DNA from: Verrucomicrobiota bacterium
GTDB lineage: Bacteria; Verrucomicrobiota; Verrucomicrobiia; Limisphaerales; PALSA-1396
Reading direction: 5' to 3'
NCBI GenBank assembly: GCA_016200005.1
Contig: JACQFP010000038.1
Coordinates: 1-64,000, forward strand
Length of the DNA: 64,000 nucleotides
The position numbers and the translations under genes were made by a program. The notes under the pieces are model-generated. The model was not told where the DNA came from and did not search any database. It was given only the letters and a program-made list of their open reading frames with translations. Below are positions 1 through 64,000 of this stretch, in pieces. How positions within the stretch are numbered: the first letter of the stretch is position 1; every line of letters starts with the position of its first letter.

Positions 1-2
1 AA

Positions 3-422
3 TCCCAAGCGCAGAAACGTGGCGGCAACGCTGCGTTCATTTCCATCGACGAAGCTCTAGCCGAGGAACGTTACCGTCTGTTACCGGCCACAGTCGCAGA
101 CCCAGCCCAACTCCTCGACCACGTGTGGGCCAACACCGTAATTGATCGAGTCCTGCAACAATTGAAAGCGCATTGCGCCGCCGCTGGCATCGCCACTTTG
201 TTCGAGGTCTTGCACAACTACATCACAGGCGATGCCGTCCGTGGCGATTATGCAGCGGCCGCGACGCGGCTGCAAATGACCGAAGCCGCCGCTCGCAAGG
301 CCACGCACGATTTGCGCGCTGAATTCCGGCGGTTGCTCTTTCGGGAAATCGGCCGCACCGTGGGCAGTCCGGCCGGAATCGAAGACGAAATCCGTCAGTT
401 GTTTGCGCTCTTTGCCAGATAA
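3..422 (+). CDS. ECF-like RNA polymerase sigma factor, C-terminal part (runs off the left edge)
   Basis: The reading frame is open from the left edge and ends at TAA 420-422, leaving about 139 residues. It shows the linker seen in Planctomycete/Verrucomicrobia ECF-like sigma factors (KRGGN, ISIDEALAEERY), then a region-4-type helix-turn-helix (YAAAATRLQMTEAAARKATH, followed by LRAEFRRLL) and an acidic tail with IEDEIRQLFALF. Region 2 lies outside the window. In these phyla such sigma factors often sit beside a zinc-ribbon Ser/Thr kinase, and the first residues of one follow at 671. It probably directed a small regulon, but the partner kinase is now broken by an insertion sequence, so the pathway may be dead. 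Confidence 0.75.
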   Translation, partial: SQAQKRGGNAAFISIDEALAEERYRLLPATVADPAQLLDHVWANTVIDRVLQQLKAHCAAAGIATLFEVLHNYITGDAVRGDYAAAATRLQMTEAAARKATHDLRAEFRRLLFREIGRTVGSPAGIEDEIRQLFALFAR

Positions 423-429
423 CGCGCCG

Positions 430-612
430 CGTAGCCGCCGACGTGAGGAGGCGGACTCGTCTCGCAACTGGCGTGTCCGCGGGGCGCGGAATTCATTCCG
501 CTTCACGGTCCGCAGTGCGCCAGAATGCGGAATAAATTCCGCGCTCCGAATCTTGGCAAAAGGAATGGCGCAGAAGTAAAGTCACATCCGCCTCGTCACC
601 TCGGCGGCTACG
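430..612. repeat. Palindromic MITE-like element, family 1 (copy 1)
   Basis: Terminal inverted repeats of 26 bp match at 24 positions: left 430-455 (CGTAGCCGCCGACGTGAGGA...) and right 587-612. A second inverted repeat is nested inside (GCGCGGAATTCATTCCGC near 487 against GCGGAATAAATTCCGCGC near 526). There is no coding potential. A shorter relative lies at 26275-26351. The size and structure suggest a non-autonomous element moved in trans. Confidence 0.75.
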
Positions 613-670
613 GTTGAGAATATTCGTCATACTTCGGCACATTTGCTTTTAATTCAGTGATGAGAACCGC

Positions 671-871
671 ATGACCATGACCGCACGTCGCCTATGCCCT
701 TCCTGTGGCGCGGAACTGCCCGCCGACGCCCCAACCGACGTGTGCGTTCCCTGCCTGCTGCGTCTCGGCCTGCCCGACCAACCGTCGCTTCCGAGCACCG
801 AACCTAACCCGACTTGGCGGATTCGACCATGGGCTGAACTTTTTTTGCAGCGGAAGTGTTTGATTTTGTGA
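671..871 (+). pseudogene. Ser/Thr protein kinase, N-terminal zinc-ribbon remnant cut by an insertion sequence
   Basis: The 66-residue frame starts with a zinc ribbon (CPSCGAELPADAP, then CVPCLLRLGL) of the kind found at the start of Verrucomicrobia and Planctomycete Ser/Thr kinases encoded beside ECF-like sigma factors. Host sequence ends near 803, where the left inverted repeat of the insertion sequence begins. The last 20 or so residues (from NPTWRIRP) are read from the element. No kinase domain follows the element at 2816, so the rest of the gene was lost, not just separated. Identification as a kinase rests on the ribbon and the neighbouring sigma factor only. Confidence 0.6.
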
Positions 872-902
872 GGTAGTATCTGGCGTCGGGGGTAAAAGCG
901 GC

Positions 903-930
903 TGTAGTGAAGACCTACCCTATTCCCACG
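903..930 (+). repeat. 28-bp imperfect direct repeat, left copy (partner 2733-2760)
   Basis: TGTAGTGAAGACCTA followed by CCctATtCcCACG recurs in the same orientation at 2733-2760, matching 24 of 28 bases. The pair brackets the transposase gene inside the 23-bp inverted repeats. It could be an internal regulatory duplication or the scar of an earlier rearrangement. Confidence 0.7.
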
Positions 931-961
931 GGCTTGCCGATGTGCATAATCAACAGTCGTT

Positions 962-2737
962 ATGTTTTTGCGCTACACCTCGCGAAAGAAAAACGGCAAG
1001 GAGCATCGTTACTACAGTCTGGTGGAAAATCGCCGCGTTGCCGGCGGCCGGGTCGTGCAACGCCACGCGCTTTATCTGGGCGAGATCAACGACAGTCAGC
1101 AGGAGGCCTGGCGCAAGACGATCGAGATTTTCGAGGAGGGCCAGGCGCGCCCGCGCACGGTGGCGTTGTTTCCGGAGGATCGCTGCGGCCAGGTCGCCGA
1201 TCCGGACATCGTGCGGATTCGTTTGAGCCAGCTTTCGCTGCATCGGCCCCGGCAGTGGGGCGCCTGCTGGCTGGCGGCTCAACTTTGGGAACAAGTGGGG
1301 CTGGATCGGTTTTGGGCCGCGCATCTGCCGCCCAGCCGCAAGGGCACGCGCTGGGATTACGTGCTGCAGATTCTGGTGAGCTATCGGCTGCTGGATCTGG
1401 GCAGCGAATGGCGCTTGTATCGGCATTGGTTTGAGCACAGCGCCCTGGCCGATCTGCTGGGAGCGGATCTGACGGTGGCGGACATTCACAAGCTCTACGA
1501 GTGTCACGAGCGCCTGCTGGATCACAAAAAGGAGTTGTTCACGCATCTCACGGTGCAATGGAAGGATTTGTTCAACGCGAAATTCGAGGTGCTGCTCTAT
1601 GATTTGACCTCGACCTATTTTGAAAGTGATCCGCCCTTTCCCGCAGGCGACAAGCGTCGCCACGGCTACAGCCGGGACCAGCGCTCCGATTGCGTGCAGG
1701 TGGTCCTCGCGCTGATCGTCACGCCCGAAGGGTTTCCGCTGGCTTACGAAGTGTTGGCCAGCCACACCAGCGACAAAACCACGCTGGCCGATTTCCTGAA
1801 AAAGATTGAGGCGCAATACGGCCAAGCCGAGCGCCTCCGGGTGATGGACCGGGGCCTTCCGACCGAGGACACTTTGAAAGCAATGCGCGCGGCCCAACCG
1901 CCGGTGCAATATCTGGTGGGCACGCCCCGCGGCCGCCTCACGCAATATGAAAAACGCCTGACCGAAATTCCCTGGCAAGTGGCGCGCGCAGGCGTGTCGG
2001 TCAAGCTCTTGGCCGAGGGAGAGGAACTCTACGTGCTGGCCGAGAGCCAGGACCGGGTCAACAAAGAACGGGCCATGCGCCGCCGCCAGCTCAAAGGATT
2101 ATGGAAGCGGCTCCAGCAACTGCAAAAGATGGAACTCCAGCGCGATGCGTTGCTCAAGAAACTGGGGGCCGCGTTGCACGAATATCCGGCCGGCGCGCGG
2201 CGGGTCCAAACCACCGTGGCGGCCGAGACGGCCGCACTTTCCTTCACACTGAACAAAGACAAACTGCGTCAGACACGCCAACGAGAAGGCCGCTATTTGT
2301 TGCGCAGCAATATCACCCGCGGTCGCTGCGCCGAAGCACTCTGGCAATTTTACAGTCAACTCACCGAAGTGGAGGCGGCCTTCAAAAATCTCAAGGGCGA
2401 CCTGGCCTTGCGTCCGATTTACCATCCACTGGCGCACCGGATCGAAGCGCACATTTTCATTTCCTTCCTGGCTTACTGCCTGCACGTGACCTTGCGCCGC
2501 CGCTTGCGCGATCTGGCCCCCGGCCTGACGCCACGCGCGGTGCTGGAAAAATTTGCCGCGCTGCAAATGTTGGACGTGCATCTGCCGACGACCGATGAGC
2601 GCACGGTAATCCTGAGCCGATACACGCAACCAGAGAAGGACGTGCAACTGCTCCTGCAACGGTTGAAACTGGAGTTGCCGGCGCAACCCCCGCCCAAAAT
2701 CACGAGCCCAAAACTTCCGGCCCCAGCGGCGTTGTAG
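962..2737 (+). CDS. IS1634-family transposase (DDE type)
   Basis: 591 residues, full length. The N-terminus (MFLRYTSRKKNGKEHRYYSL) and the following VENRRV...VVQRHALYLGEIN block are typical of IS1634-like transposases. The DDE residues are visible: D in LYDLTSTYFE near residue 214, D in RVMDRGLP near 295, and E in QLTEVEAAFKNLKGDL near 470. It catalyses cut-and-paste movement of the surrounding element. No frameshift or stop is seen, so it may still be active. The long frame at 950-1978 on the other strand is a shadow of this gene. Confidence 0.92.
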   Translation: MFLRYTSRKKNGKEHRYYSLVENRRVAGGRVVQRHALYLGEINDSQQEAWRKTIEIFEEGQARPRTVALFPEDRCGQVADPDIVRIRLSQLSLHRPRQWGACWLAAQLWEQVGLDRFWAAHLPPSRKGTRWDYVLQILVSYRLLDLGSEWRLYRHWFEHSALADLLGADLTVADIHKLYECHERLLDHKKELFTHLTVQWKDLFNAKFEVLLYDLTSTYFESDPPFPAGDKRRHGYSRDQRSDCVQVVLALIVTPEGFPLAYEVLASHTSDKTTLADFLKKIEAQYGQAERLRVMDRGLPTEDTLKAMRAAQPPVQYLVGTPRGRLTQYEKRLTEIPWQVARAGVSVKLLAEGEELYVLAESQDRVNKERAMRRRQLKGLWKRLQQLQKMELQRDALLKKLGAALHEYPAGARRVQTTVAAETAALSFTLNKDKLRQTRQREGRYLLRSNITRGRCAEALWQFYSQLTEVEAAFKNLKGDLALRPIYHPLAHRIEAHIFISFLAYCLHVTLRRRLRDLAPGLTPRAVLEKFAALQMLDVHLPTTDERTVILSRYTQPEKDVQLLLQRLKLELPAQPPPKITSPKLPAPAAL

Positions 2738-2760
2738 TGAAGACCTAGCCAATGCGCACG
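2733..2760 (+). repeat. 28-bp imperfect direct repeat, right copy (partner 903-930)
   Basis: The repeat overlaps the transposase stop codon and continues a few bases beyond it. It matches 903-930 at 24 of 28 positions and lies inside the right inverted repeat of the element. Confidence 0.7.
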
Positions 2761-2824
2761 TTGATTTTCAAGACCTTGCGCATTCTACTTCCTCGAATCC
2801 GCCAAGTCGGGTTAGAGTTCCTTC

Positions 2825-3568
2825 ATGCGGCCCGGATTTCGTTTGATGCGTTTGTTCTCTTATCTTCTGGTTTTCGTGCTTGGTGCGCTTAGCAGCCCAG
2901 CGGAAGAAAAGACGAACAAGCCCGCGCCGCCGTACGAAACCCGCTCGGCCCACGACCCCAACGGCATCGGCAAGTTTTACCTCGGGCGCGAAATCGCCCA
3001 CGTCATGGGGCATCAAGCCGCGGATTGGTTGGAACGCCCGGAGCGCGAAGAGGAAGAGAAACCCAGCATCATGTTGGAGTCTTTGAAACTAAAACCTGGC
3101 GAGGCCGTGGCCGACATCGGCGCCGGCACGGGCTATCTCAGTTGGCGTCTCGCGCAGAAGGTCGGCGAGAAGGGCGTTGTTTACGCGGTCGAGATTCAAC
3201 AGGAAATGCTCGACCTGCTGGGCAGGAAAATGGCCGAACGCAAAATCACCAACGTAAGACCAGTGCTCGGCACCATCACCGACCCCAAACTTCCCGAGCG
3301 CGCTGTTGATCTCGTCATCATGGTCGATGTTTATCACGAATTCGATCACCCTTACGAAATGATGCAGGCCATGTGTCGCTCCCTGAAACCGGGCGGGCGG
3401 GTCGTCTTTGTCGAGTATCGCGCCGAAGATCCAACCGTTCCCATCAAGCGCGTCCACAAGATGTCCGAGGCACAAGTGCGCAAGGAGGCAGCCGTGCATG
3501 CGCTGGAGTGGGTGGAAACCATCGAGACCCTGCCGCGCCAGCACATCATTATATTCAGAAAAAAGTAG
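2825..3568 (+). CDS. Secreted class I SAM-dependent methyltransferase
   Basis: 247 residues. A signal peptide (MRLFSYLLVFVLGALSSPA, beginning at an in-frame ATG at 2846) is followed by a Rossmann methyltransferase core. SAM motif I is VADIGAGTGYLSWRLAQKVG, with an acidic residue after strand 2 (YAVEIQQEM), then DLVIMVDVYHEF and LKPGGRVVFVEY. Export of a SAM enzyme is odd but recurs in this phylum. The substrate is unknown. It starts only 9 bp after the insertion sequence, so its original promoter may be gone. The start could be 2825 or 2846. Confidence 0.8.
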   Translation: MRPGFRLMRLFSYLLVFVLGALSSPAEEKTNKPAPPYETRSAHDPNGIGKFYLGREIAHVMGHQAADWLERPEREEEEKPSIMLESLKLKPGEAVADIGAGTGYLSWRLAQKVGEKGVVYAVEIQQEMLDLLGRKMAERKITNVRPVLGTITDPKLPERAVDLVIMVDVYHEFDHPYEMMQAMCRSLKPGGRVVFVEYRAEDPTVPIKRVHKMSEAQVRKEAAVHALEWVETIETLPRQHIIIFRKK

Positions 3569-3693
3569 AAGCGAAATTTGTCCAGGCCACTTCACACGGG
3601 GCTGCATCGGAACGATTCATGGCATTCTCCGGTGTTCCCTTCAACTTGGCCTAACCTGAAACCAAACCGGCGTCCTGACTTGAAGGCATTGCT

Positions 3694-5187
<1,494 letters not shown>

Positions 5188-5262
5188 GTTAGTGTTCGAG
5201 CAACTGGCATTCTCCTCACTTGCGATTTCTCTCCTATTAAACCCGAACTTCTAAATAGAAAA

Positions 5263-5410
5263 GGGAGCGCGCCCGCCTCGGGCGCTGTTTTTCGCGCCCT
5301 CGCGGAAAACATCTGGCGCACGGAATTTTCCAACCCCTCGATAAGCGATCACGTACCGGATGCCGGACGCGAGGGCGCGTCCAGCGACGCCCGGGGCGGG
5401 CGTGATCCCC
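5263..5410. repeat. Palindromic MITE-like element, family 2 (copy A)
   Basis: A 148-bp stretch in the 321-bp gap between the LMF gene and the hydrolase. The ends are inverted repeats: GGGAGCGCGCCCGCC at 5263 and, read backwards, GGGATCACGCCCGCC at 5395-5409. The interior has smaller inverted repeats around CGCGCCCTCGCG and CGCGAGGGCGCG. Relatives lie at 15115-15261 (same length) and 48370-48470. The rest of the gap shows nothing recognisable. Confidence 0.7.
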
Positions 5411-5508
5411 CAACTGCGGAGTTCTATTTAAGAATGCGGCCTGAGCGAGGGCAAAATTCCTTTTCTCCCGTTGACATGGCTGACGGGAAATGACAACAAA
5501 CTCGCGAC

Positions 5509-7137
5509 ATGAAATGCCGAAGCCTCCGTCTGCTGCTTCTTGCCGCCATCCTTGCCTTCCAAGCCCCTCGCGCATCCGCCTCACTGGAAACCATCAAGCT
5601 GCCGATGAAGGACGGCGTGAAACTCGCCACCGACGTTCATCTTCCAACCGGGGACGGACCTTTTCCGGTGATCTTTCTACGCACGACTTACAACCGGACC
5701 ATGGGAGCGATGCTCGCACCGGACGCATTAAAACGGGGATTCGCCTTGGTGGTGCAGGACACGCGCGGGCGATTCGCATCCGAAGGAGAGAACCTGGCTT
5801 TTGATGCGGATGCCTGGGGCGAGCACCAGGATGGTCTGGACACCATCAACTGGATTATCAAACAACCCTGGTGCAACGGCAAGATCGGCACCTTTGGCGG
5901 ATCGGCGCTCAGCATCACCACTTTGCTTCTGGCGGGAACTGGAACACCTCATCTTACCTGCCAGCATTTCACCGTTGGTGCGCCCAATCTCTACAGTGTC
6001 GTCTATACCGGCGGCGTTTTTCGCAAGGCGCTCGCCGAAGACTGGCTCAAGCAAAGCAAGTTCAGTGAGGACGCCTTGAAACTCTGGACCCGCCATCCGC
6101 TTTACGACGATTATTGGAAACATCGCGACCTCACCCGGCGCTATTCCAAAATCAATGCCCCGGCGGTTCATATCGGAGGCTGGTACGATATTTTTTCGCA
6201 AGGCACCATCGACGCTTTCATGGGTTATCAATATCGAGGCGGATCGGGAGCGCGCGGCAAACAGAAACTGGTCATGGGTCCGTGGACGCATGGCGTGATG
6301 CAGGAAAAGGCCGGCGAACTGAAATTCCCCAAAGGCAACAAACCTCCCACCAAAGTCACCGACTCATGGGCTTGGTTTGAATATTGGCTCAAAGGAAAAA
6401 CCAATGGCATCACGGACGGACCGGCGGTGACGTATTACGTGATGGGAGATATTTCGGATCCGCAGGCACCCGGAAACGTCTGGCGAACCGCAGGCGAATG
6501 GCCGCCGCCGAAGGCGAATGAAGTCCCATATTATTTCCAGGACGGTCGCGGCCTTTCAAAAACCAAACCCAAGTCAGCCGCGCCGATCACCTACAGCTAT
6601 GATCCGAAGAATCCCGTCCCCACATTGGGCGGTCCCCAGTTGACGATTCCCGCCGGGCCGATGGACCAACGGAGCATCGAAGCGCGCCCGGACCTCATTG
6701 TCTTCACTTCCGAAACCTTGGCCGAACCGCTGGAAGTCACCGGCAAAGTGCGGGTCAAGCTCTGGGCCTCCAGCGACGCCCGCGATACGGATTTTTTTGC
6801 CAAGCTCTGCGATGTCTATCCGGATGGCCGCTCGTACAACATCTGCGAAGGCGTGATCCGGGCGCGCTTGCGCGAAGGACCGACGAAGGAAAAACTCTTG
6901 AAACCGGGCGCCATTTACCCGTTTGAGATCGATCTCTGGTCCACCAGCATCATCTTCAACCAGGGGCACAAGCTCCGGCTGCACATCACCTCCAGCAGCG
7001 ACCGCGGTTACGATCCGAATCCGAACACCGGCGAACCCTTCCGTTCCAGCGACAAAACGGTGGTGGCGAATAACACGATCTATCTCGATGCGAAACATCC
7101 TTCGCACCTTCTGCTGCCCGTCATGCCGGAGCAGTAA
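5509..7137 (+). CDS. CocE/NonD-family hydrolase (X-Pro dipeptidyl-peptidase-like)
   Basis: 542 residues, secreted: signal peptide LLLLAAILAFQAPRASA. The N-terminal alpha/beta-hydrolase domain has the family opening LPMKDGVKLATDVHLP, the oxyanion-side FLRTTYNR, the VQDTRGRFASEGE block, and the nucleophile elbow GTFGGSALS (Ser near residue 132). A later HIGGWYDIF and MGPWTHG are conserved in CocE enzymes. The C-terminal third is the jelly-roll domain (PLEVTGKVRVKLWASSDARD, then HKLRLHITSSSDRG). It probably cleaves esters or N-terminal peptides in the periplasm; the substrate cannot be read from the sequence. Confidence 0.9.
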   Translation: MKCRSLRLLLLAAILAFQAPRASASLETIKLPMKDGVKLATDVHLPTGDGPFPVIFLRTTYNRTMGAMLAPDALKRGFALVVQDTRGRFASEGENLAFDADAWGEHQDGLDTINWIIKQPWCNGKIGTFGGSALSITTLLLAGTGTPHLTCQHFTVGAPNLYSVVYTGGVFRKALAEDWLKQSKFSEDALKLWTRHPLYDDYWKHRDLTRRYSKINAPAVHIGGWYDIFSQGTIDAFMGYQYRGGSGARGKQKLVMGPWTHGVMQEKAGELKFPKGNKPPTKVTDSWAWFEYWLKGKTNGITDGPAVTYYVMGDISDPQAPGNVWRTAGEWPPPKANEVPYYFQDGRGLSKTKPKSAAPITYSYDPKNPVPTLGGPQLTIPAGPMDQRSIEARPDLIVFTSETLAEPLEVTGKVRVKLWASSDARDTDFFAKLCDVYPDGRSYNICEGVIRARLREGPTKEKLLKPGAIYPFEIDLWSTSIIFNQGHKLRLHITSSSDRGYDPNPNTGEPFRSSDKTVVANNTIYLDAKHPSHLLLPVMPEQ

Positions 7138-7148
7138 GTAGCGCCGTT

Positions 7149-7240
7149 TTCTTAATCTTAATCTTTCTCTTTCTCTTAATTATTCACTCCTATTGGGACG
7201 GACAGCCGGGAGATTAAGATTAAGACGAAGATTAAGAACG
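7149..7240. repeat. Inverted pair of heptad arrays (TTAATCT type)
   Basis: The left arm, 7149-7182, is TTCTTAA, TCTTAAT, CTTTCTC and so on. The right arm, 7211-7240, is AGATTAA, GATTAAG, ACGAAGA, TTAAGAA. The arms are rough reverse complements separated by about 28 bp and could form a hairpin just before the GTG start at 7245. Confidence 0.75.
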
Positions 7241-7244
7241 ACCT

Positions 7245-7466
7245 GTGGACCTCTTTGACACAAACTTTCTGTTCGCCTCCTTGTTTTGGGGATCGGTCGG
7301 CATCGGCTACTGGGTTTACGGCAAGAAACAGCGGGAGATAATGCCCATGAACGGCGGCGTGGCAATGATTGCGGCGTCCTACTTGGTCGGCAGTTGGCTG
7401 TTGATGTCACTCATCTGCATCGAGGTGACGGTCGCGGTCTATCTGCTGATGAAACGAGGTTATTGA
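7245..7466 (+). CDS. Small two-helix membrane protein, unknown function
   Basis: 73 residues from a GTG start. There are two hydrophobic helices (FLFASLFWGSVGIGYWVYG and VAMIAASYLVGSWLLMSLIC), a KKQR stretch between them, and a third hydrophobic run near the C-terminus (EVTVAVYLLM). Small proteins of this shape are common and usually unassigned. No function is proposed. The 3' end overlaps the convergent vsr gene by a few bases. The upstream hairpin of heptad repeats may affect its expression. Confidence 0.6.
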   Translation: MDLFDTNFLFASLFWGSVGIGYWVYGKKQREIMPMNGGVAMIAASYLVGSWLLMSLICIEVTVAVYLLMKRGY

Positions 7467-7990
7467 ACGCAGCGCAACGCCTGTTGAATCCGCCCCACAA
7501 CAAATGATGTTCCGCGTTCCGGACTCCGCACTCCGCGTTTCTGCAATTCATGCTCCCAAATCCGAACTACGCGCCAACCTGCCTTGCGCAAGGTGCGATT
7601 CACGATCTGGTCGCGCTGTTTGTTTGCCGAAAGCTTGCGCCGCCAGAACGCACGGTTGTTTTTTGGTTTCGTTGCGTGCTTGGGACAGCCGTGCCAGAAG
7701 CAGCCGTCCACGAAGATCGCCGTGCGCGCTTTGCGAAAGACGAAGTCAGGACGCACTGCGAGTTGAGAGTTGAATGTTGATTGTTGAGAGTTCCATCTCC
7801 GCGCTTTCCGTCTCTCAACCCTCAACCAACGACTCTCAACCGTTGCACGCACCAAGGTATGTCGCCGCCAGCCGGAAATTCCATTCGCGCGCAACACCCG
7901 CGCCAACGCCAGCTCGGTGTCCTTGTTTCCTCGACCGCGAATCCGCGACATCACTTCTGACCGCTTCTGCTTTGTGAAGACGTCGGGCAT
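7460..7990 (-). CDS. vsr: Vsr-type very-short-patch-repair endonuclease with an internal repeat insertion
   Basis: 176 residues; the family is usually about 135-150. The N-terminus (MPDVFTKQKRSEVMSRIRGR) with E26 in NKDTELALARVL, the catalytic strand RPDFVF (D82), the GCFWHGCP block (H100) and the GWRVVRIWEHEL end are all present. Residues 51-77 have no counterpart in the family and are encoded by an inverted pair of heptad arrays (7760-7840). The C-terminal tail crosses another array (7509-7543). Vsr nicks T:G mismatches made by cytosine methylation and is often linked to a C5 methylase, as here. In GHKL/methylase islands a Vsr-like protein may instead be the restriction nuclease. It is the last gene of the minus-strand island. 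Confidence 0.88.
   Translation of the reverse strand: MPDVFTKQKRSEVMSRIRGRGNKDTELALARVLRANGISGWRRHTLVRATVESRWLRVERRKARRWNSQQSTFNSQLAVRPDFVFRKARTAIFVDGCFWHGCPKHATKPKNNRAFWRRKLSANKQRDQIVNRTLRKAGWRVVRIWEHELQKRGVRSPERGTSFVVGRIQQALRCVQ
7509..7543. repeat. Heptad repeat array (ACTCCGC type) in the vsr C-terminus
   Basis: GTTCCGC, GTTCCGG, ACTCCGC, ACTCCGC, GTTTCTG in tandem. It is read on the minus strand as the SPERGTS part of the Vsr tail. The same unit type recurs at 57855-57882. Confidence 0.8.
7760..7840. repeat. Inverted pair of heptad arrays inside vsr
   Basis: The left arm 7760-7794 is GAGTTGA, GAGTTGA, ATGTTGA, TTGTTGA, GAGTTCC. The right arm 7812-7839 is CTCTCAA, CCCTCAA, CCAACGA, CTCTCAA. 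The arms are reverse complements of one another, 17 bp apart, and stay in frame within vsr. Confidence 0.85.
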
Positions 7991-7996
7991 GTTTAT

Positions 7997-8347
7997 TCAG
8001 ACCGCGAAATGATCGCTCAAAAGCCAAGGTGTGCTCCGTTGCACCTCCTCACGCTCCAAGCTGATTCGGGCCTTGCAAGCCTGATAACAGTAAAGCTCGT
8101 TATCCGTGAGTTCGCCGGATTCAAAGCGCCGCCACGCCTCTGCCGCGAATGGTTTGGAGTGTTTTGGCCAGCCACTCCCGCGCGATGCGAAGCCATCGGG
8201 ATGAAGTCCCGGATAGAGGAAGGAAAGAGAACACCAGCCGCGAACAAATTCTTTCTTGGTCAATGCGTGAAGTCCCTTTTTGAAAGCTAAGCCCAAATGC
8301 TTTTCTGCTTCCCGGCAGGACGGCGGAATGTAGATGAAATTTTTCAT
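7997..8347 (-). CDS. Unknown 116-residue protein of the defence island
   Basis: I do not recognise this protein. It has aromatic and basic stretches (KNFIYIPPSCREAEKHLGLA, KKEFVRGWCSLSFLYPGLHP) and ends with TPWLLSDHFAV; no signal peptide or membrane segment is seen. It lies 44 bp after the methylase gene and 6 bp before vsr on the same strand, so it is almost certainly cotranscribed and part of the same system. A role as a nuclease partner or specificity factor is possible but unsupported. Confidence 0.6.
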   Translation of the reverse strand: MKNFIYIPPSCREAEKHLGLAFKKGLHALTKKEFVRGWCSLSFLYPGLHPDGFASRGSGWPKHSKPFAAEAWRRFESGELTDNELYCYQACKARISLEREEVQRSTPWLLSDHFAV

Positions 8348-8391
8348 GGAATCCAGGCTACCCCCAAAGTCCGGGTTTGCCAGGAAAAAAA

Positions 8392-9930
8392 TTAGAATAA
8401 AATCTCCGCCACAATTTTCGCGATTTGCTTCGCCAGCAACGGCGGCACGGCGTTGCCGACCTGCTTGTATTGCTCCGTGCGCGGGCCTTCAAAGAAATAG
8501 TTGTCGGGGAATGTTTGCAGCCGCGCTGCCTCTCGCACAGTCAAACTCCGGCACTGTGTCGGGTCGTAATGAATGTAGTAGTGCCCGTCCTTCGCAATGT
8601 GGGAGACGACGGTTGTTGCCGGGCGGTTTGCGGTCTGCACGCGGAATCGGTCGTTGAACTTCGTTTCCTTGAGCGCGTCTGCCACGTTCTGATGTTTTGG
8701 AAGGAGAGCTTTCGGAAAATCTTCCAGCAGCGGAGAACGTCCAAGCTCGCGAGCAAACACGGCAGAGAAAAAGTAACGGTGCAAATCCGCCCGGATGTGA
8801 CCGCGCGTTTCGTGGTTGCACACGCCGCGCAATTTCAGATCGCTGAACCATTCTGCGTGACGCTGCGGTTGTGGGTTTCCGGCCACGAACTCACTGCCGC
8901 GATTCAGGCTGCTTCCGACCCGACGCACAGCAGAGCGAATGGGTTCGGACACTGTTTGGCTGATAGTTCCGTTGTTCAGCCAACTCGCGTCCGCGATTTC
9001 TTTTACCACGTCACGCCAAGCCTCGGCAGAGTCCGGCTCTTTTGACAGGCCGCTTCGCAATCGCGGCAGATCGCCGATGACATCTTCGACCGTTGCGATT
9101 TCGGAGTTCTCCAGCGCACCGGGTTTTGCTTTCAGGTCAGACCGGATGCCGAGAACGATGATGCGATGCCGGGCTTGCGGGATTCCGTAATCCTCCGTCC
9201 GAATCAGAAAATCCTCCGGTTGAAATTCGCCGTACAAATCGCCGCGTCCAGCCGCCAGCGGGAAAAGCCGGTATTCAAGATCATCGCGCGGCGCAACGCG
9301 CTTGGTTTGTGGCATGGCGATGACCGGATGCCGCAAGTCTCGCAGAATGTTTTCAAAAATATGTTCCTGCCTCACCCTGGCTGACAACAAGCCCTTCACG
9401 TTCTCCATCACGAACACCGGTGGCTGATGCACGGCGAGGATGCGAAGATATTGCCGATACAATTCATGGCGTGGGTCGCTCTCGTATTCCTCAATGCCCT
9501 CGCCACCGATAATGCGCGAGCGCCCAACAAGCGAGTATGCCTGGCAAGGCGGGCCACCGATCAAAATCCACTTCTTCGGGTTGCCCATCGCGGCGTGGAT
9601 GCGTTTGTGAACCTTGCTGTCGGGAGTGTCTTTCCCGCCCAACTCCGCAAGCCACGCTTCTTCGGCGGCAAGCCGGGATTCGGTCGGATGACGCGCAAAA
9701 AGTTGTTCGCGTGTGATGCGTTTGGCGAGATAGTCGTAGTAATCATCCGGCAATTTCCCCGGCGGAAACTCCCGCAGAAAGGCGCGCAGCTCCAAAGTCC
9801 GGTGCGCGTGTTCTTCCTTCTCAATGGAGAGTTTGATTTTGAAAACACGCTCGCACGCGTGTGTGAGCGAGGAGAAGCCTTCACCCAAACCGCCTGGTCC
9901 TGCGAACAAATCTATGACCGGAATTGGCAT
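8392..9930 (-). CDS. dcm: DNA (cytosine-5-)-methyltransferase
   Basis: 512 residues with all main C5-methylase motifs in order. Motif I is DLFAGPGGLGEGF (residues 7-19), motif IV GGPPCQAYS with catalytic Cys129, motif VI VMENVKG near 175, and motif VIII QARHRIIVLGIR. A long target-recognition region follows, then motifs IX-X (SLTVREAARLQTFPDNYFF, QVGNAVPPLLAKQIAKIV). It transfers a methyl group from SAM to C5 of cytosine in a specific site; the site cannot be read. The insertion between motifs I and IV is long. It sits in the middle of the island, upstream of the Vsr-like nuclease and downstream of the GHKL ATPase, so it is probably the modification arm of a restriction-type system. Confidence 0.95.
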   Translation of the reverse strand: MPIPVIDLFAGPGGLGEGFSSLTHACERVFKIKLSIEKEEHAHRTLELRAFLREFPPGKLPDDYYDYLAKRITREQLFARHPTESRLAAEEAWLAELGGKDTPDSKVHKRIHAAMGNPKKWILIGGPPCQAYSLVGRSRIIGGEGIEEYESDPRHELYRQYLRILAVHQPPVFVMENVKGLLSARVRQEHIFENILRDLRHPVIAMPQTKRVAPRDDLEYRLFPLAAGRGDLYGEFQPEDFLIRTEDYGIPQARHRIIVLGIRSDLKAKPGALENSEIATVEDVIGDLPRLRSGLSKEPDSAEAWRDVVKEIADASWLNNGTISQTVSEPIRSAVRRVGSSLNRGSEFVAGNPQPQRHAEWFSDLKLRGVCNHETRGHIRADLHRYFFSAVFARELGRSPLLEDFPKALLPKHQNVADALKETKFNDRFRVQTANRPATTVVSHIAKDGHYYIHYDPTQCRSLTVREAARLQTFPDNYFFEGPRTEQYKQVGNAVPPLLAKQIAKIVAEILF

Positions 9931-10003
9931 CGCCGGGCGATGCTACGCAAGACGCACGCGAATGTCAGTGATAAGTGCCGAGCGAATGTGGCGGCGCTGT
10001 AGA

Positions 10004-10762
10004 TCAGGCATTGAGCATCCGACTGATTGAAAGCGCTCGACGGCATAACGCATCGGATTCCGATTCCGTGTTGAGCGAATCCAAACAAACAACCCGGGCA
10101 ATCCGATTGACTGTTTTGCAGATGCCCGCCTGAGCAGGATCGTTGAGCGATTGAGCTTCTTGGAGCGCGGCAAGGCGTTGTGCAACGACCATGTGACCAG
10201 AGAAAGCGCAATCACCAAACCAAAGCATGAGCGTCTGGCGACCTCGAACTTTTTTCGTCACATCGTATCTCTGTGGATCGTCTTCTGACCGTGTGTGGTC
10301 GCACGTTATTTCAGCCCACCACCAAAGTCTTGAAAGGGCATTCCTTCTAATGTTGCCTGCAAATCTTATCCAAAGCGTATTTGGGAGCGGCGTGTCCCAC
10401 CGCCAGCGGACATATTGCGGACAACCGATGCAAGCGATGTATGCCCAGAAATCCGCATCTGAAGCTTCACGGACGGTTAAACCGTTCAGTGCCTTGTGCA
10501 GCGCCACCGCCAGCCTGCCGTCAGTCTCCGCACGCTCGTCCCGAGTTGGCGAATCTCCGAGACTCGTCAAAATTCTCTCGAAAGCGTCTTTGAAGGCTTG
10601 GACCGCCAAAGCCGTGTTGACGTGTGCCGAAAGATCGAACTGTTGCAGCTTCAATCCTTCTCGGGGCGGTGGTTGAACTTCTCGCCACGATGTGGCCGCT
10701 GCTGCTGCTGCGAGCCATTCGCTCGATTTGAGTGTTTTCCGATTTGTTATGCGATGTGTCAT
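10004..10762 (-). CDS. Unknown island protein, possibly DUF6339-like
   Basis: 252 residues from the ATG at 10762, chosen because it overlaps the TGA of the upstream gene as ATGA. The longer frame would run 75 bp further into that gene. There is an Ala-rich start (SEWLAAAAAATSWREV), then helices with WAYIACIGCPQYVRWRW, SRLWWWAEITCDHTR and LMLWFGDCAFSGHMVVAQRL. The Trp-rich pattern reminds me of DUF6339 proteins near methylases, but this is from memory and unverified. No catalytic motif is evident. Tight coupling to the 316-residue protein and the ATPase suggests a complex. Confidence 0.65.
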   Translation of the reverse strand: MTHRITNRKTLKSSEWLAAAAAATSWREVQPPPREGLKLQQFDLSAHVNTALAVQAFKDAFERILTSLGDSPTRDERAETDGRLAVALHKALNGLTVREASDADFWAYIACIGCPQYVRWRWDTPLPNTLWIRFAGNIRRNALSRLWWWAEITCDHTRSEDDPQRYDVTKKVRGRQTLMLWFGDCAFSGHMVVAQRLAALQEAQSLNDPAQAGICKTVNRIARVVCLDSLNTESESDALCRRALSISRMLNA

Positions 10763-11709
10763 GCGGAGCCTCTTGCTTCGGGTTGAAATCGAAGAATGCC
10801 ATTTATGCGAGAAAGATTTTGTGCGACAAGAAGGCAATGCTGAATTCGCACGGACAACTCAATCATGCCATGCACATCAAGGTTGTCCACATTCGGCAAT
10901 TCCCATTCATTCTCGGAAAAGTTTGACCGCCACATTTTGGCGATCCGCGTTGCCGGCCATTTCTCTTGGTCTGCGCTCTCCTCGCGCAAAGCCCAAATCA
11001 AAACCTTCTCCCAAATTTGTTGCCACAAGAACACGCGCATGGACGCTCCGGCAAGCGCAGCCGGTGAGTTGTCGCCGGTTCTCAAAAGAACGGTCTCTAT
11101 CTGGCCGCGATATTTTGCATTGAGCCAGACTTTTGGCGTCTGGCTTCCGCCGGACAACTCGACGTGAACGAATGCCTCTTTCGGGAGATTGTTCGCTGAA
11201 AAGTCCAGCCAATCCACGGGAAGGGTGTCTCCCGTCCAGTCCTCGTCCACGGTTAAGACGATTGGTTGCGACGAAACACCCACAACAACTCCTCGCGAAA
11301 CAGAAACAGAATTGTTTGCCGTTGCGTTACCGCTCGCCAAGAACAGCACGTCGAGTTGTGCGACTCCTCGCAGGCGATTGATAGGAATTTCAACAGCAAC
11401 TTGACCGTTGCCGTCGGCTTCAAAAAACTTCCGGAACTTGCTTTCTTTGCAGAGAACTCGGACTCCTGGTGTGACAGATGTTCGACGCGCGGCATCGAAA
11501 ACATGAGCAATCACTTCTTCGCAGGCAGTTTCAATTTTCAATCCCACTTGAATTGAGCCGTCGTTACGTTCTCGCAACGATCCACAATCAACCACAAGCC
11601 CGGCTGCAGATTCACAAGCTTCAAAAGAAATCTGCCCGAACTTAACCGAGTCGAGACTGTATCGAACGTCATCGAAAACGGGATACGGCCAAGCGGTTGC
11701 TTTAAGCAT
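10759..11709 (-). CDS. Unknown 316-residue island protein coupled to the GHKL ATPase
   Basis: Not recognised. The first two thirds look beta-rich (LVVDCGSLRERNDGSIQVGL, VSRGVVVGVSSQPIVLTVDE, VDWLDFSANNLPKEAFVHVE). The last third is helical (MRVFLWQQIWEKVLIWALRE, MIELSVRIQHCLLVAQNLSR). It starts 8 bp inside the 3' end of the ATPase gene and its stop overlaps the next start, so three genes are translationally coupled. It may be the DNA- or target-binding partner of the ATPase; that is inference from position only. Confidence 0.65.
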   Translation of the reverse strand: MLKATAWPYPVFDDVRYSLDSVKFGQISFEACESAAGLVVDCGSLRERNDGSIQVGLKIETACEEVIAHVFDAARRTSVTPGVRVLCKESKFRKFFEADGNGQVAVEIPINRLRGVAQLDVLFLASGNATANNSVSVSRGVVVGVSSQPIVLTVDEDWTGDTLPVDWLDFSANNLPKEAFVHVELSGGSQTPKVWLNAKYRGQIETVLLRTGDNSPAALAGASMRVFLWQQIWEKVLIWALREESADQEKWPATRIAKMWRSNFSENEWELPNVDNLDVHGMIELSVRIQHCLLVAQNLSRINGILRFQPEARGSA

Positions 11710-13630
11710 GTGCGTCCTCCCCTAATTGTTCCGACTCTGGTGCGACGGCTTCGGTCGAAAGAGAAGCCTTCAACAAGCCTTCGCTTACTGAGAAAACTTC
11801 CGGCTGAAGTGCTTCCGTCGCGCCCGAAATCCGAATTTGAGTATCCGCTGCGAGCGTCGGAATTGTTACTCGCAGCTTTCCATTCGGGAGCGTTTCCTTT
11901 GGCAAGTTGCCCGGCACGGTGACAATTCTCTCCAAGCGAAACCTGTCTTCCCTTGAGGCGTTTCCGGTTTCCAAGGCTGGCTCAACCGAGATGTCCACTT
12001 TGGACGGCGGCTTCCCTGCTTCCACTCTCGCTCTGACTTCAAAACTGTAGCGGTTCTCATCACGGTTGAACGTTTGGAGACGAAGATGCGGCTGTCCGGG
12101 CGGCGGTGGTGGTGGCGGGCCGGTGCGTCCAACGCCGGGAAATTTCAAACCTGCCTCCAGCGGGCTTAAATCACTCGCTGTCTCTGGTTGCTCAACGCGG
12201 CTGTTACGCTCAAAATAATCCCGGAGTTTCTTGAGCAAGTCTCGCACCACGGGGCGTGCTTCCGGCCAATGCCTCAGACTCGCCGACTTCTCATCCCAAC
12301 GAGTGTGCGTCACATATTCGGAGAAACCAAGCAGCACGTCACCGCGAACGCCTTGCTCTGATGCGTCAGATGCCCGCCCGCCGAGCGCTATTCCGACGAA
12401 TGGGCGAACAAGCGTATTGCCCGTCATCTTCGCATAGCCAACAACCATGCCCTGGCCTCGGATGCACGCGACCTTCCGAACGAAATCTTCTCTGACCTCT
12501 TCTTCCCGTGGCACGAAAGCCATTCCGACCTTTGCGAAAGTTGTGGCCTGTGGCGTGGTTCGAGGAGGTGGTCCTTGGGGAACAACAACCGGAATCCGTT
12601 CGTTCGGCACATCATGCGTTCCGCGCTCGCCGCTTCGCATCCGCTCGTAAAGCGAAATGAACGGCTGGTAGTGTGCGAGTTGATTTGCCGCGTCGAGACG
12701 TTCTCCTGATTCGCTTTCACAAATAACTTCCAAGCGTTCATCAACAATCGCCGGCCAAAAATATCTCGCTGCGTATCGCGCGAACTTCGCGTGCGTTGCC
12801 AAATCGTCATCCTCGCTCTCCGGAGCGCACCAGAACGGAATCAGGATTGTTGTCCCACATTCGCTGTTGGTTTCGCGCCGACTGATGCCTGTTTTTGTGG
12901 CCAGCACTTGGGCCTGTTCATTGCACAGCGGCCTGCACCAATCTTCTCTTGTGTCACCGCCGTAGCCCAACCCTCTGTATGGAGAACCGCTAAGAAAATG
13001 CGGGCCGAGTCTGGCTTGAGCAGCCGCCCTGTGAACAGTGTTGTTGTTGGGAATTGAAAGACGCGAAAAGAAAACCACCGTCTGAACCTGCGAAGCCGAC
13101 CAGAGAACGGCCTTACCCAATCCATACGTTCCACCCGACCCAAGCCCTTGCTTCTCGCGGCGCGCGTCATCTCGCGCCAAAGCGATGTAGGCCTTTGGCG
13201 GTTCTCCCGGCCAACGGCGTTCATCATTCAGGGTGCGGACTGCTTCAGGTCCAACTAAGCCAATCGTGCCTGTTTCGGATATTTCCAAAACATCAAGCGT
13301 TGATGACTCCAGTCGAGTCGGGTCACCAAATTCAGTCGGCTCTTCCCTCATCGTGCGAATCCGGTTCGCTTCCGCGACGCGTTCCTTGAGCTTTGACCAA
13401 CCCAACGCAGCCAGAAAATTCCCTTTCGGCCCAGGGTTGCTAATCCGGTGGAGTTTGAACGAGACGTGAACAATCTGTCCTTGCTGTGCCGCATCCAAGG
13501 AATTCTGCAATACTTCTCGGACAAAAATCTCAAATGGCGAGATCGTGTGATCGCCCTCGATGATGATTCTCGATTTGGATGCGGCGTCGTTATCGCCGGC
13601 CAATGGTCGTGCTTGGAATTCCCAATCCAT
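11702..13630 (-). CDS. GHKL (HSP90/MutL-like) ATPase of a restriction-type island
   Basis: 642 residues. The Bergerat ATP-binding fold is visible: N-box FVREVLQNSLDAA (E39, N43, D46), a G1-like loop LEISETGTIGLVGP near 116-128, and the glycine lid SGGTYGLGKAVLWSAS near 165-180. A G-rich YRGLGYGGD follows. The middle has IPFWCAPE and ARYFWPAI. A poly-Pro linker (GPPPPPPPG) leads to a C-terminal beta-rich domain. This layout matches the MutL/MORC-like ATPases reported in bacterial restriction islands with C5 methylases, Vsr-like nucleases and Z1 helicases. No Z1 helicase is in this window. It begins 15 bp after vapC and probably shares its transcript. Confidence 0.8.
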   Translation of the reverse strand: MDWEFQARPLAGDNDAASKSRIIIEGDHTISPFEIFVREVLQNSLDAAQQGQIVHVSFKLHRISNPGPKGNFLAALGWSKLKERVAEANRIRTMREEPTEFGDPTRLESSTLDVLEISETGTIGLVGPEAVRTLNDERRWPGEPPKAYIALARDDARREKQGLGSGGTYGLGKAVLWSASQVQTVVFFSRLSIPNNNTVHRAAAQARLGPHFLSGSPYRGLGYGGDTREDWCRPLCNEQAQVLATKTGISRRETNSECGTTILIPFWCAPESEDDDLATHAKFARYAARYFWPAIVDERLEVICESESGERLDAANQLAHYQPFISLYERMRSGERGTHDVPNERIPVVVPQGPPPRTTPQATTFAKVGMAFVPREEEVREDFVRKVACIRGQGMVVGYAKMTGNTLVRPFVGIALGGRASDASEQGVRGDVLLGFSEYVTHTRWDEKSASLRHWPEARPVVRDLLKKLRDYFERNSRVEQPETASDLSPLEAGLKFPGVGRTGPPPPPPPGQPHLRLQTFNRDENRYSFEVRARVEAGKPPSKVDISVEPALETGNASREDRFRLERIVTVPGNLPKETLPNGKLRVTIPTLAADTQIRISGATEALQPEVFSVSEGLLKASLSTEAVAPESEQLGEDAHA

Positions 13631-13644
13631 ATTTTGCTTGCCTT

Positions 13645-14046
13645 CTATTTCAGCCAGTTGATTTTGATTTCCTTTTCGAGCGGTTTGAATTCGGTATCGG
13701 CGGTGACGAGTTCGGCTTTCTTATGTTTGGCAAGCGCAGCGGCAAAGGCGTCGGCCAAGCCCAGCTCATGTTCGTTTTTCAAATGCGCGGCAGACTCGGC
13801 CAGTTCGCGGTCGAGCGGCGCAACATCCAGCGGCATCGTGTGTTCAAACCGGCGCGCGGTTTCCCAGCCTTCCTTGCCGTGCTTCTTTTGCATCCTGTAA
13901 AGCACTTCCGCCCAGTTGACGGCACTGATGAGCATGGGCTTGTCCGCGTCGGCGGCTTTGTGGAAAAGGTCGCGCACCTGTTCCATGCCCGGTTGCCCAA
14001 AGAACATGGCCAGCAGCGCGGAGGCGTCGAGAACGGTGGTCTTCAC
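13645..14046 (-). CDS. vapC: PIN-domain toxin, VapC type
   Basis: 133 residues, the usual PIN toxin length. The acidic residues of the PIN active site are in place: D8 in TVLDASALLAMF, E in VNWAEVLYRM near 47, and the D pair in LGLADAFAAALAKHKKAELV with VTADTEF near 114. VapC proteins are Mg-dependent RNases. The gene overlaps vapB by 4 bp (ATGA) and ends 15 bp before the GHKL ATPase, so the toxin-antitoxin pair heads the defence island. Confidence 0.9.
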   Translation of the reverse strand: MKTTVLDASALLAMFFGQPGMEQVRDLFHKAADADKPMLISAVNWAEVLYRMQKKHGKEGWETARRFEHTMPLDVAPLDRELAESAAHLKNEHELGLADAFAAALAKHKKAELVTADTEFKPLEKEIKINWLK

Positions 14047-14294
14047 TTGCGGTTCTCCCGGTCGCGTTCGGCCCGGCGTTCCTCAAGGTGTTCCTGCACG
14101 ACGGATTTCTCACCGGGCTTCTGTTTGAAGATGCCGCAGAAGGAATCAATGTATTCGCGCGTGACGGGCTGGAAGATGATGCGGTCGCCCTCTTCCACAA
14201 AATTGACGCGCGTGCCCGGCTTGATGCCGAACTTGCGGCGGATGCGTGACGGAACGACCAATTGGCCTTTGGATGTGACGTAAGCAGTGTTCAT
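14043..14294 (-). CDS. vapB: AbrB/SpoVT-fold antitoxin, VapB type
   Basis: 83 residues. The N-terminus is a swapped-hairpin AbrB domain (YVTSKGQLVVPSRIRRKFGI, KPGTRVNFVEEGDRIIFQPV) that binds DNA. The charged tail (HLEERRAERDRENRK) should bind and block the PIN toxin encoded next. It is the first gene of the minus-strand operon and probably represses its own promoter through the repeats at 14338-14363. Confidence 0.9.
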   Translation of the reverse strand: MNTAYVTSKGQLVVPSRIRRKFGIKPGTRVNFVEEGDRIIFQPVTREYIDSFCGIFKQKPGEKSVVQEHLEERRAERDRENRK

Positions 14295-14337
14295 GGCTGT
14301 TTTTGACTTTCCGTGGATAGTCTGCCATCAATTACAA

Positions 14338-14363
14338 TGTAAGGCAAGAACTATTTTGTAAGG
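14338..14363 (-). promoter_or_regulatory. Candidate operator: direct CCTTACA repeats upstream of vapB
   Basis: On the minus strand CCTTACA occurs twice, 19 bp apart start to start (plus-strand positions 14338-14344 and 14357-14363), about two helical turns. A TTGCCT hexamer overlaps one copy and could be a -35 box. AbrB-type antitoxins often bind such repeats to repress their own operon. Confidence 0.4.
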
Positions 14364-14416
14364 CTTATTCACAATGCCTTGCCAAAATGCGTGCCGTTGG
14401 TTTCGGCTCTTTGGGC

Positions 14417-14462
14417 ATGCAAAAACCGGAAGCCAGTTGCCTGACTTCCGGTTTTGAATTTT
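14417..14462 (-). terminator. Rho-independent terminator after the 14492-15043 gene
   Basis: A perfect 11-bp stem AAAACCGGAAG / CTTCCGGTTTT with a 12-nt loop lies downstream of the minus-strand gene ending at 14492. On that strand it is followed by a T-rich stretch. The flanking A/T-rich units also look like a degraded heptad array, so it may have a double origin. Confidence 0.6.
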
Positions 14463-14491
14463 TGATTCGGGTCGTTCCCGACCAGGACGGT

Positions 14492-15043
14492 TTAGAACGA
14501 CCAGTTGAAGAAGGGGAATCCGGTGGCGAGCTTGTTTGGGAATTCGTTGAACCACGGATTGTTTCTGGCCACATTCACCAATCCAACCTGCACGCCGTGA
14601 AGTTTTTCAGCGTAATTGCAGACTCCCAATTGCAAACCGTTCATTTCGGCCGAGAAGTTCACGAAACCGGATTGCAGTCCTTCAAAGCTGCCCTTGGAGT
14701 AATTCACAAAGCCATCCTGCCAGCCGACGTAGCTGCCGCTGCTGATGTTGATGAAGCCCCATTGAACGCCGTGGTAGGACTCGGCATAGTTGCCGATGAG
14801 CGCCCAACTGAAACCGGAACTTTCCCCGGTGCTGCCGTTGACGAATCCCAGCGTGAGGCTGTGCTGCGGGTTTTCACTCCATATACCGAGGGAGAATCCA
14901 TGTATGGTGGTGGTCCGGGATTGGATTGCGATGTCCGGAGTCAGCGAAAGCTGAATCGCGGCGGTGTCGGCCTGAGCGGCCTGGTCGGCTCTGGTGTTCA
15001 CTGCGCCGATGACAAACAGTGCGATGACGAGTACTTTTTTCAT
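14492..15043 (-). CDS. Secreted repeat protein resembling the LA_2272 surface-repeat family
   Basis: 183 residues with a signal peptide (MKKVLVIALFVIGAVNTRA). From residue 60 on it consists of short repeats with an aromatic/Gly pattern: LGFVNGSTGE, ALIGNYAESYHGVQWGFINI, GWQDGFVNYSKGSFEGLQSG, GLQLGVCNYAEKLHGVQVGL. Each repeat ends with a V/I-N and starts a new G-x-Q-x-G turn, as in LA_2272-type outer-surface proteins, whose function is unknown. It probably folds as a short beta solenoid or beta sheet at the outer membrane. It is monocistronic with its own terminator. Confidence 0.65.
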   Translation of the reverse strand: MKKVLVIALFVIGAVNTRADQAAQADTAAIQLSLTPDIAIQSRTTTIHGFSLGIWSENPQHSLTLGFVNGSTGESSGFSWALIGNYAESYHGVQWGFINISSGSYVGWQDGFVNYSKGSFEGLQSGFVNFSAEMNGLQLGVCNYAEKLHGVQVGLVNVARNNPWFNEFPNKLATGFPFFNWSF

Positions 15044-15114
15044 GTATCGGGTTTAGCCAACCGTCTGCACCAATGCAACCATTATTACGTTGGAAAAAAA
15101 CTCACAAGCCGTTC

Positions 15115-15261
15115 GGGGAGCACAGCCGCCCCGGCTGTTGTTCGGCGCGCCCTCGCGCCGAACCCGGAACGTACGGCACCCACCCTTTGAGTTCCAAAAG
15201 CCACTGCCGGGGCCAACGACGAGGGCGTCGTTGGCTGCGCCCGAGGGCGGGCGCGCTCCCC
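15115..15261. repeat. Palindromic MITE-like element, family 2 (copy B)
   Basis: 147 bp in the divergent gap before the PQQ-propeller gene. The left end GGGGAGCACAGCCGCCCC is mirrored at the right end by GGGGAGCGCGCCCGCCC read on the other strand. Internal hairpins form around GTTCGGCGCGCC/GCGCCGAAC and CCAACGAC/GTCGTTGG. Its length matches copy A (148 bp). Confidence 0.75.
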
Positions 15262-15316
15262 ATTTTAACTGCGCCACCCTGGGAATCTTAGGCTCGACCA
15301 CGAGAATCATCCCGTT

Positions 15317-16687
15317 ATGATTCTAAAAATGAGCCGGGCCAAAAAACAATTCTTTCCAACTCGCGTAGAATTGAAACCAATGTCGTATCACTTGAACAAA
15401 CTCCACGCTCTTCGCACTGAAGAACCATCGCAATCCCAATCCCTTGGCTTCACTGACCGGGGTCTTTCGCACGCCGCCGCACTCCTCCTGTCGCTGGCTG
15501 CCATGTCCGCTTTCGCTGCAAATTGGCCGCAATGGCGCGGGCCGAATGGCGACGGCATCAGCGCGGAAACGAATGTGCCGATCAAATGGAGCGCCACGGA
15601 AAACGTGGTGTGGAAAACGCCGATTCCCGGCGATGGCCATTCGTCGCCGGTGGTGTGGCAGGACAGCGTGTTTCTGACCACGGCCTTGCCGGAATCCAAG
15701 GAGCGTCTGTTGCTGCGTTTGGACGCGCGGACGGGAAAAGTTCTCTGGCAACGCACCGTGGTTACGGCGGCGGTCGAGTCGATGCACCGTGAGAACAGTC
15801 CGGCCTCCTCGACGCCCGTCACGGATGGCGAGCGCGTTTTCACTTCGTTTCAAAATGGCAAGCGTGTGGACCTGCAAGGTTATGACTTTGCCGGCCAACA
15901 GATTTGGTCCGCGCAACCGCTGGAGTTCAACGGTGAACACGGTTACAGTTACACGCCTTTGCTTTATCGCGATCTGCTGATCCTCGACTGCCGCCAGGAG
16001 GGCGAAGCGGCATTGCTTGCGCTCGACAAACGCACCGGCAAAGTGCGCTGGCGCGTTGAACCCTCGCGTCGGCGCATATCGCATATCACCCCCTTACTGG
16101 TTACCGACGATGGCCGTCAGCAAGTCATCGTGTGTGGCAGCGACGAAATCCGCAGTGTGAACCCGGACAACGGCAAGACGTGGTGGTGGTGTCGCGGACC
16201 TTCCGACGTGGCGGTGGCGGGATTGAGCTACGGTGACGGTCTGGTGTTCGCGACGGCGGGTTATCCCGACCGCACCCGCATGGCCGTGCGCGTCAATGGC
16301 AGTGGCGACGTGACCGCGACGCATGTGGCATGGAAATCCCGCAAGCAGGTGACTTACGTTCCATCACCGGTTTATCATGCCGGACATTTTTACTCGATCC
16401 TCGACCAGGGCATGCTCTGTTGTTTCAACGCGAAGACGGGCGACACCGTTTGGGAGCAACGTCTGGAGGGACGGTTTCGTTCTTCGCTCGTGCTGGCGGC
16501 GGACAATGTTTACGCCACGAATGACAAAGGCGTGACCACGGTCTTCCGCGCCACGCCGCGCGGGTTTGAACCCGTGTCGGTGAACGATCTGGGCGAATTC
16601 TGTTACACCACCCCGGCCATTGCAGACGGACACATTTATCTGCGCACAGGAAAGCATCTGTATTGCATTGGAAAGGGTCCGACCTGA
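15317..16687 (+). CDS. Secreted PQQ-like beta-propeller protein (BamB-like repeats)
   Basis: 456 residues. After a long N-terminal region with a signal-like stretch (LSHAAALLLSLAAMSAFAA), the mature protein opens with WPQWRGPNGDG. This is the standard start of Verrucomicrobia and Planctomycete outer-membrane-assembly-like PQQ-repeat proteins. Repeats such as ENVVWKTPIPGDGHSSPVVW, RLDARTGKVLWQRTV, ALDKRTGKVRWRVE and FNAKTGDTVWEQRL each form one blade. It is unlikely to be an alcohol dehydrogenase because it lacks the large catalytic domain. The true start may be an in-frame ATG after 15317. Confidence 0.85.
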   Translation: MILKMSRAKKQFFPTRVELKPMSYHLNKLHALRTEEPSQSQSLGFTDRGLSHAAALLLSLAAMSAFAANWPQWRGPNGDGISAETNVPIKWSATENVVWKTPIPGDGHSSPVVWQDSVFLTTALPESKERLLLRLDARTGKVLWQRTVVTAAVESMHRENSPASSTPVTDGERVFTSFQNGKRVDLQGYDFAGQQIWSAQPLEFNGEHGYSYTPLLYRDLLILDCRQEGEAALLALDKRTGKVRWRVEPSRRRISHITPLLVTDDGRQQVIVCGSDEIRSVNPDNGKTWWWCRGPSDVAVAGLSYGDGLVFATAGYPDRTRMAVRVNGSGDVTATHVAWKSRKQVTYVPSPVYHAGHFYSILDQGMLCCFNAKTGDTVWEQRLEGRFRSSLVLAADNVYATNDKGVTTVFRATPRGFEPVSVNDLGEFCYTTPAIADGHIYLRTGKHLYCIGKGPT

Positions 16688-16789
16688 TGCTTGTGTGTCA
16701 CGGTGTGTTGACTTCCGGCTTGCAGATTCTGTTGCCGCACTCTGCGAGTCTCGCTCAATTCTTCCGGCGGTCGCAGACCGCCGCTGCAA

Positions 16790-17456
<667 letters not shown>

Positions 17457-17477
17457 CACTCAACCTTCAACTCTCAA
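17457..17477. repeat. Short heptad array (CTCTCAA type) before the surface-protein gene
   Basis: CACTCAA, CCTTCAA, CTCTCAA, 15 bp before the ATG at 17493. It has the same unit as the arrays in the LMF and vsr genes. Confidence 0.7.
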
Positions 17478-17492
17478 CGGGAAATCAACCCT

Positions 17493-20400
17493 ATGAAAAC
17501 CAAACTGATTCTCTCATTTGCGCTGTGGGTTGTCTCCAGCACCTCCACGTTCGCGGCGACCTCAATTACCATCCGCAATCCCACACCGGCGGCCAACGAG
17601 TATTTCGGCTATGCCGTGGCGGCAGTGGGCACGGACAGGGTGCTCATCGGGGCAACGGACGCCGGCGGCGGATGGCAGGGCGAGGCCTACCTTTTCTCAA
17701 TTTACGGAGGGTTCATCGGGACTATCTATAATCCCACGGGCGCCAGTTACGACGATTTTGGCTGCGCCGTGGCCGCAGTGGGCACGGGCAAGGTGCTCAT
17801 CGGGGACAGCGGGGATAACACCTACGCGGCGGACGCCGGGGCGGCGTACCTGTTTACCAGCTCTGGATCGTTGTTGACCAATTTCCACAGTCCCACGCCC
17901 GCGGCCTACGACTATTTCGGCAGTGCCGTGGCGGGGGTGGGCACGGACAAGGTGCTCATCGGGTCGGGCGGCACGGGGTCCGCGTACCTGTTTAGTAGCA
18001 GCGGCACATGGTTGACTACCTTCACCAACCCCGCGCCGGCGCTCCCCAGGATTTTCGGCCAATCCGTGGCCGGCGTGGGAACGGACAAGGTGCTTCTCGG
18101 GGCCTACGTGGCGGACCCCGGCGCAACGTACTCCGGGACGGCGTACCTGTTCAGCACCAATGGAACGTTGCTGGCCAGTTTTACCAAACCCACGGCGCCC
18201 GTCTCGACGTCGTTCGGAATTTCCGTGGCGGCGGTGGGAACGGACAAAGTGCTCATCGGGGCCGACACGGATAGCACGGGCGGTGCGTACGCCGGGGCGG
18301 CGTACTTGTTCAGCACCAACGGCACGTTGCTGACCACGCTTACCAATCCCACGCCGAAGGGCTACGCCTATTTCGGCCATGCCGTGGCTGGCTTGGGCAC
18401 GGACAGAGTCCTCATCGGAGAGTATGGTGGGGCAGCGTACGCCGGGGCGGCGTACGTGTTCAGCACCAATGGAACATTGTTGGCCACTTTCGGGGGGGCG
18501 ACGACCACTATGTTTGGCTATGCCGTTGCGGCGGTGGGCACGGACAAGGCTCTCATCGGCGCTTATGCCGACGACAGCAACGGGCAAAACGCGGGCATCG
18601 CCTTCCTCTATAGTTCATTTACGCCCCCGTCGGCAACGACGCTGCCGGCTACCCCGCTGACGGCGAACTCAGTCACGCTCAACGGCACGGTCAATCCGAA
18701 CGCGAGCCAAACGACGGCTTGGTTCGAGTGGGGCACGACGACGAGCTATGGCAACAGGACTGCGATCACAAATGCGGGGAGTGGTACGTCTCCGGTGCCG
18801 GTAATGTTGCCAATCACCAATCTGCTCGCCGGAACCAATTATCACTGTCGCATCGTGGCGTCGAACAGCTCTGCCGTGGTGACTGGTAATGATCAGGCGG
18901 TCCCGTTTCCCATGCCCGTCGTTTCGACTGAGCTGCCCACGGCCATCTCGTCCAGCGGCGCCGCGCTCAACGGCACAGTGAATCCCAATGGCTGGCCGCT
19001 CACCGTTTGGTTCGAGTGGGGCCGGGTCTCCCTCACCAATACCGCGGGTCTGATGAATCTGGCCGGTGGCAACGCCACTTTTCCCATACGCGCCACGGTC
19101 ACCGGGCTGGTTTCCGGCTTGAGCTATGACTACCGACTCGTCGCCAGCAACGGTGGATTCATGGTCCATGGCGCGGTTCAAAACTTCGTGGTCCCTTCAC
19201 TGCCCGTCGTGAGCACCCTCGCAGCGTCCTCTGTCACGACCAACAGGGCGACTCTCAACGGAACGGTCAACCCGATGTCCTCGCCGGCCAGGGCCTGGTT
19301 CGAATGGGGACCGACCACCAACTACGGTTATACCAGCGGTTCAGTGGACGCCGGTTCAACCCCTCAGGTTGTGCCGGTTAACATGAGCATCGGCTCGTTG
19401 TTCAGCTTCACCCCGTACCACTTCAGGCTCGTGGCAACAAATGCGGGGGGCGCAGCCTATGGACAGGATGTGACCTTCACCACGCCGAGCGGGTCGGACA
19501 CGCCCGAAGGGATACACGTCAGCCCCACTCTTCTCTCCTCGGCAGGCGGCATCCTCATTACTGCGACCTATGTCGGCGGAGAATTTTACTCCGAGGCCAC
19601 ACCGCCACCATTCCGAATCCGAATGGTCAACACAAACGGCGCGCGTCTCAGCGCGCTGGATCCTGTGAGCATCAGCCCAACCAAGCTCACTTTCACTTCC
19701 CCTGCGTTGGCCGCCGGTTTCTACGGTTTCGTGGTCCAACTCCAGAATGCCGGCCAATGGTTGGATGTGTATGAGTCATCGCACCGATTTTTCAAGGTGG
19801 AGATTCAGCCGATACAACTGACGCTCCCGTATCAAATTCTCCAACCACAGTATCCGACTCTGCAACGAAATCCGGCGGATTTTCTCGACACCACGCCAAG
19901 CTACACGGCCACGGGCGTGATCACCGGCCAGGTCACCGTCCCCCACCACGTGAACGACGGCGACAGCTTCGCCAACAAACAATGGACGAAGAATTTTTGG
20001 CGGAGTGGCGAGAACGGCGTCAAGTTCGAGCTCGACTTCCTGCTCGACAACAACGCCACGTACAATTTCTCGATCCCCTTTGAAATCACCATTGAAATTC
20101 CCGCGACTGTGTACCGGGGACAGCACGTCTATTTCACGCCCACCTGGTTCCGCTACCTTGGAGGAGACACACTGCAAGTCGGTCACAGCGGCAGTTACAG
20201 CACCGACCACCGCCTCTGGCTGAACGTGCCTTATGACGGCCTGTCGGCGCTGGACCTCTCCCTTTCGCAGCGGCCGGACGGACTTGCAGTTGTCGGTAAG
20301 TTGCCTGCGTCTCCTGATGTGGATCTGTGGCTCGATGTTTGGCCATTCAACACCGGGGACGTATCCTATGGTGGCGTGCACAACCGGCTTGGGGGATACG

Positions 20401-21542
20401 TGGATTTCGGCACCGCCGGTGGGCGAGTAGAGTCGCCTGGCGATGGCTGGCGGCAGGTCTGGACTGGCGAAACCCGGGTCACGGACCTCTGGTACTCCGG
20501 CGGGGACCAAATCGCATTTCTGTGCGCCACGCCAATCCCATACGCCTCACAGGTGGCCTGTGGATTGCGCTACGCCGGAGGAGTCAAACTCATCCAAGAC
20601 TTCTACATGGACGTGCTCTGCACTGACTTCATCCAGGTGAAACCACCCGATCTCTTCGACTTAAGTGTTTACATTCCCGTTTTTGCTCCCACCAATTACA
20701 ACATCGTCGCCAACCTGTCTTTCCCGGTCGATCTCTACCTTGTCTCTGAGTACATCTATCAGATGGAAGCCGGTTTCGCCTTTGACATGTATTTCATCGA
20801 TGAAAAAGACTTGGGCTCTTGGTCCCTCGCCAATGTTTACTCGCAACAGGCGGTCCTGAATGTCAACAATGTGCGGGGCGAGTTCACCCTGAATACCACA
20901 GTCAATACCGTCCCACGGACCAATTGGATACATGAGTATGCCCCTGCGTTGCCCCCCGACACGGATGTGGATGTGATGAACTACACCGTGCCGGAAGCCA
21001 ACGCAGCGCGTGCGCGGATTGCAAACCTAACCTTTGCCGCACCTTCTCCTCCGCTGCTCATCACCACCGCCACTCAAGGAACCTTCCCGGACAAACCAGA
21101 ATCCGAGATGGCGCTGATGTTGTCCACGAATCCAGCTGCCGGCGGCACCATCACGCTCGCTCCGCCCCCGGTGGATGGCGGGTATTCGAACGGCACAGTC
21201 GTCACGGTCACGGCCCATGCCGCCGCCGGTTATCAGTTCACCGGGTGGAACGGCGATGCCACCGGCTCGAACAACCCCGCGACGATCACGATGAACGACG
21301 TCAAGAGCGTGACGGCCAGTTTCACAACCGTCACTCTTACCGGTGCCGGCTATTTGACCAATGGCTCTTTTCGTTTCGACGTGGGAGGAGTCACCGGGCT
21401 GACCTGCGTCGTTCAGTGGTCCACCAACCTAAGCACGACGGATTGGTTGCCCCTCATGACCAATACTTCGCCCTTCAGTTTCACGGATGCCAACGCGGGC
21501 AGTTATCCACAACAATTCTACCGTGTGCTGTTGTTGCCATGA
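17493..21542 (+). CDS. Large secreted surface protein: seven FG-GAP-like blades, three Fn3-like repeats, InlB-type repeat
   Basis: 1349 residues with a signal peptide (MKTKLILSFALWVVSSTSTF). Residues 20-374 hold seven repeats of the form YFGYAVAAVGTDRVLIGA...AYLFS, enough for a seven-bladed propeller. Three Fn3-like modules follow (about 375-668), each with NGTVNP and WFEWG. Next are an IPT/TIG-like stretch (GIHVSPTLLSSAGGI), a roughly 400-residue beta-rich region I cannot assign, and an InlB/Flg-type repeat (GYQFTGWNGDATGSNNPATI) near 1250. The C-terminus (VVQWSTNLSTTDWLPL ... QQFYRVLLLP) is typical of exported Verrucomicrobia proteins. It probably binds other cells, polymers or sugars. It is bracketed by two enolase 3' ends. 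Confidence 0.85.
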   Translation: MKTKLILSFALWVVSSTSTFAATSITIRNPTPAANEYFGYAVAAVGTDRVLIGATDAGGGWQGEAYLFSIYGGFIGTIYNPTGASYDDFGCAVAAVGTGKVLIGDSGDNTYAADAGAAYLFTSSGSLLTNFHSPTPAAYDYFGSAVAGVGTDKVLIGSGGTGSAYLFSSSGTWLTTFTNPAPALPRIFGQSVAGVGTDKVLLGAYVADPGATYSGTAYLFSTNGTLLASFTKPTAPVSTSFGISVAAVGTDKVLIGADTDSTGGAYAGAAYLFSTNGTLLTTLTNPTPKGYAYFGHAVAGLGTDRVLIGEYGGAAYAGAAYVFSTNGTLLATFGGATTTMFGYAVAAVGTDKALIGAYADDSNGQNAGIAFLYSSFTPPSATTLPATPLTANSVTLNGTVNPNASQTTAWFEWGTTTSYGNRTAITNAGSGTSPVPVMLPITNLLAGTNYHCRIVASNSSAVVTGNDQAVPFPMPVVSTELPTAISSSGAALNGTVNPNGWPLTVWFEWGRVSLTNTAGLMNLAGGNATFPIRATVTGLVSGLSYDYRLVASNGGFMVHGAVQNFVVPSLPVVSTLAASSVTTNRATLNGTVNPMSSPARAWFEWGPTTNYGYTSGSVDAGSTPQVVPVNMSIGSLFSFTPYHFRLVATNAGGAAYGQDVTFTTPSGSDTPEGIHVSPTLLSSAGGILITATYVGGEFYSEATPPPFRIRMVNTNGARLSALDPVSISPTKLTFTSPALAAGFYGFVVQLQNAGQWLDVYESSHRFFKVEIQPIQLTLPYQILQPQYPTLQRNPADFLDTTPSYTATGVITGQVTVPHHVNDGDSFANKQWTKNFWRSGENGVKFELDFLLDNNATYNFSIPFEITIEIPATVYRGQHVYFTPTWFRYLGGDTLQVGHSGSYSTDHRLWLNVPYDGLSALDLSLSQRPDGLAVVGKLPASPDVDLWLDVWPFNTGDVSYGGVHNRLGGYVDFGTAGGRVESPGDGWRQVWTGETRVTDLWYSGGDQIAFLCATPIPYASQVACGLRYAGGVKLIQDFYMDVLCTDFIQVKPPDLFDLSVYIPVFAPTNYNIVANLSFPVDLYLVSEYIYQMEAGFAFDMYFIDEKDLGSWSLANVYSQQAVLNVNNVRGEFTLNTTVNTVPRTNWIHEYAPALPPDTDVDVMNYTVPEANAARARIANLTFAAPSPPLLITTATQGTFPDKPESEMALMLSTNPAAGGTITLAPPPVDGGYSNGTVVTVTAHAAAGYQFTGWNGDATGSNNPATITMNDVKSVTASFTTVTLTGAGYLTNGSFRFDVGGVTGLTCVVQWSTNLSTTDWLPLMTNTSPFSFTDANAGSYPQQFYRVLLLP

Positions 21543-21878
21543 AAGCTCCACCACGCTTCGATGTCCAAGTCCTCGTTGCGACCACTGTGGTCGGCTCCCG
21601 ACCCTCGTCTTCGATGGGTTGGACATTGAAGCAAAACGTCAACAGCATCATCCTGCGGAACTGAACAACATAACTGCCGGGGTTCAAGACGACAGAACCA
21701 CCAAGCCATGCATCGTCAATCCAGTCGCAGATATCTGCTTCCACCGGTTGCACACGCCGCGGATCGCCTCGAACATAACCGACATCCAGAAGCCGGCTTG
21801 CTGGCTCCCGGGCTGGAATTATTGTGTGGCTCGCCGCGCCCGCGAAATCCGATTTGAACTGTGGGCGGATCCTGGCGA
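21543..21878. other. Gap between the surface-protein gene and enolase, no gene seen
   Basis: 336 bases. A minus-strand frame at 21481-21753 contains a protein-like run (LGGSVVLNPGSYVVQF) but overlaps the 3' end of the surface-protein gene and lacks support. It could be the tail of a lost gene. No hairpin terminator was found. Confidence 0.4.
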
Positions 21879-23228
<1,350 letters not shown>

Positions 23229-23313
23229 TCAAGCAACCTATTCATCGCAATGATCACTGCGACTCCTGCGAAGCGTGGCTTGCCTTTGCTCCTCGACTGA
23301 TTAACATCGACGC

Positions 23314-24129
23314 ATGAAGTCCATTGTCTCCATTGCGCGGCTTGCTTCAAGGTCGCGTTCCCTTCCGTTGACGAAGGTCCGCGCAATCATTCTTATTCTC
23401 GGACTTGCACATTTGACGCTTCTCGCGGCAGCGGACACATCACCCGATCCCAAATCTCTCCCGGCGCCCAAACATGTCGTGGTGCCGAAGTTGCACGGGC
23501 CGATCAAAGTGGATGGCGAATTAGGCGAACCAGCCTGGGCCAAGGCCGCGGTGCTCGAACCATTTTATCTCAATGACAACGGGAAACAGGAACATGAGCA
23601 TACGGCGGTGCGCATTTGGTATGACGACGATGCGCTCTATCTCGGCTGGACGTGTCGCGATACGGACATACAAGCCACGTTCACCAATCGCGACGATCAT
23701 CTTTGGGAGGAAGAGGTCGTGGAATTCTTCGTCACACCGAAAAGCCTGACGCGTTACTTCGAGTTCGAGTGGAATCCGCTGAACACGATCTTCGACGCCA
23801 TCATCAACAACGATCTGGATGAACGCGGCGTCTCGAAGGGAATTCGCGGCGAGTGGGATTACACCGCGAAGGGATTGACGAACGCCGTCAAAGTCAAAGG
23901 CACGGTCAACAACTCCAGCGACAGGGATCAATACTGGCAGGTGGAAGTCAGGCTGCCCTTTGCCGATCTCGGCCATCCGGCGCCGCAAGCCAATGAGGTT
24001 TGGCGCGCGAATTTTTACCGCTACAACCGCACCAAGGGTCGCCCGGAGGAAACCGTGAGTTGGTCGCCAGCGCTCCTGCCCGGATTCCACCAACCCACGC
24101 GGTTCGGCTATCTGGAATTTGGAAAGTAA
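23314..24129 (+). CDS. Secreted CBM9-like carbohydrate-binding protein
   Basis: 271 residues with a signal peptide (ILILGLAHLTLLAAA). The family-9-like fold opens with LHGPIKVDGELGEPAWAKA, continues with VRIWYDDDALYLGWTCRDTD and VVEFFVTPKSLTRYFEFEWN, and ends with WRANFYRYNRT and FGYLEFGK. Such domains bind sugars or act as stand-alone periplasmic proteins of unknown role. No catalytic domain is attached. It is divergent from enolase and has no clear operon partner. Confidence 0.85.
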   Translation: MKSIVSIARLASRSRSLPLTKVRAIILILGLAHLTLLAAADTSPDPKSLPAPKHVVVPKLHGPIKVDGELGEPAWAKAAVLEPFYLNDNGKQEHEHTAVRIWYDDDALYLGWTCRDTDIQATFTNRDDHLWEEEVVEFFVTPKSLTRYFEFEWNPLNTIFDAIINNDLDERGVSKGIRGEWDYTAKGLTNAVKVKGTVNNSSDRDQYWQVEVRLPFADLGHPAPQANEVWRANFYRYNRTKGRPEETVSWSPALLPGFHQPTRFGYLEFGK

Positions 24130-24178
24130 GCGATGCTTCGGACGTCCTTTCCGCGGGTTACCGGCGATCCGGATTGGT

Positions 24179-25237
24179 TCAATTGAACGGATTTTGTGAG
24201 CGTTCGAATTCGCGTTCGTCCTCGAGCTTGCGGCGGACGAGGCTGAGCGTGGCCCGGGCCAGCTCGCGCAGTTCTTCTCCCTGGGTTTCAATTTCCATTT
24301 CCAACTCGGCGATGCGTTGTTCGTACGCCTGAATACGTTTCTGCGCGGGCAGGTGCAAATCAGCCAGCCGCGCTTCCAGTTCCGCGAGGGCCTGGTGCGC
24401 TTTTTGTTGCGTCTCGATCAAAGCTTTGCGCTGGGCATAGAGGCCCTGCACCAGACTTTGCTTGGCGAACTCGGCCAGCTCCGGCATGAGTTTTTCCCGG
24501 AGCATCTGGGCTTGCTGGCCGGCCCGCACCTCGGCGTCCAGCGCCCGTTGCTTCCAGTTCTCGACGGATGCGGGATCATCGTTCGCCTCCCCGTGCAGTC
24601 TAATCAATGCACGAGTCGCATTGGGAATGCCCCCCTCAACCGGTACCCGTCGCCAGAACAAGAGCACCAGACAACCCAGGAGCAGAACGATGAGTCCGAG
24701 CAAACCCACCATCCACCACACGGCGCGCCCCGACGCAACGACCGTCGGCGGGAGGGATTCCGCAAGCGAAGGGGCCATGGTCGTCGGTGCCACAGACGGT
24801 GGCGCGCGGTCCGGCGGTTCGGCAGTGGACGCCGGTGGCTGGACGCTGACCGGGGGCGACTCGAGGATTTTGATGTCGTTGGTGGACTTCAAAATGATCT
24901 CTGGCCGTCCTTGATAAGCGATGATGCGACCGGTGACTTCCACGCGCCGGCCGACGTAGGTTTCGATGTCGGGAAAGTTGTTCGTGTTCTTGCCGCGAAT
25001 CACGCAGGTCAACGGCGAGTCGGGATATCGCTGGTTCAGATTCAACAAGGCGACCGTCGGTCTGAGGGCCACTTGCACCACCGTGTCTTTCACCACCACC
25101 TCCTGGCCTAGGTAATTCGTCGCGTCCATCGCAGAGATTTCCGGTATTGCATTACTCTGCGGCAGGGCGTCGGGTGGCCACGCCAGCAGGAACAAGGCGA
25201 GAACCGTCACCGGCCAAGGATTCATCGAAGTTCGCAT
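24179..25237 (-). CDS. Membrane protein with N-terminal OB-like domain and C-terminal coiled coil
   Basis: 352 residues from the ATG at 25237, which begins a signal peptide (PWPVTVLALFLLAWPPDALP); the frame extends further upstream but without sense. Residues 30-130 look like a nucleic-acid-type OB fold (YLGQEVVVKDTVVQVALRPT, then TYVGRRVEVTGRIIAYQGRP). A Pro/Ala-rich linker, one membrane helix (VWWMVGLLGLIVLLLGCLVL) and a long charged coiled coil (RAGQQAQMLREKLMPELAEF to ELEMEIETQGEELRELARAT) follow. I do not recognise a named family. The topology puts the OB domain outside and the coil in the cytoplasm. Confidence 0.65.
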   Translation of the reverse strand: MRTSMNPWPVTVLALFLLAWPPDALPQSNAIPEISAMDATNYLGQEVVVKDTVVQVALRPTVALLNLNQRYPDSPLTCVIRGKNTNNFPDIETYVGRRVEVTGRIIAYQGRPEIILKSTNDIKILESPPVSVQPPASTAEPPDRAPPSVAPTTMAPSLAESLPPTVVASGRAVWWMVGLLGLIVLLLGCLVLLFWRRVPVEGGIPNATRALIRLHGEANDDPASVENWKQRALDAEVRAGQQAQMLREKLMPELAEFAKQSLVQGLYAQRKALIETQQKAHQALAELEARLADLHLPAQKRIQAYEQRIAELEMEIETQGEELRELARATLSLVRRKLEDEREFERSQNPFN

Positions 25238-25396
25238 GGCGTCATCATGAGGCTTCAAACCAGTTTGTGCAACTCGTGCTTTTGGGGATGTGCCCTCCGC
25301 TCCACGCCACGGCCAATCGCTTCTTCCAGTTGCGAAGTCCCTGAAGCAGATTTGAAATTCTGGTTGCGGGCCAGTTGGCCCGGTCGTAACAATCAC

Positions 25397-25468
25397 CCCG
25401 GCAATGGGGTTTGCCGTCCCGGCTTGGGAAAACCGCCTGACTGTTTTCAGCGCTGATAACTCCTACCA
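25397..25468 (+). promoter_or_regulatory. Fluoride riboswitch (crcB motif)
   Basis: The conserved parts of the fluoride aptamer are in order: the P1/loop GGCAATGGGGTTTGCC, then AACCGCC, and the 3' block GCTGATAACTCCTACC. It ends about 30 bases before the crcB start codon. It should switch the crcB-DUF190 operon on when fluoride binds. A CGGGAG ribosome site at 25485-25490 lies just before the ATG. Confidence 0.9.
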
Positions 25469-25496
25469 GTGACGAACGCATTGGCGGGAGCTTTTT

Positions 25497-25895
25497 ATGC
25501 TGGCATATCTCTGGATCGGTCTCGGTGGCGCGCTGGGCAGTGTGGCGCGGTTCTGGTTTTCCGGCGTCGTTGCGCGGCAATTCGGCGAAACATTTCCTTG
25601 GGGCACGATTTTGGTAAACGTCAGCGGTTCGTTTGTGATTGGATTTTTTGCCACGTTGACCAGCCCCGAAGGCCGATGGCTTGTGCCCGCCAGCTTCCGA
25701 CAATTCTTCATGATTGGCATCTGCGGCGGCTACACCACGTTTTCGTCGTTCAGTCTGCAAACACTCAATCTTGCGGATGACGGCGAGTGGCTTTACGCCG
25801 GCGCGAATATTGTCTTCTCCGTGGCGCTTTGTCTGGTGGCAGTCTGGCTGGGACATCTGCTGGCCGTCGGACTCAATTCAATGAAAGGAACCTGA
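25497..25895 (+). CDS. crcB: Fluoride channel CrcB/FluC
   Basis: 132 residues with four membrane helices, the usual size. Family signatures are LGGALGSVARFWFSG, the Asn-containing WGTILVNVSGSFVIGFF, and the GICGGYTTFSSFSLQTL motif with the Phe residues of the fluoride path. It exports fluoride from the cytoplasm. It sits directly downstream of a fluoride riboswitch and upstream of a DUF190 gene. Confidence 0.97.
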   Translation: MLAYLWIGLGGALGSVARFWFSGVVARQFGETFPWGTILVNVSGSFVIGFFATLTSPEGRWLVPASFRQFFMIGICGGYTTFSSFSLQTLNLADDGEWLYAGANIVFSVALCLVAVWLGHLLAVGLNSMKGT

Positions 25896-25896
25896 T

Positions 25897-26247
25897 ATGC
25901 AAATCCCGCACGAAGCCGTCCTGCTGCGAATCTTCATTGGCGAAAGTGATCGCTGGGAACACAAGCCTTTGTACGAAGCGATTGTCTTGAAAGCTCGCGA
26001 AGCGCATCTGGCCGGCGCCACGGTATTGCGCGGGCCGATGGGCTTCGGCAAATCCAGCCGGCTGCACACCGCCAAGATTCTCCGGCTCTCGATGGACCTA
26101 CCGATGGTGATTGAAATCGTCGATAGCGAGGAAAAAATCCAGGCGTTCCTGCCGACGCTGGATGCCATGATGGGCGGCGGCTTGCTGACGCTGGAGAAGG
26201 TCAAGGTGATCGATTACCGCGCCGGGAAAACGGAGCCAACGTCCTGA
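25897..26247 (+). CDS. DUF190 protein, CrcB partner
   Basis: 116 residues. The DUF190 pattern is clear: LLRIFIGESDRWEHKPLYEA, LKAREAHLAGATVLRGPMGF, then LSMDLPMVIEIVDSEEKIQA and GGGLLTLEKVKVI. These small proteins resemble PII-type folds and are often encoded beside crcB, probably as a regulator or accessory part. The gene starts 1 bp after the crcB stop, so the two are one operon under the riboswitch. Confidence 0.92.
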   Translation: MQIPHEAVLLRIFIGESDRWEHKPLYEAIVLKAREAHLAGATVLRGPMGFGKSSRLHTAKILRLSMDLPMVIEIVDSEEKIQAFLPTLDAMMGGGLLTLEKVKVIDYRAGKTEPTS

Positions 26248-26274
26248 AGGCTCGTTTTAACGCTGTCCTTACAG

Positions 26275-26351
26275 CGTAGCCGCCGAGATAACGAGGCGGA
26301 ATTTGGTTGAGGACATTCACTGTGGTCCGCCTCCTCGCGTCGTCGGCTACG
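26275..26351. repeat. Palindromic MITE-like element, family 1 (copy 2)
   Basis: 77 bp with 26-bp inverted ends: 26275-26300 (CGTAGCCGCCGAGATAACGA...) and 26326-26351. The ends match those of the element at 430-612, but the middle is only 25 bp. It lies just upstream of hom; the open frame that runs through it (from 26303) is not part of the gene. Confidence 0.75.
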
Positions 26352-26404
26352 AATTCAAAAATGAATTGTCGCAACCGACCTTTCCCGGCAGGCTGTGCGC
26401 CCTT

Positions 26405-27730
26405 ATGCAGCAGGTGAATCTGGGCATCATTGGCGGCGGCACCGTGGGCAGCGGCGTTTTTCACGCGCTGCAACGCAACGGCGACCTGTTGGCTTCCCGC
26501 ATCGGCGTCAAAGTCCATCTCCGCAAAGTCGCGGTGAAAGCTTTTGACGAGCCTCGGCCCTATCCCATCCCGGAATCCTATCTCACGACTGACTGGCAAA
26601 GCGTGGTAAACGATCCCAAGGTGGACATCGTCGCGGAACTCGCCGGCGGCACAGGCATTGCCCGCACCATGATTCTCACGGCGTTGAAACTCGGCAAGCC
26701 GGTTGTCACCGCCAACAAAGCCTTGCTCTCCGCGCACGGGGAAGAATTGTTTTCCGCCGCGCAGGAATACAAAACCAATCTTTATTACGAGGCCAGCGTC
26801 GCGGGCGGCATTCCCATTATCAAATCGTTGCGCGAAGGTTTTGTCGGCAATCGCATTACGCATCTTTACGGCATTGTCAACGGCACCTGTAATTACATCC
26901 TCACACGAATGAAGCTCGAAGGCGCGGATTTTGCCGGTGTGCTAGCCGACGCGCAAAAGCAAGGCTACGCCGAAACGCCACCCGACCTCGACATCGACGG
27001 CTGGGACTCGCAGCACAAGATCGGAATCCTGGCGTCGCTGGCGCACGGATTTTGGGTCAACCCAAAACAAATCCATGTCGAGGGCATCCGTCACATCTCG
27101 GCGCTGGACATGAAGTTTGCCAGCGATCTCGGTTACACTATCAAGCTCTTGGGAATTGTGAAGATTCTCGAAAGCAAAAAGCAGAAAACAGAAAGCAGAA
27201 AACGAATTCAAGTTTCGGTTTATCCGACGCTGATTCCCCACGCTCACGTCCTGGCCAGCGTGAGCAATGTTTTCAACGCCGTGTTTGTGCGTGGCGACGT
27301 CGTGGGCGACACGTTGTTCTACGGGCGCGGTGCCGGCAAGGACGCCACAGCCAGCGCGGTGTTAAGCGACTTCGCGGACGCCGCGCTCGATCTCAAGTTC
27401 GGCACCAAACATCGCGTGCCACCGTTCGTGCCGCATGAACTTGACGGTGCCGTGTTGCCGATGGACGAAGTCGTTTCACGCTATTTCGTGCGTTTAAGCG
27501 TTGTGGATCGGCCCGGAACGCTCGCCAAGATCGCCGCCATTTTCGGTGAAGCCGGCATCGGCATTTCGTCTGTCATTCAACCCGAAGGACACGAAGGCGA
27601 AAGTGTGCCGTTGATTCTGATGATTCACGATGCGCCGAACGCCGCCATGACCAGGGCGCTGAACAAAATCGCTAAACTGCCGGTGGTGAAATGTCAGCCG
27701 GCGATGATCCGCGTCGAAACTTTCGACTAG
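26405..27730 (+). CDS. hom: Homoserine dehydrogenase
   Basis: 441 residues from the ATG at 26405, where the protein begins with the NAD(P)-binding loop VNLGIIGGGTVGSGVF; upstream frame is repeat sequence. It reduces aspartate semialdehyde to homoserine. Other signatures are VVTANKALLSAHGEELF, ASVAGGIPIIKSLREG, GIVNGTCNYILTRM and a C-terminal ACT domain (VDRPGTLAKIAAIFGEAGIG) for feedback control. Residues 257-268 (SKKQKTESRKR) are encoded by a heptad array and replace a short loop before SVYPTLIP. It forms a threonine cluster with thrC and lysC. Confidence 0.95.
   Translation: MQQVNLGIIGGGTVGSGVFHALQRNGDLLASRIGVKVHLRKVAVKAFDEPRPYPIPESYLTTDWQSVVNDPKVDIVAELAGGTGIARTMILTALKLGKPVVTANKALLSAHGEELFSAAQEYKTNLYYEASVAGGIPIIKSLREGFVGNRITHLYGIVNGTCNYILTRMKLEGADFAGVLADAQKQGYAETPPDLDIDGWDSQHKIGILASLAHGFWVNPKQIHVEGIRHISALDMKFASDLGYTIKLLGIVKILESKKQKTESRKRIQVSVYPTLIPHAHVLASVSNVFNAVFVRGDVVGDTLFYGRGAGKDATASAVLSDFADAALDLKFGTKHRVPPFVPHELDGAVLPMDEVVSRYFVRLSVVDRPGTLAKIAAIFGEAGIGISSVIQPEGHEGESVPLILMIHDAPNAAMTRALNKIAKLPVVKCQPAMIRVETFD
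27173..27207. repeat. Heptad repeat array (AGCAGAA type) inside hom
   Basis: AGCAAAA, AGCAGAA, AACAGAA, AGCAGAA, AACGAAT in tandem, read in frame as a Lys/Gln/Ser-rich loop of homoserine dehydrogenase. Confidence 0.85.
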
Positions 27731-27738
27731 AGTTCGCC

Positions 27739-29097
27739 ATGGCAGTTCTTTTCCGCAGCACCAACGCACAATCCTCCGCAGTGAATCTGCGTGAGGCGTT
27801 GCTTGGCGGCCAGGCGCCGGACCGCGGACTTTATCTCCCTGAAACGTTCCCGCGCTTGTCGGTGGATGAAATCGCCGCGTTCGCCAGACTCCCTTACCAC
27901 GAAATCGCCGCTCACGTGCTGTCGAAATACACCGATGACATTATTCCAAATGCCGATCTCACCGCAATGTGCCGCGACGCCTACAACTTCGATGTTCCGC
28001 TCGAAAAGGTTTACGACCACGTCTTTGTCATGCGACTCGACCAAGGCCCGACGGCGTCGTTCAAAGATTTCGCGGCGCAGATGATGGCGCGGCTCATGGG
28101 AAGATTCTTGCAAGAGGATGGCAGGCAACTCACCATTCTCACCGCCACCAGCGGCGACACCGGCTCGGCCGTCGCGCACGCTTTCCATAACGTTCCCGGT
28201 ATCCGCGTCCTCGTGTTGTTTCCATTCGCTGAGGTCAGCGTGAGCCAGCGCAAGCTGATGACGACGCTCCGCGACAACGTCCGCACCATCGCGATTGACG
28301 GCAAGTTCGACGATTGCCAGGCGATGGTGAAGCGCGCGTTCAGTGACCCGGCGTTGAAACACATTCCGCTTTCGTCCGCCAACTCCATCAACATCGGGCG
28401 CCTGTTGCCCCAGAGCGTATATTATTTTTATGCTGCGTCGCGCGTCGCGAAACCGGGCGAGCCACTTGTGTTCTCCGTGCCGAGCGGAAATTTCGGCGAC
28501 ATGATGGGCGCGGTCGTCGCCGGGCAAATGGGTTTGACGATCCAAAAACTCATCGCGCCGGTCAACGACAACGATGCCTTCCCGCGTTTTCTCGCGAGCG
28601 GCCATTACGAAAAAGTTTCGCCTTCGCGCAACTCCGTCTCCAACGCGATGAACGTCGGTCATCCGAGCAACCTCGCACGACTCGTGGCCGTGTACGGCGG
28701 CCGCATGGATGAGACCGGCAGAATTCATCAGATGCCCGACCTCACGGCGATGCGCCGCGATTTGTTTTCCAGTTCGGTTTCTGACGAGCGCACGCGCGCG
28801 ACGATCAAAGAAGTCTGGACGAAGTATCGATTGCTCCTCGAACCACATGGCGCGGTGGCATGGCGTGGCTTCCTCGACTGGCTTGAAGTTGAATCGTTGG
28901 GCAATGCGCCCGCCGTGATCCTCGAAACGGCGAATCCGGCGAAGTTCCCTGAAGAAATTGAAAGAATGATGGGCTGGTCACCAGATATTCCACCCGTGAT
29001 GGAGACCACAAACAAATTGCCGGAGGATTTTGACCGGATGGGTGCGGATTATGAAAAGTTCCGTTCCTATCTAATCCAGCGACATACGGTCACTTGA
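27739..29097 (+). CDS. thrC: Threonine synthase
   Basis: 452 residues from the ATG at 27739, 8 bp after the hom stop. It makes threonine from phosphohomoserine with PLP. The start is VLFRSTNAQSSAVNLREALL, then RGLYLPE; the PLP lysine is K109 in GPTASFKDFAAQ, and the phosphate loop is TATSGDTGSAVAHAF. SANSINIGRLLPQSVYYFYA and VPSGNFGDMMGAVVAG are also diagnostic. The gene follows hom so closely that the two must be cotranscribed. Confidence 0.96.
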   Translation: MAVLFRSTNAQSSAVNLREALLGGQAPDRGLYLPETFPRLSVDEIAAFARLPYHEIAAHVLSKYTDDIIPNADLTAMCRDAYNFDVPLEKVYDHVFVMRLDQGPTASFKDFAAQMMARLMGRFLQEDGRQLTILTATSGDTGSAVAHAFHNVPGIRVLVLFPFAEVSVSQRKLMTTLRDNVRTIAIDGKFDDCQAMVKRAFSDPALKHIPLSSANSINIGRLLPQSVYYFYAASRVAKPGEPLVFSVPSGNFGDMMGAVVAGQMGLTIQKLIAPVNDNDAFPRFLASGHYEKVSPSRNSVSNAMNVGHPSNLARLVAVYGGRMDETGRIHQMPDLTAMRRDLFSSSVSDERTRATIKEVWTKYRLLLEPHGAVAWRGFLDWLEVESLGNAPAVILETANPAKFPEEIERMMGWSPDIPPVMETTNKLPEDFDRMGADYEKFRSYLIQRHTVT

Positions 29098-29128
29098 TTG
29101 CTGACGCATTTCTGGCATTCTTCCTGTC

Positions 29129-29156
29129 CCGCCGGGTTTTGGCGGAATTATTTTTC
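29129..29156 (+). terminator. Possible weak terminator between thrC and lysC
   Basis: A short CCGCC / GGCGG stem with a 7-nt loop, then AATTA and five T. It is short and the T-run is displaced, so it could also be just attenuation between thrC and lysC. Confidence 0.4.
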
Positions 29157-29167
29157 TAGAGATAAAC

Positions 29168-30385
29168 ATGGCATTGATCGTTCAAAAATATGGCGGCACG
29201 TCGGTCGGCAATCCTGACCGCATCAAAAATGTTGCGGCGCGCGTGGCGAAGTACCGCGGCAAAGGCGACAAAGTGGTCGTCGTGGTGTCTGCGATGAGTG
29301 GCGTCACCGACAATCTGATCAAGCTCGCCAAGGAAATCATGCCGCTGCCAAGCGAGCGTGAGATGGACATGTTGCTGGCCACGGGTGAGCAAACCACGAT
29401 CGCGTTGACCGCGATGGCGCTTCATGCGCTGAACATTCCCGCCGTCTCACTGACTGGCGCGCAGGCGGGCATTCTTACCGACGGCGTCCACACCAAGGCC
29501 AAGATTCAAAACATCACGCCCAAACAAGTTCATGCGTTGCTCGACTCCGGCAACGTGGTCATTGTGGCTGGTTTTCAAGGGCAGACGCCCGACGGTCACA
29601 TCACCACATTGGGTCGCGGCGGCTCGGACTTGACGGCCATCGCGCTGGCGGCGGCGTTGAAGGCGGACCTTTGTCAGATTTACACGGACGTGGACGGAGT
29701 TTACACCGCCGATCCGCGCATCGTGCCCGGCGCGCAGAAGCTTGACGAAATTTCCTATGATGAAATGCTCGAACTGGCGAGCCTTGGCGCAAAGGTGATG
29801 CAATCCCGCTCGGTGGAGTTCGCCAAAAAATTCGGCGTGGTGTTTGAAGTGCGCTCCAGTTTGAACGACAACCCCGGAACCATTGTGAAAGAAGAAACCA
29901 AAAGCATGGAGGACGTCGTCATTCGCGGCGTCTCGCTCGACAAAAACCAGGCCAAGATCACGCTCGTTGCGGTGCCGGACAAACCCGGCGTGGCCGCGCG
30001 CATCTTCAAGGCCATCGGCGACGCCAACGTCAATGTCGATATGATCGTGCAGAACGTCAGTCATGGTGCCGGCACGCCCGCCACCGACCTGTCCTTCACG
30101 ATCGATAAACCTGATCTCCTCAAAGCGCGCAAGGTCATCGACGGGCTAAAGGCCGACGTTGGGTTTCGCGAAGCCATTGCCGACGAACAAATCGGCAAGC
30201 TGTCCATCGTTGGGGTCGGCATGAAAAGTCATTCCGGTGTCGCCGCCAAGATGTTCGAAACGCTTGCCCGTGAGGGCGTCAACATTGGAATGATTTCCAC
30301 CAGCGAAATCAAAATCTCCGTGGTCATCGAACTGGCCAAGGGCGAGCAGGCGATGAAGGCGGTGCACGCGGCTTTTTTAGAATGA
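29168..30385 (+). CDS. lysC: Aspartate kinase
   Basis: 405 residues, the size of the ACT-regulated single-domain kinases. It phosphorylates aspartate, the first step to lysine, methionine and threonine. The start is ALIVQKYGGTSVGNPDRIKN, with VVVVSAMSGVTDNLI, GRGGSDLTAIALAAAL and YTDVDGVYTADPRIV in the kinase domain, and two ACT domains at the C-terminus (VAVPDKPGVAARIFKAIGDA and GVGMKSHSGVAAKMFETLAR). Together with hom and thrC it completes most of the threonine branch. Confidence 0.97.
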   Translation: MALIVQKYGGTSVGNPDRIKNVAARVAKYRGKGDKVVVVVSAMSGVTDNLIKLAKEIMPLPSEREMDMLLATGEQTTIALTAMALHALNIPAVSLTGAQAGILTDGVHTKAKIQNITPKQVHALLDSGNVVIVAGFQGQTPDGHITTLGRGGSDLTAIALAAALKADLCQIYTDVDGVYTADPRIVPGAQKLDEISYDEMLELASLGAKVMQSRSVEFAKKFGVVFEVRSSLNDNPGTIVKEETKSMEDVVIRGVSLDKNQAKITLVAVPDKPGVAARIFKAIGDANVNVDMIVQNVSHGAGTPATDLSFTIDKPDLLKARKVIDGLKADVGFREAIADEQIGKLSIVGVGMKSHSGVAAKMFETLAREGVNIGMISTSEIKISVVIELAKGEQAMKAVHAAFLE

Positions 30386-30730
30386 TCACCTCCGCGATTC
30401 AGCCACGCTTCCGGTCAGCCAATCGAGGTAGCGTTTATTTCCTCCGCTCAACGGCAACACGATGAACTCAGGCGTTTCGTAAGGATGTTTGGACAAGATC
30501 AATTTCTCCAAGGCCACCAGCCGCGCGCGCGTTGTTTTCAAAACCAACAACACTTCTGTGCTGGTTTCCAATTTGCCCTGCCACCGGTAATGCGATTCAA
30601 TTTTCGGAATCAAATTGGCGCAAGCGATCACTCGCGCTTGCAACGCCACCCCGGCCAGTTTGCGCGCGGTTCTCAAGTCCGGCGCTGTCACCAGAACCAC
30701 GAAGTACTTGTCCGTTGATTTCATAGGCAT
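30386..30730 (-). CDS. cutA: CutA-like divalent cation tolerance protein
   Basis: 114 residues from the ATG at 30730, chosen to match the usual CutA length. The family pattern is clear: YFVVLVTAPDLRTARKLAG, ARVIACANLIPKIESHYRWQ, GKLETSTEVLLVLKTT and HPYETPEFIVLPLSGGNKRY. CutA forms trimers and is linked to copper tolerance, though its function is still unclear. It converges on lysC with no gap. Confidence 0.93.
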   Translation of the reverse strand: MPMKSTDKYFVVLVTAPDLRTARKLAGVALQARVIACANLIPKIESHYRWQGKLETSTEVLLVLKTTRARLVALEKLILSKHPYETPEFIVLPLSGGNKRYLDWLTGSVAESRR

Positions 30731-31132
30731 TATGTCGGTTGCCAAAAGCAATTCTCGATTCCAACGACGCCGGCGCACCCCGTCCACTCCCCTTCCTCCG
30801 ACTTACCGCACGGTCGCGCCGTCGCAGCGAGCGGGGAGAGAATTTCCCAAAAGCAGATTCCGCGCAAGGAACCCCGCACGCGCAAATGTCATGATTGGGT
30901 TGAACGACGCCGCGGCAGGAGCATCAGAAGGCTTGCCATCATTGGGCCGAATGAAAACATCCACCACCGCTTCTGCTGGGACAGGCTGTAGGAACCAAGC
31001 GCGGTTCTTTCAAGAATTGGGTTGGTCGGCTTGCCCGAATGCTTTACCGGGCGCGTTGCCTTGACTGTGGCGGAGTTGACAATTGCGGATTGCTTGCCCT
31101 GTACGCCAGAAGCAGGTTTAGTTTTCTCCGTG
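30731..31132. other. 402-base gap before the ABC operon
   Basis: No convincing gene: frames on both strands lack protein-like patterns. TTGACA at 31076-31081 could be a -35 box of the ABC operon, with a poor -10 (TGTACG) 18 bases on. The frame from 31022 into the ATPase gene is probably untranslated. Confidence 0.4.
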
Positions 31133-32080
31133 ATGACCGCTGAAACCATGATCGAATGTGAAAAGCTGACCAAGTGTTTCGGCCATTTCACGGCAGTGGA
31201 TCACGTTTCGTTTTCCATCGGCAAGGGTTCGATCTTTGGTTTCCTCGGGCCAAATGGGTCGGGCAAATCCACGGTCATCCGTATGTTGTGCGGGTTGCTC
31301 GAACCGAGCGACGGCTTGGGGCGCATCGCGGGGTTCGACGTGGCGCGGGAAGCGGAGCAGATCAAATCGCTCATCGGCTACATGTCGCAGAAGTTTTCAC
31401 TCTACGACGAGTTGACGGTGCATGAGAACCTGACGTTTTACAGCCGGCTTTACGGACTGCGCGGCGTGGCGCTGGCGAAGCGGCGCGGGGAATTGATCGC
31501 CCTTACGCATCTCGAACCGTATCTAGAGCGGCGCGCGGGGCTGCTCTCCGGCGGCTGGCGGCAACGGCTGGCGATGGCGTGTTCGCTCGTCCACAAGCCG
31601 AGTGTGTTGTTCCTCGACGAGCCGACGGCAGGGATTGATCCGGTGGCGCGGCGCGAGTTGTGGGATTTGCTGTTTGAGTTTTCGAGCCAGGGCATCACGC
31701 TGTTCGTGACGACGCATTATATGGACGAAGCGGAGCGATGCTCGCACGTGGGCTACATTTACATGTCGAAGCTCGTGGTGTGCGGTGTGCCGGATGACTT
31801 GAAGCAGTTGCCGGTGGTGAATCCGCCCGGCACGAAGCGGCTCGATGTGACTTGTGACCACGTCACGGTCGGCTTGCAGGCGATCCGCCATGAGCGCGGC
31901 ATCCGCGCGGCGACGGTGTTTGGCCAGTCCATGCATCTGCTGGTGGATGAGGGGTTGCCGGAACAATTCTTGCGCGACAAACTGGCGGCTGTGAACATCC
32001 ATCGCGCGGACATCCGGCCCATCGCGCCGTCGTTGGAGGATGTGTTTGTGGCGTTGACGAACCGCAACAACGGAAAATGA
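31133..32080 (+). CDS. ABC-2 type exporter, ATP-binding subunit
   Basis: 315 residues from the ATG at 31133. Walker A is FGFLGPNGSGKSTVIRML (residues 36-53), the signature is LLSGGWRQRLAMACSLVH, Walker B VLFLDEPTAGIDPVARRELW, and the switch His is in TLFVTTHYMDEAERCSHVGY. The C-terminal part is the regulatory tail of the drug/polysaccharide-type ABC-2 exporters, ending with PSLEDVFVALTNRN. It energises the permease encoded at 33164, from which it is separated by an inserted nucleotidyltransferase module. Confidence 0.92.
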   Translation: MTAETMIECEKLTKCFGHFTAVDHVSFSIGKGSIFGFLGPNGSGKSTVIRMLCGLLEPSDGLGRIAGFDVAREAEQIKSLIGYMSQKFSLYDELTVHENLTFYSRLYGLRGVALAKRRGELIALTHLEPYLERRAGLLSGGWRQRLAMACSLVHKPSVLFLDEPTAGIDPVARRELWDLLFEFSSQGITLFVTTHYMDEAERCSHVGYIYMSKLVVCGVPDDLKQLPVVNPPGTKRLDVTCDHVTVGLQAIRHERGIRAATVFGQSMHLLVDEGLPEQFLRDKLAAVNIHRADIRPIAPSLEDVFVALTNRNNGK

Positions 32081-32210
32081 AGCTCCAAATTCCAAGCTCC
32101 CAGTTCCGGAGAAGCACCAAGCTTCAAGCATCGATGCGCGAAGATCGGCTGGTTGAGGTTTCGGGTTTGGAATTTCTCTGGTGCTTGGAGGTTGGTGCTT
32201 GGAGGTTTTT
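32081..32210. repeat. Inverted pair of heptad arrays (AGCTCCA type)
   Basis: Directly after the ABC ATPase stop. The left arm is AGCTCCA, AATTCCA, AGCTCCC, AGTTCCG and so on; the right arm ends GCTTGGA, GGTTGGT, GCTTGGA, GG. The right arm supplies the GGAGG ribosome site (32201-32205) for the GTG at 32211. Confidence 0.75.
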
Positions 32211-32300
32211 GTGAGAACACCCATCCGCGGTTTCAGCGGGATTGACCCGTCAACGGGAGTCCTTTATTGTAGCAATGGTCGAATGGATTTTAAGATATGA
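32211..32300 (+). pseudogene. Duplicated start of the ABC permease, now a 29-codon leader frame
   Basis: GTG plus 10 codons (VRTPIRGFSGI) parallel the real permease start at 33164 (VKSPFRGFNAI), with 26 of 33 bases identical. After that the frames differ. It has a good ribosome site (GGAGG, 5 bases upstream) that the intact permease lacks. It ends in ATGA, overlapping the start of the next small gene. It looks like the original permease start left behind by an insertion. Confidence 0.6.
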
Positions 32301-32524
32301 AACGTGATCCAAGCTGGGTTAAAGCTCGAATTGCTGCGCGCATTCTGGTGCGGAGGCAGGCGGGGCGAGTATTGCCGCGTGATGCCCGGCTCGCCCGCAA
32401 GCTCGCCACTGACGACGACGTGACGGATCGGTTGATTGATCAGGCGCTTGCCTGCCTTTGCGCCGAGCGGAAGAATCTGAATTACCATGACATCCTTCGA
32501 TCAACCCTGGCGACCACAGCTTGA
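32297..32524 (+). CDS. Small basic protein paired with a nucleotidyltransferase
   Basis: 75 residues, rich in Arg and Ala (SWVKARIAARILVRRQAGRV), with acidic and helical stretches later (ATDDDVTDRLIDQALACLCA). No named family recognised. It overlaps the following nucleotidyltransferase gene by 38 bp and starts within the ATGA of the leader frame. The size, overlap and partner suggest an antitoxin-like or accessory role; this is inference. Confidence 0.55.
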   Translation: MKRDPSWVKARIAARILVRRQAGRVLPRDARLARKLATDDDVTDRLIDQALACLCAERKNLNYHDILRSTLATTA

Positions 32525-33167
32525 TTGGTCCGCGCCAGCCGGGCGTGTGCTGGATCAACTGGTGGCGGCGCTCCCGGTGAATCGAAAATGGGAAATCATT
32601 GTCTTCGGGTCGTCCCCGTTGCAACTGGGCATCGACTCGCGATTTCTGAGTGGCGACGTGGACGTGATTTCTGATGAAGATATCACGGAATACTGCGAAC
32701 GGGCGGGCTTGTTGAAAGGCAAGGCGTCGATTTACGTCGAGCCATGCACCGTAGCTGCTTTTACCGCCAGCCCTGACTGGTTCGTGCGAGCGTTTCGGTG
32801 CGAGCGAAGACACGTGACGTTTACTTTCCCGCATCCGATTGACATCCTCGTTTCCAAAATCAAGCGGCTGGAGGAAAAAGACCTGCGCGCGTTCAAGCTC
32901 GTCCGCGACAAGACCGGCCATCCCGACGAAGAAGATTTGATTCAAGCGCTGCGTCGCGTGGTGGATATTTTTCGCCCGTCGTTCGACGAAGAAAGCGCCG
33001 GCAATCCAATGCACAACACGCAAGTGCTCTGGCGAGAGTTGTTCGGCAAAGAAATTGATGTGCACGCCAGCATAATCGCCCCGGCGTTGGCCGAGCGCCG
33101 CCGCGCCTACGGTGTGGGCGCGGCCGGATTGAAGACAACACTGTCCGGGATCAAACCATCCAAGTGA
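32487..33167 (+). CDS. Nucleotidyltransferase-fold protein (possible toxin-like module)
   Basis: 226 residues. The NTase signature is IIVFGSSPLQLGI followed by SGDVDVISDEDI (GS, then DVD), with a later PHPIDILVSKIKRLEEKDLR typical of AbiEii/DUF6036-like nucleotidyltransferases. The C-terminal half is helical. The gene ends in GTGA, overlapping the ABC permease start. Such proteins are often toxins that nucleotidylate tRNA, or resistance-like enzymes; activity here is unproven. It lies inside an ABC exporter operon, which is unusual. Confidence 0.65.
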   Translation: MTSFDQPWRPQLDWSAPAGRVLDQLVAALPVNRKWEIIVFGSSPLQLGIDSRFLSGDVDVISDEDITEYCERAGLLKGKASIYVEPCTVAAFTASPDWFVRAFRCERRHVTFTFPHPIDILVSKIKRLEEKDLRAFKLVRDKTGHPDEEDLIQALRRVVDIFRPSFDEESAGNPMHNTQVLWRELFGKEIDVHASIIAPALAERRRAYGVGAAGLKTTLSGIKPSK

Positions 33168-34285
33168 AATCTCCCTTCCGCGGTTTCAACGCCATTCTCT
33201 ACAAGGAATTCATCGTGGTGTTGCGTGACCCGCTCACGCTGTTCTTCATGTTTTTTCCGCCGTTGATCGAAATGGTCGCCTTTGGCTACGCGCTCGACAA
33301 CGACGTGAAACACATGGCGATGGTGGTAATGAACGAGGACCGCTCGGTCGAAAGCCGCCAGATCGTGGACAACTTCGTCAACACGCAAACCTTCCGCGTA
33401 GTGGGCGAAGTGCAAAGCGTCAGCGAGATGGCCACCGCCATCCGCAAAGGCAAAGCTTACGTGGGATTGCAAATTCCACCCGACTTCACGCGCGATCTTC
33501 ACGCCGGCCGCACGGCGCGGGTGCAGGTGTTGATCGACGGCTCCAGTTCCACCATCGCGCTGTCGGCGTTGAACACGGCGTTGGCGGTGGCGCTGCGCCA
33601 ATCCGTGATGTCGCTGTTACGCGAAATGGGCCGCCGCGAGTTGCCGATGGAGGTGCGCCCGCAAATTCTTTACAACCCGGCGATGAAAAGCCCGAATTTT
33701 TTTGTGCCAGGCGTCATCGGAGTCGTGCTGCAGATCGCCACGACGTTCGCCACGGCGATGTCTCTGGTGCGCGAACGCGAGCGCGGCACGTTGGAACAAT
33801 TGCTGGTCAGCCCGCTCTCGCGCTGGGGATTGATGCTCGGCAAGATTGTGCCTTATCTGCTGATCGGGATGTGCATGGCGACGGGACTGTTCGCCATCAT
33901 GCACTGGCTGTTCGCGGTGCCGATTGCGGGTAGTTTGATGGCGCTGTTCGCGTCGAGTTTGATCTACGTTTTCACGCTGTTGAGTCTGGGTCTGCTGATT
34001 TCGACGAAAGCGGAAAACTCCATGCAGGCGCTGCAGATGTGCATGATGCTGATCATGCCGTCCGTGTTTTTTTCCGGATTCATTTTCCCGCGCGAAACGA
34101 TGCCGTGGATTTTCAACGCCATCGGCGCAATGCTGCCGACAACGTATTTCATCGAGCTGGAGCGCGCGATCATTCTGCGCGGCGCGAGCTTGACGGAATT
34201 CTGGTTTCACCTGACGGTGATGTCGGGCATGGGACTCGCCTTGTTCGCCCTGTGCGCCTTGCGGTTCAAAAGGAAGATCGCGTGA
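33164..34285 (+). CDS. ABC-2 type exporter permease
   Basis: 373 residues from a GTG start inside the GTGA overlap. One N-terminal helix after GFNAILYKEFIVVLRDPLTL (LFFMFFPPLIEMVAFGYAL), a periplasmic domain (NEDRSVESRQIVDNFVNTQT), then five helices including FVPGVIGVVLQIATTFATAM, the ERERGTLEQLLVSPLSRWGL motif and IMPSVFFSGFIFPRETMPWI. This is the YhhJ/DrrB-like permease type. It partners the ATPase at 31133. No ribosome site is seen at its start; translation probably depends on the inserted upstream gene. Confidence 0.92.
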   Translation: MKSPFRGFNAILYKEFIVVLRDPLTLFFMFFPPLIEMVAFGYALDNDVKHMAMVVMNEDRSVESRQIVDNFVNTQTFRVVGEVQSVSEMATAIRKGKAYVGLQIPPDFTRDLHAGRTARVQVLIDGSSSTIALSALNTALAVALRQSVMSLLREMGRRELPMEVRPQILYNPAMKSPNFFVPGVIGVVLQIATTFATAMSLVRERERGTLEQLLVSPLSRWGLMLGKIVPYLLIGMCMATGLFAIMHWLFAVPIAGSLMALFASSLIYVFTLLSLGLLISTKAENSMQALQMCMMLIMPSVFFSGFIFPRETMPWIFNAIGAMLPTTYFIELERAIILRGASLTEFWFHLTVMSGMGLALFALCALRFKRKIA

Positions 34286-34330
34286 GTTGGAGTGCATGAG
34301 GCACTCGCCAATCCACCACACGACCGGTCT

Positions 34331-35725
34331 TTACTTTCCTGGCAGCGCGGCGCGCCAGCCGTCCTGCAGCAGTTTCTTTATCTCGGCAAGTTGTGCTGCT
34401 TGCTTCTCATCCTTGACCAGATTTGCGTATTCGAACGGATCGCTGTCATGGTCATACAACTCCGCCGTGCCATCTGGCCATTCCGTGTAACGCCAGCGCC
34501 CGTCGAACAGCGTTCGGCCCATCCTCGACACATCGAGCTTTTTCGCCACGTCATTGTTGTTGCTGCGGCTGACGACGGTGAACACCGCACGTTTCCAATC
34601 GCGGCGCGGATTGTCCAGTAACGGAACGAAGCTTGTGCCTTCGAGGTCGCTCGGAATTTTCAAGCCGCAGAGGTCCGCGAGCGTTGGGTAGAGATCCACG
34701 AGTTCCACGAGCTGCGTCGAGACGCCGGATTTTTTCCCCGGCGCGGCGACGATGAGCGGCACGCGCGTCGTCTCCTCGAACAGACACATCTTGTGCCACA
34801 GCCCGCCATGCTCGCCGAGATGGTAGCCGTGATCACTGTGGAAGACGACGACCGTCCTGTCCCAGAGTTTCAGACGGTCGAGCGTGTCGAGTAACACGCC
34901 GACCTGCGCGTCCATGAAACTGATGCCGGCGTAGTAGGCCGCGATGGTGTCGCCCGGACGCGTCTCCGGAAATTTCTGCGCACCGAGCCGGTACGTAAGC
35001 GCGAGATCGGGAATATTTGCCAGATGTTCCAGTGGTCCGTAACGCGGCTTCAACTTGTCCGGCTCGTAGAACGCATAATATTTTTCCGGCGCAATGTATG
35101 GCGCGTGCGGACGCCGGAAACCGGCCGCAATGAAAAACGGTTTTCCATCCTTCAAACAATTTTCCAGCAGCTCGACTGCCTTGCGCGCGACAAATCCATC
35201 CCAGGTGTCTTCGTCCTTCGCCCGAAGCACGATTCCGATAGGGCCTTGTTTGCGCAGAATCTGTTCGGCGGGTGGGTTCTTCGCCGATTTCTTCTCGCGA
35301 ATGTCCACGTCCCACGAACGCGGGTCTTCGAACTGGTCGCCGGTGTGAAAGATCTTCCCGACTTTGATGGTACGGTAACCCTGTTGACGAAAATATTCCG
35401 GCATGAACACCGCGTCTTTCAGGAATGTTCGGGGCGGAGTCGCGTTGTCCACGATGCGCGTGGTGTCCGGCCGGCAACCGCTGAGGAACGACGTGCGCGA
35501 GGCGTTGCAGACCGGATAGTTGCAGTAGCCACGATCAAACCGCACGCCGCGCGCCGCGAGGCGGTCGAGGTTTGGCGACTTCACCACCGGACTCCCGTAA
35601 CAGCCGAGGTTGTTGTTCAAATCATCGGAAACAATGTAGAGCACGTTCAAGCGCGCCGACGCTTTATCCGCGCCGGCTGCGATGGAAACAGCGAGCAATA
35701 TTGCTGCGAAGAGGAGTGGCTGCAC
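34331..35725 (-). CDS. Secreted sulfatase, iduronate-2-sulfatase-like
   Basis: 464 residues with a signal peptide (LLFAAILLAVSIAAGA). The metal-binding start is LNVLYIVSDDLNNNLGCYG. The Cys that becomes formylglycine is in YPVCNASRTSFLSG (C-x-A-x-R). Later metal residues are in VVVFHSDHGYHLGEHGGLWH. The block order fits choline/iduronate-type sulfatases. It removes sulfate from polysaccharides after export; Verrucomicrobia carry many such genes. No sulfatase-maturing enzyme is in the window. Confidence 0.93.
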   Translation of the reverse strand: MQPLLFAAILLAVSIAAGADKASARLNVLYIVSDDLNNNLGCYGSPVVKSPNLDRLAARGVRFDRGYCNYPVCNASRTSFLSGCRPDTTRIVDNATPPRTFLKDAVFMPEYFRQQGYRTIKVGKIFHTGDQFEDPRSWDVDIREKKSAKNPPAEQILRKQGPIGIVLRAKDEDTWDGFVARKAVELLENCLKDGKPFFIAAGFRRPHAPYIAPEKYYAFYEPDKLKPRYGPLEHLANIPDLALTYRLGAQKFPETRPGDTIAAYYAGISFMDAQVGVLLDTLDRLKLWDRTVVVFHSDHGYHLGEHGGLWHKMCLFEETTRVPLIVAAPGKKSGVSTQLVELVDLYPTLADLCGLKIPSDLEGTSFVPLLDNPRRDWKRAVFTVVSRSNNNDVAKKLDVSRMGRTLFDGRWRYTEWPDGTAELYDHDSDPFEYANLVKDEKQAAQLAEIKKLLQDGWRAALPGK

Positions 35726-35914
35726 GGGTTTATGTTCAGTCGCTATGCCGCTCTGGTCAAGTTCGTCGTTGGATCAGGGTCGATTTGGAGGTTTGCGCGC
35801 CAACGATGATGCGGATGCCGCTGATGTCGTTGATATGGCGCTGTAGAAAGAATGCAATCGTGGAGGAACACCTTGTAACCAGTTTTGAGCTTTGCACTCG
35901 TCGGCGAACCAGGC

Positions 35915-36457
35915 TTACCTGGCGCGACAGAACTTTTCTGGTTCGATGGTCGCGAGCACATCGCAGACCTCTTTGAGAGCTTCCATTTTTCCGAGCGCCA
36001 ACGCGGCGGTGCCTTTGTGCAAGTAAGCCTCGACCAGTTTCGGGTCCAGCGCAATAGCCCGGTCGGCATACGCCATCGCCTTGTCATGATGTCCGAGTCT
36101 GCCAACCATGGTGGCGAGATTTGACCAGCCAAGTTTATGACCAGGGTTGATCTTCAACGCCTGCTCAAGGCACGCAATACCTTCCGCCGGACGCTGCAGG
36201 TTTTCGTAAAGAATCCCCGCGAGATTGTTCCACGCATTGACGTCAGATGGATCGATCGCCAGGGCCTCGCGATAGGCCGTTTCCGCTTTGGCGAATTGAT
36301 TTGTGCCACTGAAGCCCAGGCCCATGTAATAGAGCGCCTTGTGGTCGTTCGGGTTTTCTTCGTGCCACTTCTGCGCGAAGGTCAACAGTTCATGCCACAA
36401 CCCTTGCTCGCACATTTGGCGGGCAAGCCGGCAGTGTTCTTCTGCGTTCCGTGCCAT
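35915..36457 (-). CDS. TPR-repeat protein
   Basis: 180 residues made of about four tetratricopeptide repeats, for example HKALYYMGLGFSGTNQFAKA, DVNAWNNLAGILYENLQRPA and HKLGWSNLATMVGRLGHHDK. There is no signal peptide. It is likely a protein-protein scaffold; the partner is unknown. It stands between the sulfatase and Uma2 genes on the same strand. Confidence 0.85.
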   Translation of the reverse strand: MARNAEEHCRLARQMCEQGLWHELLTFAQKWHEENPNDHKALYYMGLGFSGTNQFAKAETAYREALAIDPSDVNAWNNLAGILYENLQRPAEGIACLEQALKINPGHKLGWSNLATMVGRLGHHDKAMAYADRAIALDPKLVEAYLHKGTAALALGKMEALKEVCDVLATIEPEKFCRAR

Positions 36458-36551
36458 GATTTCGTGCCCACGTAATAACAGGCCGCCCGGTCAACCGCAA
36501 AATAATTTGTGGAGTTATGACGCTGGTCCTTGTCGCCGTGACCGGAGAGAT

Positions 36552-37112
36552 TCAGCGTTTCAGCAATTCGGCCACATCCACTGCGACGTCGGGGAAGGCT
36601 TGTGGTTTGGCTTTGTCGCCCGCGCGCAGGATGGTTTTTGATCCATAGCCCGGGAAGTGCGGTTCGCGATAAACTTCAATTGTTTCATCGTTGAGGTTAA
36701 CAAGCCACACCTCCGTAATGCCCGCGCGTCCGTAGGCGGGAAGTTTTTCTTCGCGGTCAGTCACCAGCGAAGTGTCAGAAACTTCGATCAGCAAGTACAC
36801 ATGCTCCGGTTGCGGATGGCGCTTCCGGTAAAAGTCGGAGGACGGCTTGAGTAATACCAAGTCCGGCTGCGGTTCGGAATGATCGTCCAAACGCACCGGG
36901 TTCTGAACCGCCGTCATCCATCGCCCTTTGGAGGCCGCGGTGAAGCTTTCGATCAGATAATTGGTTACGCCTCCATGAAAAGGGCCAATCGGTGACATAT
37001 CAATAATTTCTCCATTGAGCAGTTCCACGCGCGCGTCCGGCCTGAGCACGCCGGTTTCCGCCATGCGGTAGTACTCCTTTACGCTGAAACGATGTTTGGT
37101 CGGCGCAAGCAT
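36552..37112 (-). CDS. Uma2-family (DUF820) putative nuclease-fold protein
   Basis: 186 residues, the usual length. The PD-(D/E)XK-type residues lie in VELLNGEIIDMSPIG, VRLDDHSEPQPDLVLLKP (the D of QPDLVL) and VYLLIEVSDTSLVTDREEK (E then K). Uma2 genes are numerous in Cyanobacteria and Verrucomicrobia; their role is not established. The gene starts 17 bp after the trpB stop on the same strand. Confidence 0.88.
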   Translation of the reverse strand: MLAPTKHRFSVKEYYRMAETGVLRPDARVELLNGEIIDMSPIGPFHGGVTNYLIESFTAASKGRWMTAVQNPVRLDDHSEPQPDLVLLKPSSDFYRKRHPQPEHVYLLIEVSDTSLVTDREEKLPAYGRAGITEVWLVNLNDETIEVYREPHFPGYGSKTILRAGDKAKPQAFPDVAVDVAELLKR

Positions 37113-37129
37113 GACTTCACTTTAACCAA

Positions 37130-38344
37130 TCATTTCGGCGTCTGCAATCCCATCTTCGCCGCCACCTGCGCAACGTCTTTGTCACCGCGACCGGAGAGGT
37201 TCACGATGATGAGCGCGTCCTTGCTCATCTTCGGCGCGTGTTGGATAACCTCGGCAATGGCGTGGGCGGATTCGAGCGCGGGAATAATTCCTTCCAGCCG
37301 TGCGAGTTTGAAGAAAGCTTCGAGCGCTTTGTCGTCGGTGGCGTAGGTGTATTCGACGCGCTTTTGATCGCACAACCAGGCGTGTTCCGGGCCGACAGCG
37401 GCGTAATCGAGTCCGGCGCTGACGCTGTGGGTGAGTTGAATCTGGCCAAACTCATCCTGCAACAGAAACGAGCGCGTGCCTTGCAAAACGCCAAGCGAGC
37501 CGCCTTGAAACCGCGCCGCGTGTTTGTTCGGAATGATGCCTTCGCCCCCCGCCTCGACACCGACCATCTTCACAGACTTGTCTTCGAGAAACGGATAAAA
37601 GAGGCCCATTGCGTTCGAGCCGCCTCCGACGCAGGCAACGAGCAAATCGGGCAGGCGCTCCTCCTTTTCCAGAATCTGCCGACGTGCTTCATCGCCGATG
37701 ACGCGCTGGAAATTCCGCACCATGAGCGGATACGGATGCGCACCATAGACCGTTCCGAGGATGTAGTGCGTCGTCCGCACGTTGGTGACCCAGTCGCGCA
37801 TGGCTTCGTTGATGGCTTCCTTCAACGTTTTCTGTCCGGCTTCGACCGGCACCACTTCCGCGCCGAGCATTTTCATGCGAAAGACATTCAGCGCCTGCCG
37901 TTCGCAATCCACTGCACCCATATAGATAACGCACTTGAATCCGAACATGGCCGCGACGGTGGCTGTGGCGACGCCGTGCTGGCCCGCGCCGGTTTCGGCG
38001 ATGATGCGCGTCTTGCCCATGCGTTTCGCGAGCAGAATCTGGCCGATGCAGTTGTTGATCTTGTGCGCGCCAGTGTGGAGCAAGTCTTCCCGCTTGAGAA
38101 AAATCTTCGCGCCGCCGAGCTCGCGCGTCAATCGCTCGGCGAAGTAAAGTGGCGTGGGGCGGCCACAGAATTCGCGCAAGTAGTAGTTCAATTCGCGCTG
38201 AAACTCCGGGTCTTGCTGCGAACGGAAATATTCCTCCTCCAGTTCCTGCAACGGATGCATCAACGTCTCCGGCACAAAACGTCCGCCGTAAGGACCGAAG
38301 TGGCCTTGGGCATCGGGCAATGTTTCACTGGTTGCTTTGCTCAT
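37130..38344 (-). CDS. trpB: Tryptophan synthase beta subunit
   Basis: 404 residues. It condenses indole with serine to give tryptophan with PLP. Signatures are [20 protein letters not shown], the PLP lysine in [20 protein letters not shown] (K of AHKIN), and the phosphate loop [16 protein letters not shown] trpA gene is not in the window. The gene lies in a minus-strand run trpF - methyltransferase - trpB - uma2. Confidence 0.98.
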
Positions 38345-38404
38345 GGTTCACAGCGTAACAGCCGGAGGGTCGGGAGTCGAGATCTGCGTGCAGCCGTGGA
38401 ACCT

Positions 38405-39427
38405 CTAACCCTCTTGCACGGCCACGAATGTGTAGGCGTTGAGATTGTGAGTCTCGTTGCAACCGATGCGCGAGCGCAGATACGAACCGATATGAAACAC
38501 CTGAACCGTAAAGCCCTCCTGCGTGAACAGCCCCTTCGTTTTCTCCATGCTCAGCATGTTCCAGTGGTAATCGTCCACCGGCCGCACGACGTGCTCGGGG
38601 ATTTCATCCATTTGGAAAAACCCGACGCAAATGCCGCGGCGCACGACGCGACAAATCTCTTTCACCGCGCTCTCCAGTCCCGACAGCGAGAGATGTTCGA
38701 ACAGGTCGTGAACGAAGCAAAAGTCGAAGGATTGGTCGGCTGAATTGATTTCAAAGATGTTGCCGACTTCAAATCGCACCCCTGGGAACATGGCTTGCGC
38801 GTTTTGGACGTTTTTCTCACACAGATCAATGCCTGTGTAGTCGATGCACCGCGCAATGCCGCAGGCGACGAGGAAGCGATAGTCGTTCGCCGAGCCACAA
38901 GCCGGCTCAAGCACCGAAATGCGTTGCGGTGTTTTGTGCGAGAGGACTTCATTCCAAATGCGAAGAAAAGCGTCGAGAGAGGTGTCGTTGCGCAATGACT
39001 CCCTCTCAGGTGCACGGGCGTTCGAAAGAAAATCTTCGATGTAGTTGGGGATTTGGCCCCCACAGGTCGAGGCGGGCAACGAACCGAAAGTCTGCACCAC
39101 CAAATGCGGAATGTCTGTACCTTCGGCGTTGTCCGCGCCGCGTTTCAGCGCGTAAAGAACCGCGCGCAATTCGTCGCTGTCGCCGGCACGTCGGCGCAGC
39201 TTGAGCAGCCAGTTCATGGCCGCGGCAAAACGAAGTTCTTCAGCGAGAACCGCCTGAATTTTCTCTCCGAGCAATGTGCCGAGCAGGAAATGACGAGACA
39301 GAATGCTCTGGACGTTGATGCGCGGGTCTTCCACGTCAGCGACCAGGTAGTTTTGCAGGAAGGGCGCCTCGTACTGCGACCACGAGCGGGAAAGTTTCTC
39401 TGTCTCTGCTTTGAGCGAATCGTTCAT
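38405..39427 (-). CDS. Class I SAM-dependent methyltransferase, unknown substrate
   Basis: 340 residues. An N-terminal helical region of about 140 residues (SWSQYEAPFLQNYLVADVED, LSRHFLLGTLLGEKIQ) precedes the methyltransferase core: ISVLEPACGSANDYRFLVAC (motif I), DYTGIDLCEKNVQNAQAMF, and FDFCFVHDLFEHLSLSGLES. The N-terminal part resembles small-molecule methyltransferases that act on lipids or sugars. It lies between trpF and trpB, but this does not prove a role in tryptophan synthesis. Confidence 0.8.
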   Translation of the reverse strand: MNDSLKAETEKLSRSWSQYEAPFLQNYLVADVEDPRINVQSILSRHFLLGTLLGEKIQAVLAEELRFAAAMNWLLKLRRRAGDSDELRAVLYALKRGADNAEGTDIPHLVVQTFGSLPASTCGGQIPNYIEDFLSNARAPERESLRNDTSLDAFLRIWNEVLSHKTPQRISVLEPACGSANDYRFLVACGIARCIDYTGIDLCEKNVQNAQAMFPGVRFEVGNIFEINSADQSFDFCFVHDLFEHLSLSGLESAVKEICRVVRRGICVGFFQMDEIPEHVVRPVDDYHWNMLSMEKTKGLFTQEGFTVQVFHIGSYLRSRIGCNETHNLNAYTFVAVQEG

Positions 39428-39456
39428 GGAATTCGATCCAGTTTCCTTGAGGCGAA

Positions 39457-40077
39457 TCAGGCTGCTCGCTTGGCGGCGGTGATGAATGCCCGCACCTTGG
39501 TGATGTCCTTCTTGCCCGGTGACGCTTCGACGCCACTCGAAACATCCACGCCGTAGGGTTCGACCTGGCGCACAGCATCGCCAACATTTTCAGGAGTCAA
39601 ACCGCCGGCGAGGAATATCGGCCTTCCGAATTTCTTGGCTTCAATCGCCAGATCCCAGTTGAAACTTTTTCCCGTCCCGCCGGATTTTCCGGCGACGTGA
39701 CTGTCGAGCAAGAACGCATCCGTTTTGTAACCCGGCAGCGCCCGTAGCGATTCTGCATCGCGAATACGGAAGGCCTTCATGCTCATCAAGCCGAATTGCC
39801 GGCAATACTCGGGAGTTTCCTCGCCATGAAACTGGAGGAGGTTCAATCCACAATCCCCGATGGCGCAGAAGACCAGTTCTTCGGGCGCATTCACAAAGAC
39901 GCCCACCTTGATGATGAACGGCGGCAACTGCCGCGCGATGTCCGCCGCGATCGCCAGAGACACATGGCGCGGGCTGGTTTCCACAAACATCAAACCCAAC
40001 GCGTCGGCGCCCGCCTCGGCCGCCGCCAGCGCGTCGGGAAGATTCGTAATGCCGCAGATTTTGACTTTTGGGCTCAT
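39457..40077 (-). CDS. trpF: Phosphoribosylanthranilate isomerase
   Basis: 206 residues from the ATG at 40077, the usual length. Family pattern: VKICGITNLPDALAAAEAGA, DALGLMFVETSPRHVS, LLQFHGEETPEYC, PIFLAGGLTPENVGDAV and GVDVSSGVEASPGKKD. It catalyses the Amadori step of tryptophan synthesis. It is the first gene of the trp run. Confidence 0.96.
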   Translation of the reverse strand: MSPKVKICGITNLPDALAAAEAGADALGLMFVETSPRHVSLAIAADIARQLPPFIIKVGVFVNAPEELVFCAIGDCGLNLLQFHGEETPEYCRQFGLMSMKAFRIRDAESLRALPGYKTDAFLLDSHVAGKSGGTGKSFNWDLAIEAKKFGRPIFLAGGLTPENVGDAVRQVEPYGVDVSSGVEASPGKKDITKVRAFITAAKRAA

Positions 40078-40197
40078 GTTCTCGTTGCCATCTAGCCTCA
40101 CTCTTAACCTAAGCGACAGATATTTTCAGGTGATTTCGTGGAGAAAGAGCATTTGCGCCGACTTCAATTTCATTTTATTCTCGTGCGCGCATGACCG

Positions 40198-40273
40198 GCT
40201 CCCGTAGCTCAAATGGATAGAGCAGCGGTTTCCTAAACCGTTGATCCCGGTTCAATTCCGGGCGGGAGTACCA
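40198..40273 (+). tRNA. tRNA-Arg (anticodon CCU)
   Basis: A complete cloverleaf: acceptor GCTCCCG / CGGGAGT, D-arm GCTC / GAGC, anticodon stem GCGGT / ACCGT with loop TTCCTAA (anticodon CCT at 40232-40234), T-arm CCCGG / CCGGG, and an encoded CCA at 40271-40273. Confidence 0.97.
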
Positions 40274-40400
40274 AAACCGGGCAACTTTTTGGGTAGTTTG
40301 ATCTCGGCGTCTGAGACCGTGAATACGAACGCCGCTTATCCAGTCAATAAGGATGATTAGTTGAATGAAACGTGCCCTTAAACTCCATTAGGAAAAACCT

Positions 40401-42596
40401 ATGAAAACTCCAATTCTCAAAGTCTGGCAGTTGGCGTTGTTGGCTGGTGGTGTCGCCGTTGTGGGCGTTTGTTTGAAAGTTATTGGCCAAACCACCCCGC
40501 CAGTGAGCACGCCACAGATCAATGCTGTGGCAAGTGGCTCCGTGTTGGTAGCGTCAACGAATGCGCTCGCGCTGGGCGAAGCCGGGCCAAACGAACTTTT
40601 CCCGCCTTCGACCAACAATCCTGCACCGCCCGAATTGAGAATTTCTCCCGATCTGGCCCAAGTCATAAAACTCGCGCAAGCCGGTTTGGGGGAGGATGTG
40701 ATGATGGCTTACATTACCAACTTCGTCCACGTCTTCGATCTTGGCTCGGACGAAATCATTTATCTGAACGACCTCGGCGTTCCCTCCTCCGTCATCACCG
40801 CCATGATCCAGCAGGACACCTCACCCGAAAGCGCTGCCCGCAAACTGGCAGGGAACGAACCCAGCCCACTCCCACCGGGCCTGGCACTGAATTCACCAGC
40901 CACTAATGTCTATCCCGCGCAACAAACACCGATTCCGCAGCCAGAAGAACTGCCCATCGAGTCAGCCGTTGAAGCTCCGCTGACGCCGACTTATGCCGGG
41001 ACTGATTATGCGCCGCAACCCGGGGCTGTCTCTTACTTCTATAACTCACTCGCGCCGTACGGCAATTGGGTCAACGTCAGCGGTTACGGTTTGTGCTGGC
41101 AGCCCACCGTCGTCTGTTTGAATCCAACCTGGCAGCCTTACTGCGACCGCGGACGTTGGATTTACAGCGATTGCGGCTGGTACTGGCTCTCGGACTATTC
41201 CTGGGGCTGGGCGCCGTTCCACTATGGCCGCTGGGTGTCGCACGCCAACTACGGCTGGGTTTGGTCGCCGGATTGCACCTGGGGACCAGCTTGGGTTTCG
41301 TGGCGGTATTCAAACGATTACTGTGGTTGGGCACCGCTGCCGCCCGAGGCCTGTTTTGCGCCCGGAGTCGGCTTCACGTTCCACAATCGCTCGGTGGGAT
41401 TCGGTTTTGAATTTGGACTGCGCGCCCACCACTATAATTTCATCCCCTTCGATCGCTTTTGTGATTACTCACCTTCCCGCTATCGGGTGTCGCCCGCGCA
41501 TGTCCAGACGGTCTTCAACCAGACGAAGTTCGTTAACAAAATCAGAATCAAAGGAAACAACAACAACGTCGTCATCAACGAAGGTATCGATCCTGCGCAC
41601 GTGGCCGCCGTCACCCGCACGGAAATCCGCAAGGTCGCCATCCGCGATACCCCGGCGCCCGCCGGCCGGATCATCAAATTCGATCATCTGGACAGGGAGG
41701 GCAGCAAACCGGTGGTCTATCGCCCGCAATTGCCCTCGCCGTCCCCTGCCCGGCCTGCGGCCTCCGGCGGACGCGCCCGTCTTGAGAATCGAGATAGAGC
41801 CACAGCTCCGAACAAATCTGTCACAACTCGTCTGGCAATCAGCCGCAGCGACACCACCGTCACCTCCCGCAGCGATTTAGCCGGTTCTTCCCGTGGCAAC
41901 AGGACGAACCCGCGCGTTGCAACGCCACAGAATCTCGCGGAATTAACTTCGCCGTCGGAAAATCAAAGGCCCCGCGTGTCCGTCACCCGTTCCAGCAACG
42001 GCCTGACAATTCGCGGTGAACCGCGCCGCGCGCCGTACACGCCCTCCACAGCCGCTACCGCTGACATTGGCCAAACCGTGAATAACCGATCCCCGAGAGG
42101 CGATGAATCGGCGCGGGCGATTGGATCGCGAAATCAATCTCAGGCAGAGCCGGCGCCACGGCAAGCGCAAGCATTTGCGCCTGTGCGGCCCGCGCCGCAT
42201 CACGCGCCAGAACCAATGCGAGTCGAACGCCAGCAACCACGTTCCTTCCGAGACGGTTCATCCGCGCCACAAGCTGCGCCGGTCAGGCCGCAATTCAATC
42301 CGCCGGGGCAAGCGCCTTCCCAACCCGTGTACGCTCAGCCCGCCCGCCCGCAGTTCAACCCGGCTCCGCCTGCGTATTCGCAGCCCAACCAGGTGGAACA
42401 TCGAAATAACTTCCAAGCCCGGTCGCAGTTTGCCCGGTCAGAGTATTCGCCGCGACCGGCGCAACCGGCGTATTCGCCGCCACCGTCGCAACCGTCATTC
42501 GCGCCTGCACCCCAGCACTCGCAACGCCAGGAAGCTCCGCGCGGAAATTCTCAACCCGCATCGCAAAATTCCGATCGAGGGGACCGCAAACGCTGA
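40401..42596 (+). CDS. Exported DUF6600-like protein with Pro/Gln-rich tail
   Basis: 731 residues with a signal peptide (WQLALLAGGVAVVGVCLKVI). The central part (about residues 200-330) is rich in Trp and Tyr in the DUF6600 manner: YNSLAPYGNWVNVSGYGLCW, GWYWLSDYSWGWAPFHYGRW, YGWVWSPDCTWGPAWVSWRY. The last 250 residues are low-complexity Pro/Gln/Arg/Ser with YSPRPAQPAYSPPPSQPSF-type repeats. Such proteins are common in Verrucomicrobia and of unknown function, possibly envelope-bound. It follows tRNA-Arg on the same strand. Confidence 0.7.
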   Translation: MKTPILKVWQLALLAGGVAVVGVCLKVIGQTTPPVSTPQINAVASGSVLVASTNALALGEAGPNELFPPSTNNPAPPELRISPDLAQVIKLAQAGLGEDVMMAYITNFVHVFDLGSDEIIYLNDLGVPSSVITAMIQQDTSPESAARKLAGNEPSPLPPGLALNSPATNVYPAQQTPIPQPEELPIESAVEAPLTPTYAGTDYAPQPGAVSYFYNSLAPYGNWVNVSGYGLCWQPTVVCLNPTWQPYCDRGRWIYSDCGWYWLSDYSWGWAPFHYGRWVSHANYGWVWSPDCTWGPAWVSWRYSNDYCGWAPLPPEACFAPGVGFTFHNRSVGFGFEFGLRAHHYNFIPFDRFCDYSPSRYRVSPAHVQTVFNQTKFVNKIRIKGNNNNVVINEGIDPAHVAAVTRTEIRKVAIRDTPAPAGRIIKFDHLDREGSKPVVYRPQLPSPSPARPAASGGRARLENRDRATAPNKSVTTRLAISRSDTTVTSRSDLAGSSRGNRTNPRVATPQNLAELTSPSENQRPRVSVTRSSNGLTIRGEPRRAPYTPSTAATADIGQTVNNRSPRGDESARAIGSRNQSQAEPAPRQAQAFAPVRPAPHHAPEPMRVERQQPRSFRDGSSAPQAAPVRPQFNPPGQAPSQPVYAQPARPQFNPAPPAYSQPNQVEHRNNFQARSQFARSEYSPRPAQPAYSPPPSQPSFAPAPQHSQRQEAPRGNSQPASQNSDRGDRKR

Positions 42597-42619
42597 GTTC
42601 CCTTCGGTTACGACTGGTT

Positions 42620-43591
42620 ATGAAGCTACCACAGTTCAACCAAGCGAACCCTTGTCTCCTGATTTCGCCGTTGCTCGTCATTATTTGTTCGTCGGTTCAA
42701 CTGCACGCTTCAAACCCGACGAATATTTATTCTACCGGTTTTGAAGCTGCCGAGGCTTACAACCGCAACTTCGATCTGGTCGGCCAAAATGGCTGGGTTG
42801 GCGCCGGTTCGGGCGGCAATGGACTGGTGACAAATTTCTTTCCGGGCCTCGGGCAACAAGCCTACATCGGTTTCGCCCCGCCCAATCCCGGATATGACAT
42901 GCTGAACGTCTGGCGTCCGATCAACCTAGTGCCGGACCTTACCAACCGGCCCATCGTCAAATTTTCAGTCATGATGGAGATCGACGACTCCACCAATGGG
43001 CAGTACGACGATTTCTATTGGAGCGTTTACAACGCGCAAGGACACCGGTTGTTCACCCTCGACTTCGACAACTTCAACACGCGGATTTATTACGCGCTGG
43101 ATGATACGAATGGCTTCATCAGCACCGGCAAATTTTTCACGAACAACCGGCCCCATTCACTGGTCATCGCCATGAATTTTACCTCAAACAAGTGGAGCGC
43201 CACACTCGACGCCAATCTACTCGTCACGAACAAATCAATCACGAAGGTCGGCGCGTCGCTCAACCTCGGTGATGTGGACGCCGTATGGTTCATTTTTACG
43301 CCCGGTGCGCCCGGCAACAATTTCATGCTCTTCGACAACTATCAGATCACCGCGGAATCCCTCCTTCCCACGCCCGTCCGCCTGCAATCCTTGGGCCGCA
43401 CAGGCGATGGACAATTCATCCTGCGCCTGACTGGCGATGCCGGTTGCAGCTATGTCATTGAAGGCACGACCAATCTGGTCAACTGGAGCGCGCTCAAAAC
43501 CAACAACGCCACTGATGGCACATTTGATTTTGTGGATTCGGCGGCGACGAATTTCTCACGGCGCTTCTATCGGGCGCGGCAGGTGCCGTGA
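42620..43591 (+). CDS. Secreted protein with a Verrucomicrobia-type C-terminal module
   Basis: 323 residues with a signal peptide (PCLLISPLLVIICSSVQLHA). The middle looks like a lectin-type beta sandwich (FEAAEAYNRNFDLVGQNGWV, MLFDNYQITAE). The C-terminus has YVIEGTTNLVNWSALKT and SRRFYRARQVP, the same pattern as the end of the protein at 17493-21542. It probably binds a sugar or the cell surface. Its stop overlaps the upstream limit of ruvC. Confidence 0.65.
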   Translation: MKLPQFNQANPCLLISPLLVIICSSVQLHASNPTNIYSTGFEAAEAYNRNFDLVGQNGWVGAGSGGNGLVTNFFPGLGQQAYIGFAPPNPGYDMLNVWRPINLVPDLTNRPIVKFSVMMEIDDSTNGQYDDFYWSVYNAQGHRLFTLDFDNFNTRIYYALDDTNGFISTGKFFTNNRPHSLVIAMNFTSNKWSATLDANLLVTNKSITKVGASLNLGDVDAVWFIFTPGAPGNNFMLFDNYQITAESLLPTPVRLQSLGRTGDGQFILRLTGDAGCSYVIEGTTNLVNWSALKTNNATDGTFDFVDSAATNFSRRFYRARQVP

Positions 43592-43671
43592 TGGGAGTGT
43601 TTCATCGTGATTTGCCTCACCGCTCCCGCGTTTCTGCTTTGCAACGCGTTTCGCTTTGGCAATATCGCCGC

Positions 43672-44280
43672 ATGGGCATCACCCCGCAGCAATTTGAGCA
43701 GATGAGAAGCCGCGTCGGCGGTTGGCGGCGCGGCGTGGCGCCGGTTTTGGAATCCAGTTTTCGCCCGACCGCCGCCGCCAACTCCGTCATTCTCGGCATC
43801 GACCCTTCGTTACGCGGCACCGGCTACGGCGTGATTCGTCTCTCCAAACCGCATCCCCAAACGCTGGCGCACGGGACCATCGCCTGCCCCGTAAATTGGG
43901 AACATTCCCGTTGCCTGGTGAAGATCGCCGAAACATTGCGCGAAGTGCTTCGTCAACATCGCCCCGGCGTGTGCGTGGTGGAGGGACTCTTCTACGCGCA
44001 AAACCTGCAAACCGCCCTGATCATGGGCGAGGCGCGCGGCGCCGTGATGGTAGTGGCGGCGGAAGCGGGCCTGGAGATTTACGAAATCGCGCCGCGCAAA
44101 GTGAAACAGGCCATCGTCGGTTACGGCGCTGCGCAAAAACTCGCCGTTGCTAAAATGGTGCAGCGCTTGTTGCACCTCTCCACGCCGCCCGCGCCCGACG
44201 CCGCCGATGCCCTCGCCCTCGCGCTGGCGCATGCGCAGCAAAACGGGCGCTACACTTTCTCGGCGCCGAAGAAGATTTAA
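43672..44280 (+). CDS. ruvC: Crossover junction endodeoxyribonuclease RuvC
   Basis: 202 residues from ATG 43672; the frame is open from 43588, so the start could be earlier. Catalytic acids are in ILGIDPSLRGTGYGVI (D), VVEGLFYAQNLQTALIMGEA (E), and the pair in PDAADALALALAHA (D, D). RuvC cuts Holliday junctions. Even from 43672 there are about 37 extra residues before the nuclease core. It is coupled to ruvA by TAATG. Confidence 0.93.
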   Translation: MGITPQQFEQMRSRVGGWRRGVAPVLESSFRPTAAANSVILGIDPSLRGTGYGVIRLSKPHPQTLAHGTIACPVNWEHSRCLVKIAETLREVLRQHRPGVCVVEGLFYAQNLQTALIMGEARGAVMVVAAEAGLEIYEIAPRKVKQAIVGYGAAQKLAVAKMVQRLLHLSTPPAPDAADALALALAHAQQNGRYTFSAPKKI

Positions 44281-44885
44281 TGATCACATTTCTCCACGGC
44301 AAACTCGTCGAAGCGCTGCCGACCCAGGTGATCGTCGAAGTCCACGGCGTCGGCTACGAAGCGCTCATCCCGCTGTCGTCCTTCGACAAGCTGCCCGCGC
44401 CGGGCGGTGAGGTGAAACTGCTCACGCATCTGGTCGTGCGCGAAGATGCCCACGTCCTCTACGGCTTCATGACTGTAGGCGAGCGCGAATTGTTCCGCAT
44501 GCTCATCAATACCGTCAGCGGCATCGGCCCGAAAATCGCGCTCAACATTCTGAGCGGCATGAACGCGGTTGCGTTTCGCGGCGCGGTGGCGAAAGGCGAC
44601 GTCAAATCGCTTTCGCAAATTTCCGGCGTCGGCAAAAAAACCGCCGAGCGCATCGTGGTTGAATTGCGGGACAAGGTCGGCGCCGCGGGCGCGTGGGAAG
44701 CCAGCAGCGCGCAACGCGCCCTGTCGCCCGCCGATCAAAAGATCAACGACGCGGTGCTGGCTTTGATTGCGCTTGGCTTCAAGCAAATTGACGCGCATGA
44801 CGCCGTCCGCGCCGCGCAAAGTTCGCTGGGAGTGGATGCAACCGTCGAAGATCTGGTCCGCGCATGTTTGAAAAAGGGAGCATGA
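44280..44885 (+). CDS. ruvA: Holliday junction branch migration protein RuvA
   Basis: 201 residues, full length. The OB domain is MITFLHGKLVEALPTQVIVE, HGVGYEALIPLSSFDKLP; helix-hairpin-helix repeats are TVSGIGPKIALNILSG and QISGVGKKTAERIVVELRDK; the C-terminal domain that contacts RuvB begins at DQKINDAVLALIALGFKQID. ruvB is not in the window. It overlaps the next gene by ATGA. Confidence 0.97.
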   Translation: MITFLHGKLVEALPTQVIVEVHGVGYEALIPLSSFDKLPAPGGEVKLLTHLVVREDAHVLYGFMTVGERELFRMLINTVSGIGPKIALNILSGMNAVAFRGAVAKGDVKSLSQISGVGKKTAERIVVELRDKVGAAGAWEASSAQRALSPADQKINDAVLALIALGFKQIDAHDAVRAAQSSLGVDATVEDLVRACLKKGA

Positions 44886-45592
44886 CTGTGGTCGAAAAAG
44901 CCGCCGTGACGCCAATACGAAAATCCGGAGTTGTCATTCCGAATTCGACGAAATGGCACCAGCGGGTGGCCGCGCGGATGATCTGGGTTCTGCTTCGTGG
45001 CCTCGCAGCAACATTGCGCTATCATTGGCAGGATCGCTCCGGTCTTTGTTCCACGCCACCCGTCGGGCAGGCAATTTACTGCATCTGGCACAATCGACTT
45101 TCGCTTTCCATGGCGGCTTACCAGGAATACATCCAGCCGCGCACGGAAGCCCGTGGTCTTGCGGCGCTGGTCAGCGCCAGCCGGGACGGAGGAATGCTGG
45201 CGGGCGTCCTGGAATGTTTTGGCGTGCAACCGGTGCGCGGCTCCTCCAGCCGTCGCGGGCCACAGGCATTGCTTGAATTGACCTCGTGGGCGGAGCGCGG
45301 CTACGACCTCGCGATTACTCCCGACGGTCCGCGCGGGCCGCGTTACATCGTCCAGGAGGGCGTGATGTCCCTGGCCCAACTTACCGGCCTGCCCATCGTG
45401 CCGTTTTCTTTTTGCGCGCACCGGAAAATCCAGATGAAAAGCTGGGATCGTTTTCAGATTCCACTGCCCTTTTCGCGTTGTGAGATGATCCTGGAAAAAC
45501 CAGTTTGCGTTCCACGCAACGCCACGAGTGAAGAACGCGCGGCGTTGCGTCAACAACTTCAGCAGGCGTTGGCGGACATTACGAGAGATTGA
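44882..45592 (+). CDS. DUF374 lysophospholipid-acyltransferase-like protein
   Basis: 236 residues from the ATG at 44882 (the frame extends back into ruvA). DUF374 pattern: YCIWHNRLSLSM, LAALVSASRDGGMLAGVLEC, VRGSSSRRGPQALLELTSWA, and LAITPDGPRGPRYIVQEGVM. The family resembles LpxL/WaaM-type acyltransferases that build the outer membrane; the acceptor is unknown. It is translationally coupled to ruvA, forming ruvC-ruvA-DUF374. Confidence 0.88.
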   Translation: MTVVEKAAVTPIRKSGVVIPNSTKWHQRVAARMIWVLLRGLAATLRYHWQDRSGLCSTPPVGQAIYCIWHNRLSLSMAAYQEYIQPRTEARGLAALVSASRDGGMLAGVLECFGVQPVRGSSSRRGPQALLELTSWAERGYDLAITPDGPRGPRYIVQEGVMSLAQLTGLPIVPFSFCAHRKIQMKSWDRFQIPLPFSRCEMILEKPVCVPRNATSEERAALRQQLQQALADITRD

Positions 45593-45598
45593 GTGGCC

Positions 45599-46159
45599 TC
45601 ACTCCTTCGGTTTGAAGAGCGGTCGATACTGTTCGGCACGGCGAACCACTGCACGAACGTATTTGCGCGTCCCGCCAAAATCAATCGCTTCGACGAATAT
45701 CGCGCTGTTGGTAGCGGCTGACGCTTTGTTCCAGCGCAGAACATTGCTCCGACCCGCGTTGTAATCGGCCAGCGCGTAGTGCAGCGGGTTGTCCGTCCGT
45801 TCGTAACGTTTCAACAGTTTCCGCAGATACCAGGCGCCGGCGAGCGTGTTGGTGCCGGGATCGAGCAGATGTGCGGTCGAAAACGCATTGAGTCTTTCCG
45901 CCTGTGCCCACTCCTTCGCCGCCGTCTCGCGCACCTGCATCAGTCCGAATTCTCCCGCCTTGCCGTGGGCCTTCGGATTGAATCGGCTTTCGCGCCACAC
46001 AACCGCTTTGACCAGCGCCGGTTCAACCCCGTAACGGCGCGCCGCGGCCAGAATCACCGCGTCCTGACTGTGGTCGCGCCAGTCGTACCAGCGCCAATAG
46101 CCGATGCCTCCGACAACGAGGATGAAGGCAAACGCCAAACCGAGCCAGCGGAATTTCAC
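45599..46159 (-). CDS. Lytic transglycosylase (SLT domain)
   Basis: 186 residues with an N-terminal membrane anchor (WLGLAFAFILVVGGIGYWRW). The SLT domain has the catalytic Glu in VKAVVWRESRFNPKAHGKAG, then EFGLMQVRETAAKEWA, NTLAGAWYLRKLLKRY and YALADYNAGRSNVLRW. It cleaves peptidoglycan glycan chains in the periplasm. It is convergent with the acyltransferase gene. Confidence 0.92.
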   Translation of the reverse strand: MKFRWLGLAFAFILVVGGIGYWRWYDWRDHSQDAVILAAARRYGVEPALVKAVVWRESRFNPKAHGKAGEFGLMQVRETAAKEWAQAERLNAFSTAHLLDPGTNTLAGAWYLRKLLKRYERTDNPLHYALADYNAGRSNVLRWNKASAATNSAIFVEAIDFGGTRKYVRAVVRRAEQYRPLFKPKE

Positions 46160-46175
46160 GGCGCAGTTTTAACGG

Positions 46176-46269
46176 GAAATTAAAAATTAAAAATGTAAAA
46201 TTAACACTTTCGGCAGGTGGCATGGAGGTTTTCCTTTTTAATTTTGAATTTCTAACTTTGAATTGCCGA
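46176..46269. repeat. Inverted pair of heptad arrays (AAAATTA type) before priA
   Basis: The left arm 46176-46203 is GAAATTA, AAAATTA, AAAATGT, AAAATTA. The right arm 46235-46269 is TTTTTAA, TTTTGAA, TTTCTAA, CTTTGAA, TTGCCGA. The arms are reverse complements and lie between the transglycosylase and priA starts. Confidence 0.8.
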
Positions 46270-46270
46270 A

Positions 46271-48676
46271 ATGATCGCCCGCGTCACACTCGAAATTGCG
46301 CTGCGCAAGGAGTTCGATTATCTCATCCCGCCCGAACTGGCGGCGCAGATCGACGTGGGCAGTCGCGTCCAGGTGCCGTTCGGGCCGCGCAAGGTGATGG
46401 GATGCGTCACCACGCTCGTCGAGGAATCAACGCACACGAACTTGCGTTCCATTTTGAAAGTGGTCGGTCGGCAAACGCTGGTTACGCCCCAGGTTCTGCG
46501 ATTGGCAAGATGGATCGCCGATTACTATTGCTGCCCGCCGGAAATCGCGCTGAAAAGTGTTTTGCCAGAAGCTGTCCGCAAAGAAAAGGAAGGCTGGCGA
46601 CAACAGTTGTTCGTGCGCGTTCTGCCCTTCACCGGCGACCTGCCCAAGTTGGCCAAGCGACAGCAGGAAGTCTGGAACATCATCGAGGAACGCCGCGAAA
46701 TGCCCCTGCAGGAACTGCTTGAACTTGCGGAAACAACCGCCGGCACCGTGCGTCGGCTGGAGGACAAAGGACTCCTCGCCATCACAACAGAGATTTCCGA
46801 ACGCGATCCCTATGCCCGCGAACACATTTTGCCGACGCAATCGCTCGTGTTGAATCAGGAGCAAGCGAAGGCGCTTGTGATGATCACAAAGGTCATGGAC
46901 CAGGAAAAGGGGAAAGGGGGAAAGGGAGAAAAGGAGAAGCCGAGTTGCGATGCTCAACTGTTGCAGGTCACCTCTGCTCCTCGTCCCCTTTTCTCCTCCA
47001 CCTTTCTGTTGCACGGCGTCACCGGCAGCGGGAAGACGGAAGTTTATCTGCAAGCCATCGCGCACGCGCTCGAGCAAGGCAAAGGCGCCATTGTCCTCGT
47101 GCCGGAAATTTCGCTCACGCCCCAGACCGTCGAACGTTTCAAGGCGCGCTTCAGTTCCGGTCGATTGCAAACGTTGGTTGCCGTGTTGCACAGCCATTTA
47201 TCCGCAGGGGAACGTCATGATGAGTGGCACAAGATTCGTCAGGGTCGCGCGCGCATCGTCATCGGCGCGCGGTCGGCGATTTTTGCGCCCGTCGATCCGC
47301 TTGGCTTGATCATCGTGGATGAGGAACACGAGCACAGTTACAAACAAGAGGAAGCCCCGCGTTATCACGCCCGCGATGTCGCCATCGTGCGCGGCCAGAT
47401 GGAAGGCGCGACCGTGGTGCTTGGCTCGGCGACACCATCGCTCGAAAGTTTTTACAACGTCAAAAAGGGCAAATACACGTTGCTTGAGTTGTTGGAGCGC
47501 GCGGACAATAAAAAAATGCCGCTCGTGCGGGTCATCGACATGCGCCAGACCGCCCGTAAGGAAAAGGGCACGCCCATCTTTTCGCCACAACTCAAGGAAG
47601 CCATCACGCAACGACTGGAGCGCAAGGAGCAGACAATTTTATTCCTGAACCGACGCGGCTTTGCCACCTCGTTGCAATGCCCGCTGTGCGGTTACGTGGC
47701 GGAATGCCCCAATTGCAGCGTGTCGCTCACCTACCATCGCCGCATCCAGAAGCTTTGCTGCCACATTTGCGGCCACGACGCGCCGGTGCCGGCTGTTTGT
47801 CCCAACCAGAAATGTCGCAACCCGGCCATCCGTTATGCCGGGTTGGGCACGGAGAAAGTCGAACACACGCTGACGAAATTATTTCCCCACGCCCGCGTTC
47901 AGCGGATGGATTCCGACATCATGAAGCGGAAGGAGGACTACCGCCGCACGCTCGGTGATTTCCGCACCGGCAAGATCGATATTCTGGTCGGCACGCAAAT
48001 GATCGCCAAGGGACTGCATTTTCCCAACGTCACGCTCGTCGGCATCATTTACGCCGACTTGAGTCTGCATCAGCCTGACTTCCGGGCGGGCGAACGAACG
48101 TTCCAATTACTCACTCAGGTTGCCGGTCGCGCGGGTCGCGGCGATGTCGAGGGCGAGGTTTTTGTGCAGGCGTTCACGCCATTTCATCCGGCCATTCAGT
48201 ACGCGCGGCGACATGACTTCGCTGGTTTCTACGAGCAGGAGATTGAATTCCGCGAACAATTGAAATATCCACCTGTGAGCCGCATTGCGTTGCTGACGTT
48301 GAAGGGACGCAATGAAGAGAAGGTGAAATTCTCCGCCGACCATTTGAGACGCGAGTTGGAAAAACTTCTGGGGAGCGCGGCCGCTTCGGCTGCGGCGGTT
48401 GACGCCTCGTCAACCGCTCGGGCTGACGACGAGGCGTTGTCAGCGACACGCGAGGGCGCGTATGCTCCCCGAACCAATCCGATTCGCGATTTAATTCTGC
48501 TTGGTCCCACGCCCGCGCCACTGGCGCGTGCCGAAACCTATTATCGTTATCAAATCATGCTGCGCACCCGCCAGATGACGAAGCTCAGTCAACACCTGGC
48601 GAAGTTGATGGAGTCGCTGGCGTTGCCGGAGGACATCTCGCTGACAGTGGACATTGATCCAGTGAATCTGGCTTGA
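46271..48676 (+). CDS. priA: Primosomal replication helicase PriA with two repeat-encoded insertions
   Basis: 801 residues; PriA is usually about 730. It restarts stalled forks by 3'-5' unwinding. The N-terminal DNA-binding part (VTLEIALRKEFDYLIPPELA) is followed by Walker A LLHGVTGSGKTEVY near residue 250, the DEEH box IIVDEEHEHSYKQEEAPRYH near 350, and eight zinc-binding Cys (CPLCG, CPNC, CCHIC, CPNQKC) near 470-520. Helicase motifs V-VI follow (GTQMIAKGLHFPNV, TQVAGRAGRGDVEGEV). Residues 212-246 come from a heptad array pair and 701-734 (Ala/Ser/Asp-rich) from a family-2 palindromic element. Confidence 0.96.
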   Translation: MIARVTLEIALRKEFDYLIPPELAAQIDVGSRVQVPFGPRKVMGCVTTLVEESTHTNLRSILKVVGRQTLVTPQVLRLARWIADYYCCPPEIALKSVLPEAVRKEKEGWRQQLFVRVLPFTGDLPKLAKRQQEVWNIIEERREMPLQELLELAETTAGTVRRLEDKGLLAITTEISERDPYAREHILPTQSLVLNQEQAKALVMITKVMDQEKGKGGKGEKEKPSCDAQLLQVTSAPRPLFSSTFLLHGVTGSGKTEVYLQAIAHALEQGKGAIVLVPEISLTPQTVERFKARFSSGRLQTLVAVLHSHLSAGERHDEWHKIRQGRARIVIGARSAIFAPVDPLGLIIVDEEHEHSYKQEEAPRYHARDVAIVRGQMEGATVVLGSATPSLESFYNVKKGKYTLLELLERADNKKMPLVRVIDMRQTARKEKGTPIFSPQLKEAITQRLERKEQTILFLNRRGFATSLQCPLCGYVAECPNCSVSLTYHRRIQKLCCHICGHDAPVPAVCPNQKCRNPAIRYAGLGTEKVEHTLTKLFPHARVQRMDSDIMKRKEDYRRTLGDFRTGKIDILVGTQMIAKGLHFPNVTLVGIIYADLSLHQPDFRAGERTFQLLTQVAGRAGRGDVEGEVFVQAFTPFHPAIQYARRHDFAGFYEQEIEFREQLKYPPVSRIALLTLKGRNEEKVKFSADHLRRELEKLLGSAAASAAAVDASSTARADDEALSATREGAYAPRTNPIRDLILLGPTPAPLARAETYYRYQIMLRTRQMTKLSQHLAKLMESLALPEDISLTVDIDPVNLA
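46904..47008. repeat. Inverted pair of heptad arrays inside priA
   Basis: The left arm 46904-46938 is GAAAAGG, GGAAAGG, GGGAAAG, GGAGAAA, AGGAGAA. The right arm, about 46974-47008, is the pyrimidine-rich complement (CTGCTCC, TCGTCCC, CTTTTCT, CCTCCAC, CTTTCTG). It encodes a Lys/Gly-rich stretch just before Walker A. Confidence 0.8.
48370..48470. repeat. Palindromic MITE-like element, family 2 (copy C), inside priA
   Basis: 101 bp from GGGGAGCGCGGCCGC to GCGTATGCTCCCC. It has hairpins around GTTGACG/CGTCAAC and GCTGACGACG/CGTTGTCAGC, and the CGAGGGCGCG motif also seen in copies A and B. It is translated without a stop as an Ala/Ser/Asp-rich loop near the PriA C-terminus. Confidence 0.75.
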
Positions 48677-48767
48677 GGTGACGAGCTTCCGTTCTGAACC
48701 GTAACGGCTCAGACCCATCGGGAAAAATGTTGCTCCCTTCCATGTAAATGTAGGATACAAGGCAGGC

Positions 48768-50339
48768 ATGACCACCGGCGCGACCACTTCTGAATCTCAA
48801 GCCCGATCGAACCCGGGTTGTTGGACGAGTGCCGTTTCCATCGCCATTTACTTCGCGCTGACCGATCTGCTGATTCATTTCCTGACGAACGGTCAATACG
48901 GCTATTTCCGGGATGAACTCTACTACCTTGCCTGCGGCGAACACCTGGATTGGGGATATGCCGATTGCGCTCCGTTGATCGCGCTGGTGGCCAAGTTGAG
49001 TCGCACGGTCCTCGGCGACTCGCTCTTTGCCATTCGGTTTTTTCCGGCGGTCGCGGGCGCGGTGACGATTCTGCTAACGGGGTTGATGACAATTGAACTC
49101 GGCGGGAAACGTTTCGCCGTCACGCTTGCGTGTCTTTGTGTGTTGATTGCTCCAGGCTATCTCATTTTCGACACGCTGCTGACGATGAACGCCTTCGAGG
49201 CGGTCTTTTGGATGGGCTGCGCGTACTTGGTCATCCTGGCCATCAAACGCAAAGACCCACGCTATTGGATCGGTTTTGGCCTGCTGGCAGGGCTTGGCCT
49301 CCAGAACAAACATTCCATGCTCTTTTTCGGCTTCGGCGTTGTGACGGGTCTTCTGCTCACACGAGAGCGCCGCTGCTTCGCCAACAAATGGATTTGGCTC
49401 GCTGGTGCGCTGGCTCTCGCCATCTTTCTGCCGAACCTGATTTGGGAGTATCGACATCAGTGGGCGACACTCGAATTGCTGAACAATGTGCAAAAGACCG
49501 GCAAGAACGTGGTGCTTTCGCCGCTCCAATTCATCGCCCAGCAAATCTTCATCCTGCTGCCACTCACGGCGCCGGTGTGGCTGGCCGGGCTTTGGTTTTT
49601 CTTCTTCGACGCCGAAGGGAAACGCTTTCGCCTGCTGGGCATAACTTACGTGGTCGTGCTCGCGCTCATGATCACACTGAAGGGCAAGAATTATTACCTG
49701 CTGCCGGTCTATCCGATGTTGTTCGCCGCCGGCGCCGCTGTTTGTGAGAAACTGCTGCAAGCCCGGCGCGCCCTCAGTTGGTTGAAGGTCGCCTACCCTG
49801 TGGTTCTTGTGGCCGCCGGCGTGGTGAGCGCGCCGCTGGTTCTGCCCATCTTGCCCGTAGAAACGTTCCTGCGCTATCAAAGTGCTTTGGGCCTCAAGCT
49901 ACCTAAAGCGGAGGTTGGGCACATTGGCCCGCTGCCGCAACACTTCGGCGACATGTTCGGATGGCCCGAGCTGGTTGAAACTGTGGCGAGGGTCTATCAC
50001 AGTCTGCCGCCCGAGGAGCGCGCCAAGGCCGCCATCTTCGCCAGCAGCTACGGTGATGCCGGCGCCATCGATTTGTTCGGACCGCGCTACGGCCTGCCCA
50101 AAGCCATCTGTCCCCACCAAAATTACTTTTTCTGGGGACCGCGCGACTATACGGGTGAAGTGGTAATTGTTCTTCAAGGCAACCGCGAAAAGGCGAGGCA
50201 GAATTTCGCCAGCGTGGAAGAAGCGGCGACCATGCACCACCCGTATGCAATGGCGGAGGAGCACTATACCATTCTCATTTGCCGGGGATTGAAGCAGCCA
50301 TTGCCCCAAGTGTGGCCGAGCCTGAAGCACTGGAATTAA
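48768..50339 (+). CDS. GT39-type glycosyltransferase / dolichyl-phosphate-mannose transferase-like membrane protein
   Basis: 523 residues with about ten membrane helices. The first periplasmic loop carries the family signature GYFRDELYYLACGEHLDWGY followed by ADCAPLIAL, with the acidic residues of PMT/ArnT-type transferases. Later helices include LACLCVLIAPGYLIFDTLLT and NAFEAVFWMGCAYLVILAI. The C-terminal soluble part is FASSYGDAGAIDLFGPRYGL. It probably transfers a lipid-linked sugar outside the membrane; the acceptor is unknown. Confidence 0.88.
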   Translation: MTTGATTSESQARSNPGCWTSAVSIAIYFALTDLLIHFLTNGQYGYFRDELYYLACGEHLDWGYADCAPLIALVAKLSRTVLGDSLFAIRFFPAVAGAVTILLTGLMTIELGGKRFAVTLACLCVLIAPGYLIFDTLLTMNAFEAVFWMGCAYLVILAIKRKDPRYWIGFGLLAGLGLQNKHSMLFFGFGVVTGLLLTRERRCFANKWIWLAGALALAIFLPNLIWEYRHQWATLELLNNVQKTGKNVVLSPLQFIAQQIFILLPLTAPVWLAGLWFFFFDAEGKRFRLLGITYVVVLALMITLKGKNYYLLPVYPMLFAAGAAVCEKLLQARRALSWLKVAYPVVLVAAGVVSAPLVLPILPVETFLRYQSALGLKLPKAEVGHIGPLPQHFGDMFGWPELVETVARVYHSLPPEERAKAAIFASSYGDAGAIDLFGPRYGLPKAICPHQNYFFWGPRDYTGEVVIVLQGNREKARQNFASVEEAATMHHPYAMAEEHYTILICRGLKQPLPQVWPSLKHWN

Positions 50340-50346
50340 ACAACCC

Positions 50347-51240
50347 TCACGGTTTGACCATCGCCGCCTTCACGATTTCCGCCACCAACTCATCGCTCGT
50401 CCATTTATTTTCCGAAATGATCTTTTGCACTCGGCCTTGCGTGTCGATCACTACTGTGCGGAGATTGTGGCTGATGGGTTCGGTGGGTTTCTCCCGCCAG
50501 AATTGCTGGCCGAATTGTTCCGTGATAGCCGTGATTTCGATCAAGTCGCCGGTCAGGAAACTCCAGTGGCGCGGGTCGGACTGGAATCTTTGCGCGTAGG
50601 CTTTGAGCACCGCCGGCGTATCAACCTCCGGATCAAACGAAATCGTCAGCAGATGCCAGTTGGTCGGGGCGTTGGGCATCGACACCAACTTTTTTTGCGT
50701 CTCCTCAAAGTTGTTCGACATCCGCGGACAAAACTCCGGGAACGGGCAGCTCGTAAAAATGAATGTGAGCGCCAACGCCTGCCCTTTGAACTGGCTCGTG
50801 CTGACTGCCTGTCCCAATTCATTGGTGAAATGATATTCCGGCAGCAAATCACCGACGTTCAAGGGTTCGACGTCGCGCACGCGCCGGATGGTTTGTCGCG
50901 ACGGCAACTCCGTCGGCGACGACGCGCTCAATTTGGTCAGCTGTTCAATCCAACCTTCTTTCTTCGTGACCACCATGCGAAAGGAAATCACGTCCCCAGC
51001 CTTCAAACCAATCAACTCTTTGGCATCTTTGACTTCGAACGGCATCGTCATGGCCTTCATGTAGCCGGGGATTTCCTCGTGCTTGATCACAGCCGTTTTG
51101 CCATCCGGCTGAAGCTCTTGAATCACGCCTTTGACGTGAAAGGTCTGTTTCTGTTCTGTGCAGGCGACGAACGCGACCGCGACAACCGCTGTCGAAATCA
51201 TTTTTAGATGCTTCAAATCCAACATAAAGTCTGAATTCAT
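50347..51240 (-). CDS. Lipoprotein fusing a CusF-like copper domain to a SCO1/SenC domain
   Basis: 297 residues from the ATG at 51240. A lipoprotein signal ends at VAVAFVAC. Residues 35-100 form a CusF/copper-binding-like domain (GVIQELQPDGKTAVIKHEEI, PGYMKAMTMPFEV). The C-terminal domain is SCO1/SenC with the copper-binding Cys pair in TSCPFPEFCPRMS and the His in EPISHNLRTVVID. SCO proteins deliver copper to cytochrome oxidase. Fusion to a CusF-like domain suggests copper capture and transfer in one chain. Confidence 0.88.
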   Translation of the reverse strand: MNSDFMLDLKHLKMISTAVVAVAFVACTEQKQTFHVKGVIQELQPDGKTAVIKHEEIPGYMKAMTMPFEVKDAKELIGLKAGDVISFRMVVTKKEGWIEQLTKLSASSPTELPSRQTIRRVRDVEPLNVGDLLPEYHFTNELGQAVSTSQFKGQALALTFIFTSCPFPEFCPRMSNNFEETQKKLVSMPNAPTNWHLLTISFDPEVDTPAVLKAYAQRFQSDPRHWSFLTGDLIEITAITEQFGQQFWREKPTEPISHNLRTVVIDTQGRVQKIISENKWTSDELVAEIVKAAMVKP

Positions 51241-51336
51241 TTTCTCCGACAAATCCCCGACTGGCAAGGCTGCTCGCGCATTCAGGCGGAGCGCGCGCTT
51301 GCCTTCGTTCGCCGCTTTGTGGTTAATTCGCTCACC

Positions 51337-51771
51337 ATGCCGACGCCGATGTCACCAAGTCAAAGCGCAGAAGATTACCTGGAGCGCATCCATGAATTGA
51401 TCGAGGAAAAGGGTTACGCCCGCGTCGTGGACATCGCCTCGTCGTTGAAGGTCAAGCAGGCGTCCGTCACCAGCATGGTGCAAAAACTCGGCGAGGCCGG
51501 CTATCTCAACTACGAAAAATATCGAGGCCTCGTGCTGACGAACAAAGGCCGCGAAGTCGCCCGCAAGATTCAAAACCGGCACGCCACGCTCTCCCGTTTC
51601 TTTTCCATTTTCGGTCTCGACGCGGCAACGCAACGTCGTGACATCGAAGGCATCGAGCATCATTTGAGTCCGGCCACGGTGGAAATCCTGGCGGATTTGG
51701 CGCAGTTCTTTGAAGATCAACCCAATACTTTGAAGGTCTTTCGGAAATCCCGGAAGAATTCCAGGCAGTAG
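51337..51771 (+). CDS. DtxR/MntR-family metal-dependent repressor
   Basis: 144 residues from the ATG at 51337. The winged helix is SAEDYLERIHELIEEKGYAR, VVDIASSLKVKQASVTSMVQ, KLGEAGYLNYEKYRGLVLT; the dimer and metal-binding part has HATLSRFFSIFGLD and GIEHHLSPATVEILADLAQF. It probably senses Mn or Fe and represses uptake genes. It is divergent from the CusF-SCO gene, which might be one target. Confidence 0.9.
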   Translation: MPTPMSPSQSAEDYLERIHELIEEKGYARVVDIASSLKVKQASVTSMVQKLGEAGYLNYEKYRGLVLTNKGREVARKIQNRHATLSRFFSIFGLDAATQRRDIEGIEHHLSPATVEILADLAQFFEDQPNTLKVFRKSRKNSRQ

Positions 51772-51792
51772 TTTTGGCGCAGCTTCTTTCTC

Positions 51793-52164
51793 ATGCGCTT
51801 CGATTGGGAAAAATTGCAATCCCTCGCACTCGCTGAGGTGAATGCCACGTTGGCCGCGCTGCCGCTACCGCTTCGGGAAAAAGCGCGAAAGCTGCCGGTG
51901 ACCTTCGAACGCCAACCGAACCGGGCGTTGCAAGCCGACGGCATCGAATCGGACACCTTGGGCCTGTTCGTTGGGCCGGAGTTCGCCGATGAGGAATCAG
52001 TCCCATTACCGCCGCAGATCATTCTGTTCCTCGAAAACATCTGGGAACTGGCCGAACGCAACGAGAAAACATTCTGCGACGAAGTTCACACCACGTTCCT
52101 GCACGAACTTGGACATTACCTTGGTTTGGATGAGGATGAACTGAGCGAGCGCGGGTTAGAGTAA
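51793..52164 (+). CDS. Zincin-like metallopeptidase-family protein
   Basis: 123 residues, the usual size. The zinc motif HExxH is in TTFLHELGHYLGLDEDEL (H of HELGH), preceded by ERQPNRALQADGIESDTLGL and LPPQIILFLENIWELA. The family (PF06262 type) is probably proteolytic, but few have been tested. It starts 21 bp after the MntR-like gene on the same strand. Confidence 0.9.
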   Translation: MRFDWEKLQSLALAEVNATLAALPLPLREKARKLPVTFERQPNRALQADGIESDTLGLFVGPEFADEESVPLPPQIILFLENIWELAERNEKTFCDEVHTTFLHELGHYLGLDEDELSERGLE

Positions 52165-52253
52165 CGGCAACCCTCCGCCAATCCCGAAAGGATTCAAAAG
52201 GCCACCTCCGCAATCGCGCCGTTCCGTGGCGGGCCGAATCGACACGTTCGCGC

Positions 52254-53204
52254 TCAAACCGCCGACGTGTCCCACTTCATGATCACTATGGTCGAGATGA
52301 GCACAATAGCGGTGCCGGCCAGCGCCACTGCGGTCAAGTGCTCGTGAAGGAATCCGGTGGCCAGCAAAATCCCGAACACCGGCACGAGGTAAAGCGACGC
52401 CGAGGCGACCGTCACCGGCAGGTGTTGCAGCACGTAAAAGAACAGCACCATCGAAAGCCCGTACATAAAAATGGCAAGGAAAGCGAAGGCCGTCCATCCG
52501 TGCCAATCGAGTGCGGCCAGTTGCGAAAACTGGAACGGCTCCACCCAGACCAGCAGCGGCAGGCTGGCCACCGAGGCGGTGAGGTAACTGAAAATCAAGA
52601 TTTCAATTTCCTGGAAACGTTGGAGCAATCCCTTGCAATAGACGTTGTAAAATGACGAGCCGAGGCAGCCGACCAGGATCAGCAGATTGCCCGACAGGTA
52701 GCTCGTGCGCAGGAAAGAACTTTGCCTGAGGTCCTCCACCGACAGCAGGAAGACGCCGGCCAGTCCAACGAGCAGGCAGCCGATGCGAAGCACCGTGATT
52801 CGTTCGCGCAGCATGAACGAAGCAAGCACGGCGGTGATCACCGGGATGAGCAAGTTGAGGATGGCAGCGTTCGACGCCAGTGATTTGGTGATGCCCCACG
52901 TCATGCCGAGTTGCGCCAGCACCTGCCCGCCGACCCCGGCGGCGGTGAACTTGCCCCAGTCGGCCCACGTCACGGTGGCCGCGCCGGTATTACGCCGACG
53001 CTCGCAGATCAGCAGTGGGACCAACAAAACTGTGGTGACGTAAAACGGCAGGAAAGTGATGGCGATCGGCCCAAGCTTGCCTTCGAGAAATTTGACCGCT
53101 GTGCCCTGCGCCGCCCACATCAGGTTCACCAGCGCAAGCAGGAAAAAGAACCAGAGGAAACGAGACCGGGGATGCGCTTTTGTGGAAGTGTCAGTCGTGT
53201 CCAT
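52254..53204 (-). CDS. DMT-superfamily (EamA) transporter
   Basis: 316 residues from the ATG at 53204, which avoids overlap with the upstream gene. Ten membrane helices in two EamA repeats: FLWFFFLLALVNLMWAAQGT, ITFLPFYVTTVLLVPLLICE, VLRIGCLLVGLAGVFLLSVE, and ILVGCLGSSFYNVYCKGLLQ, ASASLYLVPVFGILLATGFL, VALAGTAIVLISTIVIM. The substrate is unknown. It follows the GHMP kinase gene by 4 bp on the same strand, hinting at a sugar or metabolite exporter. Confidence 0.9.
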   Translation of the reverse strand: MDTTDTSTKAHPRSRFLWFFFLLALVNLMWAAQGTAVKFLEGKLGPIAITFLPFYVTTVLLVPLLICERRRNTGAATVTWADWGKFTAAGVGGQVLAQLGMTWGITKSLASNAAILNLLIPVITAVLASFMLRERITVLRIGCLLVGLAGVFLLSVEDLRQSSFLRTSYLSGNLLILVGCLGSSFYNVYCKGLLQRFQEIEILIFSYLTASVASLPLLVWVEPFQFSQLAALDWHGWTAFAFLAIFMYGLSMVLFFYVLQHLPVTVASASLYLVPVFGILLATGFLHEHLTAVALAGTAIVLISTIVIMKWDTSAV

Positions 53205-53208
53205 ACTT

Positions 53209-54591
53209 TCAGGATTCCAAAACGGTGACGCCGTAACGGTCCGCACCCATCGAACTGGCTTCAAAAACGTACGGCGTGATGCCGCGCACCTCGGCGTAGC
53301 GGTTCACGACGCGGTCGAACGCCGGGCGCGCGTCCTTGCGGCTGAGCACGGCGACCGTACCACCCGCGCCGCCACCGGTAACTTTCGCGCCGAACAATCC
53401 ACTGGCGACACCCTCGGCGCGGACGAGTTCCACCAACAAATCCGTGGCGTCGCAACCCAGGCCGCATTCCGTGTAGGCGTAGTGCGATTGATACATGATT
53501 TCGCCCATCTGCGGAAAACCAACTCCTCCGCGGGCGAGTTCGGCGAACAAATGCACCCGGGAATTCTCCTCCACCGCATAGCGTGTGCAAGCGCGAATGC
53601 GATAGATGACTTCAGGGCGCATCGTCGTGAACGGATCGACATGGATTTGGCCAGCTCGCAAGTAATCAGCGCCGCTGAGCTTCTCCGGCAAGCGTGATTC
53701 GTAGCGCGACCGAAACAGCGATGGCGAAAGGTTGGCGAGGTAACCGTTCCAGCGCGGGTCCGTCCAGCGTGGGATCTGGGCGGAATTGTCCTGGCGAACT
53801 TCGAGGCCCTCCGCGTCGCAGATCATCTTGTAGCCCATGAACGCGCCGGCGCGAGCCGCCTCGTATTCAATGCCGGAAACCATGTGGCTGACGCCGGAAT
53901 CAAAGCCCCAGCACTGCAACTCTGCCGGCAGGCGCACCAGCGGTCGCGGCAGACACGGTTGGCAGAGCAGTGGCAGAATGCAGCCTTCGTCACCCATGAC
54001 GACCGTGATCTGATCCATGATGCCACAGGCCGACTCTGCAATGACATTCTCCACCCACTGACACGCCTCGGCTAATTCGACGCCGACGAGATCGATGCCG
54101 TACGCGCCGACGGCGGCTTTCATCACCGCGACCTCGATGGAAGCCGAGGAACTGACGCCTTTGTTCAGCGGCACATCGGATTCAATATAGACGTTCGCCC
54201 CGCAACTGAGTTTTTCCGGAAAGCGCTTCTTCAGCAGATGAAAAATGCCGAGGACATAAGCCGTCCAGCGCATTGCGGAATCGCGATTGACCAGAGCGCG
54301 AACCTCGGCATCACCAGTGAGATCGTCGAGAGAAAACTCGGCTTGCTCACGCCAGTTGCGAGACTTCACTTGCGGGTTCCAGAAAACAATGCGCCGGTCA
54401 TCGCGCAATTGGACCGCCGCCCAGGTGGCTTCGCGGATCGTCGCTTCAAACACCAGCCCGCCCGTGTAATCGTCATTGCCGCCCATGAGATCGAGACGTC
54501 CGGGTGCGCGACTGCAAACGATGGGAAGCCCCGGTGAAAAAAAACGGCCTTCCTGCCTGAGTCCCTTCACCGTATTCGGAAAGTGATTCAT
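53209..54591 (-). CDS. GHMP sugar kinase (galactokinase/arabinokinase-like)
   Basis: 460 residues from the ATG at 54591. The sugar-binding start is CSRAPGRLDLMGGNDDYTGG, where galactokinase has GEHxDY; this GGN/DY variant resembles L-arabinokinase-type enzymes. The ATP loop is DVPLNKGVSSSASIEVAVMK, then ESACGIMDQITVVMGDEGC and the C-terminal FGAKVTGGGAGGTVAVL. It phosphorylates C1 of a sugar, probably not galactose itself. It sits between the DMT transporter and a glycosidase-like gene, a small sugar-use operon. Confidence 0.88.
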   Translation of the reverse strand: MNHFPNTVKGLRQEGRFFSPGLPIVCSRAPGRLDLMGGNDDYTGGLVFEATIREATWAAVQLRDDRRIVFWNPQVKSRNWREQAEFSLDDLTGDAEVRALVNRDSAMRWTAYVLGIFHLLKKRFPEKLSCGANVYIESDVPLNKGVSSSASIEVAVMKAAVGAYGIDLVGVELAEACQWVENVIAESACGIMDQITVVMGDEGCILPLLCQPCLPRPLVRLPAELQCWGFDSGVSHMVSGIEYEAARAGAFMGYKMICDAEGLEVRQDNSAQIPRWTDPRWNGYLANLSPSLFRSRYESRLPEKLSGADYLRAGQIHVDPFTTMRPEVIYRIRACTRYAVEENSRVHLFAELARGGVGFPQMGEIMYQSHYAYTECGLGCDATDLLVELVRAEGVASGLFGAKVTGGGAGGTVAVLSRKDARPAFDRVVNRYAEVRGITPYVFEASSMGADRYGVTVLES

Positions 54592-54617
54592 GCAGGGCGG
54601 TGTCGGCGGAGAATGTC

Positions 54618-55973
54618 TCACTTCCCCCATTCCGGGAAGGCGGTCATGGCATCGACGAAGTTGTGGAGCTTGTCGGTGTGCGCGTCTTCCTGCCAGCCGC
54701 CGCGACCACGCTTGTCCGCCCGCTCGCCGGGACAGCCGTCGTCGTTCACGGCATATAGGCAGTAGTTCAGCGCCTGCCGGGCGACGGCTTTGTATTCATT
54801 CGATCCAGTCGCTTTGGAGTACATGGCCAGCACGGCGCCGTAGGTGGACAAGATGCCGCCCCAAGGATCCACGTCATGGGTTTGCTCGCCGCAAACCGCA
54901 ACACCGTTGCGAATGGTTATGAAACGCCGGTTGACGAACTCGATCAACGCCCGGACGTCTCGCTCCCAATCCAGATCGAGCGCGTCTTTTTTCTCGATCA
55001 AGTAGCGGGCCAGATTCAGGGGCGACCAGGCGGTGCGGTTGTCCAGTTCATGGTGATCTTCAAAGAACTGCACCCAGAGCAGTCCGTCCTTCGCCAGGTT
55101 GGGAATCTGGAAGTCTCTGATCCACGCCCATAACTTGTCGCGCGGCGGTTGAAATTCCTTGTGACCATGCTCAATGAGCTTGTCGAAGAGTCGCAGGATA
55201 AAAGACATGTTCCCGGCAACCTCGCCCCGGGATTCACCGGTCCGGTAATCCACACGGAACGGCCAGGGCGAATTCGTCGCCGTGCCTTCGCGCATGTTGG
55301 CGACGAGCACGCGCCCGTTTTGCAACGCTTGTTGAAGATACTTCTCGTCCTTCGTCTCCTCGTAGAGCAAGAGCAGCGCGTAGCCAGCAATGCCGCCTTT
55401 GTCCGGCTGGATTTCGTAAGGTTTGTCGTCCTGGGAACCGCAGTCAGGCGGTTGCGGAAACTTATCCCGCCAACCCGTGGAGCGACTGAAGCGCGGATAT
55501 TTGCCGGTGTCGGGCGTGATGGCTTCCTTGACGAGATAGTCGCCCATGTTGCGAGCCATCTGCAGTACTCGTGGGTCTTTCTTGTCTTTGTAAGCGTAAT
55601 ATTTCAGGTAGGAAATTATGCCCATGCCATTCTGGGTCGCCGGGATGAACGAGGGTTTCCGCTCGATCGCTTTGTAGTTGCCGTCCATGAAAGTCGTGTA
55701 CACAAAGCGCGGATAACCTTGCTCGACGGGACACTTCAAGTACCAGTTGAGCTCGCGGTCGATGGCGTCGCGCCATGAGGTCCAAGGTTGCAGCAGGCCG
55801 CGCTCATCGTAAACCGCCGGGTGATTGCCGATGGTCTGCGCGGACGCGTTTGCGAAAACGAGCAGCAGCCACAACAGGACGAGCGCGGGAAAGTTGCGGT
55901 TGACCAGGGGCCGTTGGTTTTCGTCGCCGGAGCGGAAGGGCGGAGGGCTGAAGTTCAATTTCGATTTGTTCAT
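54618..55973 (-). CDS. Secreted (alpha/alpha)6-barrel glycosidase-like protein
   Basis: 451 residues from the ATG at 55973. The open frame continues through tRNA-Asp, but that part is not coding. A signal peptide (FPALVLLWLLLVFANASA) is followed by helical repeats resembling lyase/glycosidase toroids: GMGIISYLKYYAYKDKKDPR, GGIAGYALLLLYEETKDEKY, SPLNLARYLIEKKDALDLDW. No catalytic residue is certain. The context with a sugar kinase and transporter suggests breakdown of a polysaccharide. Confidence 0.6.
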   Translation of the reverse strand: MNKSKLNFSPPPFRSGDENQRPLVNRNFPALVLLWLLLVFANASAQTIGNHPAVYDERGLLQPWTSWRDAIDRELNWYLKCPVEQGYPRFVYTTFMDGNYKAIERKPSFIPATQNGMGIISYLKYYAYKDKKDPRVLQMARNMGDYLVKEAITPDTGKYPRFSRSTGWRDKFPQPPDCGSQDDKPYEIQPDKGGIAGYALLLLYEETKDEKYLQQALQNGRVLVANMREGTATNSPWPFRVDYRTGESRGEVAGNMSFILRLFDKLIEHGHKEFQPPRDKLWAWIRDFQIPNLAKDGLLWVQFFEDHHELDNRTAWSPLNLARYLIEKKDALDLDWERDVRALIEFVNRRFITIRNGVAVCGEQTHDVDPWGGILSTYGAVLAMYSKATGSNEYKAVARQALNYCLYAVNDDGCPGERADKRGRGGWQEDAHTDKLHNFVDAMTAFPEWGK

Positions 55974-56010
55974 CGCGAAGCAGTTTGTCCTTATCTGCCG
56001 TGTGAAAGAA

Positions 56011-56087
56011 TGGCGGGAGTGGCGGGGCTCGAACCCGTAACCTCTGCCGTGACAGGGCAGCGCTCTAACCAATTGAGCTACACCCCC
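56011..56087 (-). tRNA. tRNA-Asp (anticodon GUC)
   Basis: On the minus strand: acceptor GGGGGTG / CACTCCC, D-arm GCTC / GAGC, anticodon stem CTGCC / GGCAG with loop CTGTCAC (anticodon GTC at 56051-56053), T-arm with GGTTCGAGCCC, and encoded CCA (56011-56013). Confidence 0.98.
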
Positions 56088-56155
56088 GCTCATGGGGCGC
56101 GAAACTAGAAAAACCCTCTCCGATCGTCAACGTCGAAATCAGGGGAAAAATAATC

Positions 56156-56218
56156 CGGGCAGCAGACGCCAAGGAGGTGGGGGTGGGGAACCCCGCTGAA
56201 GAAACGTACTGCTACCCG
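56156..56218. other. Structured intergenic stretch between tRNA-Asp and scpA
   Basis: CGGGCAGCAG at 56156-56165 pairs with CTGCTACCCG at 56209-56218 (one mismatch), enclosing GGGG-AA-CCCC at 56185-56194 and a G-rich run. I do not recognise a known riboswitch. It could be a leader element of scpAB or a small RNA. Confidence 0.35.
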
Positions 56219-56365
56219 AATTGATTAAACATTAAGAAGTCGGCGGCTTTTGTCAACTCGTTTAGTGTGCGCCCTTTCTTGGCGTTTGGCCGTGTTCTGT
56301 CGTTGCATTGCCGCCTGTTCGCGCTAGGATTCAGCGACTTGCGGCTTCCCAGCCGTCTTTTTGCC

Positions 56366-57151
56366 ATGGCGGAATATAAAGTTAAATTCGAGGTGTTTGA
56401 AGGTCCGCTCGATTTGCTCCTTTACCTCATCAAAAAGGATGAGGTGGACATTTACGAAGTCAACCTTACCCAGCTCGCCACTCAATTCATCGAATACATC
56501 GACGTGATGCGGATGCTTGACCTGGAAATCGCGGGCGAATTCCTCGTCATGGCCTCCACGCTCATGTACATCAAAAGCCGCGAATTGCTACCGCTCGATC
56601 AACAGGCGCAGGTCGAGGGCGAAGACGAAGGCGAAGACCCGCGTTGGGAATTGATCCGACAGCTTGTCGAATACAAGAAATTCAAAGACGCCGCCGCGCA
56701 ACTCCAGACCCTTGAAGCCCGCCAGGAAAACATTTTCCCGCGCCTGCCCGGCAAATTGGAACTCGACATCAAGACTCCCGTCCCCCGGCCGGATGTCTCG
56801 CTGTTTGACCTCCTCACCGCCGTCAACACGGTTCTCAAGCGCCTGGGTCAACGGGAGAATCAACGCGACATCTTTGAAGACAAATGGACCGTCAGTGAAA
56901 AGATTGAACAGATCATGCGCGCCTTGCAGGAACGGTCATCCCTGAAATTCTCCGAATTGTTCGCCGACGCCGTCAGCCGGTCCGAAGTCGTCGTCACATT
57001 TTTGGCGCTGCTCGAACTGATTCGTTTGAAACAGATCGTCGCCGTCCAATCGAAAGCCTTCGGCGAGATTGAAATCCGCCTGGCCGCCAGTCACGCTGCC
57101 GCATCGGCGTCGCCGTCCGCTTTCGCGGATTCCACTTCGCAATCCAACTGA
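56366..57151 (+). CDS. scpA: Segregation and condensation protein A
   Basis: 261 residues from the ATG at 56366. The kleisin start is YKVKFEVFEGPLDLLLYLIK, KDEVDIYEVNLTQLATQFIE, and LEIAGEFLVMASTLMYIKSR; the C-terminal winged helix is SLKFSELFADAVSRSEVVVT, FLALLELIRLKQI. It bridges SMC heads in chromosome condensation. The next gene is scpB, two bases away. Confidence 0.96.
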   Translation: MAEYKVKFEVFEGPLDLLLYLIKKDEVDIYEVNLTQLATQFIEYIDVMRMLDLEIAGEFLVMASTLMYIKSRELLPLDQQAQVEGEDEGEDPRWELIRQLVEYKKFKDAAAQLQTLEARQENIFPRLPGKLELDIKTPVPRPDVSLFDLLTAVNTVLKRLGQRENQRDIFEDKWTVSEKIEQIMRALQERSSLKFSELFADAVSRSEVVVTFLALLELIRLKQIVAVQSKAFGEIEIRLAASHAAASASPSAFADSTSQSN

Positions 57152-57153
57152 AC

Positions 57154-57897
57154 ATGGAACTGAAATTCATTCTCGAATCCCTGCTGTTCTCGGCGCAAAA
57201 GCCGATGAGCGCAAAAGAACTGCGCGACCTGCTGGCCGCCGCCGCTGAACAATCCGAGGGCGACGCCACCACCGCCGCCTACAAGAAAGTGAAGGAAAGC
57301 GAACTCGTTGCGGCCTTGGAAGAACTCTCGCGCGATCACGAAGCCGCCAATCGCAGCTATCGCCTGGTTTGCGTGGCCGGCGCCTGGCAATTCGTGACGC
57401 AACCGGAGTACGCCCCTTGGCTCAAGGCGTTGGTCGGCCTTAAGAATCGCCCTCCGCGCCTCTCACAACCGGCGTTGGAAACGCTTGCTATCATTGCCTA
57501 TCGCCAGCCCTTGACGCGCGCGGAGATCGAGCAGGTCCGCGGCGTGTCGGTGGATGGCGTCATGCAAACGTTGGCGGAGCGCGGCCTCGTCGAGCAGGTT
57601 GGCCGCGCGGATGTTGTCGGTCGCCCACCGACCTACGGCACCACGTCATTGTTTCTTGAGTACTTCGGCCTGCGCAGTCTTGAAGAGTTGCCTGCCGCCG
57701 ATGAACTGCGCCGCATCGAAGTCAAGAAGCCGGAGTCTTTGCTTACCGCTGATCCAGGTCTGGCCACCGTCCCGCCCGAACAATTGGTGGGGCAGAAGTC
57801 AGAAGCCGGCGACCAGAATTCGGGCGTCGGTGCCGGCGAAACTGTGTCCACGGCGGACTCCGCACTCCGCGCGCCGCATTCAAATGAACATTCCTGA
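57154..57897 (+). CDS. scpB: Segregation and condensation protein B
   Basis: 247 residues. Two winged helices: LKFILESLLFSAQKPMSAKE at the start and QPALETLAIIAYRQPLTRAE, IEQVRGVSVDGVMQTLAERG in the second, then YGTTSLFLEYFGLRSLEELP. It partners ScpA in the SMC complex. Residues 213-243, a Gly/Ser/Ala tail, come from heptad arrays and are not part of the conserved protein. The gene overlaps pheA by 14 bp. Confidence 0.96.
   Translation: MELKFILESLLFSAQKPMSAKELRDLLAAAAEQSEGDATTAAYKKVKESELVAALEELSRDHEAANRSYRLVCVAGAWQFVTQPEYAPWLKALVGLKNRPPRLSQPALETLAIIAYRQPLTRAEIEQVRGVSVDGVMQTLAERGLVEQVGRADVVGRPPTYGTTSLFLEYFGLRSLEELPAADELRRIEVKKPESLLTADPGLATVPPEQLVGQKSEAGDQNSGVGAGETVSTADSALRAPHSNEHS
57791..57882. 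repeat. Heptad repeat arrays in the scpB tail
   Basis: GGCAGAA, GTCAGAA, GCCGGCG, ACCAGAA (57791-57818) and GGACTCC, GCACTCC, GCGCGCC, GCATTCA (57855-57882). The second set ends next to the pheA start codon. Confidence 0.75.
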
Positions 57898-58945
57898 ACA
57901 TCGCAAGGCCATTGACAAGCTCGACGCACAGATCGTCAAGCTCCTCAACGAGCGCACGCGTCACGTCCTGGAGATCGGCAACATCAAGCTCAAAGCCGGC
58001 GAAGAAATCTACGCGCCGCATCGCGAACGCGCTGTGTTCCATCGCATTTGCAAATTGAACCAGGGGCCAATGACCAATGATTCGCTCCGCGCCATTTATC
58101 GCGAAATCATGTCCAGCGCGCTGGCGCTGGAAAAATCCATGACCATTGCCTACCTCGGCCCAGCCGCGACGTTCACGCACCAGGCCGCCATTCAACGCTT
58201 CGGTTCGAGCCTGCGCTATGCCGCTCAGAAAACCATCGCCGATGTGTTTGCCGAGGTGAGCAAGAACCGCGCGGATTATGGCGTCGTGCCCGTGGAGAAT
58301 TCCACCGAAGGCGTCGTGACCCACACGCTCGACATGTTTGTGGACAGCGACCTGAAGATCGTCGCGCAAATCATTTTGCCGATTCAGCATTGCCTGATCA
58401 GTCAATACCGGCGGACGCAGATCAAAAAACTTTTCGCGCATCCACAGTCATTGGCACAGTGCCGTGGCTGGGTGCAGAACAATTTACCGCACGTCGAAAT
58501 CATCGAGACGTCTTCCAACGCGCGCTCCGCGGAACAGGCCGGGGCGGAGAAAAATTCAGCCGCCATCGCCGGCGTGCTGGCCGCCGAACGCTACGACCTG
58601 CGCATTCTGGAATCGGACATCCAGGACAACTCGGAAAACGCCACCCGCTTTCTGGTGCTTGGCCGCCAGTGCAGTCCGCCCACGGGCAAAGATCGCACCA
58701 GCATCATGATCAGCATCACTGACAAGGTGGGCGCGTTGCACCGGGCACTGGCCGCCTTCCGGCGTTATCGCATCAACCTGACGAAGATCGAATCGCGTCC
58801 CAACAAACGTAAAGCGTGGGAATATTTCTTCTTCGTCGATTTCGAAGGGCATACCAACGTCCGCAAAGTTGCCAACGCCATCACGCATCTCGAAGAGCAA
58901 TGCAACTTTGTCAAAGTCCTTGGCTCGTATCCAGACACTGAATAA
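57884..58945 (+). CDS. pheA: Bifunctional chorismate mutase / prephenate dehydratase
   Basis: 353 residues from the ATG at 57884. The AroQ chorismate mutase part is EHRKAIDKLDAQIVKLLNER to IYREIMSSALALEKS. The dehydratase has IAYLGPAATFTHQAAIQRFG, DYGVVPVENSTEGVVTHTLD, NSAAIAGVLAAERYDLRILE and NATRFLVLGRQ. A C-terminal ACT domain (MISITDKVGALHRALAAFRR, then INLTKIESRP) gives phenylalanine feedback. It makes phenylpyruvate from chorismate. Confidence 0.97.
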   Translation: MNIPEHRKAIDKLDAQIVKLLNERTRHVLEIGNIKLKAGEEIYAPHRERAVFHRICKLNQGPMTNDSLRAIYREIMSSALALEKSMTIAYLGPAATFTHQAAIQRFGSSLRYAAQKTIADVFAEVSKNRADYGVVPVENSTEGVVTHTLDMFVDSDLKIVAQIILPIQHCLISQYRRTQIKKLFAHPQSLAQCRGWVQNNLPHVEIIETSSNARSAEQAGAEKNSAAIAGVLAAERYDLRILESDIQDNSENATRFLVLGRQCSPPTGKDRTSIMISITDKVGALHRALAAFRRYRINLTKIESRPNKRKAWEYFFFVDFEGHTNVRKVANAITHLEEQCNFVKVLGSYPDTE

Positions 58946-58974
58946 TTGTGCCGTTTTAACTTGGGAAACCAGCA

Positions 58975-59748
58975 ATGAAGAAAACAATCCAACTCCTGTT
59001 GATGTTCGGCGGGCTGACCTTGGCTGCTTTTGAAGCCGTCGGTCAGGAAATCCATACGCCAACCAATCAAACGGTCAAATCGTTTGAACTGAGAGCCGTC
59101 AAAACCATCCGCGCCGATTACCTTCTTTTTCTGCCCAAAGGTTACGACGCCAAGGCGACGAAGCGCTGGCCGATGATTTTGTTTCTGCACGGTGCCGGCG
59201 AACGCGGCACGAACATTTGGAAAGTGGCGATTCACGGCCCGCCCAAAATCGTGAAGGACAAACCCGACTTCCCATTCATCGTCGTCTCGCCGCAATGCCC
59301 GGACGGCGAGCACTGGTCGAATGAAGTGTTGCTTGGCTTGTTAGAGGAGGTGACGGCGAAGTACTCGGTGGATAAAGGCCGGATCTATCTCACCGGTTTG
59401 AGCATGGGCGGTTACGGCACGTGGACATTGGGCGCGGCGCATCCGGAATTGTTCGGCGCCATCGCGCCGATTTGCGGCGGCGGCGAAACCATCACCGTCC
59501 TGTTGTCGGGCCGCACCAAAAAGCAGGCGTTACATTCGCTGGGTGTCTGGGCGTTCCATGGCGGAAAGGATTCGGTCGTGCCGTTGGCGGAATCAGAGCG
59601 GATGGTCGAGGCGATGAAGAAGGCCGGTTGTCAGGACGTGAAGCTCACGGTCTATCCTGAAGCCAATCATGATTCGTGGACGGAGACGTACAACAACCCG
59701 GAGCTATATGATTGGTTTCTGAAGCATGAACGGACGAACGCAAAATGA
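58975..59748 (+). CDS. Secreted alpha/beta-hydrolase esterase
   Basis: 257 residues with a signal peptide (LLLMFGGLTLAAFEAVG). Hydrolase signs: PMILFLHGAGERGTNIW (oxyanion), the nucleophile elbow YLTGLSMGGYGTWTLGA, VWAFHGGKDSVVPLAESERM (Asp) and YPEANHDSWTETYNNPELY (His). It resembles feruloyl/phospholipase-type carboxylesterases. It overlaps the next gene by ATGA. Confidence 0.9.
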   Translation: MKKTIQLLLMFGGLTLAAFEAVGQEIHTPTNQTVKSFELRAVKTIRADYLLFLPKGYDAKATKRWPMILFLHGAGERGTNIWKVAIHGPPKIVKDKPDFPFIVVSPQCPDGEHWSNEVLLGLLEEVTAKYSVDKGRIYLTGLSMGGYGTWTLGAAHPELFGAIAPICGGGETITVLLSGRTKKQALHSLGVWAFHGGKDSVVPLAESERMVEAMKKAGCQDVKLTVYPEANHDSWTETYNNPELYDWFLKHERTNAK

Positions 59749-60056
59749 CGGATCAGCGGTTCCTTAGGCTGGCCGTTTTGTTCTCGTTGCTGCATTTCGT
59801 TGCCATGGTGTCGGTGGACGGCGTTATCTTCCTGTTGGCCCATGTGCCACCCAAAGCAGCAAATCTGGATGCGCCAATCCGCGGGTTGCAATGGCTCTAT
59901 GAAGTTTTGCACGCCCCGCGCATGGTTCTACGCTCGCTTTGGCCGGGCGAAAGTTCACCACTATGGCTCAACTGGCTGCTGACGGTGTTGAACAGTGTGG
60001 CGTGGGGATCGGGACTGTCCGTTTTGAAAATCGCCTGGGTAAAAATCCGAAAGTAA
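59745..60056 (+). CDS. Small membrane protein, unknown function
   Basis: 103 residues. Two hydrophobic segments (FLRLAVLFSLLHFVAMVSVD and WLNWLLTVLNSVAWGSGLSV) surround a short loop with AARMV-like residues. No known family. Start coupled to the esterase stop. Confidence 0.5.
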   Translation: MTDQRFLRLAVLFSLLHFVAMVSVDGVIFLLAHVPPKAANLDAPIRGLQWLYEVLHAPRMVLRSLWPGESSPLWLNWLLTVLNSVAWGSGLSVLKIAWVKIRK

Positions 60057-60118
60057 CAACCGTCGAAGCGTCCATCGCGCACGCACTCCCACCCAGTGAT
60101 CGATCCGATAGAAGGGCG

Positions 60119-60865
60119 TCAGGCTTGCAACCCCATCCGTGGCCCGGCAGCAAACCAGCCTTTGATCTTGTCGGAATTCTTTTTGTTGAAGGAGTGCTTC
60201 AACTTTCCCAGTGGATGCTCCACAGTCATCAGAAGTTTCTTCTTATTAAAATCACCGAGCACGGATTGGAACTCCGCGGTGCTCACATAAAAGGCGCGCA
60301 GCATATCGCGTCGAAAGCAGAACACCCGGTCGCCCGTCAGAGCAAACCGGAATTTCTTGTCGGCGCTCTCGGCGATGTTCGGCTCCTTTCTGACCTTCTT
60401 TTTTTGCAGTTCCTTGCAGATGGTCTTCGCGCGTTTCAGATCTTCCGCCGCCATACTGGCGATCATCTCCTTCAAGTGACGCAGCTTTTTATACTCGTTA
60501 AAAAATACCGCGGCAATGATGGCCGGGAAAATGATGCCCTGCGGTCGCACCGGACCTTTATCGAGCACCTCCAGGAAGGTGATGAGGATGTTCCACACGA
60601 ACAAGCACAGGCTGACGAACGCCTCCAGCAAAATGGCGTTTAGCGACGGTTTCCGCAGCGCCAGGATTCCGGCACCGAGCATGAGCAGGCCGAGCAACAG
60701 AAGACCGATGTTGATCGCATTGACCTCTATCGCAAACGCGCCAATGAGTGTGTTCAGAATTCCCCAGATCAATCCGCCAATGCCAATGTTACGGATCTGC
60801 TTTCGCGCGCACACCACCAGCAGGACGCGGTTCTCCGGTTTATCGAATATTTCCGTTGAAGTCAT
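60119..60865 (-). CDS. Membrane protein with cytoplasmic tail, unknown function
   Basis: 248 residues. At least four helices in the first half (IGIGGLIWGILNTLIGAFAI, INIGLLLLGLLMLGAGILAL, AFVSLCLFVWNILITFLEVL, IIFPAIIAAVFFNEYKKLRH), then a charged cytoplasmic part (DLKRAKTICKELQKKKVRKE) ending KIKGWFAAGPRMGLQA. Not recognised. Confidence 0.65.
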   Translation of the reverse strand: MTSTEIFDKPENRVLLVVCARKQIRNIGIGGLIWGILNTLIGAFAIEVNAINIGLLLLGLLMLGAGILALRKPSLNAILLEAFVSLCLFVWNILITFLEVLDKGPVRPQGIIFPAIIAAVFFNEYKKLRHLKEMIASMAAEDLKRAKTICKELQKKKVRKEPNIAESADKKFRFALTGDRVFCFRRDMLRAFYVSTAEFQSVLGDFNKKKLLMTVEHPLGKLKHSFNKKNSDKIKGWFAAGPRMGLQA

Positions 60866-61008
60866 CGGTTTGGATCTGGTTGGAGTTTAGCTGCCCTCGA
60901 ATCCAAGTCAACGCTTCAGTCTGTGGCAAAATCCCCTCCAGAGCTCGCTGTGTGTTTTGTCAACGGCGTCGGCGATCGTCGAAAGACGAGTGTGCTTCGA
61001 GAGAGTGC

Positions 61009-61980
61009 TTATTCCAGCCCGCTCGCCACTTTCGCCCGCTTCAAAACCTTTTGCGCCAACGACCGCGCCGTCGTCGCGCCGTCGCGCAGCACTTGGTTGA
61101 CGTGATCCAGATTTGCCGCAAGCTCGGCGCGTTTGGCGCGCGCGGCCACAAAGTAATTCCAATAATACTCGAACAGCGACTTCTTCAAGTCGCCGTAGCC
61201 GAGTCCGCCAGCGCGCAGCCGGTCTTCAAAATCTTTCGCCACCGCCGACGGTGTGACGAGTTTCAATAATTGAATCGCGAGATTCTTTTCGGCATCCGGT
61301 TTGGGTTCTGTCGGCGAACGGCTGTCCATCACCAGGCTCATGATTTTTTTGCGGGTTGGTTTCTCCTCGCCGAAAATTTCAATGGTGTTGCCGTAGCTTT
61401 TGCTCATTTTCTGACCATCGAGGCCGGGCACTTCCGCAACGTCCTTGCGAATCTCCGGTTCAGGGATGACGAAGGTTTCGCCGTAGGTTTGATTCCATTT
61501 GGCGGCGATGTCGCGCGTCATTTCGAGATGCTGCTTTTGGTCCTGACCGACGGGCACGACGTTCGAGTCATAGATCAAAATGTCCGCCGCCATCAGAACG
61601 GGATATGCAAAGAGAGCGTGGTTGGGTGAAATGCCTTTGGCCGTCTTGTCCTTGTAGCTGTGCGCGCGTTCGAGCAGGCCCATCGGCGTGACCGTGCTGA
61701 GCATCCACGTCAACTCCGTTACTTCCGGCACGTCGGACTGGCGGAAGAAAACCGACTTCATCGGATCAAGTCCGCACGCCAGAAAATCCAACGCCACGTC
61801 GAGTGTGTGCTTGCGCCGTTCCTTGGGGTCGAACAACGAGGTCATCGAATGATAGTCGGCGATGAAATAAAACGCCTCGCCTTTATCCTGCAACTCAATG
61901 GCCGGCTTCATCATCCCAAAATAATTTCCGAGGTGCAGCGCGCCGGAGGGCTGGATGCCCGATAAAATTCGCATAGGCAC
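61009..61980 (-). CDS. trpS: Tryptophanyl-tRNA synthetase
   Basis: 323 residues, full length. The HIGH-like motif is ILSGIQPSGALHLGNYFGMM, the KMSKS loop is VPGLDGQKMSKSYGNTIEIF, with VLMAADILIYDSNVVPVGQD and QKQHLEMTRDIAAKWN for the amino-acid and tRNA sites. It charges tRNA-Trp. It is monocistronic in view. Confidence 0.98.
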   Translation of the reverse strand: MPMRILSGIQPSGALHLGNYFGMMKPAIELQDKGEAFYFIADYHSMTSLFDPKERRKHTLDVALDFLACGLDPMKSVFFRQSDVPEVTELTWMLSTVTPMGLLERAHSYKDKTAKGISPNHALFAYPVLMAADILIYDSNVVPVGQDQKQHLEMTRDIAAKWNQTYGETFVIPEPEIRKDVAEVPGLDGQKMSKSYGNTIEIFGEEKPTRKKIMSLVMDSRSPTEPKPDAEKNLAIQLLKLVTPSAVAKDFEDRLRAGGLGYGDLKKSLFEYYWNYFVAARAKRAELAANLDHVNQVLRDGATTARSLAQKVLKRAKVASGLE

Positions 61981-62160
61981 AACGTAACAATGAATCAGGA
62001 AGGCAGGAAAGCAGGAAAAGAGACCCGAGCTTCACGCATGGACACGGATTAAACTCAGCCATCGCCTGAATTGCGGGAGCGAAGGCCATTGTCAATCGTA
62101 CGGCGAAACGCTAACAACAGTTCAGCGGAGCCGGGATTGACCCGGTGCGCAGTTTTCACA

Positions 62161-63039
62161 GTGAAGGTGAACGAACGGCAAATCACTTTGACTGACGGGC
62201 GGCAGTTGGGCTTTGCGGAGTACGGGGACGCTCAGGGCCGGCCAGTTTATTATTTTCACGGCTGGCCGGGATCGCGCCTCGAGGCGCACGCGATGGGACC
62301 CATCGCGTCTGAGTTGGGCGTAAGAATCATCGCCGTCGATCGCCCCGGATACGGCCTCTCCGAATTTCAACCCCACCGCAGAATTTTCGACTGGCCTGAA
62401 GATGTCGTCCAACTGGCCGACTCGTTGAAGCTTGATCGTTTTGGGGTGATTGGCGTCTCCGGCGGCGGGCCGTACGCGTTGGTCTGCGCGGCAAGAATCC
62501 CGAATCGGTTGAACACGGCGACGATCGTATGCGGCCTGGGGCCGTTGGATGCGCCAGAGGCCACCCGCGGAATGATGCGACACAATCGCTTCTTGCTCTC
62601 GTTGGGCCGGAGAGCGCCGTGGCTCGCCCGTTGGCTGCTCGGCTGCGCAATTTGGGTGGTCCGTCACAACCCGCAACTCTACCTCTCCCCGCGTCTGCTC
62701 ACCGAGTTGCCGGAGCCCGACCGGGCCGCGCTGCGTTATGGTGAATTCCGGCACATGCTGTTTGCGAGCACCATGGAGGCGTTCCGGCAAGGGACGCGCG
62801 GTCCGTTTCATGACGGGCGGCTTTACGCCCAACCGTGGGGATTCCAACTGGCCGACATCACGCGAGAAATTCTTTTGTGGCATGGCGAACAAGACGTGTT
62901 TGTGCCGGTCGCGTTGGGAAGTCATCAAGCGCAACTGCTGCCTCGTTGCCGTGCCAGATTCCTTCCCGACGAGGGTCACCTGTCGCTGCCGCTCAACCAC
63001 ATTCGCGAAATTTTGGCGTTGGCAATTGGTGATGGGTGA
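62161..63039 (+). CDS. Alpha/beta-hydrolase
   Basis: 292 residues from the GTG at 62161; the frame is open further upstream, but the family start (NERQITLTDGRQLGFAEYGD) fits 62161. Motifs: VYYFHGWPGSRLEAHAM (oxyanion HGWPGS), the nucleophile elbow FGVIGVSGGGPYALVCAAR, then EILLWHGEQDVFVPV (Asp) and FLPDEGHLSLPLNHIRE (His). Substrate unknown. Confidence 0.9.
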   Translation: MKVNERQITLTDGRQLGFAEYGDAQGRPVYYFHGWPGSRLEAHAMGPIASELGVRIIAVDRPGYGLSEFQPHRRIFDWPEDVVQLADSLKLDRFGVIGVSGGGPYALVCAARIPNRLNTATIVCGLGPLDAPEATRGMMRHNRFLLSLGRRAPWLARWLLGCAIWVVRHNPQLYLSPRLLTELPEPDRAALRYGEFRHMLFASTMEAFRQGTRGPFHDGRLYAQPWGFQLADITREILLWHGEQDVFVPVALGSHQAQLLPRCRARFLPDEGHLSLPLNHIREILALAIGDG

Positions 63040-63137
63040 TTTGCCGCTCGATGATTTCGCCGGCGTAACTTGACTCTGAGAAGGAGGCAAAGCAGGACGC
63101 GCCCTCCGAGCGCCGCTTACGAATCCATCCCAAAACG

Positions 63138-64000
63138 TCAGGCTTGTTGCAATTGCCGCAGTGCGCCGCCTTTTACTTCCCATCGCTGCACGTCACGCCC
63201 CAGTTCGCGCGGCCAGTTTTCCTCGGTGCAGGTCATGAAGACCTGGCCGCGAGCGTGATGGGCGCGCTCCAGCAACGGCAGAAAACCACTGCGTCGTTTC
63301 GCGTCCAATTCACCCATGACGTCGTCGATCAACAAGATCGGCGGTGAGCCGTGAATGCCAGTGAGATATTCCGCTTGCGCCATCTTCAGGGCGATGGCCA
63401 GCGTGCGTTTCTGGCCCTCACTGGCGAACTGTGCGGCGGGTTGGCTGTTGAGTTGGAACAGTAAATCATCGCGATGCGGCCCGATCAACGTCGAGCGATA
63501 CGTTCTTTCGCGTTGCCGCAACTGCGCCAGTTCGACGGCGAAATCCTTCTTCACGCTCGCTTGATACTCCAGCCGCAACTCTTCCGCGTCATTCGAGATG
63601 CGCCGGTACGCCAGTCGGACCAGCGGCGAAAGGCGCGGCACCAGTTCGCGCCGATATTGGATGAGTTGCTCGCCAAGCTGAATCAGTTCGCGCGTGAAAC
63701 TTTCGAGCGCCGCTTCGTCCACGGCGCGCTGCTTGAGCAAGGCGTTCCGTGAACGGAGCGAGCGGGCGTAACGCTGGAGCAGTGGCAGATACGTCGCGTG
63801 CGTTTGCGACAACAACAGGTCGAGAAAGCGCCGCCGATTGCGCGCCGCGCCTTTGACGAGCAGCGAATCCTCAGCGCAAAACACCACGACGCGCAACACC
63901 CCGAGATAATCGGTCAGTTTGCGCACGGGCTGGCCATCGAGACTCAGTTTCCGTTCGCTGGCCGACCAATACATTTTGATTTCGTGCTGACCCTGGCCGA
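63138..64000 (-). CDS. recF: DNA replication and repair protein RecF, C-terminal part (runs off the right edge)
   Basis: About 286 residues to the edge; the frame is open at 64000 (residues GQHEIK precede MYWSASERKLSLDGQPVRKL). RecF features are VLRVVVFCAEDSLLVKGAAR with the RRRFLDLLLSQ block, SEGQKRTLAIALKMAQAEYL (ABC-type signature) and PPILLIDDVMGELDAKRRSG (Walker B). It loads RecA at gaps. The Walker A part lies outside the window. Confidence 0.95.
   Translation of the reverse strand, partial: GQGQHEIKMYWSASERKLSLDGQPVRKLTDYLGVLRVVVFCAEDSLLVKGAARNRRRFLDLLLSQTHATYLPLLQRYARSLRSRNALLKQRAVDEAALESFTRELIQLGEQLIQYRRELVPRLSPLVRLAYRRISNDAEELRLEYQASVKKDFAVELAQLRQRERTYRSTLIGPHRDDLLFQLNSQPAAQFASEGQKRTLAIALKMAQAEYLTGIHGSPPILLIDDVMGELDAKRRSGFLPLLERAHHARGQVFMTCTEENWPRELGRDVQRWEVKGGALRQLQQA

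Follow-up and report, generated by a model that had tools for sequence, protein, structure and literature searches.

Among the closest systems described to date are the Rickettsia palindromic elements (RPEs), palindromic repeats that lie in frame within conserved Rickettsia genes and are translated with them; the available part of that work describes a guanylate kinase carrying an RPE that was active when tested and showed a changed affinity for its substrate (PMC2229807). A comparable decoration of genes has been reported for the intragenic GTAG REPs, which, in the accessible portion of the report, reach their highest number in O. terrae and are frequently located in DNA repair genes, and which include the case of recB, where different REPs occur near the same site in two Xanthomonas species; vsr does not appear in the main text of that publication, to the extent that it is accessible (PMC3733652). 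Finally, the heptameric repeats of cyanobacteria, Xanthomonas and Beggiatoaceae consist of 7-nt units that fall into several families and form partly inverted arrays. The sections of these papers that are available place them mainly between genes (PMC4692102, PMC4679880), and polymerase slippage has been proposed as a cause.

Repeats inserted in frame are generally portrayed as being tolerated. A literature search, in which few subscription papers were covered, returned nothing on heptads within genes of Verrucomicrobia or on a variable loop in Vsr proteins. In this study, we analyze a stretch of 64,000 nucleotides (hereafter, the window) from the 6.54-Mb genome of a Verrucomicrobiota bacterium, assembled in 87 contigs, in which a gene for a Vsr-type endonuclease carries an inverted pair of heptad arrays.

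The vsr gene and its product

The product of the vsr gene (Table 1) scores 62 bits against Pfam PF03852, above the curated cut-off of 27, and 96.5 bits against NCBIfam TIGR00632, marginally below the cut-off of 97.85. The PADLOC Vsr model also matches this ORF (E 3.5e-14), a profile search retrieves PDB 1cw0 (E 7.6e-25), and a Foldseek search with the predicted structure recovers 1cw0_A (E 4.1e-7, TM 0.68 by target). All these matches are Vsr nicking or mismatch endonucleases, and they lend no support to the idea, raised in the original prediction, that the protein might be the restriction enzyme of an island.

The fold and the conserved PDF and CFWH residues are retained. In an alignment of 47 Vsr sequences, the D and F of the PDF motif are invariant and the P is nearly so; the motif aligns with the PDF of 1cw0, and we take its Asp to be the catalytic one, equivalent to Asp51 of E. 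coli Vsr. The E. coli protein (PDB 1cw0, 1vsr, 1odg) thus has its fold and its PDF/CFWH core in common with the window Vsr. The comparison with a Vsr structure (1cw0) that had been proposed earlier reveals where the two differ: the E. coli enzyme reaches the motif through a short loop (SLPGRPDF), whereas in the window protein this segment extends over 35 residues and ends in VRPDF.

Table 1. Features of the window in and around the vsr gene.
Feature	Position	Strand	Basis or remark
vsr, 176 aa, predicted Vsr-type DNA mismatch (nicking) endonuclease	7460..7990	-	Pfam, NCBIfam, PADLOC, PDB profile
P-D-F codons, residues 81-83, one residue past the loop	7742..7750	-	47-sequence alignment; 1cw0
Long-loop segment, residues 45-79 (TLVRAT...SQLAV), WRRH to RPDF	7754..7858	-	Anchored extraction; AlphaFold model
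Heptad arm A, GAGTTGA GAGTTGA ATGTTGA TTGTTGA GAGTT	7760..7792	+	Four units and a partial fifth
Spacer between the paired arms, 21 nt	7791..7811	+	Positions 7791-7792 also belong to arm A
Heptad arm B, CTCTCAA CCCTCAA CCAACGA CTCTCAA C	7812..7840	+	Four units, one degenerate; inverted relative to arm A
Second in-gene heptad array, encodes STLNSQLST	4572..4614	+	Within lipase maturation factor ORF 3694-5187
C5 cytosine methyltransferase, 512 aa	8392..9930	-	PF00145 E 1.4e-45; TIGR00675 dcm; PADLOC DrmMII/MTase_II
ORF matching M33C of PADLOC candidate defence system PDC-M33	10004-10837		PADLOC
ORF matching M33A of PADLOC candidate defence system PDC-M33	11702-13630		PADLOC

An inverted heptad pair in frame within vsr

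Both the sequence and the reading frame bear out that vsr is interrupted in frame by an inverted pair of heptad arrays. The loop that holds it measures 105 nt by anchored extraction, while that of 97 of 153 homologues measures 15 nt. The paired portions of the arms (7762-7790 and 7812-7840, 29 nt each) are 79% complementary, and folded as single-stranded DNA the hairpin reaches -19 kcal/mol (z -4.75), a value that none of 200 dinucleotide shuffles equaled. Since this fold beats the 200 shuffles, and since the 7-nt periodicity (lag-7, p 0.010) and the hairpin score (p 0.016) of the loop both stand at the floor of the shuffle test, the heptad hairpin is not a product of chance. Chance or an assembly error as the source of the pattern has been ruled out, as many independent assemblies show it again.

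The original prediction had described residues 51-77 (positions 7760-7840) as wholly encoded by five units of one orientation and four of the other. The residues and coordinates are correct, as is the count of four for arm B if its degenerate unit is included; arm A holds four units plus a partial fifth rather than five, and the 21-nt spacer is mostly non-heptad, so the segment is not wholly heptad-encoded. Its placement just before the catalytic PDF strand also stands: the Pfam Vsr match is split at this point, and in the AlphaFold model two strands (46-49 and 75-78, numbered without the first Met) flank the insert around a tip. The mean pLDDT of this model is 82.6 overall, and residues 67-71 at the tip fall below 50. 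When the arms were compared by eye between the window and the homologous locus L193, one base pair was found altered on both sides; the same comparison among L075, L196 and L203 revealed no compensatory change.

A second hairpin of short tandem units was observed nearby. It is built of TCTTAA-type hexads, with arms at 7149-7176 and 7211-7238, and is located between a peptidase ORF and a small ORF at 7245.

The loop site across Vsr homologues

Homologues were gathered from 80 loci (named genome contigs), from 40 extra stretches, and from the best 30 loci each of a class search (384 genomes, 157 matching) and an order search (320 genomes, 145 matching). The parsed set comprises 153 distinct rows, the loop being defined as the WRR-to-PDF interval; these rows contain second readings of L113, L116 and L136 and one artefact (L123), leaving otherwise 149 rows, 54 of them with a long loop. 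Ten vsr loci that could not be parsed (L158, L160, L162, L192, L199, L205, L209, L241, L242 and L243) are absent from all counts. Eight of them (all except L160 and L162) were inspected by eye, and L199, L205, L241 and L243 proved to be long-looped; the loop of L199 holds a GTAG REP and that of L243 inverted GCGGA-type heptads.

Loop length takes two states. It is exactly 5 residues in 97 of the 153 rows, in agreement with the earlier statement that the insert stands in place of a usual short loop, and 14-72 residues in the other 56 (72 being the L123 parsing artefact), with nothing in between. The 5-residue loops always end in Gly, while 51 of the 56 long loops end in Val; Leu, Ile or Val occupies position 3 of the long loops in 53 of 56 and Arg or Lys position 4 in 36 of 56. 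These conserved ends are consistent with a beta-hairpin having a free tip. The window Vsr is a member of a long-loop type in which a wide variety of unrelated repeats occupies this site. Within the named set, 20 of the 22 long loops carry the label Verrucomicrobiota and two that of Pseudomonadota. The genome to which the window belongs encodes two more Vsr proteins, both with a 5-residue loop.

A tree of the 153 Vsr cores is weakly resolved because it rests on only 119 columns: 77 of its 150 inner branches are open, loop length changes 23 times on it, and a single origin of the long loop was not rejected by the AU test (p 0.476). The nearest short-loop relative, L178, has a core protein 82% identical to that of the window and a loop that differs at both junctions, and thus does not offer an exact empty site in which a target-site duplication of the MITE kind could be recognized. 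Two records labelled Polynucleobacter (L139) and Akkermansia (L075) have Vsr proteins that group with sequences of the Opitutae and Limisphaerales types, and their labels may be wrong.

Repeats occupying the loop

Significant 7-nt periodicity was detected in 25 of the 56 long loops and in none of 111 vsr flank stretches of equal length, and a significant hairpin in 20 of 56 as against 6 of 111; either feature is present in 34 of 56 and 6 of 111, respectively. By-eye labelling, which is loose for some GCGGAAC-like and GTTTCAG-like loops, distinguishes 15 repeat types in 31 repeat-bearing loops, and along the tree the type switches 20 times. GTTGAGA pairs occur in the loops of the window, L193, L075, L196 and L203; GCGGAAC heptads in those of L077, L200, L204, L246 and L177; GTGACAA pairs in L165 and L198; GTTTCAG heptads in L087 and L173; GATTTAC heptads in L169; and palindromes starting with GTAG in L076, L080, L170 and L195, as well as in the unparsed L199. 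In the congener G001, the site that holds GTTGAGA in the window is occupied by GCGGAAC heptads, and the vsr loop sequence of this congener is identical to that of a second record (L156 and L077). The loops of L177 and L198 show in addition a second G+C-rich stretch, CCTCACCC...GAGGG-like, nested between the heptad arms.

The dispersal of insert types in their host genomes was assessed for GTAG, GCGGA and TCAAC. The GTAG palindrome GTAGCNGCNGACGTGAG occurs at 226 places in the genome of the window (G000), compared with 0 for a reversed-pattern control; it was found in all eight genomes searched, and in related genomes it often forms inverted pairs 50-60 nt apart. GCGGA heptads number 41 in G001 (2 in the control) and are weak in G000 and G422, while TCAAC heptads appear in ten of ten genomes, the control count being high in G485 and G488. 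Each of the eight genomes searched encodes Y1-type transposases, the class presumed to mobilize REPs.

Heptads elsewhere in the genome

An 857-kb sample was made up of 40 stretches and the window; its contigs were chosen where heptads had already been seen, and it is thus non-random. It contains 107 arrays of period 7, compared with 1, 11, 12 and 12 of periods 5, 6, 8 and 9. Many unit families are represented, AACTCTC (of the GAGTTGA family) being the most frequent with 21. Of 108 arrays, 15 have an inverted counterpart no farther than 250 nt away (at least 75%), as against 2 of 108 in a non-complemented control. Within called ORFs, with a margin of 90 nt or more, lie 46 of the 108 sampled arrays, a count obtained with a crude ORF caller that scores some array-dense ORFs low and from whose output vsr is absent. 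Among these in-gene arrays, those of the TCAAC family take a stop-free orientation in 16 of 16 cases. A Pfam check of ten array-bearing ORFs identified, among others, leucyl-tRNA synthetase (with two arrays), Der, methylmalonyl-CoA mutase and a CofH-like radical SAM protein. The number of arrays in ORFs, together with these hosts, indicates that heptads within functional genes are nothing unusual here. The arrays of L044, L046, L057, L058, L062 and L063, all in G000, lie in frame within conserved genes, leucyl-tRNA synthetase and Der among them, and frequently encode the peptides STLNSQLST, KSEIRNPKSE and HHASRIT.

Two families, which are few, served for comparison with Vsr. Lag-7 periodicity was positive in the linker of 4 of 30 Der orthologues (Fisher p 0.004 for the excess in Vsr loops) and in a loop of 3 of 31 distinct lipase maturation factors (LMF1; 33 rows with two duplicates; p 0.0007, computed as 3/32); the shuffle tests differed in both comparisons.

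Charge of the loop peptide

Net charge is positive in all 56 long loops, with a mean of +5.0, while the 97 short loops comprise 30 positive, 58 neutral and 9 negative ones. Read in the other five frames, the long loops are positive in 195 of 280 cases. For repeat-bearing loops of at least 20 residues, stripped of their conserved ends, the real frame was set against the average of its five alternatives, and it was the more basic in 26 of 28 (0.186 vs 0.076 per residue). The same held for 17 of 18 when about one loop per repeat type was kept, and for 17 of 22 against stop-free alternative frames only (p 0.0005; six loops had none); because relatedness among the loops makes the counts non-independent, and because the test was designed after the loops had been seen, the p-values serve as guides only. 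Among nine other long loops the real frame was more basic in seven, which is not significant. As for the controls, neither heptad arrays within other genes of the genome (17 of 32) nor the vsr core (11 of 28) showed such a bias. The Der linker is net negative in 30 of 30 orthologues, even though it is hit by the same heptads; the same repeats are thus basic in a DNA enzyme and lie within an acidic linker in a GTPase.

Selection on the enzyme

The possible inactivation of the nuclease by the insertion finds no support. The window Vsr, one of the 47 aligned sequences, has all the residues that are invariant in the alignment, and its core, compared with that of L193 (both bearing the hairpin), shows dN 0.19 and dS 1.29, a dN/dS of 0.14 that denotes purifying selection. 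Two pairs that include L203 were left out of this analysis, because the contig boundary at which L203 starts puts its codons out of register and invalidates its dN/dS. Between the window and L193, the pN/pS of the loop is approximately 0.7. Synonymous difference is lower in the loop than in the core for window-L193 (0.290 vs 0.615), L075-L196 (0.107 vs 0.273) and L166-L172 (0.273 vs 0.636), and not lower for L186-L263. Low values of this kind could reflect constraint at the DNA level or homogenization with other copies.

Genomic neighborhood

With a C5 cytosine methyltransferase and two PDC-M33 ORFs beside vsr (Table 1), it is plausible that this region is a defence or modification island. The methyltransferase is atypical of the long-loop type, as it was found near only 2 of 54 long-loop loci, compared with 21 of 95 short-loop loci, in available flanks of unequal length. 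The ORF at 10759-11709, between M33C and M33A, is unmatched and might be a component otherwise lacking from PDC-M33. Elsewhere in the window, a 159-nt tandem repeat in about two copies occupies 18063-18418.

Proposed origin and role of the insert

The insert is real, in frame and free of stops, relatives carry other repeats at the same site, and purifying selection acts on the core while the insert is present. On this basis, we consider with moderate confidence that a dispersed repeat, here an inverted heptad pair, occupies, in frame, the tip of a long beta-hairpin, where it provides raw material for a variable basic finger. A dispersed pair of this kind would be translated with the enzyme at a hairpin that is naturally long in this Vsr subfamily. 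REP-type hairpins may arrive through RAYT-type single-strand transposition, while heptads may arise from slippage or template switching; only in-frame, stop-free inserts would survive, and frames yielding a net positive peptide would be favored because the hairpin, as we propose, lies next to the active site and contacts DNA. Rather than a lesion, the repeat would then be raw material, with contact to DNA being what we infer. Judging from sequence comparisons, the insert appears to be translated and tolerated, and is probably useful. A bolder proposal, which we put forward only tentatively, is that the hairpin next to the active site of Verrucomicrobiota Vsr proteins is an evolutionary socket that time and again captures unrelated repeats (heptad arrays, REPINs) in frame, with selection for net positive charge only, yielding an exchangeable DNA-binding finger through which the nuclease is tuned. 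As a counterpoint, the loop pN/pS near 0.7 and the low synonymous difference between the window and L193 point to conservation of the DNA rather than of the protein.

That same pN/pS would be expected if a permissive tip merely gathered whatever repeats the genome scatters and the peptide did nothing, a reading that also draws on the abundance of in-gene heptads and on the Der linker and LMF1 loop, which are hit as well. We regard it as rather unlikely, since Vsr loops are affected more often than either comparison family, differences in the shuffle tests notwithstanding, and since positive charge is maintained across repeat types while the Der linker stays acidic with the same heptads. If the hairpin acted instead as a nucleic acid (a translation brake, a determinant of mRNA stability, or a segment that is bypassed or excised) and the peptide were a by-product, the strength of the hairpin and the reduced synonymous difference in three pairs would be accounted for. 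This is improbable given that 14 of the 25 lag-7 loops (e.g., L077, L185, L246) show no significant hairpin, that stop avoidance and charge bias reveal reading as protein, and that a segment which is bypassed or excised could do without an open frame. Finally, a vsr gene on its way to becoming a pseudogene would fit an insert that adjoins the catalytic strand and an NCBIfam score 1.35 bits below the cut-off, and three of the ten unparsed loci (L192, L209 and L242) do appear broken near the motif. The intact invariant residues and the low core dN/dS at high dS between two insert-bearing homologues make this extremely improbable, as does the open frame of all 56 parsed long loops, even though the parser required an open loop and thereby favored intact genes.

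Comparison with known systems

Compared by description, the vsr insert resembles the RPEs in being a palindromic repeat in frame within a coding gene. It differs in that RPEs, as characterized in the available part of their description, are 105-146 nt elements of Rickettsia, whereas the Vsr inserts are degenerate 7-mer arrays of many families at one site. The likeness to REP-decorated genes lies in the GTAG palindromes found in the Vsr loops of several relatives; the insert of the window, in contrast, is a heptad array that has no GTAG end, and hence it does not qualify as a GTAG REP or REPIN. With the heptameric tandem repeats, this genome shares the over-representation of 7-nt tandem units in the 857 kb sampled. 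Whereas those repeats are described elsewhere, in the accessible parts of the reports, as mainly intergenic, a large fraction of the arrays sampled here lies inside called genes.

A single Vsr loop that has hosted about 15 repeat types with its charge preserved and its sequence not, together with Der as an oppositely charged control hit by the same repeats, opens to direct testing the question of whether DNA that is selfish or born of slippage turns into functional protein sequence, and Vsr is a small, assayable nuclease for that purpose. The in-frame insertion of repeats is already known from the Rickettsia palindromic elements and from REP-decorated genes; what is new here is the heptads, their recurrence at one site and the conservation of charge.
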